From positions 2,090,327 through 2,154,326 of the forward strand of contig CM021320.1 in assembly GCA_010645155.1 (NCBI GenBank): DNA of 64,000 nucleotides, read 5' to 3'. The DNA is from Tigriopus japonicus. Taxonomy: Eukaryota > Arthropoda > Copepoda > Harpacticoida > Harpacticidae. The position numbers and the translations under genes are program-made. Below, piece by piece: positions 1 to 64,000 of this stretch (positions are counted from its first letter, which is position 1; every line of letters starts with the position of its first letter). The notes beneath the pieces were generated by a model. The model made no database searches. It saw nothing but the letters and a program-made list of their open reading frames with translations, and was not told the DNA's origin.

Positions 1-3000
1 AACCATGTTCCTTTACTTGTTACATCTCGGTCACTATCCAACCCTTAAAGTAATTCAAAGTAGATCGATGTGCTTCCGTCTCATTCATACGCGCATTCAA
101 CAATGAGTTCGCAATTCACAATAGCGATAACTCACAAGATGATAAGCAAAGAAGCATCTCACTCGGTCATGATATGCATGGAAAGATGACTCCTCCTCGT
201 TCTCTTCGCAATGTGGAAGGAGATCCAAATAATTGATCAAAGGGGAATTTCATTTCTCGTGACTCAAAAACCGAGTGTGATACCTGCAAATCCGTGATGA
301 CTTGATGAGTTGATATCGAAGCACTCCTTTCATGAAGCCTGTTTTGTTCACCGGTACTTTTCTGCTTTGGCCTTTGGCAGCGGAAGATTAAGAGGGAAGA
401 AGGAAGAGAGGATAGAAGCAAGGTGCGAAATCTCATAAATCAACACCTTCTTCGACAAATTTCTACCCAAACGTGGTTGAGAATGCTTTCATCCGTTCCC
501 GGGTAGACACCATGCACTAAGCCGAGGAGGGGAAGTCGATGAAAACATTTATGAAGTCATAATAATGCTGTCCTGTATTACCACATGCACGCATCCCGAC
601 TACGACTACATGCACTATTACATGAAAATGAACGGTTGGGCTTTGGGAACGAGAAAGACTTGTGTCTTCATTACCAGTACGATAGCAAGAACTGAGCATC
701 AAGCTTCCAACGACGACGAGACCTACTTGCAAGCTCCTCCGAGATTTTGTTTAGAGAGATAACAAAACTGTCTCGCACTCGGTATCATTGGGGTAGAGTT
801 AGTCCATCCGCATTGCTAGCTTGAAATTACATTCATTTGTCGAGGTCGTTATTGAGTGCATGCTGAAGGCTCCGGTTTACCGTGGAGATCTAAATGACCA
901 CTTTGGATCAAGATTGTTGCGGTTCTCGGAAATCCCTATTTGTCTACTTTTTCACACTCGATGAAAACGATCCTGTTCATTAGATAGGATTTGCGAAGCT
1001 CGTATCTCTCCAGTATCTCCTAATTTGCCGTGCCTGGTAATGCCTATCAAAGTATTTCCACAAACTCGAACGACCCCGAGTGATATTGGACTATTGCAAG
1101 CGGCAGTGGGCCGACGGAAGTGGGCCAGTTTAGGGTTGGGTGTTGGCCGTTGGGCCACTCCGAGATCGGTGGGGGATGAAATGGATGCAATTCCTTCAAA
1201 ATTCATTATCATCCATCAATAATGCTTTGACAGGCAAGTTCGATGTCGGAATGTCACGCGGCACTCAAAATATGAGACGCAGAAAGGTCGTCAGATTTGA
1301 AAGAGAGAAAATCGTGAAATCGAGATGTTCTGTAGCAGCCACTGTCAGCTTCGAAAAGAACAAAGTCATGATCGACACCTCGTTTTTGCCTGGAAATTGT
1401 ATAGAGACATGCACTCGATGTTTTCATACTCGGATATTTCGGCCGTACGAGGATCATTGTATGGGTGATTTTTGGCACCAAGGCCTTGAGGGGGCGTTTG
1501 TCTTGATTCCATGCTGAGCGCCTCCATGAATGAGAATCGAGCCTCGTTGGAATAGCATCTTGATTTATTCCGAGGATGTTCTTTGCTAGCATCTTCTCGA
1601 GTGGTCTCTTGAGTCTTGTTACCCTGGAAATGCATCCTCATTTGTTAGTCTACGGGTTTGATTTAAGTGTTACACAGGAAAAGGCTACTGATCGCATTGG
1701 AACTAGCCCACCCAACCCATCGTTTTGTAGGAAAAGCGATGCGAAATTACTCAAGAGAGCCTCGTACTCGATTCCGCACCCTCAAACATGGGTGCTGAGC
1801 TCTTGACTTAATGAAATTGCTCTAAGATAGCTAAGTACGGTGGGATTTGTTGTGGTACAGGGCTTGTTTCAGTCAAAGGTGGAGAGGTATTAGAACTTAG
1901 AATTGTCGGTGCCGCTCTTTAACTGTCTTGATGTGCTTTTTGCGTGTCGTCATCCCACTCTCAAGCAACAAATGTAAGCACACGGGATCGTACTCGTGCA
2001 TTGATCAAGGGCCCTTCAAAGATTCTTGTGCACTAGCAGGTCTTGCTTTCAGCTCGTGTTTGCTCAGGAGGCAACGAAGGCTGAGGCTTTTATGAGCTTT
2101 CGATTGATAGATGACTTTTTTCCACCAGTCGTAGTTCCGAGGGGAGGGGAACTGTTCCAATTCTTTGGTCGTTCCAAGGAGACCGAGAGGCGGTTTTTTC
2201 CAAGGTAGACGTTATCCATCCAGACATTGACGCCCATAAAAGAAGTAATGTCCCATTACCCTTCGTTTGGTTTTGCTTGGTCTAATTTATTTGACGAAGG
2301 AAAGCCGAATTTTCTTGGTGTTTCTCATTAGTCATTACTCATTAGGTAGAAAATTCACAAGCGTTAAGCCAGGGGTCAGCAAGCTGTAGACCTGGGCTCA
2401 CATGTGGTGGTATTGGATGGCCGAGCTATGGGGAACGTCCAAAATAGTGGGCCCGAGTACAGAAGCTCATGTTAAAGAAGCGTCATCAGAACATGAGCGA
2501 CAGTGGTTGTAACATTAAGCTTCAACCAAGCGAAACAAAGCAAGAAGTGCAAGAGAAAAAAATGGAGCCTATTGATCGACCTTAGACCGAAAAAATATCA
2601 GTGCAAGGGCTTGATCGCAACTTATTTTGCGAAACAATGACTAGAACAATCCTTAGTGGCATGATCTATTTAAATTGATCACAAAATCTGTAGTGTTCTA
2701 ACAAAATCCATTTTTTTTTATTAACATGAACATCCTGATTGACGGTGGCAACAACAACAGCAAACAATTGAAGCTTCAAAAATGCTAAACGTGACGTAAT
2801 TGACGTTTCTTTGAAATGATATCTTTAGGCCCGAGAGCCATTCGTAGTACTACATACTCGTGGGCTCCTTGATCATTGAATTGTGGGCCCATGAACCTTC
2901 CAGCATCTGTTTGCTGGCCCCAGACTACGCAACGTCAAATTTGGTGGGCCTTGACTCAAAAGTGGTTGCCGACCCCTGCATTAAGCTATCTCAAGCAACC

Positions 3001-6000
3001 CCAAAAATGATTTTTAAGGTCTAGAAGTTTGAATCAAATTTAAGGTCCATTCAAAAAAATCTTTCGTTTACGTTTTTCTTGAAAATTGAAGAAGGGCGAA
3101 GACAATGCAAAGCCCTGGGTAACTCTTAATCCTTTGGCTTGAAAATTGGGAATAAAAAGTTATCTCGGTTTTTGACCAAAAAAGCCGAAGGAACTTGAAA
3201 AAGGTCTGACCATACCTTCCTTATATAGACTAGTTCATATGCAAAAAGACTCTCTCTACCATCGAGGCAAGCTCTTGCTTGAATTTGAAGCAACATGATG
3301 AATTCCTTGGTTTTCTCGCATTCAAATAAACGGCTTAAAAGAAAACCCCCTCAAGTTGGTAAACATGTTTTCAAAAAGCAAGACATCTTTTGACTAGAGA
3401 TGTGTCAGTGGCCAGTTTGTAAAGATGGTCTTCTAGATACAACAATACTATCAAGTCTCATTGTGTGTTGTAAGTCTTCCTCTTCATCACAAATGATATC
3501 ATGTTATGGGTCTTGACTCATGAGCAGAAAAACTACTTTGGTGCTCGCCTCCCATGCATAGAACAATTTACTATTGACAAACTCCGCGTAATGATGATGG
3601 TTTGGGTAAAAAGAAAGATAAGCACCGTATGGTTGGAAATGATGACTTGTTCTGGCCTGTTCGCGTCATTTTATCCATCCGCCCATTCGCCCATACGAAA
3701 ATCCATCTAGGGACCGTACATTGCGAAGCCGAACGTCTTCCTATTGAAATACTTACACATATTCAGCCTGAATTTAAAAGAAAATTGATTGAATTTGAAC
3801 ATTTGTTGTTCTGAAATATTGCAAACCATTCATAGACGGTATTTTTATTTATGACTCTTCAGACCTTTTCAGACCTTAAAAACACAATCGAGATTTTCAA
3901 TTTCTTCGCTGATTTATCGTTAGATTTTCAGTCTTTGGGTCTTACAGAAGTTTCCTTTCAATTACTCAACACATTTTCAAAGAAATTCTCTGAAGTAACA
4001 ATTACCAGAATGACTGACAAATAATTATTCCAGTAATTATAATTGACGAAATGATCTATATGTATAAAAGGGCAAAATCTTTTTTTTAAGTTTTTTCTGG
4101 GCAAATCAGAAAAAAGCAAGGGAAGCATGAAAATGAACGCCAAATGAGAGGTGAAATGTTATGGGCATTACGTTTTTATTCCACAAACGGCTTAATGACT
4201 GTTTTCCTAAATTTGTTCTTCACAGTTTTAACTCACGGGACTTGAAATCTTTGTTTTAAAAATGATTGCTATCAAGTCTTTTTCCCTCAACATTGAAAAT
4301 GGGAAAAATTGTCCATTGAAGCGTCAAAACCAATGACAATTCTTGTCAACGGTTTTGAAGCTTCCTCAAAGTGCCGGGTAAACAGTGCTGTAGACTTTTG
4401 ACATTCCCAAAGAAGAATGGAAACTATGATTTGATCCGTGATTTTAGTCCCAAATTGGAGAGTCCCTAGTATAAAAATCCAACAATTGGTCACTAATGAA
4501 AAAAGGCTCTCAAACCTCATTTTGCCCATATATCAGCTGTCATCAATGTCTCATAACTTTTGACGGTTCATTAAGCGTGTTAGATGAAAAGAGAGCCTTC
4601 TTGGTCACAAAACACTCCTCCCCTTTCCTTTCTCTCATTCTCTCCAATCAGTTGAGCTAGTAAGTAATGGTGGCCCTCCACAGAAGTGGAACAAATTTTA
4701 GGACGACTAAAGAGGATATTTGCCAACAAATGTGCCGTTACGGCTCAACATCGCTTCAATCAAACAGGAGCCAAAGAGTTCTAATTTTGACACAAAGCTG
4801 AATGGCGAGAAAAGGATGGAAAATGATCCAGGCTCGTCCATCTGTCGGTTGTCACATAACTTTCAAATGAACTGGGAGGTCGGCTTTGAAGTCATTATTG
4901 CCTCATGTCACCATAACTTCATGTTCCAACGTCAAAACATGGTCTGATTAGTCGGTGCCAAGTATTGTGGGTAGACCAACTCATCAAACTGGGGACTAAC
5001 GTGCACGCCGGTGTATGAGTGTATGCACTTTGGTGTTGACAATTAGGGAACAAACAAAGTAAACTCGTTGACTGGATCCAGTCATGAAAATGAGCGTGAT
5101 CCATCCATCTTTTGTCTGGAAACTAATCCTAGAGAATAAACAGCCTTGATTAGTCGCTCAACAGGGCCAATATCAACATCACTTATTCTTGAAACCAGGA
5201 CAAGCGTTGGTCCAAAACATCATTGGATAATGATAAAAAAGTTCTTAAAAATGTCGTTATTCCAAAGCTTGACCGATCCTCATAAATATCTTCTTTGGAC
5301 TTAGTCTTATGACGAGAAGGAGGGAAGCACGTTCAATTTGAATCCCGCCCAAAGTTATGTTCGCTCTTGAAGTCTGATTGTCGTCCATTTGCTACTTGTG
5401 GTGTCAGGTTGGAGCTATGATTTTAAATTGATGTTCAAATAAATGGGCGGAAGTGACCTCGTGTGCTAATGATGAAACCGGCAGCATTCAAGTGGTCGAC
5501 AATTTCTTGGGCACATACAAATCGCATGTCCATCACTCTCTTGAGTGTTACTTCCTATTTGGATAGCCAAATGACTACATTCTGTTTATGGTTTCATATT
5601 TCGTAGTAGATAGGGTACTGCTATGAGGGGTGACCTGATACATAGATGTCTCAATCCAGACTGACCTTTGGTTGCAGACACATAAGCTTATCTAAGAAGA
5701 GTACAATCCCTTCAAGACAACGTATTCGAGGTGTGGTCCAAGGCAATTAGTGACTTCTTTTTGGCTTGTTGCAAACCAAAAGCATCCAATAACTCTTCGC
5801 AAAGGAGACCTTCTCACATTTTCAAAGCTGAAATGGCACCACTTGTTGATTGCCAAGATGGAGACGCTGATTATTTGGGCCAGACATTTCCGTTGGAGTT
5901 TGTTTGGCATTTGCAACTTTCTTTTGTAAATGTGTTGATGGTTTGTGTAAAACCAATGTAACCCGTTACCTTTTTGGGAGAATTTGTAAGAGTGATAACT

Positions 6001-6115
6001 ACTACTTGTAACCCAATTTTACCGGAATATGTTCAATTGTTCATGGCTTCCTATAATAGCAAAGGATTCTGAGGCAGAATTTCCATTTATGCCCACATTC
6101 TCACCCGTTTTTCAG
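1..6115. other. Gene-poor stretch upstream of the cyclase-like exons
   Basis: I find no exon that I can assign to a protein family here on either strand. Open frames are short (under about 130 codons) and low in complexity or unrecognisable. The 5' exon(s) of the cyclase-like gene that starts to be readable at 6116 must lie here or before the window, because that exon opens in phase 2. The only structured item I can support is the hAT-type miniature element at 2370-2978. Confidence 0.6.
2370..2978. mobile_element. hAT-type non-autonomous element (MITE), 609 bp
   Basis: The left end reads CAGGGGTCAGCAAGC and the right end, reverse complemented, reads CAGGGGTCGGCAACC. This terminal sequence is typical of hAT-superfamily miniature elements. 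The flanks are CGTTAAGC (2362-2369) and CATTAAGC (2979-2986), matching at 7 of 8 bases, as expected for an aged 8 bp hAT target duplication. The interior is rich in GGGCCCA motifs and has no transposase. A truncated relative in the opposite orientation lies at 20617-20834. The assignment rests on termini and target duplication, not on a coding match. Confidence 0.75.
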
Positions 6116-9100
6116 GTCCGAGTATTTCGAGTTTTGTATGGACGAGCGGTTGGGTACCCACATCAATGCTCCAAAGATGTATCATCACATCAATGGCTCA
6201 TTTTCAACTGATCACATTCCATTGGAGCGGCTTCTTAATGTCCCAGGTACGTAGCCTAGCAAGATCGATTCCTTTCTCACTTATATTTTCGTCATGCAAG
6301 TGAGCCTAGTGTATTATAATTTTATTTTAGTTCACTAAGTAAGTCGACTAAGTTTCTAGAGCTCTTTGGATTCGTTTTAAATCGAATGAGGTCCAATAAT
6401 GCCGGTATTGGTCCCCTTTTGTGGGAACCAGTAACAACCTTTGAATGCCTAATTTTAAAAATAATGAGCCAATGCAGTGTTAGGGAGAAAATTTTAAGAA
6501 TTTTGATCGTCAAATTCAAAAGAAAAGTATTTTTTGTATCAAAAATGCCTGAAATGATGCAATCACAACGAAAAGTGCAAATAATAAGTCTGAAATACAA
6601 ATAAACTACTGTACTTGTTTGGCTTCAAATTCTCAGTCCTAATAATGCAAATATACATTCAGAACTGCAAGGGAATGAGTGAAGCTCATCGTAGGGAAGA
6701 GTTTAATTAGCGGAACCTTCTCAAATTCCTGAAGAGTTTTGTCACGCTTCGAGCAATGCCCAAGAATGGACGACCGTCAGAGATCCACTCCATGCACTCT
6801 ACTCGTACAGTCCTCCCTACTACTTCTACCACCAACGATACCGTGTTCTCTAGTTGCATGGTTGGGGCCATTTCAATTGGAAATATATAGCTTGTCCAGT
6901 TGGGTGTTTGCCATGGATGGCTCTAGTCCTGGACACTAGTTCGCTCTTGAAACGCCCTGTCAAACTGCGATGCAATTTTTGAGAAGATCCCGTTTTGAGA
7001 AAATTTTCTCAACGTGCACCTAGAGCTGAGCTGAAAAGTGTTTCATTTCACCTGAAGTGGCCTCTGAGCACTTTTTGAATCATCCAATCATAGAGCATTA
7101 CCCAAATGGACCATGATTTGGTGTTATGCTATCGGTCTCGACAAGACGGACCTGTCATGGGTGGGCATTCAATATTGTCCTCGTCGATGGCATATGCACT
7201 TGTGGTGGATGGAGTGCTTGCTTCCCAACTATGCGACTTTGTGCGTAGTCGCTCCTCATCAAGTGTTCAAAAGAAATACCGCTTTCTTTCGCAGTATGAC
7301 GCGCAATTCAAATGACTGTTTTTCGTCGTCTCCTTTGCTAGGATCTTGGTGGAACGTACCGCGTGGTACAAACGCCCTCAGAATTATGGCACAAAAGATG
7401 TCCATGAGTGTTGGATAACAAGCGTAACTTGATAACAATGCGGGTCTCATGATTTGATTGACTTCTGCATTTGTCTCTGTCATTCAACTATGCTCTTTCA
7501 CACTCAATAGAACCGGGCCAAAAGAACCATTCTTTACAAACGAAGCTCATTTGCTATGCATTTCCATTGGACACTTTTGGGCAGAACAAGCCATCTAAAT
7601 TGAGTCCACTCGAGAGAACCATCATCAGTTGATGTTTGCCTGCAAGATAGACTTTGACATGCTAAAACATCGCGATGGGCAAAGAGCACTCATTAGATAC
7701 CAACAAACGAAAGGAAAATGAGCTCGCGCCAGCCGTTGGCACTTTAGTCGAGAGTCCAGGGTATCTATTTTTAATTTCCCTCTTGGCTCGTCCGACCAAT
7801 CATTAGATGAGATTGAATAGCCATTAATTTTCCTTTGAATAGACATGACCGATGTCTTTAAAGGGCATCACCATGCACCTTCACCTCGAATATCGAACCT
7901 ATTGAAATTTTACAGGGTAAAATGATCGCTTCATCGCAATCTGGCTCTCTTTCATCTAACCACAGCTTTGTCCGTCAAGCCCATGAACATTCTTATTCAC
8001 AATCCCCGATAACTAGTAGCCATGGATGAAATGGTTGACTCTCTCAAATGATGCGTGGGTTCTGATAAGCAAATTGCAACCCTTGGTTCTCCTCCAGAAC
8101 ACGTGTCTAATCGTGACAGTTGATCTTAAGAGCAGGGCTCGGCCAAGTTCTCTTATGTAGCCTCCCAGAGGTCAAACACAAATCCACCTGTCCTTTCATC
8201 ATCAACCGAGTTGTCCGTCATCACTTGATTATCAGCCAATGTCATGCCCCCTCCCTGTTTGGTATCATAGATCGATCTCTGGATGTAGTGGAGGATGTCG
8301 TTGTTATGGTAGAAGAAGTTGTTCTGGGGTACACCAGAATGCGCGACAATAAATTAAGCCCCATGCTTGACAGGATTTTAAACAAATTTGCTGACAAACC
8401 ATTCCCACCCGTCAATTAAAAACCAATGCGGGCTAGGAACTAAACAACGTTATAATTCAGTCACCAAATCATATTGAGATTTAATTCAGGGTTAATCTAT
8501 TTTCCCCCGTCCCTAAACATACGTGCATTGCTCTTGATTCGAATGAGAAATAAATTATGAGCTTTTCGACACGGGGGACAAAATTGATTTTTTTTGTTCT
8601 CAGCACTTCCATCTGCATTGTTTGCCTATGTTCTTTTTTGCAGCCGTTGTCATCGATTTATTGGATCGATTTGGCCAGGATCACAGTCGAATGCTCACCT
8701 TGGATCACTTGCGAAAATGGGAGGAGAAACATGGACAGATTCCTCACGGCTCGTACGTCATTCTAAGAACAGGATGGTCCGAATTATTTCGAGAAACTGA
8801 TCAATTTCTCGGCAACTTTCAAGACCAGAGCAGACAGGTCTATCCAGGTATTTAAACGCTCACAGGTTCATTGTGGTGGATTTTAAACTTGGAGTTGGAA
8901 GGACGAAGCACTTGTCTATGAGAGGAAAGATAGATTGGGGTTGATTGATCCTCTGGCTCTGTAAGTCGACAGTATCTTTTTTGAAAACAGTAGAACCTTG
9001 ATGTGTTTCCTATGTAGGTACGTAGTGCCCAACACATCGCTCATGTCCAGGTCGATTTATGGAGGAAGAAGTAAATTGAGCGTGGTTTGGCTCCACCCAA

Positions 9101-12100
9101 AATTTACAAATACACTCCATGACGTGAAGCGTAGGGATTCAGAAGTTCTCATTAACAAATAAGATGCCGTCATGTATTTCTGTGTACTAAGACAAATCAC
9201 GGTATCGCCCTTCTTTTGGCCTGATATATGTGGAACTTGTTAGTCTTAGCTCAGAAAACAAGAACGTTTTCAAATACCTGAAAATACTCGTATTATAGAA
9301 ATGGGGTTGTGGGAGAATTTCAATTTTTCGCAAAGGAAATTCGTGAAATGTTATGCTTTTTCCATTTTTAATTAATTATACATATTGAACAATTTATCAA
9401 AAACGCTTGAGTAGTTGGTGGTGGTCTCATTGAATGAGACTCAAGTTCCCAATGTTAGTCTCGTTCAACGAGACTCCCTGACGTGGCAAGCACACATCGA
9501 AGCTATTTAAGGCTCTTTGAAAGACCTTCAGCAATGACAAGTGCAACGAGAACTTGCGCGTCCGAATGAAACTCGCTAAATGAAACTCTTACCTTAACCA
9601 AGGATTTGCCTTAACCAAAGAGGACAGTTTTACCGTACTCCTTGCCTTAACATACATAAGTCTCGTTGAACAAGAACTTTTCTCATGTAGCTTTAGCTTC
9701 CCCAACCTTTGCTGCACTCTGGGTACTAAAGCCAGACAACCACGTCAAGGTACTGATACCTGGTATACAGCGGTGCTGCTGTGATTTGTTACTTTTTAAA
9801 TACATTTCAAGTGCTTTCTTTAAGATAATTTTTCATCAGTTGACCAATAAGGCACTGAATAAAGAGATTAACACATGTACAACCACTTGTTTTCTTCATA
9901 TCACACAAATAGTCCTGAAACAACGTGAAACGTGAACCCACGCATTAAAAACAAAGTTTTTGAAGGTGGCCTTCAAAAATGTATTTTTCAGGCGGGGCCT
10001 TCTAACTAAAATGAAAAAAAAATACCAAAACTTGAAAGCAAAGAGGAAGGCAGAGTGGCCACGCGTACTAGCGCGTTCACGTTGGGCGCCGGTTGGTTTT
10101 AAGACAGATGTTGTTAGCAATGCAAGCCACTAGATTCACACAACTTCTTTGTTATTCCTCTACTTGTACACAAAATATCAAATTCCTGTACGACTCATTT
10201 TCTTACATTTTTTCTATCATATTTTGCTAATGATCAAATAATTTTGAACCCTGAAATATTCCAGGCCTGCCAAATCGATCTTACTTCTAACCAATATTTC
10301 AGTATTTTTGGGGCGGAAAAAAACAAGCCCTTTTGAGCACTTTATTATGAACCATAAATTTCCAAATGACTTTTTCATTGCTAAAGCATTGAAATGGCAA
10401 TCTTTTTATTTTCTGACCCTGACCTAACTTTTGAACTCTGATCGATACAAATTGGCAACCCTCAATTGGACAAATAATCTGGAGTCTAACATTTGAAAAT
10501 GGGCACATGCCAATGCCAAGCGTTTTTAACACTGGAGGATAAAAAATGCCGATTTTAGCATAGAGAGCATGTCATACACGTGTCGACGTAATACTACAAA
10601 AGGTCTTGTACCAAATGACGGGAAAAGTAGGAACAAAAAGTGTTTTATCGCGCAATAGACGATTAATGAGTTTATTGTCCATAAAAGAAAATTTTAGCAA
10701 ATTGAAACTGAAAATAGTCGGGATTGGCTTGAATTGGGTTGATTGCTGGCTCTTGGTGAATATATTGACGAACTTGTTGACCACACATTGTTACTTGGAT
10801 AGTCAGCAATGGCTTTCGAACTGTAGAAAGGAAGGGCTCGATCATCGGCCAACTTCCTCACATAAATATAAGATAGTCCACCACTTAAATCTATGGAACA
10901 TGGACGAAAGGAAGGGTATGAGCTGTTTGAACCCATTTCTTGGCATCCCACGGCTTCCTTTGCATCATCAGGTCAACAAAACCGTGATGACACATCACTT
11001 AAGAGCGTGGTCTGAAGTTTCTCTTTTTAAGTCCTTATAAACTTCATTTTGTGGCCCACCAGCAAACTGCCGATTGACTCTAAATTGATCACAACAAATG
11101 GAATGAGTTAGATCAGTTGTAAGCTTTATTTTGAAGACCATGGACAAGTTTTATTCCTCGAGTTTTGATTGTTTCTTGATGGCATTGAAGCACTCGTAGA
11201 ACTGCTTTCTGATGAGAAAATAAGCCCTTTTTAACTCCACGGAATCACAAGAGCAACTCACAAAGGCAAAAAGCCATATTTGGGTATATTTTTCCAACAT
11301 TTTGATGGAAAAATATTCGAGTAAAGCAGACGTCCTCATTTTGTTTTCTAGACCATCATGGCTGACTAAAATTTCAGTCTGACCACAACGTAACAGATTC
11401 AAAACATTTCTGTAGTCCAAAACAGAAAGCCGGAGGTAACCAACAGTGTCCATGATTAAGCAAAACAAAAAGTGAACACTTACGTAAAACTATGTCTTTA
11501 TTTCCTAAACTTTTCAGGTTACCAAAAGATCGTTTCATAATTTAGAAATCTTTTGGAAAATTTGAATGTCGCATAACTAGTCTGCATTTGGCCACCCTAA
11601 GACAATTTCTATGTCTTGTTGATTTCGAGAAAGCCTGAAGACATGAGATAAAAAATTTAAAAAAAGATGTCAATTTTGAGTGGTACAGGAATTTGAAAAA
11701 AATCCTCCGAACTCTCTGTGATCCAGGTGAATGATTTATCGTAATGACAGTCATTGCTAACAACCTTCCTCTTCAAATCTCTTCAATGCTGACGTGCGTT
11801 CTTAAAAGTGCCGAGTGTAAGTGCTTCCCCAGTACTGATGGAAAATCCCAATCATTCAATCTGTTCAGTCTTTCAATCTAGCCTTGACCCAATCTTGATG
11901 CCCCCAATCTCAGTCCAAAAATCAATCTCGTCAATCTGGGAAAAAGCATTTCAGGGTGCCCAACAGGTTCCAAAAGTAGCACGATTTGAAACCTTCAACC
12001 AATAACTTTGCACCTTATTTTAAGAGTCGGTAAAAATATTTTAGCCATTCTTCATCATTTAAAATGAAAAGAAAGAGTTTTAAATCAAATATATATGTAT

Positions 12101-15100
12101 TATAAGCTGAAAGTAAGTACATTTGGGTTCATGAAGCATGTTTACTTTTGAGCGCAACTTTAACTGACAATAACACAGAAATATGCAGGGTTTCCAAAAT
12201 TGCTTGCATTAGGGCAAAGAGTGAAAAGACTAAGCATGAAATTGCCCAAATATGCATTTGTAATGACTAAGGGGATACTATATGCATATACAAATCAAGT
12301 TCCAACTACATGAGAACTCGTTATTTACCCTAACACCCAACTAAGTTCTTACATTATGGTTCATAAGGCTAGACACCTTGAGCAGTTTTACCCTTGCAAA
12401 TTGAAGGGTGTTAAGCAAGTTAGTGCATACAACAATATCATTAATTGTGTGTTGTACTTTTCAAACTAACAAATTTGAGGTTTCAATAGAACACAATCTC
12501 ATGATGAAAGATCCACTACTGCTTATCCTTTGTGTCTCTGACCTGCCGAAAGGCCCAGGTCACCAAGGCCCCACCATTAATGACAAAGGAATTCAATACT
12601 TTCAATGTGTAGACGACCTGTTTCTTTTCATCAATTTCAGCAAAGGACCGCTAAATAGCATCAAAATTTTGCAAGGTGATTGCCTTGACAATAACCTTCA
12701 AGTCAACACCCTCAAAATGAAGCCCATGGTTCCCATAAAAAAGTCCCAAATTGCATTCGTGCAGTTTGTTCATCCCCTCTTCATTTATCATTTATGTTTT
12801 CTCTTAAACATCAAAATTTAGACATATACAGGGTGCGATGGGTTTTTGTTAATCGACTTTGGCGTGCTCTTTTGAATTATCCGATAGAGCTATAGGTTTG
12901 AAATTTTGTCAGCTGACAGATGAGTCATATGTGAGAGTTTGGAAGAAAAATGGCATCAAAAGAAGAATTATCAGTTCCAATTCAGTGGAAAACACCCAAG
13001 GCCATGCTAAAAATTCGCGCCGGAAAGGGCAATAAGCAAATTGCAGACTTTGAGGCTCTCATCTCTGTTTGTGTGGAAAGTTTGGAAGGAGTTGGAGGAA
13101 TCTGGATGTGACTATGAAGCCACTGCAACCCAGGAACGGCTTTTCATGTGGCAACAAGACTCAGCACCTTGCCACACGTCCACAAAAAAGTCTCACTTGG
13201 CTAGAGGACAACTTAGACGATTTTGGACTTGACCGGACTTATGGCCTCCTAACTCTCCGGATCTCAATCGGCTGGATATTTTCATATAGGGCGTGATTGA
13301 ATAACATACCAACCGAACTCCATGCAACACCTCAGACGAATTGAAGCTAAAAATCCACCATGAATTCGCAAACTTATCCAAGGACGTGGTAGCCAAGGCC
13401 TGCTCCCAATTCAGGCCCAGATTGGAAAGAGTTATTGAAGAGAATGGCAGAATACGTTAGATAAAATAATTGTATTTTTAACGTTTAATCCAAATCTGTG
13501 CTTATATCTCAAATCGGACCAAGGATGGTGAAATGGCAGCCGTTTTACAAAACCACTCCCGAAATTAACAAATACCCGTCACACCCTGTATATCATTTAT
13601 GTCTAATTTAGTTGAACATGGTGAAAATATTTTGCAAATTCGAGCCTGAAATGTTATTTATTGTATGTCCACTCCAAACACCTTGTGTTGTATAAAGAGT
13701 ACGGGAAGAGGAAAAACAAATACGTTAAATTCGGTTGACATATGCAAATGTTCATACAACATCAGTGGTCCCAATACATGCAATATAATCACTAATTAGT
13801 GTACATTTTCTCAATTGGACTTTAATTCAGAGGTCCAATAACCACAGGGGATTAGTAATAGCAGGGAGACTTATCATTTGAATTCCGTCACAGATTGGGC
13901 ACATCAGAGAGTTCCAATTTGTTACAACTCTGAAACTGTAGAAATCTTGCAGAGCTTTAGATTGGACTTCACTTCTTTTCATGATAATCCAAGAATAGAT
14001 TTGATATTGTCGATTTTAGTTGTTAAAGTAAAGTAATCGATGAGCGCAATGAAACGTTTTGGTCCGTGGGAGAGTTTCCGGGGGAAATGTGGTTCTTAAT
14101 TCTTTTTCAAGAGGATTTTGCGAGTGGATTAAGGTCCATACCCTTTTCACTGACTTTTCATTTAAGTCCATGTGTTTTACAAGGTATTGGTCATTATTGA
14201 TCACAGATATGGTGGCAAACACATGGGATTTTGGGTCCAAGATGTGATTCGCCAGTATGCATAGGTTCTTTTCAAGACGGTTTCTGGTTCACCATTTGTA
14301 TTGGCATGTTCCTATGAGCCCTATATTTCTAACAAATCTTCGTAAACAAACTTTTCAGCGTTGCCAAAATCTGACATCATCATGCCAGTTTTAAAGGTCA
14401 AACATCCTTATAAATAAGTATGCCGAAATAGATGTCTCGTGTTACAAAAGTAATTCCCGAGTAGGGTCCATGAACACGCTAGGGAGGGGAGGGTGTCATG
14501 TGCAAGCACCAAGAGCAAGGGAAGAGAGACGAATAAGCAGGGAAGAGGTTGTGGCTGGGATTACAAAGCAATTTCAAGAAAATAGCCCAATGAAACCCAT
14601 AACTAAGTAAGGTTAATTTGATGTAGGTTGGCTTTGATCGGCTTGGGTTAGTTTAAGTGTTTTGGAATAAATATGGCTATTAACGTTGTATTTTCCCCAT
14701 TAACTAACAGTATAGTAACAACAACATAAACTAACCAAACATTACTTTGCCTTAAAATAAACTTATCAGTCCCCTACTGTTACTTCCCGTGAACCTTGAC
14801 ACTGTGAGTTTGTCAGGATCTTTTTAAATCCAACTAAAAACAAGGGAAAGGAAACATCAGAGGCAATTGAACCAAAACAATAGAAAAATTATAACGGCGA
14901 AAAGATAAAGCTAAAAAACAACAGATCAGAAGACTCAGTTCAAAGTTCAGGAAATAAAGATTTTCGAGAAATAAACCAAGCATTTTAAACCTTTTCTTGC
15001 AGTAATTTGAGACATAGAAATTATCTTGATCTTGAAACAAATGAGAGCTCTTGCTCCTTTGAGCAAGGGCATGAGCTCTTTGTAATTGAATGGGGGATGC

Positions 15101-18100
15101 AGGGGGAGGTTTGAGTGATCTCTTCAAAAATCTTATCGCGGGCGGATGAAAGAAGAGAAAAGGCTTGTTCGTCAATGTAAGATTTTGGTCGGTGCAAGGG
15201 TTTTCGCGTTTTAGAGACCGCCCTTATGACTTAGATGCTACAAAAATTGTCGAATTGCCAGTTTGGACATTTTGACTCTCAGTTTTGTAAGAATTTGAAA
15301 AATTATTCTTTTGATCAAAAAATGGCAAGCACTTAAAAAAGACCTTTGATATTGAAGAGAAACACGTCCAAAAAACGGCATTTTGTTTGATACCATGATG
15401 GTTTTGGAGCTTTACAATACAAATCAGTGCTTATAACATCACTTACACTTGTACTTACCCAAAAAAGTGGCCTTTTGTTGAGAATTTTCTCTTGCAAGAA
15501 CGAGCAAATAAAGTGTGCATTTTATTCCAAAATCCTAACCAAAGGTGTTCAAACTTGCAATTCGACATTTTTCATGGCATCTAATTCGCAAGGGCGGTCT
15601 GTAAATTGCGAAAACCCTTAAACTGCCCAAATTCTCACGAGCCACCCACTGTTGCCAAACAAGCCTTTTCTCTTCTTTCATCCGCCCGCGATAAGATTTT
15701 TGAAGAGATCACTCAAACCTCCCCCTGCATCCCCCATTGAAATGAAAAAAACGTAGCTATAAAAGAAGTTGGCTCCAATCAAAAGGATACTTTCCTTCAT
15801 TGGTTTAAGACAGAAAAAATCAAATGAAAGAAGGGTTCCTTTAGTTCGATTTCAACCAAGAATTGCACCTACACCCCAATAAGAAAGCTTTATTCCAAAA
15901 TTTGAAGCAAAGTATTTTCAAAGTTTCATTGTATTTTAACACTTATCATCCAATCGACCCCCCCCCCCCAACAAATCTTTCTATTTTTGAAATTGATGTT
16001 TAATATGCTATGAACCAAATTGAAAAATGTGGACGATTTAAGAATTTTCCACATTTTTAAGGTGTCTTTCCTTTGCGAAAATGGAAATAATGGTCGAAAT
16101 TCTATGAGCTCTCGAATTGTGTTGGACAGAATAATGTCACTTCTTTTTTGTTGGAGATGTTTCCAAAGTACTCCCCTTTCTCCAGGCTCAAGTAGAACTT
16201 ACTTCATCTCATCCAGGTTTCACAATGATTTAAGCGATCTAGAACACTGCATGAAAAAGGCAATGGACATCAAAGTGACCGTATCCTGCTTCCTGCTTCA
16301 TGTTTCAGCAATAAATTTGCACTTATTTGTCTTTACATTACATCCTAAATTAATCCAAACCATCCTAGAAGTTATTGAAGGGACACTGGATGTTTGATCA
16401 TGACAAACTGTCCACACATTACTGTAATATTTAGGTTCAAAGTATAAGAAAGACACAATTGTTTTGACTGGGTCTATCGGCGTTCTCAGTTGTACTTCAT
16501 TTTTTGTGCAATTTGGGTTGTACTTTTTCAACACAATATTTCCCCCACAATATTGTTTTTATGTTAAAGCCAAAATAAAAACTCATCTAACGCAAATGAA
16601 TTTGGATGATAAAAGGTTCTTAAATATAGGCAAAGCTGGATATAAAAATATTTAGATTAAAATGAAAAAGAAAAGATTAGTTTGCTCCTCATCAGAAAAA
16701 ACAGCAGAATATCTCTTTATGCAAGAGTCACATTTGATTTGAGAATAATAATACTAAGAAAGACAAAATTCTTACTTTGAAACTTTAACTGTAGTAACTG
16801 CTGACCAATTTTTGAAATTGAGTTCATCCAGGACAGTAAGCTTTCTTTGTTTTCATAAAAAATCCGCAAAACAACAAGAGGTTTTTAATATGTGTTTGTG
16901 ACTTTCTTTTTAGCCGTTTTTGTTTCTCCAGAAGATCAATCATCAACTCTTTATTTCTTGGATTCATTCTAAGTTAATATATCTACCAAGAGCAACCCTT
17001 TTGATTTTTCCCTCCACAATTTATTAACATAGTTGTACTTCAACTATGTTACTCTTCATTTGGATTAATTATCAATAAAACAAATTAATTCCTAATTTAT
17101 AATGAGGAATCTATTCTCAAACATGTCATAGCCATAATTGGTTATGATATGATATCATAGCCAATGGCTTGAGTCTTGGTGAGTAAATTTTCCTTGATAT
17201 CACCATCTTCTTGGATAAGACTGAAACCAATTTGAACATTTACAAAGTATTTACACAGTGTATTTCAAAGTATCACAATGCGCATGGTGTTAGCAAATCA
17301 AAACAAAATGCACTCTTAGTGATGAAAATAATGTGCAAGAATTGCCTTTCATACTTTGCATAAAATATTGTGATCTAGGACTTATTAGGTGAAATAAAAC
17401 ATTTTGAATAGTGCAAAAGACACAATGAAAAACCCCTTGATAAGTCTAAAACTTGAAAAAATCCACAAAATACTCTTTGACAGTGCATCTACACCTTGAC
17501 ATCACTTTTTGCATTTGGATTTTCAAGTATTTGATCATAATTTTTAGACCTTGAAGGTGCCAATAGTTCCTTAGATGATCTTAGTGCTCTTGGTTAAGCA
17601 ATTTTATTTTGTTCTTGTAATTTGAAGCTGCTTTATAGATTTAATATTATTCATTATTTCTTGCTCCTCCGCGCATGTTTTTTTTTCTTTTGGTCTATTT
17701 CTTCTTCAATCAGAACCAACCAATCAGAAGTGAGAATCCAAAATGAGATGATCATAAATATGACCTTATTAAACCAACTTATATTTAGGAGTCTCTAATG
17801 GTTTCAAACTTTTGTGTCATTTGACTATTTCTACTTCTCCTGCTCTACCATATTCTCTTGAACAATTCCTCAAACTAAGCCGTTCCTCGCTGTTTTTCCT
17901 ATCTCCATTGCACTTGCTGTGTGAAGACGCCCCCTGGTAAGTTCGTGGACCCTATTTGGAAGAATTGCCTACCCTATCGTAAGGCATGCTGTTTTAACAT
18001 ACGATTGACCTTTAAAACTGGCATGATGATGTCAGATTTTGGCAACGCTGAAAAGTTTGTTTACGAAGATTTGTTAGAAATATAGGGCTCATAGCATGTT

Positions 18101-21100
18101 CCTCGTGTTCTTGATAATTGTGGGATTCGAAAATGGAAGTTTGACAGCCGTCTTTTTGCATTTTGCGTTTCTTTTGGTACCCAATTTCCTCCTCCCCGTC
18201 CTGTTTGCAAATCCAATTGAACCAGTTCGCAACAGCGCAATGGGCGTGATAAGGGTGGTTCTCCACGAGCACATCGAGAACAATACTTCTTCAAAGGTTT
18301 TTCACAGTGTGACTGGGTGGTACATTGTGAAATTGTTTTCCTCGATATTCCAATGATGAAGTTAGAAATGTTCTAGTCTTTTCAAGTCATTATTGGTGAA
18401 ACATGAATGAGTTATCAAATTGTCTCTAAGGGACTCTAACCTAAATTGAATTTCATTGGCTAAATGTCTTGTCTCGATATGATAAAATTTCATGTCTTCT
18501 TTACCATGGTCACATCTAAAGCTAGATGAGTCTGTGTTAGTGATGGGGGCCAAACAAGAGATTGGGCAAGCTGTACTGGCACAGTGCTTGGGCTTGCTGA
18601 AGCTTGGCATAGCTTGGGTGCTTGTACAAATACTTTTCCCAGCTAACAGGTTTGCCAAATTTGCTATGAACGAAGAATAAACTTGCCATCCGAATTTCAC
18701 TAAACCAGGCTGATTCAGCTAAAAAGGGCCCATACCTTTGAAAGATTGTATTTTTAAGAAAATTACACACTTCAATTCTCTCACATGGGGAAATGCAAAA
18801 GTTTTCGAGAATGCTAAAAAAAGATTTGGCATTTTACTTTTTCATGCCGGCAACTCTGAGTAAACGAGATTGTTCTGGAAGTGTGACTTCTAAATCTCGG
18901 TCTTGATTAGCCTCAAAAGTGCATTCATGTGTGGCCTAGAACTGAAACAAAAAACCATGGTTTTGCAAATGCTATCCAAATTGAAATATTTTTTTGCATC
19001 ACTTCCGCTATTTATTGCTAAATTATTAAGGTCAAAAGATCATCGAAAATGCAACTTGACATTTTTTCTTCTAAGTCACACTGCAAGTATCTTAACTCTT
19101 CAAAGAGCAACTGCCGGCAACTGCATCTTCCGATGTTCCTTGAGCTTGGGAAGTGTATTGGTGTATTGCCCAAGTAATGCTTGTCAACAAGTTGTTCTTG
19201 GGTGTTTGTGATGACTCATTACTTGCCCAAGTCACATCACTAGTCTGTGTTGGCATCACATCAGGGAGGCCAAGCCAGTCTCACTATTGTTTCAAAACTG
19301 TGATCAAAATTCTGCCAATTCCATGAAAGGCAATGTTGAATATAATTATCCTGGGCAGGAGCTTTTTTTTTTCATTTTTGGCAGTTTTGGCTCAAAGAAA
19401 AATTTGTTGGCTTTACAACTAAATCTGAATTTATTTTCGCATTTTCTAGAATTTTTTATCAATTTTTGCTTTTGCAGACTGCAAACAAGTTTTGATTTTT
19501 TTTTCATTTGTTCAACTTTTTCCCGTCCTCAAGAGATCACAACATCAAATACATGGAATATTCTTATACATAACTTTGATTGTATTGGATTGAATATGTC
19601 TGTGGTATATATTTTTGAAGAATTCTTTATGACTATGTGCCCTATTTTTGAAAATCTGGCCACAGATCAATTGTTTTCAGCATCACTAAAGATGAGAGGA
19701 TTTACATGCCGGAAGGGCTTGCCAAAAAATACTTAACAGGACCAAACAATAACAGTCATCATTTAAAACTTATAGAAATACATCGTTGATGGGAATTGGG
19801 CAGTGTATATGGCAAGAGTCAAACATGTAGGACTTCCACTGAATGGTTTCTAGGTTCATCCTTTTAATTATTGGCACATTTGTGTCGTTACAATTTCTCT
19901 CGTCATTTTGGCAATGCTGTTTGTTGAAGGACCAGGTTGAAAATCTCAATCCAATCACCAATCTCTCCAATCAGGGCTAAAATTGGTTCAATTATCAATT
20001 TTCCCAATCCAATCTATGATTGACCCCATCAGTATTCCCCAGACGGCGTAGGTTCGAATCCTGTTGGGGATCGGATTGAAGCTGTCGGGAGAAATTCAAC
20101 ATGGGTGAAAATCATTGAAGGCTGCCACGAAGGCTTATTTATGTTGGTGAGGCTATGAGCACAGAAAGATGTTTGATTAAATTTAAAAAATTGCCATGTA
20201 AAAGAGTCATTACTTCAATATTCTTACACTTAACACGAGCAATTGATTATACAAATCAAGTAACATTGAAAGGTTGTTTTAGCAAAGAAATATTGGGAGG
20301 TAGAGATTTTGTTCAAAAATCAACAACCAAAAAATGGTGGCCTGACTGTAACATCAACTCAACTCAATAATAATTCTCAATCAAATGAAAATACTCTGTT
20401 GAAATTCCCCTTTCAATTACATTACCAACCAAAATAATTCAAAGCACAAAAGTGAAATACAGAATTTAGTTGGTTAAAATTATAAAATGAGGTACTACCC
20501 TGCAATTGCATGCTTTCGCCATAAAAATTGGAAATTTCTGTAAGTTTGCTCCTGTAAGCATTGCAAAGTTCCTTTTGGTGCTAAGTTAGTCTAAGAAAAC
20601 GAGTTCAGAAAATCAGGCCCACAAAATTTGATTCGTGTTGTCAGGGGCCCACCAAACAGGCATTAGTATGTTCAAGGGCCCACAAATAACGCGATCAAAG
20701 AGCTTTGGGCCCACAAGTACAGTAAAATGGAAGGTCACGGGCCCACTATTTTGGACATTCTTCATAGCTCCTGGGCCCAACGACCATCCTTGGGCCCACA
20801 TTTGGGCCGCGGCTCACCGGTTGCCGACCCCTGCTCTATGTAGTAAATTGGGCTTTTTTGAAAAATTCGACACTAGTCGAATTTCCCGCGAAATTTTAAG
20901 CCTCATTATTTGTCAAAATGACAGAAAATTCGATTGCCGACCATTTGGTGCTAATGTGACCGGCCGGGGCTCTAAGACATGCAGCCTTTGCCGCATCGCG
21001 CAGGTAAAATTCCTTCAGTGACTTGATTCCTGAATTATGCTTGAACGTTTGGTTTAGGAATAGAATCCCATTTCTTACTTTAGCTATCGCAATTAACTCA

Positions 21101-23260
21101 ATTTTTCGAGTCACGAGTCTTTGACTCGACCCATCCCTATTCCTCGCTGTCGCGATTTTTCAAAACTTTCTGCCATAGTTGCCAGATGGCAATTTTTATT
21201 TTTATGCCATTTTTTGGCAAAATGGCAACATTTTTTGGGGTGACAATATTTTTCTGAATTGGCCATTTTTATAATATTGCCAAATTATGGCAACTTTTTC
21301 ATTCGAATTGCATTTTTCTTCAAAAGTGTCATTTTTGTGACAACTACTTATTCCCATCTGCTTGTGAACCCATTTAATTGAGGCAATGTAAAATTGTATT
21401 TTGTTATGCTGTTCAGTTTGAACTCTTAAAGCAATGTTTTGGGATATTTATGGATAATCTGTTAGAACTCTTTTTTTCAAAGCTTAAGATGCTTTACGTT
21501 GTAATCCATGCATTTGTTCAAAAGTGGCCACTGTTTTTTTTGAAAATGGCAACTTTTTGCTAACCTTCGTCGAAAAAAAACATGGCAACTATGCTTCCTG
21601 CAAACACAACAAGTGGTCCTCACGAGGAAGATGGAGCTGGTCAATATTTTCCTTGGTGTTCTTTTTGTGGAAATCGTTTGCTTCATTCTCTTTATCGCCT
21701 ATTTGTTGCCCGTGAACCTTGGCGCTTTGTTCATTACATTTGTGACACTTGCCTCGGCCACTGTTGCCTACATCATCTTCTGAGGCAGCAATGATCGAGA
21801 CGAGAACAACAACTAAGGTAAATTCTTCAGTAAAAAATATATTTCATTAGAAATGAAAATCCTTTTACAAGAGATCTCCCTTGTTAAAATTAAAATGCTC
21901 CCAAGTTCCCTTTATGGACTACTGAGTCCTGCTCATCACTGTTCAATAATCCATTGTTCTTTGTCTCTCCTTTTTTTTAGGTCTAAAATTGATCCTCTCT
22001 GAATTTGTCAACATTGCTCAATTGGCGTACCTCTTGCTTTGCCTTCTTCATTTTCCCCTTCCTCTCTTTCCTTTTTGCAAAGAATGACTGATTTTGAAGC
22101 TGAATTTGACATTTTAGGTCTGTTATAACTTCAAAATGAATCGACAATCATGATGTCTTTGAAAGCTGAATCATTTTTTTCAATTAACAACCAACAACGA
22201 AAATTTAACTGCGACCAATTTCAGATCACTGGGGATGTAGAAGAGGCATTCAAACGTTTCAAAATGAAGGGCTGTTTTTAGGAATTTCTCTTCATTTGCA
22301 ATCCAAATAGTGCGATATATCCCACTTGAGGTCGCTTTTTACGACGGTCAATAGGCTTATCCACGCGAAGTGGAGATCATTATATCAATAAGTAGTGCCT
22401 CAAGTCGGTAAAATGATGAATGTCTTCCTAAATCTGTCGAAGGCTGGCAAGATCGATATGCAAGTGTTCTGTGCTCAAATAAAGTTGGAATATGAGCATC
22501 GGTTTTGACTCGGGGGAATTCAAATCCTCTGTATGATCTGTTCAGCATGGCTGGTCGAAGAGGAGGGGGCTTGAAGTCACAATATAAATCTAGAAGTGGT
22601 TTGCATAATCCACATACTCAAACAATGACTGGACACATTCGCATTCCACTCAAGTTTGATATTCAATAGAACGTTGTCACCCTCTTGCTACTTGAAGTTT
22701 TCATAGAAATGTCAATGAATTCACAATTTTTCACGTTTATTCTTAAAGGTTTTTCGGTTCCTGCTGTTGAATGGCTACTCTCCACCAGAGGAATCATGGG
22801 TTTAGGAACGGAATGCATAGACGTTGAGCTTGGATGGAAGACCAAAAATCAAGTGAAGAAGCTATTGGCAGCTCAAAATCTACTTTCCATTGTTCAACTA
22901 GCCAATCTGAAAGATCTTCCCGCCCGACACCTAGAACTCACAATTTCACCGTTAAAATTGCAAAACGGAGCCGGGGGTCCTGCAAGGGTTTTTGCTGTGA
23001 CCGCTGGACACACTCGACATCATCATGGCAACCATGGTGATCTTGGGAACCACGACAATATTGATGGACGGTCCAGTAACAAAGTCCAGAGAAGTCCTGC
23101 AACGGAATCATCTGCTCAGTACTACAACAAAGCCACTTTGTATCCGCCGAAGGACCAAACCCTACGATCTTCCGAAGCAAGAGCAAACCCGAACACTTCA
23201 TTACTTCCCGTGTGGATCTCAATTTTTTCAGCAGCAATTTCAAATCTCATATTCCACTAA
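6116..23260 (+). CDS. Cyclase/kynurenine formamidase-like protein, probable pseudoenzyme (3 exons seen)
   Basis: Three exons join in phase: 6116-6246, 8644-8847 and 22749-23260, with GT-AG borders and introns of 2.4 and 13.9 kb. Together they encode the metal-dependent cyclase fold (isatin hydrolase/arylformamidase superfamily). Visible landmarks are GTHINAP, IPLERLLNVPAVVIDL, GQIPHGSYVILRTGW and GGPARVFAV. The signature HxGTHxDxPxH is degraded: the first His is Arg, the Asp is Asn and the last His is Met. The C-terminal metal/acid motif (His, then Glu-Asn) reads Gln and Val-Gln. The reading frame is intact, so I infer a pseudoenzyme rather than a pseudogene. After the domain there is a low-complexity His/Asn/Ser tail of roughly 80 residues ending in a hydrophobic stretch (LLPVWISIFSAAISNLIF) that resembles a GPI-anchor signal or tail anchor. 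The N-terminal exon(s) are not identified. The family assignment is firm; substrate and role are unknown. Confidence 0.75.
9424..9475. repeat. Pair of short perfect palindromes, GTCTCRTT-N-AAYGAGAC
   Basis: GTCTCATT-G-AATGAGAC lies at 9424-9440 and AGTCTCGTT-C-AACGAGACT at 9457-9475. Both are perfect dyads with a one-base centre and share the same GTCTC half-site. A further related half-site (AGTCTCGTTGAAC) lies near 9660. This could be a dyad protein-binding site or a fragment of a repeat; I cannot choose between them. Confidence 0.5.
12829..13588 (+). mobile_element. Tc1/mariner relic, internally deleted
   Basis: The element is bounded by TA dinucleotides (12827-12828 and 13589-13590). Its imperfect 26-27 bp terminal inverted repeats begin CAGGGTG, and both ends share GGGTNTTTGTTAAT. 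Inside, in broken frames, are the transposase landmarks QDSAPCHTS and PPNSPDLNRLD, which carry the second and third acidic catalytic residues of the DDD-type catalytic domain. An N-terminal piece (about 12950-13050) precedes a deletion that removes most of the DNA-binding domain and the first Asp. Stops and frameshifts show that it is dead. It is 760 bp against about 1.3 kb for an intact element. Confidence 0.85.
14313..18093. mobile_element. Mutator-type (MULE-like) non-autonomous element, 3.78 kb
   Basis: Two arms of 89 bp, 14313-14401 and 18005-18093, are exact reverse complements beginning TATGAGCCCTATATTTC. They are flanked by the 9 bp direct repeat GCATGTTCC (14304-14312 and 18094-18102). 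A 9 bp target duplication with long terminal inverted repeats is the signature of Mutator-like elements. The interior is AT-rich and holds no open frame longer than 125 codons, so it is non-autonomous. Identical arms with an intact duplication imply a recent insertion. It lies in the large intron of the cyclase-like gene and contains a second element at 15091-15736. Confidence 0.85.
15091..15736. mobile_element. Palindromic element nested in the Mutator-type element, 646 bp
   Basis: The arms 15091-15168 and 15659-15736 are perfect reverse complements that begin TGGGGGATGCAGGGGGAGG. They are flanked by the direct repeat TTGAA (15086-15090 and 15737-15741), read as a 5 bp target duplication. 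Homology between the halves continues imperfectly inward around a GCAAGGGTTTTCGCG block, so the element is nearly palindromic throughout. No coding capacity is seen. The superfamily is not clear from the ends. Confidence 0.7.
20036..20070 (+). other. tRNA-like hairpin with a perfect Pol III B box
   Basis: GGTTCGAATCC at 20051-20061 matches the TpsiC-loop/B-box consensus exactly. It is enclosed by TCCCCA (20036-20041) and TGGGGA (20065-20070), which can pair like an acceptor stem. The D arm, anticodon arm and A box are missing, so this is not a tRNA gene. It may be a decayed tRNA or the head of a tRNA-derived SINE. Confidence 0.3.
20617..20834 (-). mobile_element. Truncated hAT-type element related to 2370-2978
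   Basis: Read on the minus strand it starts CAGGGGTCGGCAACCGG and contains the block TGTCCAAAATAGTGGGCCC, which the 2370-2978 element also carries. GGGCCCA recurs about eight times. The terminal inverted repeat on the low-coordinate side is missing, so the copy is truncated. No transposase is present. Confidence 0.6.
21181..21320 (+). repeat. Degenerate TGGCAA-type tandem tract
   Basis: About ten imperfect iterations of a short word around TGGCAA with T-runs (tggcaatttttattt, tggcaaaatggcaac and so on) fill this stretch, and scattered copies continue to about 21595. It looks like a decayed minisatellite; no coding or transposon feature is seen. Confidence 0.4.
21631..21783 (+). CDS. Hydrophobic 50-codon small ORF (speculative)
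   Basis: An ATG-to-TGA frame of 50 residues begins MELVNIFLGVLFVEIV. It encodes two hydrophobic segments separated by a Pro-Val-Asn turn, as in small two-pass membrane micropeptides. It lies inside the intron of the cyclase-like gene on the same strand. I recognise no family, there is no clear promoter or poly(A) signal, and a hydrophobic chance ORF in AT-rich DNA is quite possible. Confidence 0.2.
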   Translation: MELVNIFLGVLFVEIVCFILFIAYLLPVNLGALFITFVTLASATVAYIIF

Positions 23261-24476
23261 ACTCAAACATATTTAGTTCAGTACCAAAAACATCTACTGG
23301 AGTGTGATGCCAAAGCCGGAATGCACTTTCGCATTGATTTGAGTTATGATGGAGGTATCAATATAAATGCAATAATAAAGAACATCGTGTGTTATTCTTC
23401 CAATATATTGAAGGAAACAAATTATTCATTATTGTACATGTGTATGTATGTGTGTGCGAGGGCATGTGTGTCCACCAGATGGAAGCAAGCAAATAAATGC
23501 CAATCTTGAGCAAACACATGTTTCTTCTCGCCCGTTCGTCCAGTTCGAGCCCAAGGAAAAAGGGCCACAAAGATCAACCCTCCTCAACGAAGGAGTGAGC
23601 GAATTGGTGAAAGGAGGAAGAAGCAACAACGCAAGGGACTACTGATGATGAAGAACACGATGATGAAGTTGAAGAGGCAGAAACTCAAGTTTACTTCATT
23701 TCGCTCTCCCGTCCCTCCCATTTCTCGGCCAACTGGTCACAATTGATGCCCACCTAAAATTCAAGCATCCACTCGTGAGTGCAAGTGATGAAAAAATGTT
23801 CCCTCCTTTTTGTGTAATTATTGTAGTAAATTGAGGGTGAAACGACCGACTCGGTAAAACTGCCTTCGGCGGAAAACTCTTTTGTTGGAAAGCGGCATTG
23901 AGCCTCATAGTTATTTGATTATGATTAGTGCGAGCTCGGCTAAATTCATGTCATGAATTTTGTTTCACCTTAATTACCGAAACTGTTCGACTACACTTAT
24001 GTAGAACCTGGGAAGTAGTTGGCAGGCAGTACATTTTCAATCGATTCCGTTGTCGGTATCGTCAATCAAATGAGCTTGGAATTCCTTACAAGTCATTTGC
24101 TTGTTAGAAGAGGGACTGAGATGCGGCCCAAACCGAAAGTCTACATAGTACAAGGTAGATCGGAAGAAGCGGAAAGAAAGAAGAAGTCGTCATCTTCGTT
24201 CTGTCCACCCCTAATCTCAGTCATAATTTCTCGACTCATTTGTCCCTTAAAAGGCCTGAGCCCTTGTCTGTGGCCAAAAACTACAGACAAAAACATCCAT
24301 TAATCAGATTCCAAAAGAATCCCCAGTGTTTTAAGATGCGAAAGAAAAGATAAATGGGGAGATGATAGCATGGCAGCTTGTGGTAACCGCCCAATTCGTT
24401 TTCAAGTCCCAAGATACCTGATAGATACTAGTTTGTATCCGAGTACTATTCAAATGCCAGCCACATGGTGCAATTG
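23261..24476. other. Intergenic, between the cyclase-like gene and PdxS 3' end
   Basis: This is the space between the plus-strand cyclase-like stop codon and the minus-strand PdxS stop. It contains a short TG-rich microsatellite near 23435-23460 and no exon that I recognise. The 3' untranslated regions of both convergent genes are expected here. Confidence 0.6.
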
Positions 24477-27400
24477 CTACCAAACGGCTACAAAATACCA
24501 AGAATATAATCTCAGGGCAACAATATGTTTTCTATCAAAGTTTACCATGGGTTCACCCAGGTCCTCGCTCAATTCTGCCAATTTCTCCTTATTCTTATAA
24601 TGGGTGACGGCTTGAACCATAGCATGAGCCCGTTTCTTCGGGCAGTTGCTCTTGAAGATCCCAGAACCCACGAAGACTCCATCAACTCCCAACTGCATGA
24701 GTAGGCTCACATCCGCAGGAGTGGCTAAAAAAAGAGGATTACAAAGAATCTATGGTATTGCCCTCGGGAATTTAACTTTAGAACACTCACCCAATCCCCC
24801 AGCGGCAAAGTTGACCACGGGTAAACGGCCTAACTTGGCAGTCTCACGCAATAAATCCACAGGGACTTGAATTTGCTTGGCATACGAGAAGAGCTCGGAA
24901 TCGTCCATGGCTTGAGCCAGGCGAATCTCACGATTGATGGTACGAGCGTGATGAACGGCATTAACCACATTACCTAGAAAATGATCAGGGTATTAAAAGC
25001 AGGTAACACAACGTGGCAACGAATTGTCGGTTTGATCACGATTGATTGGATAAGTCTGATATAGAATTGGACATGTTGTATCCGCCTCCCATAAAATTCC
25101 GATTCCCAGAAGGCCTCCAAGCTCTGGCTGATTGAACTCGGCGGAGAGACCGAGATTGAGTTTGCAATTCTTTCTCGCGCTTCAGTCGATTCAATTTCTC
25201 TTCTCGGAGCTTTTGATACATTTTTGTCACATCTACCAGTTTTCGTTTGACCACGTGGTAATCGTCTAAATGTTTCTCGATCTTGATCTTTAGCTCCTTG
25301 ATTTGGCTTCGGTACATGTTGTTTTCGGCGTAGAGGCCCAATTGTTGATCTGATTTTTTCATAAGCTCCTTTTTCAGATCTCGGATCTCATCGAGCACAT
25401 CAACCCCTGGATGCCTGGCTAAAGAGGCTCGAAGATCCTGGATCACTTTATCTTTGTCATCGATCAAGGCCTCTTTTTCCACAATCGACTGGTGTCGTTT
25501 GAGAAGTAGCTTCTGGAGAAAGTTAATCTTTTGAATCATTTCCATGGTGGATGGGTCATTGCCTTCCAACTTGCGCCACCGATGCACGTTCAAAGGATTC
25601 TCATTCTCCATCTTGAGGGATTTAACTTTGCACCGTTCTTTTAAAAGTTCCTTCTGCAGATGAAGAACCTCCTTCTTGGTCTCTTCGAGTGTCTGAGTGC
25701 CCTTCGAAAACTTATCGCACTCTTGTTTGAGGCGCTTAATCTCCAGCTTCAAAATGCGAATATCCTCCTCCTTCTCATTAAATTTACATTCTCCTCGAGC
25801 TAAAGCCTTTTCCTGAATCTGGCATCGTCTTACAAGAGTGGCTAGATCCTCCTCTTTGGTGGCAAATTTGGAATTGAGCAACGAGCGTTCATTGAAGGCT
25901 TGTTCCAACTTGCTTTGACATTGGGTCAATTCTTGCTCCACATTGGAATGTCGTTGATTGAGCATTTGGAAGCTCTTTTCCACCTCCTTGCTCTTGTGAC
26001 GCATGGTGTTAGCCTCTTCCTTGGATTTGTCGATTTCTCGCTGTAATTCTTCTTTGTCCTTGAGCAGCTTTTGTCGCTCTTGATTTTCTTTAGTCAACGC
26101 GGTTTCCTTGGCCACCATTTCTTCTTTGAGTTGGTCAAACTGATGCTGCAATACTCTCATTTTACTCTTAAGATCAGAAATTTCATCTTGAGCTTCGGTC
26201 AAGTTTTTGTTCAAAACGGTACGATCACTTCGAGCCGCTTCGTACAAATTGTGCTTCCTTTTGAGTTGATTTTCCATTTCTGAGAGATCTTTTCGATGGG
26301 TAAAAACGGTATGCTCAGCATCTCGAATTTCGTCCAATAATTGATCGACTCGTTTGGCCAAGGTCTGTGCCTCTTGAAGGTAGTGATCTCGTTCTTCTTC
26401 CAAAGTGGCAATGCAATGCCTTTGTTTGTCGGTCTTGGAGTCCAAAAAGTTATGGTTCTTCCTCAATTCGGCCACACTTTCTTGTCCCATTTGGATTTCA
26501 CGCTGTTGTTTGGCCACAGTTCCATTCAATCGTTTGATGTTGTGCTCAAGAACGGAGATTTCGTGTCGCTTCTCCTCCACTTTTTTCTTCTCCAAAAGGG
26601 AACTGTGTTTGAGCTCGGCAATCTGTTTCTTCAATTCCATAGTGTCCTCTTTGAGTTTGAATCGATCCGCTTCGAGATTCTCTTTACTTTTTTCTACACC
26701 CGCCAACCTCTTCTTGAGCTCTTCATATTCTTTGTGCGCCTTGAGGATTTCCATTTTCCCTTGAGAGATCACCTCATCTTTGGCACCCAAGTCTTGAGTG
26801 GTCTTCTTGCTCTCTTGCTCGATTTGTTGGATCGTCAGAGTTTGGAGTTCAATTTGACCTTCCAACTCTTCTACGTGAACGCTAAATGCTTGAAGTTGCT
26901 CCTGAAGCCCGTCGTTTAGTTTGCTTTTTTCCACGAGGGACTGTTCCAACTTCTGGACATTGCTTTGGATGGAATTCTTCTCGGCTTTTAGGACTTCAAT
27001 TTCTTTCACTTGCGTTTCCACCTCAGATTTCAGTTGCTTTACCTCCCGTTCAGTTCGTTCTTTCCTTCGAATTTCACGGTTCATCTCGTTCGTCTTGGAC
27101 TGCAATTCATTACTCAAACCCGAAATTTTCGATTCCAGCGACGATTTGTCGGTTCGAAGCGAGTCGATCTCTTCCATGTGTTTGCTTTCCGAAGCTCGCA
27201 ATTCGGTCACTTGGGACTTCAATAGATCTCGTTGATTCGTAAGCTCATCGCGGAGCTTCCTGAGCTCGTTCAAATTGGTGTCTTCCGCTCCCAAAGTCTT
27301 TTCTTCAATGACTTTGGTGAGATTCTGAATCTCGGTATTCAGAGCCTCGATGGTTTCCCTAGCCCTCTCCTCTCGTTCTTGAGTCATGTCCACCATTTTC

Positions 27401-29893
27401 CAGGCCTTATCAATCTCCTTCCTCAAACTAGCAATGGTGTTCTGATCGTCTTGCGACTTATCGAGTGCGGTGTCCACTTTTGATTGTTGATTGGCGATCT
27501 CGGACATCAGCTCCTGGCATTTGGTTGTCAGGCGTTTCTCGTTCAGATGAGACTTCTCGAGAGCGTTGAAGAGTTTTTCATATTCCCCTCGGAATCCATC
27601 CATGGCCTTATCTTGAGCAAGTTCAGCCAAGACCTCCTTGATTTCCACCACCAGCGTCTCGAAGGCATCATCATCCACGGGTACCGAGGTGATGGTAGGA
27701 TCTTCATTTTCTGAGCCCGTAATATCTTCATTTTCACTAACCTCCATGCTCACGAAGTTGATCTAATTCTCTTATTACTTGTCGGCGTATCGATCCAACA
27801 CAATCCAGTTTTGTTTCATGCTAGATCACAACAGCCCCTCGAAAAAGTTACGGGGTTTCTACTTTCGAGTCCTACCTGTTCCAGCTTCTCCCTTGGTCCT
27901 GATCATGGCTGCTCCTTCGGCGATTCTTCTCAGAGCCTCTCCAAGGTTCCTCGCTCCGCAAACAAACGGCACTTTGAAAGCTCTTTTATCGACATGGTGC
28001 TCATCATCAGCCGGTGTCAACACTGGAAATAGTAGGAAAGTGGTAGCTTTTTGCTAGTATCTTTGTCTACCTTTGGTGTACTAATGGCAAACGCCTTTCA
28101 AAATTGGTCATGAAATGTCACAAGAGCTTTCAAGATTCAGATCATTTCGTTTTTTTTTAATCGCAAATTGCAAAAATGAAAGTTTTTCATTGTCATGACT
28201 TTCAACAAGTGAATAGTATATAATAAAGCAAGGTATTAGTCAAAATCTCAAAATGTGCACCTTTTTCTGCAGAAGCGAAGAAAGTTTAAGTGAAGTGCTT
28301 TGTATGAATAGGCACTAGAAGTAGAATTGTTTGGAGGAATCTGGATCCTTTGAATGGCCTTTTTAGTATTAGCATGTTTGGACCTTTCAAATTCTAACAA
28401 GTTGCCTTAGCCTTACCAATCGTATTTTTTACATGTATGACTTTATTTTAGAGATGAAATTCGAGGGTGCGAGTTAGTCACTTTAAAGCTTACAGTCACT
28501 TTGTTTTTGCTTCCCTCCTTTTTTTTATTTTGCTCATCTTTAACTTTACGGCCTGTGAGCCTTGTTCCTCGGGAATCGAAGATATCTCGTTCTCTTCACA
28601 CTCCATGAAAACCAATGTTAACCTTAAAAAGAACTTTAGCTTGAATATTATACCAAATAATAAAGTACAGGCAAAATGATGGTGCTGGAGAACAAGTTGT
28701 CAGTTAAATAGGGTGCATGTTGACTCCGAACATAAAATCAAGTAAAAATCATGGCTCACGGGCTATACTCAAGCATGTACTTTAGTACATCCGAGCGTGA
28801 CACCTTACCCAGGTTTATTCCATCTGTGCCAGATGAGAGAGCGAAACAAGAAAAAATGCATCACTTTTGATTTGCTTTTAAATGTGGTTGTTAATTTCTC
28901 TTTATAACATTTAATGAAGTGATAAATTTGTTTCCAATGTGACATCTCAGGAGGAGGTATCCAGAACAAGCAATATTAGAATACGCAATATTTGTGTTCT
29001 GAAAAAGAAAAGTCAATAAATCTTGACGAAATCTAAAATGATGTAGCTCCTTCCAGATTCAATTGAGTTATATAAGATAACTTATTAAGGGGACAGAACA
29101 TGCTAGTTCAAGCTTCTTAATTTTCACAACAATTTACCTGCCGTGAGGGGAAGAAAGCCATAAAAAAGCAAAAGAAGATTAGTGCAAAGCTTAAAGGAAC
29201 TATAAACTTCAATACAAGTGCACAAGAGAGTTTGGGGTTTTCCCAATGTATTTGAAGAGACTAACAAAGATTATTTCACTTCTTCATTCTACCACGCCTG
29301 TTTCCACTAGCTTTTTGTTACTTTCACCAATATTAGGGTTTTTTTATCGAAGGCAATGATTGCTTCAAATTGCTTATGTCTAAGCGAACGCAAACAGTGT
29401 CTATTGTTAAGATTAGTAAGTTGTTTAGATGAACAAAAGCAACGCTGACGTGACATTAGAATCACTTTTCCCCTCTTACCTTCTGACTCGTCAATCATAT
29501 CCACCCCCAATGCTTCCAAAATTTGAGCCTCGGCAAAATGACCGATTCTCACTTTGGCAAATACAGGAATGGTGACAGCAGCCATGATTTCTTTAATCAA
29601 TTTTGGATCAGACATCCTAGACACCCCACCATCACGACGAATATCAGCCGGAACCCGTTCCAATGCCATCACAGCACAAGCCTAGAATCCAATTCAAAAA
29701 CATTAGAAACGATCTGTATTTCAAATAACGCTCATTCGAAAAGTCTCAAAAGTCCTACCCCAGCTTCCTCAGCAATCCTGGCTTGCTCAGCGTTGACCAC
29801 ATCCATAATAAGTCCACCTTTGGACATCTGAGCCAAGCCCGATTTGACCACGAAGGATCCCTCAGTTCGATGACCATCTTTTTCGGATGACAT
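24477..29893 (-). CDS. PdxS/SNZ: Pyridoxal 5'-phosphate synthase subunit PdxS (SNZ/PDX1)
   Basis: The synthase subunit makes PLP from ribose 5-phosphate, glyceraldehyde 3-phosphate and ammonia supplied by PdxT. Five exons splice in phase on the minus strand: 29893-29759, 29681-29480, 28022-27876, 24973-24791 and 24724-24477, giving about 304 aa, close to the usual 290-300. Landmarks are [14 protein letters not shown] (Asp31), [21 protein letters not shown] (Lys88, the Schiff-base lysine), [24 protein letters not shown] (Lys156, the second catalytic lysine), [16 protein letters not shown] and [11 protein letters not shown]. All catalytic residues are present. The start is the ATG at 29893. Introns are 77, 1457, 2902 and 66 bp; the third contains the whole CFAP58 gene. 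Conservation stops at SEDLGEPMV; the last 22 or so codons do not match the family tail, and a GTAAAC donor at that point leaves room for a missed terminal exon. PdxT lies divergently 650 bp away. Confidence 0.93.
25036..27747 (-). CDS. CFAP58: Cilia- and flagella-associated protein 58 (CCDC147), intronless, nested in PdxS
   Basis: A single open frame of 903 codons encodes an almost continuous coiled coil. Family landmarks are [20 protein letters not shown] near residue 100, [20 protein letters not shown] near the middle, [15 protein letters not shown], and [16 protein letters not shown] near residue 712. These match CFAP58, which acts in axoneme and sperm-flagellum assembly, and the length fits the family (about 870-900 aa). 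I use the ATG at 27747; an upstream in-frame GTG is not a credible start. The gene lies wholly inside PdxS intron 3, same strand. Only 128 bp separate PdxS exon 3 from its ATG, and 62 bp separate its stop from PdxS exon 4. That 62 bp contains no AATAAA or ATTAAA, so its transcript probably runs into PdxS exonic sequence. I see no poly(A) relic that would mark a retrocopy. Confidence 0.9.
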   Translation of the reverse strand: MEVSENEDITGSENEDPTITSVPVDDDAFETLVVEIKEVLAELAQDKAMDGFRGEYEKLFNALEKSHLNEKRLTTKCQELMSEIANQQSKVDTALDKSQDDQNTIASLRKEIDKAWKMVDMTQEREERARETIEALNTEIQNLTKVIEEKTLGAEDTNLNELRKLRDELTNQRDLLKSQVTELRASESKHMEEIDSLRTDKSSLESKISGLSNELQSKTNEMNREIRRKERTEREVKQLKSEVETQVKEIEVLKAEKNSIQSNVQKLEQSLVEKSKLNDGLQEQLQAFSVHVEELEGQIELQTLTIQQIEQESKKTTQDLGAKDEVISQGKMEILKAHKEYEELKKRLAGVEKSKENLEADRFKLKEDTMELKKQIAELKHSSLLEKKKVEEKRHEISVLEHNIKRLNGTVAKQQREIQMGQESVAELRKNHNFLDSKTDKQRHCIATLEEERDHYLQEAQTLAKRVDQLLDEIRDAEHTVFTHRKDLSEMENQLKRKHNLYEAARSDRTVLNKNLTEAQDEISDLKSKMRVLQHQFDQLKEEMVAKETALTKENQERQKLLKDKEELQREIDKSKEEANTMRHKSKEVEKSFQMLNQRHSNVEQELTQCQSKLEQAFNERSLLNSKFATKEEDLATLVRRCQIQEKALARGECKFNEKEEDIRILKLEIKRLKQECDKFSKGTQTLEETKKEVLHLQKELLKERCKVKSLKMENENPLNVHRWRKLEGNDPSTMEMIQKINFLQKLLLKRHQSIVEKEALIDDKDKVIQDLRASLARHPGVDVLDEIRDLKKELMKKSDQQLGLYAENNMYRSQIKELKIKIEKHLDDYHVVKRKLVDVTKMYQKLREEKLNRLKREKELQTQSRSLRRVQSARAWRPSGNRNFMGGGYNMSNSISDLSNQS
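28023..29479. other. PdxS intron 2 (1457 bp)
   Basis: The donor GTAAGAGG follows the DESE codons and the acceptor TTTCCAG precedes TG TTG ACA, keeping phase 1. I see no gene, RNA or transposon inside; it is AT-rich single-copy-looking sequence. Confidence 0.75.
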
Positions 29894-30543
29894 TTCTGTT
29901 CCTGAAACTTGAACATCGCCAATGAGAGCTTAGTCAGTTTTGAAGAGAATATGTTGTGAACATTGGTTAAAGATTTATGTACCTGGACCCATGTTGATGT
30001 GACTGCGGTCAAAGCTGCAATTGAACTGATTGATATTGAGCTATCGATTGAAAACGAAAGATCGTCAGAGAGGATCTTGGATTTCTCCGTTGATGGAATT
30101 GTGGAGATTATGCAATGACAAGATCTGGATTGGGCGTTCACAACATTATCTTGAAGAATGCAATGGAAAAAATTCCAAAGATCGACAAGTTTGACAAGAT
30201 TGGTGTTGGATGAAAGCGGATACTTGTGCTGAAAATGGGAGGTCCACAAGAATGAGCTCTAATTTAAGTACGTTGAGGCACAAAAATCGTTGTCATACGC
30301 GTACCAAAAGTACAAACATTAAACGTACAAGTTCTCCTACTTTTTGAAAACTTGAACTTGTTACGAATTGAATACAGACATCCACAATTAAGGTTCATGG
30401 AGCAAAGAGCAGATCTCATCTTCCAAATTCTTTGGGGTACTTAGTGGCATTTCATTTGTCAAAAGCTTAACCTCATCCCCAATTGCACTTAGAAACCAAT
30501 TTGCTTTTGTCAGTAGTCAACTACACAGAGTTCTAGCCTTGCA
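29894..30543. promoter_or_regulatory. Shared divergent promoter region of PdxS and PdxT
   Basis: The ATG of PdxS (29893, minus) and that of PdxT (30544, plus) face away from each other across 650 bp with no other gene between them. Both 5' UTRs and promoters must fit here, which suggests coordinated expression of the two enzyme subunits. I cannot identify specific binding sites. The arrangement resembles the divergent SNZ-SNO pairs known from yeast. Confidence 0.6.
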
Positions 30544-31599
30544 ATGTCGGAAACTGTGACTATTGGCGTTTTGGCGTGTCAAGGAGCCTTTAGAGAGCAT
30601 CTGGTTGCTTTGAAACGAGTGGTCCAAGACCTCGAGTTGTCCCTCGATTTGGTGGAAGTGAGGAATGTTTCTCAATTGGATTCTAACCTCAGAGGTCTGA
30701 TTATTCCAGGTAATGATAATATCAATAATAATAATATGATCGAAGAAAAGGTGGGTCAATGTCAAGTTTCTGTCGTAGGTGGAGAATCCACGACCTTAAA
30801 CATATTCTTCGGACAAGAGGATTTTTTGAGCAAACTGAAACAATGGATGAGTTCCACAAACCCTCCTCCGATTGTGTGGGGAACCTGTGCAGGTCTCATT
30901 GTATTGTCGGATCAAGTGGAACATGAAAAATCTGGAGGACAACTAGAGGTTTGAAATACGTTGCACAATTCATATTTATGAGTCTCATTTCCACTTATTG
31001 CTGGATTGTTTCATACAATTAATCAAATTGAGTTACATGCAGCTCAATCCGATGTAATTTCTTCTTTTTTTCCCTTGTAATGAAAAAATCAACAAATCTT
31101 AAAAGAAGACGTATACTATTAATGTAAGAAATACAAACCTTATGATATTGCGGATGAATCGAAAAATAGGGAAAGTAAGCTGAAGATGATTGTTCTAATG
31201 TTCATAACATGCTACCTATTCAATTTGTAGATTGGGGGATTGGCTGTAACTACGTCCAGGAACTTTTTCGGTCGTCAAAACAAAAGCTTCGAACAAAAAT
31301 TGGACTTAGTATCTGAAGAACTGGTGAACTGCCCACCCTACGCTAAAAACCCCGCCTTCCCCGGAATTTTCATTCGCGCCCCTGGCATTCAATCCATCGA
31401 ACCTGACCGTAATGTCCGAGTCCTAGCCGAATTACGAGGCTATCCGGGCCTACCAAAAACTAGTGTAGTAGCAGTGGAACAAGGTTCACTTATGGCGTGT
31501 TCTTTCCATCCCGAATTGTCAACGGATCTACGATTCCATGCCTATTTTGTCCGAAAAGTCCTAAGGAATTCACTTCCGGTCAATTTTTCCACGCAATAA
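30544..31599 (+). CDS. PdxT/SNO: Pyridoxal 5'-phosphate synthase glutaminase subunit PdxT (SNO/PDX2)
   Basis: This class-I glutamine amidotransferase releases ammonia from glutamine for PdxS. Exons 30544-30709, 30779-30948 and 31231-31599 splice to 234 aa, slightly longer than typical bacterial PdxT (about 190-200). Landmarks are IGVLACQGAFREH at the N-terminus, GLIIPGGESTT (the oxyanion strand) formed across intron 1, WGTCAGLI with nucleophile Cys92, SRNFFGRQNKSF, FIRAPGI, and CSFHPELSTD with His205 and Glu207. The catalytic triad is therefore complete. Intron 1 (69 bp) is a multiple of three without a stop, so retention would insert 23 residues into the PGG motif; the splice gives the exact family motif and I take it as correct. 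An AATAAA overlaps the stop codon and a second lies near 31682. Intron-bearing structure argues against bacterial contamination. Confidence 0.93.
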
Positions 31600-31600
31600 A
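31595..31600 (+). terminator. Poly(A) signal overlapping the PdxT stop codon
   Basis: AATAAA overlaps the TAA stop. A second AATAAA about 85 bp downstream is the likelier functional signal, since cleavage from the first would leave almost no 3' UTR. Confidence 0.4.
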
Positions 31601-31885
31601 TGTACAGCGAACCCACTCAACCTCATTTTGGATCTACGTCAAAAAGAAACTGCAAGACGTTTTACATTGAGAAGAACTGACAATAAAATAATTAAGCAGT
31701 TATCGACTCACACTTTTTTCTCATTTTTTTACCTTAAAAGTCGTATTTTTAGCTCATTGGCGGACCTATGAAATGTAGTTAAAGGAACAAAGCAATTTAA
31801 AAAGTTATGGAACACATCAAAACGGCTAGCTTTGTCTAATTTATGGTCTTTGAATGTAAACAAAACAAGTTCACATGGTTGAAAC

Positions 31886-32306
31886 ATGGAAAAGTCCCCG
31901 AAAGTGTTCAATGTCAACGCAGACATGATTATGTCCTCGGCCCAAAACGTGATGAACTTCATGAGTGGGACTGAGCGGAAGGCCGAGAGCGATCAGTTAA
32001 AGGCCATCCTGACCGACCACATTCGAATGGAACACGAGTTCAAAGCGCGATTCCAAGCCCAAGAGAAACTGCAAGAAAAACTGAGAAAAATCCCGGATCT
32101 CGAGCTAGAACAGGTCTACATTACAAAATATATATTGTTATAAACCTACTAACATTGTGTTTATGTGCTTCTAATAGGAATATGAGAGTTTGTATCAACG
32201 AGAAATGTCCCAAAATCCCTGGAACGAGACCACGGTTAACCAGCACCCGCATTTCATTCGACTTTTGGCCATTTTGGATCCTTCAAAAAAAAAAAAAAAA
32301 AAATAG
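31886..32306 (+). CDS. NSMCE2-like N-terminal protein lacking the SP-RING
   Basis: Two exons, 31886-32113 and 32178-32306 (GT-AG, phase 0), give 118 residues. The product is helical and charged, and includes KIPDLELEQEYESLY followed by NQHPHFIRLLAIL. This spacing resembles the region of the SMC5/6 SUMO ligase NSMCE2 just before its SP-RING. No SP-RING (Cys-Pro-Ile-Thr, Cys-Gly-His) is found downstream. The frame ends in an uninterrupted run of 19 A, read as six lysines, then TAG. The run could be a slippage or assembly error hiding more coding sequence, or the gene may be a genuine truncation. The NSMCE2 assignment is tentative; that this is a real two-exon gene is more likely than not. Confidence 0.4.
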
Positions 32307-32978
32307 GAAGCCGGATTGTGGTTGAAGAAACGAAATAATGATTTCTCATGGGACCTGGATGTGGAAAGTAAGAGAATTTTTAGACATTTGCGTAGGAACA
32401 GTTATGCAAGGGCTAAGCTTGATTAATACAAAACTTCAACATCCCATCAGGCAGAATTGTCTTATGTGCTTTTGATGTATTCAGCAACTGTGTTTAATAT
32501 GACGCCATACTATTTGATGCGCATCTTGACACAAAAAATCACTAATCAGAGAAATAAAGGGTTGTTTTAATTTAGAGTCCCCAAAACTTTGATGACAAAT
32601 TGCGACAAAAGGAGACAATATAGTTAACTTAAGGTCAAAACGACTTTTAAAATACAGGTGTATACCTAACTCTTTGTTTTTGTCGTCTTATTTAATTATT
32701 ATTATTATGTCGGCAATATTAGTCCTTCTAATTGGCGCTCAAAGTAAGGATGTTTATTGATAAAAGAGCGTACGTACCTTGAGCGAGGGAGCCGTTCTTG
32801 AATACAAAATCTTAGTTTTGTAACGGGTCAATGAATTCCATTATTACTTTGCCTGAGTATACCTTAAACTGTTTTCTTCAAATGGTATTACTACGATATA
32901 ATCACAAATGATATGTGTCATAAATGATTCTTGATTTGGTAGGGGACTCTAATTCGTGACAACCCTTCAACGTCTTGA

Positions 32979-33086
32979 TTTTTTTTATTCCAACGTAGAG
33001 TATTTTTTTTCACATTCCAACGAAGAGTGTGTTTTTTTATTACAACGAAGAGCATTTTTTTTATTCCAACGAAGAGTATTTTTTTG
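32979..33086 (+). repeat. Four-copy tandem repeat, about 24-27 bp unit
   Basis: The core ATTCCAACGAAGAGTATTTT recurs with starts at 32987, 33014, 33039 and 33063, separated by T-runs of varying length. One copy reads ATTACAACG and one CGTAGAG. It looks like a small AT-rich minisatellite. Confidence 0.7.
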
Positions 33087-36000
33087 AGGAGGAAGACACG
33101 CCTTTTTGGTAGGCATATGAAACAAAAGAAACCGTTTTGTTAGATTTATGAAACCAGAAAAAAAAACTTTTTGAGATTCATAAAACTTTGTTTGCTCATT
33201 TTGGTAACTTAAAACCACAACTTTTTCAAACTCTTTTTCCGCCCTCTAAGCATAACTTTTATATGAAGTCCAACAAAGTAGGAAAACACTGAATTTAGAA
33301 TACTTCTCTTGTCACCACACTTTCCTTCTGTTACTCTGCACTCTATAACGAGGCCTGGATTCTACGTTCTTTTTCTTGAAATGTTCCAAGTGACCAATTG
33401 ATTTTTTTTGGAAAAAAAACATTTTAGCCCTTTTTCAAAGTTATAAACTTCCTTTTGTCAAACTTTTTTTCTCGCTCTAGGCAATGTTGTGTAAGTTAAT
33501 TTTCTATAATCTAATAACAAAGGAAGTTTCGGAACTATTACAAGGGACACATCTCTTAAAATATGTTAATAAGTTACGATTAGATTTATGTGATATTTGG
33601 CCAACTTGTTGAGAGTCTGGAGACAGGGACATTCCATCATTGAAGCTTGTTTTGAAATGTTATGTGAGATTTGAGAGTGGGCTAATTAAAACGAACGTTT
33701 TTTACCTACTGTGGTTGAAATCAATCTTAAAATCATTGTCAACAAATGATACCATGCATGAAGATTTGTCAATCGATCTGAGAAAAAGTAAGCCCCATCC
33801 CTCATCATTCCAAATGAAAACTAGAATTAGAAATCTTTTTTTTTTTCAGTTCAACTGATCCAGAAAATGTTATTTTTCACTTTCAGTTCTTCCCAAAAAA
33901 CGCTGAAAAGACTCTGCTTGCAGAAAAATATTCCAAGACAATCGATATCCAAACGAAAAAGCGCATTTTATAACTTTTCCCAACCATCAAAAATGTGTAC
34001 CACAATGTCTGACTCTCTTGTTGTGATAAAGAAATACATATCCATATTTATGACACTTGACAATGTCACTTGTCAAAGAAATAAAAAAGTAGTGAAATCG
34101 TTCGAGTTCCAAGCTATCTGTATCATGTCAGACTCGGCCAATCATCCAGTCGCGTCGCGTCGGCCAAATTCGGAGAGCAAAAACTCCAACTAGAAATGCA
34201 CACGTTGATCCACTGACTTTTGGAAGTCTGCCTGATCCGTGATGACAGAGCTAATGCCAATATGAAAATGACAAACAATCCCAAAGGAAATTGGTGATGC
34301 TGACTAAAAGGAGGTCGAAGAAAAACTTGATGACATTTGAAATCACCTGGTGGGTGAGAAGATGGGCTTACACTGAAAAGCTATTTGGCGGAAAGATACC
34401 CACCCAAATCATGTGGTATTCATGAATCGGGATTAAAAGTGAAATTTACAATTTCATGCGCCATCTAACCCGTCACTAGTTGACTTGATATGCCGTCAAG
34501 ATCTTGGTCGCTCTTGATTTCGATCTGCTTTCTCCTGGGTGAGACTAACGACGAGTAATGCAGTAGAAAAGTCGGATCAACGAACAAAGGAAAGTTGGCC
34601 GAGAGGGTAGTAGCTTGAAATGTACCTATTCAGACAGGACATGGGACTACAAAATGGGCTTGTAGAGCGAGCGACAAGTCTTTGAATAATCCTCGGGTAG
34701 GGCTGAGTCAGAATCCAATTAGTAGGCCCCTGAATTCCCATCAAGATGATATCAGGACCTCCAAAGATTCTCCTAATATAAGCGTACACGGTACCAACAT
34801 AGAAGCCCACGTCTACAACCTACAACCATTCCTCTCATCTCTCCGGTGGTGGTGGTTATGGTGGTGGTCGCTTGGTCGAGGGTTTTGGGGTGAAATTCAG
34901 AAATAATTCGAGCGTACTTATCCAAATAATGCGCGCTGACAGATAAGAACGGGTGGTATGCGGATGAAAGCTGGACTAGACCATGGAATTAGCAGAATAA
35001 TGAGGTGACATCTGACAAGATCAAATTGGGGGACTTAAATTCTCCATGTCTTGACATGAGTCACTTTCACTATGAGAACGACGAAGACAGGCATCGCAAG
35101 AGATATCTCATCCGTTGAGATCAGAATCTATCCTGCGAAATGACGTAAACTCAATCCGCCAAAGAACGAGGATGCCAAGGTAAAAAGCCATATTTTCCAC
35201 ACTGACTGGACCATCCATCAAATCGAACCGTTTTGGAGTCAGTTTAGTTCGATTTTGCTGTGATGTCGAAGTTTTAGGGGGACACCGACAGTTTCGGACC
35301 CGCAAAAGATGTCACGATTTCGTGAGTGTCCGGGAAAGTCGAAGGATGATCAAGAAAATACGCACATGCACGTGCTTGTGACCAAAGAGAAGACCATACC
35401 AATATTTCGGTCAGATCCATCATTTTCCGTAAGATGAAAAAATGTTCCTTGTAAAGGGCAGGAAATCAAAATTCACTTGTAATATCTTTAATGATCCATC
35501 GAGAAAGCACTTCGATAGTTTGGACTTACAGGAAGGCCCGTAAAAAATGACACCCTTAAAAACTTCATAACATCAAATCATATTATCATAAAACGTGGAT
35601 GTGTATATACTTTTGGCCCTCCCTGTATGTAAACAAAATATTTATAAAGCATGTTTTTCCGCGATCAAGATCAAGTCCAACGGGAACTCCAATTAGCTCA
35701 TCTTACCTGAACAAATCGAGTTGATTGACAATTTACTTGGACTTCTTAATCAAAATCAACCAATACCGCTAAAAACTGAGTTGTCGAAAAGGTGCAATAA
35801 TTCCAAATGCTGATTTCAAAATGGATTGAAAAATCACATGGGTTGTGGATTGAACGTTTTGTATTGGAATGCTGTCAAGTTTAGTTCGGCTCTTTAAACA
35901 ATCCATTATCTTAGAGATGTTTTTTCAGCCTTTGCTTCGCCACGAAATCCTAGGGAAAGTAGTAGATCCGAGTAGATCTCATTCAACCAGAATGACCGAA

Positions 36001-38446
36001 ACGATAGTGAAGTCTTTCCAAGAAAAACGAGAGCAATGGAGAATCAAAAAAGAAGGATGGATGGTTTGCTCGGTCGTCTGCCATTGGATCAAGTGGTCTG
36101 AGAATACTTTTGTGACTGGAATTTCCTGAGCTGTCAAATCGGATTGTGATCAAGATTCCGGCATTCATTGGATGAGTGGGCTTTCCCAGACGTCAGTACG
36201 ATTGCGACATACTAATTCGGAGAAACTTGCATACCCAAATGAATTGACAAAGCATGCCAGACTACTACTTTGTTGTCTAGGGCATTTTCTCCGACCATGG
36301 GGAAGTTCATGACACTTTCAATTATGACAATGGTGCTGATCGACCCTGGATGACATGTTCCGGCCTACGAGAGAAAGTCAATTGATAAACTTGCAAGCTT
36401 TGTGTGACTGATCACGAGTCGACTCCGACAAAAATGTGATCGACAAAGCCATATTTTGGCTTGAGATGTCAAAATGTGAGGAAGAATTGCCCAAGTTCTT
36501 GATTGTCAGCGCCTCATTGTTTCTTTCACTCATCCATCTTGAGTTCGTTCAATTTTGGGATCGAGAGTCTTTTGGATGCTGAGAAAGGGGAGTGTTTTAA
36601 AAATACAATGAACATATGTTGCTCAGCGGAAAAGTCGTTAAAAGTGTTCTTCATTTTTGTCAATATATACGATGAATCTAAATTGGCTTTGCAATGTTTG
36701 CTTCTTTGTCGGCGACCCCGAATGTGGTTTCAAAGGCATCTCCGTCCCTTTTACTAATCGTACGCAAAAAGTGTCAAAGCAAGTTTCACGGCGCTAGATA
36801 TTGTAGAATTGGAGAGGAGCGGAGATAGGTAAATTATCTGATACAACTAACAAGGCATTTGGATTTCGAAAAATGTATGGACGCAGTTTCAGTTGGCGAG
36901 ATGGACTGTGAAGCCTAATACTGTCTCGCTTTTGCTAAGTGTGTGTGCAGCCTCATAACTCATTGCTCAGAGAAGGAAGGATACACAAACACGTCGTCCA
37001 CGTACCTGATTTGCATGCCACAAGGCGTGGTGACAAGCTCATTGCTTAGGCCATATACGTACAAGTACTATTTATTTATGATGGCCAATTGAATGTTGAG
37101 TGCATTTCAACCACAGAATATCAGGTCACTGCTTCTCAAGTAGGATGGCATGAGGAATGGACGACCACTTTGCGTGCCTTCTTTCCAGATCAAGCACTGA
37201 TATTAAACCGCAATTTACTCTGTGAAAACCCCTTCAGAGGCGTCAGCTCGTTTTCCTTGAGAAGAATGCCGGGCCAGGAAGCTCGTATGATGTTGATGAT
37301 GAAAAGAGATTCAGGTTTTGTGCTGGAAGATGGAGAGCGAGTGGATCCAGAAGAAGCCGAGGGAGAATCAGAAAAACGGAGCCTGAGAGACGAACGACTG
37401 GGCTTTTTCACATTCTTTCATGCGTCGATCTTGGACTTGTGGCTTGCTGCCTGGCTTGGCTAAAAAACGACGACCTAAAGCTTCAATCCGTACGCAGAAC
37501 GAGATGTTTTCCCGTCCACTCGAGTTCAGTCCACTATTGAAACTCAACCTGGAAAGACGTGCTTGCTCGCTTGCTAAGGTTTAAGTGATTTCTCATTGAC
37601 ACTCGGAACCAATCATGATCGCTTCCCTCTGAAGAGAGTAGTGACATCGTGCACAATCATCTGTGGCAGCTCCAGAAGGTAGGATAACAAAAGACACATA
37701 GGCAAAATGTTTTGAAAAGAGATGAGGAAATTATTCCACAATCAAAGCTTCATTCGATGTGTTGACAACTTCGCTAGGATAAAACTAGGGTTCGCCGTCG
37801 TCGGAAGAAGCTTTGAGAACTCGGGATGAGTTGCAGATTTTTGAGACATATTTCCACAGCCGAAAGAAATTGCTCTGCATGTTCCACATTGTTAGCGAAT
37901 GTCTTGAAGGAAGCTTGCCAGTCAGTCCCCATCCACCAGTTCAACTTTGTGCCATGACAAAGAGGAAGAAATGACAAACAAGTCATGACAATTGGGAGAA
38001 ATTCCTCCCCATGTTCCTTTAGAATCTTTTGTTTCCAACGGAACAACAACTTTAGCTCTTTTGACTGCCTTAAGTCAGTATTCTGTCAGACTTGTGCATG
38101 TCAGAATAGGAACAGAGAGCAACAATTTGTGACAGTTGTAATGATTCCACAACAGGACTCATTTCTTCACGGACACTTTGACCGATAAATTGCCTTCTTT
38201 TCCAATTCTATCGGCAGACACATGTAATAATCATTTGAATCGATGATTGTCCCACAAAACGAAAACAATCGAGCTCTACCATAAGGGCAATTTAGGACTT
38301 GGGGCTTAAGGACCATCTTCGCACTCGTGCATTGTAGTGTGTACCCTGACATGATGAAAAATCTAGCCTCAAGCCATTTGTCAAGAGACTTTGATGATAA
38401 ATGATGGTTCTTCTTTGCATTATGATTCAAAAGACATGAGTTTTCT

Positions 38447-38777
38447 TGGCTCGTGAATCAATATCCTCCTTAAGCCAATCATTAATGAGAAAGTCACTGG
38501 CAGGCCAAATTGCTTTGATATTGGCTTCATTCGACGACCTACGTGATGGTACAGATAACCGACCATCCTTTCAACAAGGGAATGAAGAACAAAACCATAA
38601 GCAGTACCAGCAACCCTTTTCTTTAGGTAGGCTAGAGAGGGCCGCCATCCACTCACTAGCCACCTTCCTGTTAAGGTATGCCCACTTGCTTCGAGTCTTC
38701 CCCAAAAAGAAAACAGCCTCACAAAATCTCAAAGTGAGTGCATGCGCAATGCGAATCCTGCTTACATACATACTCAC
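38447..38777 (-). pseudogene. Possible relic of a TTF-type zinc-finger (hAT/ZMYM-like) transposase
   Basis: On the minus strand one frame reads SKWAYLNRKVASEWMAALSS then KEKGCWYCLWFCSSF. After a frame break comes SDFLINDWLKEDIDSRAKKTH. This order, a W-containing segment, a Cys-x-x-Cys-like segment, and an F-x-x-W segment followed by H, is reminiscent of the TTF-type zinc finger at the N-terminus of ZMYM-like hAT-derived proteins. It is interrupted and lacks the full Cys set, so it would be dead. The match is weak. Confidence 0.25.
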
Positions 38778-39857
38778 TTGGCACTTTGACTGTTGCCTCA
38801 GGTCAATTCAGGCTCGACCCAAACACTTCTTGATGTTCAGAGACAACTCGAGAGCTCGCGTAGTTTCGTTGGCAGTCCTGCCTCGAAACTGCTTTTCACG
38901 TTCCTTCATTTCACCTACCCTAAAAAAGATCTTGTCGGGAATAGAATGAGGGGGGAGGGGGTCCTCGAAATTCAAATTTGCCTTAACTCACATTGGAAGG
39001 TGGGACAAGCGTTCAAATAGTATATGAACGGATATGGTGATGGAGAGAATTTGCAGTTCCGTCTACCACGGAATGGTTTCTCTTGAACACTTTTGAGCTG
39101 GCAAGTACTCAACGAGTATCCCCTTCATTTCGGAGAGTGGTATGCTGTAATTGTAAATCTGTGTGGACTGTGGAGTTCAAATTGATCCTGGGGGCAAAAC
39201 CAAGACAAATATTATGAGCTCGGGTCACGCTATCTCATGGTGAAGCTCAAGAGTAGTTGGCATAACTCTGACTGTGTCACAAAGATAACCTACCCAACCA
39301 TCATTCATAAAGCGAACTAGGAAGCACGTCTCGTTGGTAATGGATAAAGTTGCAATCCTTGATTGAAAATAGAACTGAGGGTAGGTTTCCGAATCGCATT
39401 CACTTCCTCTGTCATGAGAGGTACACCTTGGTGAGAAGTGAGTTCATACTTCCTTCCCTTCTCTCACGGTACGAGCAAATACTGCATGCCGTGATCAAAA
39501 TGGAAAGCGATCGAAATCTCGACGGAGAAACCATCCGATCCACTTGTTTCTTTCTGGTCATGCTCTAGTACAGTTTTAGGGGGGGCTGTGCTTATGTGTT
39601 CTCGGGATGGTCTTACGGGACTGACACATTATCTCGTCATAGCTTCCAATTTTCCTGAAGGACAAGCTCCATTTGATTGACGTTCGCAATGCAGAGCCAA
39701 AAGAAAACATGCATCATCTCAAACAATCTTCAACTCCGTACGGTGCCATTTTAAGTAGACTCTCCAGTGTCGTGATCTCGTTCCAGATTCAATGATAACC
39801 CGACTTCAAACTGCAGAGGCCTATGTGTGAATCCTACATTTCAATCTTGTCAGCACA

Positions 39858-42800
39858 ATGAGGCTCAGGGCCTTACCACCTCAGTTCCACGTGTGGATTT
39901 CCTTAGCCATAATCTCGTGGTGTGTGGCCAATAAACCGCCAGTTGATGAACAGGGTCAAGTTCCCAAACTCATGGTTGTGGCTGCGGTGAATGACAAACA
40001 AGTATCCGAGGACAAGAAGATTCCGGAGGAATTGGACTCATCCAGGATCTCGAAACGAATCGGATACGTTTCCGAAAGAGATACCAACGAAGTGTCCGAG
40101 AGAGAGGCTGTTCAAGCCAGAAGGACCAACAGGGTGGGTCCTAATAACCCGACCGATTTAGTATCTGGTAAGAAACCTCATTGAAAATGTTCCCAACGCA
40201 TTTGAACAAAGTGTCGTTTTCGCGAAAATTACAATTATCTACCGTTCAAAAAGCGTCGTCATTCCGAGTACTCCGATGGTCTAATGACTTTGCAAATTTG
40301 TAGCATTTTGACAAGGTGAGCTTCAATTTGTTGCACTCACTAAATTAGCTTCAAGTGATGACTCTTGAGAAATTGAGAACGCAAGATAGGCTGGGATGGA
40401 ACACATAATTGGGGTTTTTGGAGCACCTGGAAGCAACCAGTCTTTGATCTTGTTCTTATCTGAAGGCGCATCTCGCGATACAAAGAGCAACATATATTCT
40501 CTTTGATTGGTATACGAGGAGATTTATGATCCTTCTCAAGAGACTTAAGTCCGCTTAAGCCGCTTCAGTTGTTTGTTTGATGACCCGAGGCAAGTTTGGA
40601 AGCAAAATTCTCACAATTTCGTCCACAAAAAAAATATCTCAAGTCGGAACTCGAGGGACTTCCTCTTTGTGCCGTTTCATTTCATTTCATGTTTGTCAAC
40701 GCTCTTTTAAACACATCATAAATTACCGAATGAACTTCAAGAGCTTCCACTTCATAGTTTGAACAAGTGGAGTTGGTTATTTTTGCCATTACACAAGAAG
40801 GAAGGAAGCATCCTCGAGCAAAAAAGATGCCAAGTAAAGTTCGGTTGAAAACAATTCGTCTGGAACTTGTGGAAGGTCTTGCTGGTTTTGGTCTTTGGTT
40901 CAAAACCACACCATCATCGTCGTTCTTGTCATCCTCGTCACTATCATCTCCATTCAGCCACAAGGGTTAATTATCCTTGGTCATATATTCCCCCAGAAAT
41001 CTTACGGTTGCGGGCTCTATATGGTATAGGTAATATTTCTCAGGTCCGTTTTGAATTTCACGACAACCATTACGATTATCTTGGCCATCACCACCGCTGT
41101 CTGTACTTTGCGTGGTAGATTTAGTATCTTTTATACATGCCACGAAGTTCACGATGCTCATTCAACTAAAACAGCCAATGAATGTTGTTGGTGTGGTTGG
41201 TTCGTGTACTCAAGTTTTGTAGAAAGTGGCTCAAATAGCGCCTTCTTGAGTGGCTCATATATCATATGCGCCATCTATTGTGCATGAGATGTCAGCCCAG
41301 AACGTTTTGGATGAAGTCTTTGGTCTGAAATAATGAAGGAAATCCCTAATTGTTACTTCACCTAAGATTTTCAAGAAAGTTTGCTTAGATGAATCCCCCC
41401 CAAGATCTCATGCAAACTCGTTATCGTTTCCTTCCCTATAAAAAAATTTACAATATGCGGGAAGAGGAGGCACTTCCATCCACCTCCACACACGGGGCTA
41501 ATTAATATCCAATCGCGTGCTAAACAACCAATCAAGCACACACTGAATAGTGTTCAGTCTCTTGAAAGCAATGAAATCTCACTATCTTCGAGTGTTTGCA
41601 TCAAACCCAACGGATCTTTTGATCGATCTTTTTCGAGTCGGCTTGATTATGATCGAACAGAAAAGTCGACATGTCAAATCGTTTCCCGGTTACACTAACT
41701 CTCTTCTATCGAAAGAGCTAGCGATCCATATGGTTGATTAAAAAGTTCAAAAAATGAAACCAGTGGATTTGGGACCTAGCCAGATATCTGTTCTTTTTTC
41801 CAATGGCCTGCATAATGCAAAAATATCATTTTGATGGGGCTGTCGAGGGAACGAAATCCCCTTTTTCATGATTTTATTCGCTTTATCTTCAATGTTCGTG
41901 GGAAATGCAGAATTTCTCTCCCATGTAAATGGACAATATGTTCCGAGATCGAAGTGTCTGATCAGGCAATGTGTACGTACACACATATGTATCATGCAAC
42001 TTTTCGAAGTGCATGAATGGATTTGCACTCTGATCAATGTGCGATAGACCGTTCATCTCGATCTTGCTTTGATTTGGATGAAGACTTGGATCGGCATCAA
42101 TCGAAGAATTTACGGTATTCTATTTGACTTGTTTGCATCACCCAACTATTCTGAGAACGACAAAATCATTTTCAAGTTGGGTTCGTTGGCTTGGGCACTT
42201 GGTTCTTGGTCAAAACAATCTGAGTGCATTTTGGTCAAAGGACATTTTTAAATCCAAATATTCTTTTCGGGGGACCAATTTCTTTTGTCTTTCCAGTGTA
42301 TTTCCCATCCCACGTTTCATGAAAAATATTTTCAAGTTCTTGTAAAAGGAAAAGTTCAAAAACGTCATAAGTCGATCAGGACAGCGATGTTTGGTAATAA
42401 ATGATTATAGTTTCCTAATCGACCAATTCCTCACCGGAGTGCATAACCAAAGCTTAAAGAGGTCAACATAATGAATTTTGCCCCCCTACCGGCTCCCAGG
42501 GTTGTTTTATCCTGAACTTTGACGAGGTTGTCTGTAATTACTTGCATTATTCTCCGTTGGGCGCAAGCACGACCTCCTCCTTCACTCAGGAAGGAGGGTA
42601 GAGTAGTGTGTACTTACTAGGTACATCATGTGGTAGCCCTTGATTGGGCATCCGTCCATGGAAGATAATTTGTCTTTTGAACACGAGCATCATTATCATT
42701 ATCCTATGTCAAATTGCAAGATTTCTCGGGCTAGTCAAGAAAGAAGTCGAAACACCGGAGGCATCTTTTTAGCCAAAAGTTAAAGAGAAGTGAGCAAGTA

Positions 42801-45800
42801 GGACGTTGGACGGGAGATCTTTGTTTCCTCTTGGAAAGGCCTCATGTGAAGTGAATTTCCAATGAGCCTCTGGCCATAATTGTGGCTGTTTTTGTGCTTT
42901 AGTCATGAATAAAGAACTTTGCGAGACTCATGAGCACCATCTTTCTTTTTCAACAGTCACACGCCACATAATAATTGCCTTTATTGTAGCAGTTTTCAAA
43001 TCTTTAAAAGAAAAAGCCAACCTACGAAGATTTTATCGATCGAATCACTAAATATACACATCACCCATGCCACTAGGGTTTGATAATCCAAAAATAAAAC
43101 GCAAGATTTTTGCATGCTATATGCAATGGTTAAGGTGGCGATGATAGTGGTGTCAAAGTTCAAGACATGCATAATGATAGATCAACAACGACCATACGTA
43201 CCATACGTAAATGGAGATCTCCGTTTTTCAAGCGACAGGTACGCATAAGTTAATGTCTTTCACGACTGCGTGAATGCACTCAGATTTGGATCGACAGTGA
43301 GCTCTCAGTTTCCCATTTGGATCGGCAAAGTGCAGACGGGAAAATGAAACAACGGTTGACACCATTTTCATGCGTGGGCTGAGAGAGAAAAGCAGATATA
43401 AAACCATTGTTTTCGAGTCCTCCTCCTCAAAGTTGAGGTTGATGTTTGATTAGCAAAACTTCCCTCGGGTGATGAAAGAATGGATGAAAACGAAATGCCA
43501 TTATCGAAGCGACACTAAGCTATTGGATATATGTAGATTTCCCTTGAATGTCACATGACCATCGAATTTCGAATCGAACCTGAAGCGTTCAAAAATGCCT
43601 GGCATTGACTTTCATGAGAATGAAAACGAGGTATGGCTGGACTTCTTAATTGGTCATTGTACAAGGTTTCCACCAAGTCAAATTCTTGACAAATCCAGAG
43701 AACGTGAGCCAAACATGGGGATGGATGGTGTCAGAGAAAAGCCAGAATGATTGTTTCGAGAATTCGAGAGTTTGAGGGTTCAAAAGTACAAAAATTTGGA
43801 GATACTCTCGTAGATTGATCCTGAGCATTGAACAGAGTCGTAAATCACGTGTGAGAAGTCAATCCATTGGCAGCTTTCTGGTCTTATGAGGGATGGACCT
43901 TGAGAAAAAGTGGCAGAAACTTCCCGAATATTACGCCCAAATCACAGGCTCGTGGTTATTTTAAGCACAACTCCTTGAAAGCGAACAATCAATTTGAGAG
44001 TCACACACACGTTGAACTATTTCGATTTCAACTACAAGTAGTACTACGTGCACGGTCCTTGAACGTAAATGTGTTGTAAACATGTGCCAAATTATAGATT
44101 ATTCTCAATGGGATTCCCAAATGGCTGATAATTATCGCATCGGTGTCCTTCATCTCTCCGCAGATATCCATTGTTTGCAATCTCCCACTTCCAACCTCTT
44201 CACGGCCTTTCTCCGACCCCCTGAAGGTCAGAAAGGCACGAGTCCTGTTCTCGAGGCAAAACCTACAGCCGACGAGGATTTATGCTTGATCACTGAGACC
44301 AATTTGAACAGCGTTTTTGCACTCGATTTGAATCGACTGGAGGAATGTGGAGTGAAAGCTTGTTCAGTGGACGGCGAGAAATGGTTGTGTCTGCTGGTTC
44401 GATTCCCGATCATGTCTGGACTAAAACTTCCCGAAGACGAGGTCATCGAGATCAAGTGCAAACCCCAGGAACCCTCGGTTGAGGGTAGGAATGTGATCAA
44501 CTTTCAAAAAAATGCGTGAGTCGAGCTTTTTCGTCTTGTACTAAGATGTTCTAACAAATATGAACGAGGGAGCCAGGGAGGATCACTAATGTGTACTGTA
44601 AGATGCAAACTCATTGTAGTTTAGCCTGATTTAGTCTATTGTGGTCGTGGTAATCGACTTCCTGGAATATTTTGGAAGCTTTGTTCATCCGAGTGAGGCA
44701 GCCAGCTTTTGTTGCCAAAGCTCATCACTCACGCTAATGGCGACGTTTTTGGCATCTTGTCAGATACGAGGAAGATCCATTTCGTTTTGGGAATTCACTA
44801 TTTGCCTACGAGAAGCTTTTAAGCCGACCAAGTTCGCGTCGTGGCCACCAAATGATACCTCAATAGTCCAGTGATTTGAACGCCTCGATCAAAAAGTCGA
44901 CCAAATAGCTAGCTAGTTGCTCTTTGAAAGGGCCCGGTTGACTTCACGGTCGGTCGGTCGGATTTGATTTTCCTTTGATTCTACTTCCAGTGTGGAGCAA
45001 CGCTCGCCTACCATATATTTGGGTGGAGGTCACGACTTCTTGAGCGAAATCGGTCTTTTTCGTCGCCTCGCCGGGACCGACTTGTTTGCCAGCCGTGTCC
45101 AATCGGGAAGCACGATCGAATTGGGAGAAAATGTCCAACTTCGAAGTATCGTTCGAGCAGGCGATGGTAAGGAGGCCATGATTTAGAAGCATGTGTCGTC
45201 ATTAGCCCCCTTAACTTAATGGGAACAGCAATCACCTGAATCGGTTTGTTGCGAACTGAATTTCAGGTTGGAATTACGCCAAGATCACGGATGTGATCAT
45301 CCATCGCGTTCATAAGGGTCAACCCATGCGAGATGAGCGAAACACGGCTCGATTGGTGACGGAGGATGGGTGTCGAAATCCATCATATCGCGTTTTAGCT
45401 CCAGTTAACCCGTGGAGAGACACGGAGAATCGGCTCATTAACAATTTCGACTTTCGGGTGTTCATGTTCCAAGATATGGAAAGCGGGGATGCCATTATGA
45501 TCAGTGCCAAAGTGGTGGCCTGTGTGGAGGAAATCGATTGCGCACCGGTAATTGGAGACTACTACTACTACCACTAATACTAGTTACCTTTCTCGAGAAT
45601 TAGCGACGGTGTGCCGAAATTGATAATTTAGTTGCCAAATGGTTGATTGTAATAACTATGGGAGGATTGATTTTGATCCTATACTCTGCTGAGTTCCAAG
45701 CTAACCTGAATTTCGTGTGATTGATTAAATTCACAAACTTTCCAACCAGGAATTTAGACAAAAGAAGTATACAAAATTGAGGCATTAACTTAGAGTTCAT

Positions 45801-47310
45801 ACTTAAGTAGGCCACTGATCGATTGGTCGGATTATGAAAATCTGCAAATTCATTAGTCTACGTTGCCAAACCTTTGACGTAATTGTAATATCAATTAGAA
45901 TTCCAATCACAATTACGTAATTGCAATAACATTTCGAAAGGAACACCTCAGCGAATTTTGTTGCTAATTTTCTTGCAAAATAAGGTCAACGTGTAAGTCA
46001 TTCCGTTGTTCAAATAGATAAGCCGACAGGAACAGAAAAAAAAAGATTTTGTCATGCATAGTACGTGAATCCTGCTCACTATAAAATATAGGTTTCAGAT
46101 AAGACGCTCGGAGACAACGTGAGAAGATGAATCTACGCCAATTAAAAGACATTTCCCAAAGACGAAAGACGTAATTTTCTTACTCCCAATTAATTCCATA
46201 TGCAACGAAAAGAAAAGAATGGCTAAGGTTAAGAACTGAGTAGATTCTTCCTGCCATTCAACCTCAAACTTTAATGGTAGTCCAGGAGGTCTGATAAAGC
46301 ATCAATCTTCAATTACACTTCTGATGGAACTCAGAGAAACGATGTGTTTCTCCGCTGTGGGCCATGCTGTAATTGGCAGTGCAGTGCATTTGAGTGTAGT
46401 TCCCTTTGATGCTGGTTGTGCTTCGGGAGATGTCTGAAATTACTCAACTTTTCATCTAATGCCATGAACGAATAGGAAATGTCATATTTTTTTGTTGTTG
46501 TTTTTAGCCCCCAACTTAGTCTTTCTTCTATTCCAGGCTAAATGCGGAAGAGATGCGGATGCTGGTTACGGTAAACGGCGCCGTAGAAGTGTGTCCGGAA
46601 ACAATTCGACCGACACAGCTCGAAGCGCCAGTCTACTCGATATTGATGAAGAAGCCAAGACTAAAAGATGGGAAGAAAACCTCGAGCTCAAAATCAGACT
46701 ACCTCATGACCTCATTCATGGAGGTGGAAATCCGGCTCATCCCGAATCTCAATCAGGAATCCTGGGAATGGCCTCAGCTTCGGCAGTGATTCCGCTGACC
46801 GAGTCAGAGTGCAAGCTCTATCTCATCTTGACCTTGTCGGTCGCGCTCACATTTTGCGTACTCTCTGCCGGAATTGTCCTCATAGCTTGCATCAAACGTG
46901 TTCAGCAAGTACGAAACAGAGATCGCTATGAAAGTAAACTCGCTCATGAGCATCAGAAAGGAGAGGGAGGAGATCCGGAGCATATTTTGGCTTCTGGAGC
47001 GGGATCTCCCGGAGATAGTGAGTCCATGAAACTGGCCTACATGCCATACATTATATCCTATGATGTCCGCCATTCAATGCAACACACCACTAGTCAAACA
47101 GCCCTGCAAAATGGAAGCCATTCCGTTCATGCCACGCCTCGCCCAGTCACGGTGAGAAGCGTGAAAAGACGAGACAAGGCCAAGGCCGAAAACCGCCTTC
47201 ATTTGTCCCAATCGGAGAGTAATCTAGTGGCCAGATCGAAATCACCCAATCGCGTGCTCAAACGAGCTAATAGTGAGGATGAAGACGACGATAAAGCCAT
47301 CATGGTCTAA
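39858..47310 (+). CDS. Zona pellucida-domain transmembrane protein with furin site
   Basis: Five exons splice in phase: 39858-40167, 44098-44515, 44991-45166, 45267-45547 and 46537-47310, giving 652 aa. Exon 1 encodes a signal peptide (hydrophobic WISLAIISWCVA) and a charged linker with a KR dibasic site. Exons 2-4 encode the ZP module: CLQSP, ECGVKAC and VIEIKCKPQ in the N-half, then DGWNYAKITDVIIHRVHKG, EDGCRNPSYRVLAP, NNFDFRVFMFQDM and KVVACVEEIDC in the C-half. Exon 5 has a furin-type site KRRRRSV (about residues 408-414), one transmembrane helix (about 489-514) and a basic, Ser-rich cytoplasmic tail. This is the standard layout of arthropod apical-matrix/cuticle ZP proteins, which polymerise after cleavage. 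Intron 1 is 3.9 kb. AATAAA lies at 47464-47469. I cannot name the exact orthologue. Confidence 0.9.
40168..44097. other. Intron 1 of the zona pellucida gene (3.9 kb)
   Basis: The donor GTAAGA after a phase-1 G and the acceptor TATAG before AT TAT give an intact Asp codon, so exons 1 and 2 join directly. Frames inside (for example 40867-41118) do not match the ZP family and I do not call further exons, but an alternative cassette exon cannot be excluded. Confidence 0.6.
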
Positions 47311-47566
47311 ATTAAGATTAGCTTAATCATTTGTTCGCTTTACTTTAGATACCTTATAGGAAATAAGCTAGAGTCACTGAGTAACACTTTGATCATACCA
47401 CATTCCAAATCGAGAGTGGGCTCAAATGAAAGTACGTTTTGAACTCAAGTTATCACTAATGCAAATAAATAGGATTGATTATCTTTAAACGAATGTCGTG
47501 AAGAATTAGGCCACACTCTGGCTCTTTGTATGATCAAGAATAGTCGTGGACAAAGAATTGTCCAAA

Positions 47567-48190
47567 ATGCATAGTCCGTCATTCTCCGTTTCAACGTTGT
47601 TTTGCCTTTTCTTCATGTCTGAAGGCATTTGGGCACAGGACACGCTTTACGATGGATGTGGAACAACCAAAGGGTGTTTTGGAACACCTGAGTTATGTGT
47701 GGAGAGCATGTCTTGCGACATCGTGACTACGTATCTTTACATCACGGACTTGGATGCGTATCAATTCGAATTGTACGGGAATGTGAGTGACCCAACCATC
47801 AATTATTTGGCTGTGGGATTGTCTGAGAACGGTAAAATGGGTGAAGATAGTGTGGTTTTGTGTTCCACATTCAACAACGAAGATCACGTGGATCAATACT
47901 GGACGAGAGGTTTCCCCAAATCCGCCAAAATCCTCGACGAACCCAGTCTTGGGATTTTGGAGAGCACAATAGCAATCACAGATGGTGCATTTTACTGCAG
48001 TTTCGTGCGAGAAGCCGTGACCGACATTCCCAATCCATATTCGGAGGCAATCACCACGTTTGACTTAAAGGTTAACTTGTATCACTTGCAAGTGGCAGCT
48101 GGTCCCTTCGATGAGGCTGGTTTGCCGAAAAAACACTTTGAGAAACGCCCCTCCCCTGAACCCATTGACTTGAATGAATTTTCCAGATAA
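47567..48190 (+). CDS. Secreted DOMON-domain protein
   Basis: An intronless frame of 207 aa from the ATG at 47567 (an upstream GTG in frame is not used). It begins with a signal peptide (core VSTLFCLFFMSEGIWA), followed by one DOMON domain. Landmarks are DGCGTTKGCFG, a Cys pair in PELCVESMSC, the beta-strand YQFELYGNV, and YLAVGLSENGKMGEDSVVLC, the glycine-rich segment typical of DOMON proteins related to ferric-chelate reductase-like extracellular domains. There is no transmembrane helix or cytochrome b561 domain, so it is a stand-alone secreted form that may bind haem or sugar; the ligand is not determinable here. An ATTAAA immediately follows the stop codon. The stop lies 8 bp from that of the convergent LRRC40. 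Confidence 0.8.
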   Translation: MHSPSFSVSTLFCLFFMSEGIWAQDTLYDGCGTTKGCFGTPELCVESMSCDIVTTYLYITDLDAYQFELYGNVSDPTINYLAVGLSENGKMGEDSVVLCSTFNNEDHVDQYWTRGFPKSAKILDEPSLGILESTIAITDGAFYCSFVREAVTDIPNPYSEAITTFDLKVNLYHLQVAAGPFDEAGLPKKHFEKRPSPEPIDLNEFSR

Positions 48191-48198
48191 TTAAACGA

Positions 48199-50866
48199 TC
48201 ACTTTGGAATCCGATCTCGGAGATAACTCAATATGGCTTCGGTCCCTTGGACCAAGATTTGTGCCCGAGGCACACGAAAACCGTTTCCTTCCAACTGGAG
48301 GGCTCGAAGTTGGGTCATGAGTCCCAATTCTGGGGGAACATGGGACACGTTGTTGTTTTGTAAATCCAAAATGGCCAATCGCGACAGTTTAGACAGATCA
48401 TCGACGACGATCTCGGATACTTGATTACCTTCCATGATAAGGGTCTCCAGTTTCGAGAGTGTGTAAACACAGGACGGAATTTGGGTAAACTTATTGTAAG
48501 GAATAGTCAACTCTCGTAGCTGTTGACAATGAGCGAGTTCGGCGGGTAGATCACTGAGGCGATTGTTGCCCAAATTTAGATACTGTAAATTGGTAGCCAT
48601 GAGGCCAAGCCAGGATGGGCATGATTCCAGACGGTTTGCACTCATATTAAATTCGTACACATTGGGCATTAGCTCCTTCAAATTGGAAGGGATTTCTTTG
48701 AAGAAGTTTTTGCTCAAATCCACCCCCGTCACGTTGGCTTCCTTGGCGTTGGCCACGGCTTCGTCAGGTAAAACACTCACTTCTTTCTTGGTCATGTTCA
48801 AGACGTGAGACGATTTCATGGCATATTTATCTGGCACAGGTGGACTGCCACTCAATGGAACTGGCGAGACATTGCCCTTGTCTCTAAGAGATGAGAGCTC
48901 TTCTTCCGTTAGACGAGATCGCAAGTACTTTAAAAGACCCAAAGTACCCCGTTGGATGATATCCCGACGGATGGATTTGATTGGGTTGCCCTCTACTAAA
49001 AGCAACTTCAAATTGGGCAAGGTACCCAAAGTAAAGGGAAGGTTGTTCAAGTCGTTGTTAGAAACGTCGAATCGTTCGAGTGACTGCAAGTTCACAATCT
49101 CGTTGGGGACTTCTTTTAGCTTATTATCCCTTAAATCAATAAGATGAATGTTGGGAATGCATTCGAAGTCTTCGGGGGAAAGACTGCTCACTGCATTAAA
49201 TCCCATGTGTAGTTCTTTCAAATGGGTGCAATTCTTGAGGTTGGGAAAACTTCGAATCTGATTATGGGCAATATAGAGGAGCTCTAGCTTGGTCAAATCG
49301 GAGAGTGAGTCTCCAAGAGTGACTAGTTGATTGCGATTAGCATCTAGACTGACTAGATCCCGCAGAAAGGACATTTCTAAGGGCAATTCTTTGATCCGAT
49401 TGTCACTCATACTGAAATGCGTGATCTTGGTTAAGTACCCAATTCCCGAGGGTAAAGAGGCCATTTCGTTATACGATACATCCAGCTTTTGGAGCATGTT
49501 CAGTTGACTTATCTCCTCACTCAAGTGACGAAGTTCATTTTTGGCTAGATTCAAATCCCGAAGCGAGCCAAGTTTAAAAAAATCCGGAGGCAGTCCACTT
49601 AAACGATTGTGACTCACGTTCAGCTTGTTCAAACACGTTAGCAATCCAATTTCATTAGGCAACTCTTTAAGCAGATTGTCGTGTAAATCCAACACAGTTA
49701 ATGTGTTCAAATCGCCCAAATTGGGCGGCAAAAGCGTCAATTGATTGGAGGCCAAAATCAGCTTGGTCAGATTGACTTGTTCCCACCAAGGCTCCACCTC
49801 ATCCACCTGCAATCCAAGAATTATGCTTCTTTGCTTTAGAGTTTTTTTTAGGTCATGATTCATGACTTATTTTTTTAGCTCTTTTCAGGAGAGTTGCATT
49901 AAAGAGCATGAATTCAATAACAACTGAATTAGCAGAGCCAAGGCTCCTTGATCAAAAGGAAACTTGAAAAAATCTGGGACATTTTTGACCTATAGGTAAA
50001 ATTGAATTAAACCTAAACTGCCAGGGCAAAGACTTTGTTCAGATTTTTTTGTCATGGTTTGGTCTTTCTCTGTATTGTACATCAAATTAACCTTTGAGAC
50101 TTTATAATTGAACATGTTAAACGACAAAACAGTGCGAATAGTGCCTACAAATGTCGGTTTTGGACGGTTTGAAGAGATGAGGGTCACTTTTGGTTTGAGA
50201 ATTCTTTGCATTGTTAAATAGTTATTTTGGTACGAGCATCACTAGATGACAAATTTTGAGTACTTCTTTACTTATCCAGCCTCTTGACGTGATATATTGA
50301 AGTGATTGAAAAAATAACACAACATTTCCTCATTTCTGCCGTCTTGGTCTTCAAAAGTCGTAAAATGTTGAGGAAAATAATAATGTAAAACTTGAAATGC
50401 AAGGTTTTTGAAGTACCAGCCTTTTGAACTTTTCAATTCTCTGAACTTTTTTTCTCGCTTTTTAAAAACGTACGAGTACCTGATCCAAGCTGAATCCCTT
50501 TTTGGCCCGAGCCGATTCCTCTGGAAGCGGCTCTTGAAGTTGCCAGACTTGTTCGGGCACGCTCACCAAACCGCGTCCGGAAAGGTTCAATTGACCGGAA
50601 GCTCTCGCCTGTTTCATCATTTGAGGGTGGAGCGTATTCGGGGCGGGTGATTGAAACACGGCTCCGGCTCCAGGACCCGACAAAGACGGTTTGGAGCCAG
50701 TGGAAGTCGGTTGAGAATCCGAACCGTCCATTACGAGCGTGTCGGTTTGGTTTTGTCGAGCGGCAGCCATAAAGGCCGCCGAAGGTTTGAGTCGGGTTTT
50801 AGGGCCTCGAAATCCGCCTCGAGCTCCAGAAGGACCGGATTTCGAGTTGGGTTGGGCACGGTTCAT
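48199..50866 (-). CDS. LRRC40: Leucine-rich repeat-containing protein 40
   Basis: Two exons, 50866-50480 and 49806-48199, join in phase 0 across a 673 bp intron to give 664 aa. The N-terminal region is disordered and ends in QARASGQLNLSGRGLVSVPEQVW, the family's first repeat. The second exon opens VDEVEPWWEQVNLTKLILAS, closely resembling vertebrate LRRC40 at the same place. It continues with some twenty LxxLxxLxLxxN repeats, a variable insert (about SLRDKGNVSPVPLSGSPPVP), a second repeat block, and the conserved ending FRVPRAQILVQGTEAILSYL. The protein is intracellular and its function is poorly known. I use the ATG at 50866; the upstream in-frame TTG is not a credible start. Confidence 0.93.
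49807..50479. other. LRRC40 intron (673 bp)
   Basis: The donor GTACTC follows the SLDQ codons and the acceptor TTGCAG precedes GTG GAT GAG. No other feature is visible inside. Confidence 0.8.
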
Positions 50867-51486
50867 CTTGTCACTTGTGGCACGAACCAAATCACCGAGT
50901 AATTGCTCGAGTAATTACTAAATTATTTATTGTTCCGGAGTTAGACCTGGATTTCAGGCGTGTCAATAAGTTCAGGGTAGCGACAAACGTGATTTTTCGG
51001 GGAGCAAAAAGCGATGTGCCAAGGTTTCTATTCATAACTTGAATGATTAGTTCAGTAAAGCGAGGATTGAAAAGTTTCCCGTCAAAACTTAAAGAGGGGG
51101 GGGTTCATTTTTTGGAATCTATCAATATAAAGAACTTTCAGATCTGACTTAAAATGATTAACGACTAACAATCAAACTGAAGTTTGCCATTTGAAAACGA
51201 ATGATGATGTTTTTCTTCCTTTCCGGTTTTTTTTTGAGCGAATGAGATTAGAATTTTTTCAACTAAAAAGTAAGAATTGCTTTGTAATTTTCCCCCTCAA
51301 TTTTTTCCAAAAATGCTTGACTTATCTTTTATCACCCTGATTTCTGTCAACAAAGATTCTGAATCATAACATCAAAGCATATAATAAGGCTTGATTTGCA
51401 AGGCGAATGTTCTAAAACTTCAAAAAGACTATGGTACGCCCGTCCGATCTCATGCCAGTCCATTCAAACCCTCCTTCGGAAGAGTG

Positions 51487-52272
51487 ATGAGGCCATTGCG
51501 TTTTGACTGGCGTGAAACGCTGGAATTCACTTTCACCGGTTCGTATTTGCTTCAAAGACAATGCCAATTTCTACGGGCTCGCCATCAAAACCTCCTCCCT
51601 CGATGGATCTTTTGGCTTGCCGTGGATGCGCTTTTGGGGTATGGGTGCGCCACTTTATTATGGGTCTATTGGGCGCCGTCGCCTTCCGCCAGAGTGGTTC
51701 AGTTGGTGATAGGGGCCATGGATGGCGTGGTCATGTACTTGAGACGCTTGATTTATTGGCTCATGGACGCCCCCGCCGGTCTAAAACTCAATTCCGTGCT
51801 GAGCACGGCCTTGGGCAAGTTCTTTCTCTACCATATCCATTTGTGGGTTACTTTCCTATACTTGGCCACACCCCTGCTCTCACAAGCGCTCAGTGGAGTC
51901 ATGGGCGTGTTAAGTTATACGGGTTTCATGTTGCAGATGAGTGTAGCGCAAGATACGTTCAATTTGGTGACTTTTCACGTGCACTGTTTCTTTACTTATG
52001 CCCGACGCTTGTTTCTGAGCCAAACTCATGCACTGCAAAGTTTATGGCGACTTTTTCGGGGTAAGAAGTACAATCCCCTGCGAGATCGCGTGGACACGTC
52101 CCATCATGATGTGGATCAGCTTTTTGTGGGAACGTTGGCTTTCACCATTTTGTTGTTCTTATACCCCACGACCTTGATGTATTTTGCCGTGTTTAAAGTG
52201 TTGGACCTAGCTATCACGGCCGTTCATTGGGTCGCGTCGGGATTGGTACAATTGGGTTTGAGCGTTGTGTGA
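51487..52272 (+). CDS. PIGQ: PIG-Q/Gpi1, subunit of GPI-GlcNAc transferase
   Basis: The frame from the ATG at 51487 gives 261 aa. It contains the Gpi1 core: LLQRQCQFLRARHQNL, MDAPAGLKLNSVLSTALGKF, HIHLWVTFLY, LWRLFRGKKYNPLRDRVDTS, DVDQLFVGTLAFTILLFLYP, and several membrane helices. In other animals PIG-Q stabilises the ER complex that transfers GlcNAc to phosphatidylinositol, the first step of GPI-anchor synthesis. The protein is much shorter than typical PIG-Q (over 500 aa) because the weakly conserved N-terminal half is missing. Either this lineage has a reduced form or an upstream exon escapes me; the frame is open for about 30 codons before the ATG. AATAAA is at 52275-52280. The stop lies 61 bp from that of convergent NF-YA. 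Confidence 0.88.
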   Translation: MRPLRFDWRETLEFTFTGSYLLQRQCQFLRARHQNLLPRWIFWLAVDALLGYGCATLLWVYWAPSPSARVVQLVIGAMDGVVMYLRRLIYWLMDAPAGLKLNSVLSTALGKFFLYHIHLWVTFLYLATPLLSQALSGVMGVLSYTGFMLQMSVAQDTFNLVTFHVHCFFTYARRLFLSQTHALQSLWRLFRGKKYNPLRDRVDTSHHDVDQLFVGTLAFTILLFLYPTTLMYFAVFKVLDLAITAVHWVASGLVQLGLSVV

Positions 52273-52333
52273 GAAATAAATACAATCTATTTAAGGTTTC
52301 CCCCGGGAGATAAAATTCGTGAGGCAATTGGGC

Positions 52334-53396
52334 TTAGGACATGTGTAAACTATTTAAAACGGAATTTCCACCATACTGGTGGTGAACGTGCATGGATTGG
52401 CCAGAGCCCCCATTTGAGAGCCCGTCGTCTATCACGGGTTTCTTTTCGAGAGGCTCGCAGTCCCCTTCGTTCGAGTTGAATTTGCCTCCTTCTCCTCGGA
52501 CACGTTTTAATGCGTGAAGATGACGAGACTCGTGAAGATACTTCTTTCTCTCTTTCGGAATACGGCCTTCGGCTTCAAGTTTGGCTCGCGCTTGCCTTCG
52601 TTTCAAAATGCGATGATACTGCTTGGCGTTAACGTACAAGGGCTCCTCCTCCAACATTTCCGGCCCTGAGGAAAGAAAAAGATCCTTGGTCAAATGACAA
52701 TTTATGAGTCCGAAGTCATTAGATTAGATTTGTTGAGCCGATCGGTAGATTCCGGTATTCCTACGACACGAAGCAGAAAAATGAAAGGATTTTTTTCAGC
52801 TAAAAATTAGGGCAAGAAGAAGAGGAACAAGAATTTTGATCGTCAGAGAGTCCTACTCACCGGGTAAGGGTATTCTCTGTAATGAGGGTGAACCATTGGA
52901 ACCTGGTACCATCATGATAATATTCCCACCCCCATTAGCTGAGCTCACGTTCGTGACACCCGCTGTACCGGAAGTGGCCACGACTGCTGTGGGTTGGGTC
53001 ATGGTGGCAGTGGTAGGAAGTTGAATGATCTGTCCACCTTGCGAGAGGGCCTGCATTGCGGGTTGGACCACCCCGCCATCGGCCTGTAGAGCATAGAAGG
53101 AACACGGTAAAATTTCGACCCGAAAAAAGGGCATTTTAAGAATTCAAACTTACCGTGACTGGTTGATAGATAAGAGTTTGGCCATCGGGCGTCTGGATGA
53201 CCTGGTGGCCGGCTTGTTGTAGAACTAGACCATTAGCGCCTTGGACCGCGAATGTGGGCATACCGGCCTCACTCGTGGCCACTGAAATGGCATGGCCGGT
53301 GGACACGGTGGTGGCGGGTTGGTTGAGGGTTTGTACCAAGATCTGCTGCCCATTTTGGGCCTGCAAGATCTGGTGACCTTGCGAGGTTTGAATCAT
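52334..53396 (-). CDS. NFYA: Nuclear transcription factor Y subunit alpha
   Basis: Three exons on the minus strand, 53396-53154, 53083-52861 and 52665-52334, splice in phase (265 codons plus stop if the first ATG of the 5' exon seen is the start). They encode a Gln/Thr/Val-rich activation region ([18 protein letters not shown]), then the subunit-interaction helix [20 protein letters not shown], a linker, and the CCAAT-contacting segment [19 protein letters not shown]. The usual GGRF is GGKF here, a conservative change. NF-YA joins the NF-YB/NF-YC histone-fold dimer to bind CCAAT boxes. The first exon seen begins exactly with ATG after a splice acceptor, so further 5' exons, coding or not, probably lie upstream; a dense CCAAT cluster at 54.0-54.2 kb may be its promoter. 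Confidence 0.92.
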
Positions 53397-54022
53397 CTGC
53401 AAACGATTGCAATTTCAATTAGTCGTTAGGACAATTAAAGACCATCAATTTCCTAAACAAACCTATATAATTCTGCACATCATCATTTTTAAGTAAGTAA
53501 TTGGAGCATAACCAAATTGACATTTCTCGCTCTCCACTTAACGTTGTGTATAAGTGGATGCTGATCCTCGGACAACGAGTAAATCAGGGGTAGTCAACGC
53601 AAATATTAATTAACGTATTATCTTGAATGCTCTGAACACTCGACGTTGGACTGAGAAATGAGTACAACGAGCCTCGTTTTCAAAAGTTGTGCAAATCCGC
53701 AGACAATCATTCCCTACAAGTGTTAAGCCATAGCTCTCATCCGTTGGTTCTTTTGTTAATGTTGTGGATTTCATCATTTGTTCGGAATTATAAAACTATT
53801 TTTAAAATTTGCTAGAGAACTTTTTCCATGCGCTAAGAATCCATCACGGCTAAGTACATGCGTAGCCCTCCCCATACTGGACCCAAAATGACCCGAATCT
53901 AAATGTGGGCGTGTCTCCTGTCCTTAATGGGGCGTGTAACCCCCCCAGGGCTAGGCCTTGCCGGGTCTAATGTGACTAATGAGAGGCCTCATTGCGTACT
54001 TGCATTGTTTGATCGGCCGGTA
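53397..54022. other. 5' intron/flank of NF-YA
   Basis: This stretch begins with the splice acceptor upstream of the first NF-YA exon seen, so it is probably intronic. I do not recognise a coding exon in it. Confidence 0.5.
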
Positions 54023-54230
54023 ATTGGTTCGCAAGTCAGCCAATACCGAGGCTGGAGCGTCAATCTCCATTCCGATTGCACCAATCCCTAACACGAAAGC
54101 GTCTCATTGGCCCAAAACTGAGGCCGGGCCCGTTCAACACTTACCCGGTAGATTCCGGTGCCCAAATCGGGGTTCAGCTCGACTGGATTCACGGACGACG
54201 GGTTGGAGTGGCTCACAAGGGGAGTCCAAT
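54023..54230 (-). promoter_or_regulatory. Cluster of five CCAAT boxes upstream of NF-YA
   Basis: CCAAT or its complement ATTGG occurs at 54023-54027, 54040-54044, 54081-54085, 54106-54110 and 54226-54230, in a stretch that is more GC-rich than its surroundings. CCAAT is the NF-Y binding site. Position 5' of NF-YA suggests a promoter under NF-Y autoregulation. That is inference; the transcription start is not located. Confidence 0.4.
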
Positions 54231-54454
54231 GGGAAGTATCCGTCTCAAGTGCGGATATTTCGGGGCGGTTGTGTTATATGGCGACCACACTTAAGCCAAG
54301 CACGCATGCACACTAGACACTAGCCAAGCTGTGGAAAAGAGGCCAGAACGGGCCAGTTGTGATAAAGCAACAACAACGACAGCCGAGGATCAAGCCAAGC
54401 CAAGCAAACGGACAGGAGAAGAGAGACGCAGAACGAGAGAACAAAGCCCGTCAA

Positions 54455-55535
54455 TATGAACGTTACATGGATTGAAAATCCACGTACATAGGAGCCGACG
54501 TACGTAAACAAACCCAAATGAAGGGCAAAGTCAATCAGGGTTGCTAAAATATGCTACACACATGACAGTTAGTAGAAACACATTTTTCTTTCAGAAATAA
54601 TATTGCAATAATATTTTTGTTTTATTCATTCAATAATTATGCAAGTTCTCTCCATGATCTTCATTGTAGGTAGATTAAGACTAAACCTATTTCAGCTCCT
54701 AACCCATGCTTGAACTTGGCAACATTATGTATCTGGAAATGGTAAATGAGTTATGATGTCATGGGGAGCTATATACCTGGTATGGTAGTCTTGCCAGTTT
54801 GGAAGTGTGTTAGAGGTGCCAAATAGGATTTTGTGCCCCTCTTTTTAGGGGATTTTACTATCCCAAAATGGTTGTGAGAATAGAATATATCTGTGGGTTT
54901 GTGATTTATTATACATTCAGCAAAAAATTTGTTCAAATATGGTTTCATTTACTATTCCCATTTCATATATATATTTTTTTTTTTGGGGGGGGGCAGATAT
55001 TTAAATACTGCTACAAGGAATGGGATTCCTTGTAAAGAGAGTTAATCATTAATATAATTTCTACATTTAATGTTTATATGATATTTGGTCTACCAACGAG
55101 TTACTGTTGGCAGATCTATACAACCCTTGTATAGTGAGTTGGTCAGGAAAAGTGTTTAAAAATTTATCCACAATCCTGCCTTAAATGCAAAGAATCTGGA
55201 AGAAATATCAAGGCATGTTTAAAGTTGTTTGCTAAAAACTTTATTTGTTTTGTAAGGCAAATTCATTACTAAAGTCATTAGAATTTGAGTGACTTGAAAT
55301 AGGATATCAAAAACCTCCATAAAACATTACATTTTAGGAGATAATATCACCCTTGGCAAATCAAATTTTGAAACATGTACATATACCAAACATAATAATT
55401 TAAAGAAAATTGTGCCAATAGTAATGGCGTGTCTAGTATTTTTTGGCAACCCTGATTGACTTTGCCGTCCACTTGGATTTGTTTATGTACGGTGGCTTCT
55501 ATGTACGTGGATTTTCAGTCCATGTAACGTTCATA
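54455..55535. mobile_element. Mutator-type (MULE-like) non-autonomous element, 1.08 kb
   Basis: The ends are TATGAACGTTACATGG and its complement. The arms, each about 100 bp (54455-54553 and 55437-55535), are close to 90 per cent identical as inverted repeats. They are flanked by the 9 bp direct repeat GCCCGTCAA (54446-54454 and 55536-55544), a perfect target duplication of the Mutator length. The interior is AT-rich without an ORF and includes a T-run followed by a G-run near 54970. It shares the TATGA terminal bases and 9 bp duplication with the element at 14313-18093, but not the rest of the arm. Confidence 0.85.
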
Positions 55536-55788
55536 GCCCGTCAAGAGATCGGGGGGAAAAGATAAAAACAAAGGATTGAAAAATTTGAAAATATATAACT
55601 AAAGATGCGCGGTTGTGATTTCAAAGGGCTCTGTGAACGTGTTCTGATCACTATTTTTGGATCAATGGATTTGCGCCTTTGAAAGAATTTCTCCAAACCC
55701 TTTTCTTTTCCCCGTCTGTTTTAAGACAGGCACGGAATGCAAAAACAATAAACAAACGCGAGAAAGTAGGCCCATACATAGGCCCTTG

Positions 55789-56037
55789 AGCCTCGCTCTC
55801 TAATCGTTAATCACCGATGTCAAAGATGAGTGACGTCACACCTCTCAGGTTAAATTTAGGTTAAGTTAGGTTTGAATGAAGTTAAAGTAGGTTTAAATTA
55901 GGTTAGGTTAGGTTTAAGTTAGGTTAGGTTAGGTTTAGTTAGGTTAGGTTTAAGTATGGTTAGGTTAGGTTTAAATTTGGTCAAATGTGACGTCACTTAT
56001 CTTTGACATCGGTGATTACCGGTTACAGCCTCGCTCT
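55789..56037. mobile_element. MITE with TTAGG telomere-like interior and CRE-containing arms
   Basis: The arms near 55801-55841 and 55986-56025 are inverted repeats sharing TAATCACCGATGTCAAAGAT and TGACGTCACA. The palindrome TGACGTCA (a CRE/ATF site) occurs in each arm, at 55831-55838 and 55988-55995. The direct repeat AGCCTCGCTCT (55789-55799 and 56027-56037) flanks the whole and is read as a target duplication. Between the arms is a degenerate array of GTTAGG/GGTTTAA units (55848-55980), close to the arthropod telomere unit TTAGG. Flanking unique genes exclude a chromosome end. Confidence 0.75.
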
Positions 56038-56382
56038 TCCCATAGGAGCCCGTTGGACTTCAACATTTAGATCTTAAAATGTGGTCATGAGTTCGTGCGT
56101 TTAAAATATCGTATTACATTAATGAACAAAGAGCTAAACGATATAATTTAAGGCCTGACTAAAGGCCCTCTGTATAGAACTATGAAACTTATGTCTACGG
56201 GGAACACGACCCAGTCGACCCTTGGATGAGCTCGACGGTTTTACGTGATTTATGTCATTAAGAACAATTTCATCATTAACTATAAAGGTTGCGAGAACTC
56301 TTGTTCCCTGTCCTTGCGTATTTCGTCCGGCTCGTGTTCCTTGATTTGACGCTTCGAGGTTTACCGAATTACGATTGACATC

Positions 56383-57495
56383 ATGTTCCTTTTCCAAAAT
56401 CATATTTTTCTCAGTTTATTTCTGATTTTCCTTCTCCGCGATGTAACGATGACGTGGGCATCCTCGGATTTAGGATGTCGGGATGAAAACGGCCGCTCAG
56501 TCGAGTGGTTCGTCCTCTATAAATTTCCCCACTCCTCTCATAGCTCTCCGGAGCCATCCTGGCTTCATCTCGGCTTGGCTTACGCCTACATATCATCCTC
56601 TCATCCGCAACAAGGCTGGACTTTGTCCTCAAAGTCCATTGGTGATCCCCAATCCGCCCCCGGACGAACTTTGAGCTCGTTGTACGGCAGTCCAGACAAG
56701 GAGCGCTTTCACGTGTTGTACAATGACGAGACGCCCGCCGGTCAAACTTCCTTCACGCACGGCCACACCAAGGGCGTTCTAGCCCTAGATCATGACTCCG
56801 GATTTTGGTTGGTGCACTCGGTTCCCAAATTTCCGCCCGCTCCCTCTACTAATCACAGTTACGCTTACCCACACACCGGGCAAATGTATGGGCAGAGCTT
56901 TTTATGTGTTACGGTGGGCACGAACCTGACGGCCGACCTCATCGGTCGTCAATTGCAATATCATGATCCCTTCATCTATGACGTTCATCTCCCTACCTGG
57001 ATGAGCGATGTGTATCCGGATTTGGCCGCACTTGCCCGGGGTGCGCATGATCGAGTGGCTCCTTTCGCTCATTATGCCGTGTTTCCGGGGATCAATAGTC
57101 AAAGTTACTTTGCTAGCTTTGCTAAATATACCAAATACGGCCAGGATTTATATGACTCGATGGTGGCTCCCGGCCTTCGAAGCGGGCTTTTGGTCGAAAC
57201 TTGGCCCAATGGACCCGGTCGACTTAACTCGAGTTGTCAAAGCCAGTACGAAGTGGAGAATGTGGACGCGATTGCGTTGAAATTCCAGACGAAAATTCAG
57301 TTCAGTACGCATCATGACCATTCCAAATGGGCCATTGCTATCAAAAAGAACCGGCCTTATGTTTGTGTGGGAGATATCAATCGCATGGAGAGTCAAAAAC
57401 ATCGAGCGGGGGGAACGGTTTGTTTTATGAATTTGTCAGTTTGGAAATCCTACAAGGGAATCATTGATCAAATCGAGGCTTGTCCAATTGTCTAA
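56383..57495 (+). CDS. DNASE2: Deoxyribonuclease II
   Basis: A single-exon frame of 370 aa. A hydrophobic signal sequence (FLSLFLIFLL) is followed by the acid-nuclease fold: LGCRDENGRSVEWFVLYKFP, HTKGVLALDHDSGFWLVHSV with the first His-Lys motif (His128), QMYGQSFLCVTVG, FAKYTKYGQDLYDS, and the catalytic DHSKWAIAI (His313) before VCVGDINRMESQ and GGTVCFMNLSVWKSY. Both catalytic His-x-Lys motifs are present, so the lysosomal enzyme, which cuts DNA to 3'-phosphates at acid pH, should be active. Length fits the family. The gene converges with CCDC50, stops 213 bp apart. Confidence 0.95.
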   Translation: MFLFQNHIFLSLFLIFLLRDVTMTWASSDLGCRDENGRSVEWFVLYKFPHSSHSSPEPSWLHLGLAYAYISSSHPQQGWTLSSKSIGDPQSAPGRTLSSLYGSPDKERFHVLYNDETPAGQTSFTHGHTKGVLALDHDSGFWLVHSVPKFPPAPSTNHSYAYPHTGQMYGQSFLCVTVGTNLTADLIGRQLQYHDPFIYDVHLPTWMSDVYPDLAALARGAHDRVAPFAHYAVFPGINSQSYFASFAKYTKYGQDLYDSMVAPGLRSGLLVETWPNGPGRLNSSCQSQYEVENVDAIALKFQTKIQFSTHHDHSKWAIAIKKNRPYVCVGDINRMESQKHRAGGTVCFMNLSVWKSYKGIIDQIEACPIV

Positions 57496-57708
57496 GTTTT
57501 ATTGCCAATGTTCGTGAAATCTCATTGATTGTATATCTAATACTTTCTCTGTATGCATAAAAATCTCGGAAATGCTTTCAATATGAATAATCAACGATGG
57601 TGTAAATAATGAGTCCATATAAAAAGGCAAGCGGGTGCCAGTCTTACCTCGGTCAGATCTGGGGAAGGGGGCAGTGAAAAGCTGCGTAACCTGTTTAGGG
57701 TGTTGTAA

Positions 57709-59367
57709 TTACTGTTGTTTACATCCTTCCTTTTCCTTCTTTTTGAGAATTCTTTTTTCTAGTGACGAAGACTTGCGGCTTTGAGATTGCTGCATGGGCA
57801 TGTAAGGAGGTACGGGATCATCCAAATCCCTGGATGTTCCCGACGACGAAAATGTGCCATGGGGGGCTGGGCCATTGAGCTCGGGTGATTGCTTCATTCC
57901 GGAAGACGGTCTGGATTGGGGCGATGGAAAATGTTGATGAGGGAGTTGGCGTTGCTGTTGATGATTTTGTTGTTGTTGTTGTTGCTGCTGGTGAGGGGGA
58001 TGAGTGGAGTTAAATCTAGCATGAAGGCCCACGTTTTCATATTGCGGTTCACTATTACTACCACTGTCGTAATCATCGATGGCAGCGCGGTTCATGTAAG
58101 GTCGTCTAAGAGGAATGGACACGTGGGATTCGTTTAAAATATCACTAGTATGACTTTGCTTGGACAATCGACTATGGGATCGAGACTCGGAAACGATATC
58201 GTCGGCCTCAGCCAATTGACGCGATTGCTGTTGCTCAAGTTTCTTCAATCGTGACCGCTCTTTGGCCCGTCGAAGTTTTTCCTTTTCTTTCAATTGAATT
58301 CGGCGAGCAAACTCCAAATCTTTGGCGACACGGGCCGAATCCTGAGAAGCCAGGCTCACTTCCTCCGTACTCATTTGCTCTTGGAGTAAACGGGCCAGTT
58401 CCCGATCTTTTCGCTCTTGTTCCAATTGTTCTTCAGCTCGTCGAGACAGGGCCACGTCGCGTTGACTCAATCCAGCCGCCTCCAACAACTCGGGTGAGAG
58501 GCTACCGGCTCGCAGAGCTTCACCAGTGGGTCCACCCCCCACCGCCCCCAACTCACCGTCATCGGGAGAAGGGTATGGACTAGATACGGCGTAGTGTTCG
58601 GGCTGATTATTGGCGTACAACGGTTCAGGCGTGACCCGCGCCGGACGAGCCATCTTTAATTGGTAAGATTCGGGGTGCGGACGGTCCCGTTCATAGTGCA
58701 ACAACCGTTCAACTCCACCCTGAGAAGGTCGGGCAATTTCGGGTATATCGGAAGACGCGTAAGGTACATCCCCATTAGACAAAACGGGCAAAGGCGGAGT
58801 GCGGCTGGTGGGTCGAATGGCCGGGCTACGAGGCTGTTGGGCCGCGGCTGGGGCGGAGCGCTTGCTCGCTTCCAAGTTCTGGATCCTACGCGCGAAAATC
58901 TCGTCTCGAGTGGCTTCGTAGGCGCGATGCTCGCGCTCTTTGGCCTCCCATTCCAAAGCCATGCGTCGCGCGATCTCGGCATCGCGATCTTCTTGCTCCC
59001 GTACTTTCCGAATGTGATCTTGATAAACGATCTGGGCTTGAACGCGTTCCCGCGTTTGCTCTTGGAGGGCCTGCGGAAAATCCTGCCGGATTTGATGATT
59101 GCGCTGCTTGTTGCCGGATAAATGTTGATGGTATTCTTGAGATTGGAGTCTCTCAGCCAACGCGCCATCTTCATGGACCGCCCAATTCTGCCTCAAACGT
59201 GAGACTTGTCCGCCGGCCTCGCCACTCACCAACCTCAACCGCGTTACGGTCAGGTTGGGATCGTGACTGGGACCTTCGGTTAGTCTTAAGCGATCAGCCG
59301 CGTTATTCGCCACGGCCCCGGGAGGCGAGGCCGTGGCATTCGGACTGGGCGTGGATAAAGCGGCCAT
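57709..59367 (-). CDS. CCDC50: Coiled-coil domain-containing protein 50 homologue
   Basis: A single-exon frame of 552 aa from the ATG at 59367. Residues about 55-140 match the CCDC50 N-terminal domain: RLRQNWAVHEDGALAERLQS, YHQHLSGNKQRNHQIRQDF, and QEDRDAEIARRMALEWEAK, the ubiquitin-interacting type of helix. Further short helices of that kind follow (RDEIFARRIQ, DRELARLLQEQM). In vertebrates CCDC50 (Ymer) binds ubiquitin and moderates EGF receptor turnover and NF-kB signalling. The rest is disordered, Pro/Ser-rich, with a poly-Gln tract coded by CAA/CAG near 57946-57992, then a Lys-rich tail. It is longer than vertebrate forms mainly through these low-complexity regions. An in-frame GTG seven codons upstream is not a credible start. 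Confidence 0.88.
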   Translation of the reverse strand: MAALSTPSPNATASPPGAVANNAADRLRLTEGPSHDPNLTVTRLRLVSGEAGGQVSRLRQNWAVHEDGALAERLQSQEYHQHLSGNKQRNHQIRQDFPQALQEQTRERVQAQIVYQDHIRKVREQEDRDAEIARRMALEWEAKEREHRAYEATRDEIFARRIQNLEASKRSAPAAAQQPRSPAIRPTSRTPPLPVLSNGDVPYASSDIPEIARPSQGGVERLLHYERDRPHPESYQLKMARPARVTPEPLYANNQPEHYAVSSPYPSPDDGELGAVGGGPTGEALRAGSLSPELLEAAGLSQRDVALSRRAEEQLEQERKDRELARLLQEQMSTEEVSLASQDSARVAKDLEFARRIQLKEKEKLRRAKERSRLKKLEQQQSRQLAEADDIVSESRSHSRLSKQSHTSDILNESHVSIPLRRPYMNRAAIDDYDSGSNSEPQYENVGLHARFNSTHPPHQQQQQQQQNHQQQRQLPHQHFPSPQSRPSSGMKQSPELNGPAPHGTFSSSGTSRDLDDPVPPYMPMQQSQSRKSSSLEKRILKKKEKEGCKQQ

Positions 59368-60751
59368 GACTTCAAAGCTCAATCCCACTTTGAGCTTGGA
59401 TTCATGTCATGTATTTATGTATGTAAGCGGGACGGTCTTGGTAGGGGCTTTCCCGGGTGGTTTCAACCCTCCATCCGTGCCTTAATCTGTCATGAATGAA
59501 TGTCACTGGATCGGGTTAGCAAGAAACCGGCTCCTAAGAGGGACAGCGCGTCCCAAAAGGGAACGGACGGAAACGAGGCCACTCCGAGCTCAGATTGGGC
59601 CCACGGAGCGAGCACGCACCACCACGAAGGAACGAACGAACGAACGGCCTCGAGAAAGGATGCATTCACCAGTCATGCGTGCGTGCGAGCGTGCATGCGT
59701 GCCACGAACAAAAGCCTCTCTCTCTCCCTGAACAACAGAGAGAGACGAATGTCGAAATAAATCAGGCTTGCCGAGTTGTCTTGGTATAAGGTTCAGTGAA
59801 GGCGGAAATGTCAGGCTTCTGATTTTGAGAATTTGCAGTATTCTGGTAATAAGGAGTAAAACTGGCAAGCCTTTCCGAATTGTGTAAAGGCACCGCAGAT
59901 TCGTGTTTTGTTTCTTGGGAACTACGACTCATTCAGCCTTTTCAGCCGGATTCATATGTATGGCTGCCTTGAAGATACTTTCATTTTTGACAGACTTTTG
60001 GCTAAAAGGTTTTTTCTTTTTGTAGGGGCTCAAGGGCCGGATATGAGGACATATTTAACTAACTCTAAGGTTAAACTGAAAAGAGGCTAATTGATGGATT
60101 TTGTAAAAGTTTTGTACGGTTTAAAATGATTGGTGAAATGTTTTATTATCAATTTTTGGCGGATGGGTCTTTCGATCCGTTTTGGGAGACACATTTCCCG
60201 GTCACTTCGAGCTAAGGGCCATGCCCAAGTGCTGCTGAGACGTGACATGATTTTGTCAAACCTGTCTGACCAGAGTCTCCACCAATTGCCCTTGGGTGCA
60301 ACCTTTGCGTAAAAACGGCCAAGGATAGAAAGTATCGGCGAAAGACCTTGATATGGATGTATCTTAAGTTGGATCACACAAATTTAAGAGACGATGAATG
60401 CAACAACAAAAATGATATTTTGAACTAAATACAAGGATACACTTTTGACTAACTGACTTTTAATTGGCCAAGATTTATTTTTGCGTTTTTTTTTGATAGA
60501 GCACTCGACACATCAGATCGTGTGCCCAAAAATGACAAAAATCTCTGAAATACATTGCCTTTGGAACACAATACAAGAATTTTACAACCTCGAGTGTAAG
60601 GTGAATCTCCGTAAAGGAGGATTACGATATAGTTCCGTGCTCAGTGATTCACGGTGCACTTTGTTCAATGTAAATACCCGACCTGAATTATAACAACTAA
60701 AAGTTGAGGGATCATTTGTTAAAACTATCACTTATTTCCTTTTTCAAAAAA
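59368..60751. other. CCDC50 upstream region, no further gene seen
   Basis: The first 350 bp are GC-richer with short direct repeats (GAACGAACGAAC, and CGTGCGAGCGTGCATGCGTG) and probably contain the CCDC50 promoter and 5' UTR. The remainder has open frames (for example 60087-60377, minus) that I cannot relate to any family. Confidence 0.5.
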
Positions 60752-61425
60752 GGAAACGAAATGGGGAATACTTAAGGTTGCTTCAAGTGAGCGTTTTAAA
60801 TCTTACCGCTAGCGGTAAAACAGGGCCGTTGGCTGTGCTGAGTTGGCCAGCCCATTTTGGCGAATCCAAGTTTTTCGCATTTAAGCGTCCATTTGATGAT
60901 TCTAGGTCTCTGGAGACGATGGATATTTCACGTGAAGATGCCTAGGCTGGATTTGGGTCAACAATACGCAAAAATTATTTGCTAGAAAATGAAATATAAA
61001 AAATCGTAATTACCAAAAAGAAACATAAAAAACTATTTCATTTCTTTGTATGGGCAACATATCAAAGAAATAAATTTTATCCTTTGGAATCCACTGAACA
61101 ATTTAGCATCTTTGAATTTTTATCTGGATCAATGTCAAGTCCACTTTTTGCAACAACGCTAGGCTTGCTTAATTGCTTTTAATTCAATTACCCTAAAAAT
61201 AAATTTTGCGTATTATTGACCCAAATCCTGCCTGGGCATCTTTATGTGAAGTATCAATCGTCTCCAGGGACCTAGAATCATCAAATGGACGCTTAAATGC
61301 GAAAAACTTGGATTCGCCAAAATGGGCTGGCCAACTCAGCACAGCCAACGGCCCTGTTTTACCGCTAGCGGTAAGATTTAAAACGCTCACTTGAAGCAAC
61401 CTTAAGTATTCCCCATTGTTTCCAG
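60752..61425. repeat. Giant inverted repeat, about 220 bp arms
   Basis: The outer 149 bp of the arms, 60760-60908 and 61269-61417, are identical as reverse complements. Homology continues inward with scattered differences to about 60980 and 61204, leaving a spacer of roughly 220 bp. Each arm contains the 16 bp perfect palindrome TTACCGCTAGCGGTAA (60803-60818 and 61359-61374). No target duplication is evident, and the frame across one arm (61193-61450, minus) is unrecognised. It may be a foldback element or an inverted duplication; an RNA from it would form a very long hairpin. Confidence 0.8.
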
Positions 61426-64000
61426 TAACAAATCGCATTGTCCTTTCCATTTAGCAGTGTTCAACATTTTCTGCAATTTTTGTAGCATTTATTTTGGAGG
61501 CACTGAATATTCCACAGACAAGACTAGAATCGTCTAACACTTAACTTTTTTAAGAGTTAAATCGTTCTAGAGGTTTTAGAGTACTTTAAATATGCTTTAG
61601 AGTGCCAAAGTCTTTACCCATACAAGAAGTCAGCCTCCGGTTGAAAAGAAAGAAATTCTCGAAATGGTTTGGCCAAAGGGCTAAGTATAAACTAAGTGTA
61701 AACTCTTTTATATCTTTTTAATGCTCAAGGGGATTCCCTTCTGGGTTGGTGGTAAAGTTTAAATTATGTTTTAAAATTAGCACAAGCACAACAGCAACTT
61801 TCCAAGAGTGTTTTTATGGTTGTGATCAGACCCTGAGGTGTTAAATTTCGGGGAGGTTTGAAAATCATTTTTTCAAAATTTGACCTCAGTAGACTTTTTT
61901 CATATTAGGGAATGAAGCGCTCCTAGGATTGCAAAATCCAAGCAGAACCGACTTTGTCTTGTCCCCAAAACAAGTTTGAACATATTCTTAATCGGTATTG
62001 ACTAACTGAGCATTGCTTGAGGAGAAAACGGATGACAATCCGCCTTTAACACATTACTAAATCATTTGAACCATTGACTCAGCTGAAAATACAAGGAATA
62101 TTATCAAAAGGAAATCACAAGAGGATCCTGTAATAACAATTATCGAAAATAACCATTTATGCCCCCTTCAAAAAGGATGATTAATAGCAATGCAAAAAAA
62201 TGCAATCCAAAAATAACACTAAATGAAAAAAATGTAGCAATGCACAAATCACAAATTCGAATGAGATTCCCAAAGTTTAAGAAGCTCAAGGGAAATAAAT
62301 GTCAGCTCAACACTAACAACAATACACATGGTATGAAACTTCAGGAAAAAACCAGCAAGCCACGAAGCACATGAGAAAAAAGACAGTTAACAGACAGAAT
62401 CTTTTGCTTGGAAAAATAACTACACAATGGTTAGCGTACCTCTTGTCCTATGATAAAGAACAAACCAGCTTAGCATTTCCCAATGAGCTTCCTTACCATA
62501 AGAAGTAACCGGTCAAGTGAAATGAAGGTCAAACAACAAAAGATGTATCCCATTCAATTTTGGGGATTTGAACACCATCAACTACTCTTAAAGAGCTTCA
62601 AGTCCTCCTCAACTTTAACTCATATGACTTGGATCTCTCGTCTTCCACACTTCAAAAAAAACCAAGTACTCTAGCCATGTCTCTGCGTTCTCCATCTAGT
62701 ACCTGCTTCCTGGGCCAACAGTGGCCAATGGCCGAGGCCAACCCCACGGAAAAACGCCGACCTGACCCGTGCTAAAAGCCAAAGACCAACCAACCAAGCG
62801 AAATACCGGCAGGCCCGACATCTTCAAGCAGACTTGAGATCGAAAAACCACTCATTCCGTCCGACACGTCCTCCACGGACTCGTTCCCACACGGCCAAGC
62901 CTACTGAAAGACACACTCTCAGACAGACAGACAGACGGTCACGGAATCTGTGACAAGAAGAGACACACACAAAAAACGGGAGTCTCCCTTCGTTCCTTCT
63001 GTCTCTCGTTCTTTCGTCGAATCATCGTTGACCTGAATTGCGTACGAGCCGTGATATTTACCCGCAGAGGGTCGGCCGAGGCAGATTTCGCTCGATCAAC
63101 CTTCATTTCGGCCGATGATTGGCCCGAGATTCCAATTGGATTTGATCGATAAAGTTCCGGTTTTTTCCGATCCTTCCTTCAACGCGATTTGCGGAAAGGG
63201 CCGAAGAAGTGAATCATCGAGGGAGATTTCTCGGAAGACATTGAGACACGCCCCCTAGGTCTCCGGTGGCCCGTGGATCCCGGTGAATCAATCATTCAAG
63301 GCGGGTCTCAATCGGGTGTTTCAGGTGAAAGAAGCTCTTCATGTATTAAAAAATGGAAGGAAGGTGGAGGAGACTTGCGGAACCATGCTGAACCATGCTG
63401 ACTGATAGTTGAGACTAAGGTGATAAAGCCGCCTCTATCTTATCTCGAACGATGTTTGTTATCTCGCCTGTGATCATTCATGGGTGGCTTGGGATGGGTT
63501 GGGTTGGGTAGAGGTAGGCTGAAAGCTGTTGAGCATTCTTTGATTCACGGCAAGTTCCTCGTGGAAGCGATTCAGTTCTTGCAGTTGCCCGTGCTCATCC
63601 TGAACTGGCATTGAAATGGGCCTGTCGTTTGGGTGAATCTCAATAGCTTTTCAGTGCGGATTGATGTTTTTGTGATTCTTCTTGCATTGACTAGCATTAG
63701 TTTTGGACATTTGATCTTGAAACCTGGCAAACTGTCGCGCATTTGTTCGGTTTAAACTGGTTCCAGTGTTTCTCAGTCAAATGGTCGTTAAGCCATTGGT
63801 TTTGAACTGCAAGCTAATCATCATCGTTCAATCGGAGTGAACTTTCTAGTTTCTGTTTTTGAGAAACTTTGTCCGCGTATGTCCATTGATGTGGCAACGA
63901 CTGAGAGGTCGGGGTAACGCACTTGAGCGAGTACTTTGGTACTTTGGCCAAACGGAAACTGGTTTCGACTATTATTGACGTTGAAATTATTATTGTCACT
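61426..64000. other. Terminal stretch, no gene recognised; GC-richer block at 62.7-63.3 kb
   Basis: No ORF here is recognisable. From about 62690 to 63340 the base composition becomes GC-rich compared with its flanks, with a CAGACAGACAGACAG microsatellite near 62925. Such a block in this window otherwise accompanies gene starts (compare the CCDC50 upstream region), so it may be the promoter or 5' exon of a gene beyond the window. That is only a suggestion. Confidence 0.4.

Follow-up and report, generated by a model that had tools for sequence, protein, structure and literature searches.

Within the window, a 64,000-nucleotide stretch of the Tigriopus japonicus genome (positions 2,090,327-2,154,326 of its contig, in an assembly of 194,852,151 bases and 158 contigs), the genes for PdxS and PdxT, the two subunits of pyridoxal 5'-phosphate (PLP) synthase, lie head to head, 2.09 Mb into the contig. 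PdxS, on the minus strand, encodes 308 amino acids in seven exons, and PdxT, on the plus strand, encodes 234 amino acids in three. Exons of both models were joined at GT-AG sites; all eight introns are of this type and preserve the reading frame.

Each PdxS exon is placed by splice fit on the minus strand. Exon 1 (29983..29992) is a 10-bp mini-exon that supplies MGP and one further base ahead of a GT donor, and exons 2 (29759..29901), 3 (29480..29681) and 4 (27876..28022) carry Asp37, Lys94 and Lys162, respectively. Exon 5 (24791..24973) is followed by exon 6 (24546..24724), which ends in LGEPM. The true C-terminus is encoded by exon 7 (23691..23753), which reads VGINCDQLAEKWEGRESEMK and a stop codon and is matched by the T. 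californicus record P0001, whose C-terminus is identical. Introns 1 to 6 measure 81, 77, 1457, 2902, 66 and 792 bp. The sequence-only reading that preceded this analysis had counted five exons and ended the gene at 24477; it had overlooked the 10-bp exon 1 and exon 7, and the stop codon at 24477 lies inside intron 6. A C-terminus at that position would represent read-through past the donor after LGEPM, which the T. californicus C-terminus rules out. The active-site residues named in the same reading as Asp31, Lys88 and Lys156 are present, but in the longer model they become Asp37, Lys94 and Lys162, an offset consistent with a start at the internal Met7.

At exon 2, two AG acceptors lie 6 bp apart (29901-29909, minus strand), and their alternative use would yield MGPGTEM or MGPVSGTEM. 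These same N-termini occur in the T. californicus PdxS records P0004 and P0001, respectively; both fit the 10-bp exon 1, and the occurrence of the two forms is the expected outcome of tandem acceptors.

PdxT comprises exons 1 (30544..30709), 2 (30779..30948) and 3 (31231..31599) on the plus strand, separated by introns of 69 and 282 bp, with an AATAAA at 31682 (plus strand) 3' of the last exon. All three are placed by splice fit, and profile matches further place exon 2, which contains Cys92, and exon 3, which contains His205, Glu207 and the stop codon. For this gene the earlier three-exon model agrees with ours, and the claimed Cys92/His205/Glu207 triad is seen in the spliced protein. Between the two start codons lies a 551-bp interval (29993..30543) that is a candidate shared promoter region. 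The divergent arrangement had been described correctly, but not its spacing: the figure of about 650 bp fits the shorter PdxS, whereas the distance from ATG to ATG is 551 bp once the mini-exon is included. Profile searches of the genome gave four exon matches to PF01680 and two to PF01174, all in open frames at this locus; they reported no further copies of PdxS or PdxT, and the counts are lower bounds.

A CFAP58-like gene (25036..27747, minus strand) is nested in PdxS intron 4. It is intronless and lies on the same strand as its host. The open frame spans 908 codons, of which the sixth is the first Met; from this ATG (27747) to the stop codon at 25036-25038 the gene encodes 903 amino acids. 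The protein matches the CFAP58 central coiled coil (PF21771, 5.3e-45) and is the sole match to this profile in the genome. Its lack of introns hints at a retrocopy that took its parent's place. To our knowledge, copepod sperm lack flagella. A 61-residue piece of the CFAP58-like protein recurs without a mismatch in TCAL_15157 (P0004), a T. californicus model that begins as PdxS, so the nesting is very probably common to both Tigriopus species. In TCAL_15157 the piece of the nested gene sits inside PdxS, and it is not in P0001; its inclusion is probably an annotation error. The CFAP58-like stop codon lies only 62 bp away from PdxS exon 5; moreover, neither AATAAA nor ATTAAA occurs on the minus strand from that stop codon down to 23400. 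For these two reasons, the CFAP58-like and PdxS transcripts may have a common 3' end.

The surroundings are eukaryotic. Eight further open frames, all lying at 44 to 59.4 kb of the window, were scanned with Pfam; six matched (leucine-rich repeats, NF-YA, DNase II, CCDC50, Gpi1 and DOMON) and two matched nothing.

Family assignment and conserved residues

Profile comparison of the spliced proteins, which the earlier reading had proposed, places both above curated equivalog cut-offs: PdxS scores 477.2 bits against NCBIfam TIGR00343 (cut-off 438.45), and PdxT scores 151.2 bits against TIGR03800 (cut-off 105.55). In PdxS, Asp37, Lys94 and Lys162 lie in the motifs MDVV, AKVRIGH and RTKGEAG; they presumably have the active-site roles of the Asp and the two lysines of the bacterial enzyme. 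In PdxT, Cys92 lies in GTCAG, and His205 and Glu207 lie in FHPE. Conservation was assessed more broadly in alignments with length-filtered listed homologues, T. californicus being excluded from the PdxS set. None of 145 PdxS columns that are at least 95% conserved deviates (221 homologues), nor does any of 48 such PdxT columns (118 homologues), although both sets consist of best search matches and are thus biased toward close relatives. Relatives of solved structure amount to 32 distinct sequences for PdxS (PdxS/PDX1/SNZ1 chains) and 12 for PdxT (mostly PdxT/Pdx2 chains). As far as sequence can establish, the PLP synthase pair of PdxS and PdxT is confirmed as genuine, with both members intact.

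The genome also encodes the salvage enzymes pyridoxamine phosphate oxidase (PNPO; TIGR00558, 243 bits versus a cut-off of 180) and pyridoxal kinase (TIGR00687, 267 bits versus a cut-off of 144.5). Given their presence alongside PdxS and PdxT, T. japonicus is probably capable of both de novo synthesis and salvage of vitamin B6.

Homologues in animals and prokaryotes

The closest named homologues among the matches listed come from T. californicus, whose PdxS (P0001, recorded as 'pyridoxal 5'-phosphate synthase subunit SNZERR-like') is 97% identical and whose PdxT (TCAL_03067, P0121) is 83% identical to the T. japonicus protein. Both T. californicus proteins are on contigs of equal listed size, 16,497,411 bases. 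Between the two species PdxT retains 83-84% identity versus 97% for PdxS, with the conserved PdxT columns unchanged. Furthermore, an unlabelled public contig of 2,983 bases (P0122) agrees almost completely with the window across exons 1 and 2 of PdxT and the introns.

Among the best 120 homologues, 12 animal species are named for PdxS and eight for PdxT, including sponges, cnidarians, molluscs, annelids and tunicates. T. californicus is the only species in both lists of 120, which means that, of the species listed, Tigriopus alone is seen to have the pair. Neither insects nor decapods are named for PdxS or PdxT among the 120 best-scoring of some 8000 matches, a sample too small for absence from these groups to follow. 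The pair of T. japonicus adds one more species to a known family in which the T. californicus PdxS was already named. The suggestion in the sequence-only reading that an animal PLP synthase pair is a striking exception was overstated, given the animal species listed; what stands is that the pair is animal, intron-bearing and not a contaminant.

Plain identity was dropped as an argument against bacterial origin. When prokaryotic genomes were scanned with the T. californicus PdxS, identity reached at best 75% among the 80 loci kept, but P0114, a Chloroflexota protein (Litorilinea), shows 80% identity across 94% of the T. japonicus query, and non-copepod animal PdxS proteins, among the matches listed, are 76-82% identical. 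With P0114 as near as non-copepod animals, the case for descent rests on trees. The prokaryotic PdxS proteins nearest to the copepod protein are mainly from Chloroflexota (P0114; loci L009 to L088).

Phylogenetic placement

The main PdxS tree holds 62 rows drawn from 235 listed homologues, 80 prokaryotic loci and PDB chains. In it T. japonicus and T. californicus are sisters (support 100/99). They belong to a 14-row clade (100/99) whose other members are Caligus, also a copepod, and 11 rows without labels. A wider 31-row clade (100/100) takes in every named animal row, 12 in all (annelids, tunicates, molluscs, a cnidarian, a sponge and the copepods), along with 16 rows that carry no label, Stygamoeba and an unnamed EukProt row. 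This animal clade is united with fungi (96/88), and it contains none of the 12 bacterial rows, Litorilinea among them, and not the single archaeal row. No branch sets all bacteria apart from the remaining rows: three rows from Chloroflexota cluster with the two plant rows, hinting that Chloroflexota are a possible source of eukaryotic PDX1. Two placements are odd: the amoeba Stygamoeba (P0110) stands beside the sponge Halisarca inside the animal clade, and a row labelled Opistho-2 (P0350), which we take to be a holozoan label, stands among fungi. Contamination or separate transfers may account for both.

A quick PdxS tree was built from the window and 233 of the 235 listed homologues, leaving out P0004, which contains nested-gene sequence, and the overlong P0241. 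Its animal clade, Stygamoeba included, takes in 106 of the 119 rows from the window's own search (the best 120 listed without P0004). There the smallest set with Tigriopus and Caligus has four rows and a support of only 64, and for this reason the copepod clade rests on the 62-row tree.

Approximately unbiased (AU) tests on 35 PdxS rows rejected the union of Tigriopus with fungi (p 2.6e-5) or with bacteria (p 5.6e-5), as well as the union of copepods with fungi (p 4.1e-5). The 13 animal rows as one clade were not rejected (p 0.285), the free tree being 5.6 log units better.

For PdxT, the nine animal rows of a 55-row tree belong to a set of 22 (96/89) in which the other 13 are all unlabelled; Tigriopus adjoins four of these (95/90). 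With the 28 named rows, the nine animal rows form one clade (100/98) in which two sponges are closest to Tigriopus (89/73). AU tests on these 28 rows gave p 0.026 for Tigriopus with fungi, here filamentous ascomycetes only, p 0.0097 with bacteria and p 0.011 with plants. The Tigriopus stem is long (0.91 in the 55-row tree and 1.75 in the 28-row tree). Given this stem and the lower conservation of the protein, the placement of PdxT with animals is less secure than that of PdxS.

Discussion

We consider it very likely that this copepod carries a complete DXP-independent PLP synthase that has been passed down vertically since early animals, a proposal built on gene structure, family membership, conserved residues, tree placement and the presence of salvage enzymes. 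The choice between retention and transfer, left open in the sequence-only reading, is largely answered for retention by the trees and AU tests, in which both proteins group with animals. A joint clade with fungi or with bacteria is firmly rejected for PdxS and less firmly for PdxT, which favours retention over transfer.

The reaction, the formation of a complex and the co-regulation of the two genes are proposed by analogy with the known family. The Cys-His-Glu triad of PdxT would hydrolyse glutamine, and the released ammonia would be handed to PdxS. The 551-bp head-to-head interval could plausibly coordinate the expression of both genes.

Inherited genes might nevertheless have gone out of use for PLP synthesis, being relaxed or having taken on another role. 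PdxT is indeed less conserved than PdxS between the two Tigriopus species, and the salvage enzymes may make the pathway dispensable. However, neither protein deviates at a conserved column and the catalytic residues are intact, which leads us to regard disuse as improbable.

Gain of the pair from a fungus, by horizontal transfer into the copepod or crustacean lineage, would account for the head-to-head layout, since Pezizomycotina and Saccharomycotina have conserved SNZ1 and SNO1 as a divergent pair according to a gene-order survey (PMC2871058). The resemblance to the fungal pairing had been raised earlier alongside the question of transfer, but the proteins do not group with fungi. With PdxS among animals and both PdxS and PdxT separate from fungi in the trees, the layout is no sign of transfer. 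The AU tests largely refute this origin for PdxS and disfavour it for PdxT, making it very unlikely overall. We know of no SNZ/SNO (PdxS/PdxT) genes in mammals. In the same survey, the divergent SNZ1/SNO1 pair is coded Fp, Fs, M and Pr, and the legend gives M as mammals (PMC2871058); the code may instead stand for metazoa.

We give still less credence to a bacterial origin, from a symbiont or from food. There is a precedent among animals: Craig et al. 2008, as cited in PMC4901422 and PMC5664098, reportedly described vitamin B6 genes of the cyst nematode Heterodera glycines as gained by transfer, and Chloroflexota PdxS is close in plain identity. Against this, Litorilinea and the other prokaryotic rows fall outside the animal PdxS clade, the best of the kept prokaryotic loci stays at 75% identity to T. 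californicus PdxS, and the two genes contain eight introns; in the trees and AU tests a bacterial source is rejected for PdxS and disfavoured for PdxT. An assembly artefact or foreign scaffold is scarcely credible, as no evidence for misassembly was found at the PdxS-PdxT locus, which lies more than 2 Mb into its contig among eukaryotic neighbours, both proteins recur in T. californicus, one of whose PdxS models also includes the CFAP58-like sequence, and P0122 repeats part of PdxT; the earlier case against contamination from introns, nested gene and neighbours is thereby borne out.

The pair matters for how animal B6 nutrition is understood. One review holds that most animals do not encode de novo B6 enzymes (PMC6071262), and another that animals and humans are unable to synthesise vitamin B6, some sponges excepted (PMC7954711). 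An intact, apparently inherited pair in a laboratory crustacean genus would contradict the rule that animals cannot make B6 and makes it testable. Among open-licence PMC full texts, a set that most subscription papers fall outside, we found no report that copepods make B6, nor any work surveying animals for PdxS and PdxT. A bolder proposal, to which we give slightly less credence than to its negation, is that copepods are true B6 prototrophs whose head-to-head PdxS-PdxT pair, with a shared promoter, has been kept since the ancestor that animals share with fungi. If so, the B6 auxotrophy of other arthropods and of vertebrates would reflect repeated later losses and not an ancestral animal trait. 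Copepods are major prey in marine food webs, and their PdxS and PdxT bear on who supplies B6 there.

Comparison with known systems sets the copepod genes in context. T. californicus has PdxS and PdxT as T. japonicus does, with CFAP58-like sequence likewise inside its PdxS model; the two differ at the species level, more so in PdxT, and TCAL_15157 includes part of the nested gene. The sponge Suberites domuncula, whose SNZ and SNO were reportedly described by Seack et al. 2001 (cited in PMC7954711 and PMC3078890), likewise has an animal PLP synthase pair, and its SNO (P0126) is 47% identical over 97% of T. japonicus PdxT. Plant PDX1.3 and the bacterial PdxS and PdxT of solved structure belong to the same enzyme family but lie outside the animal clade. 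Fungal SNZ-SNO pairs share the two enzymes and the divergent layout (PMC2871058), but the protein trees set the copepod genes apart. Finally, the vitamin B6 genes of cyst nematodes (Heterodera, Globodera) are likewise de novo B6 genes in an animal and are treated as horizontally transferred (PMC4901422), whereas for the copepod pair the AU tests speak against the grouping with a non-animal donor that marks such transfer, and the pair groups with other animals.
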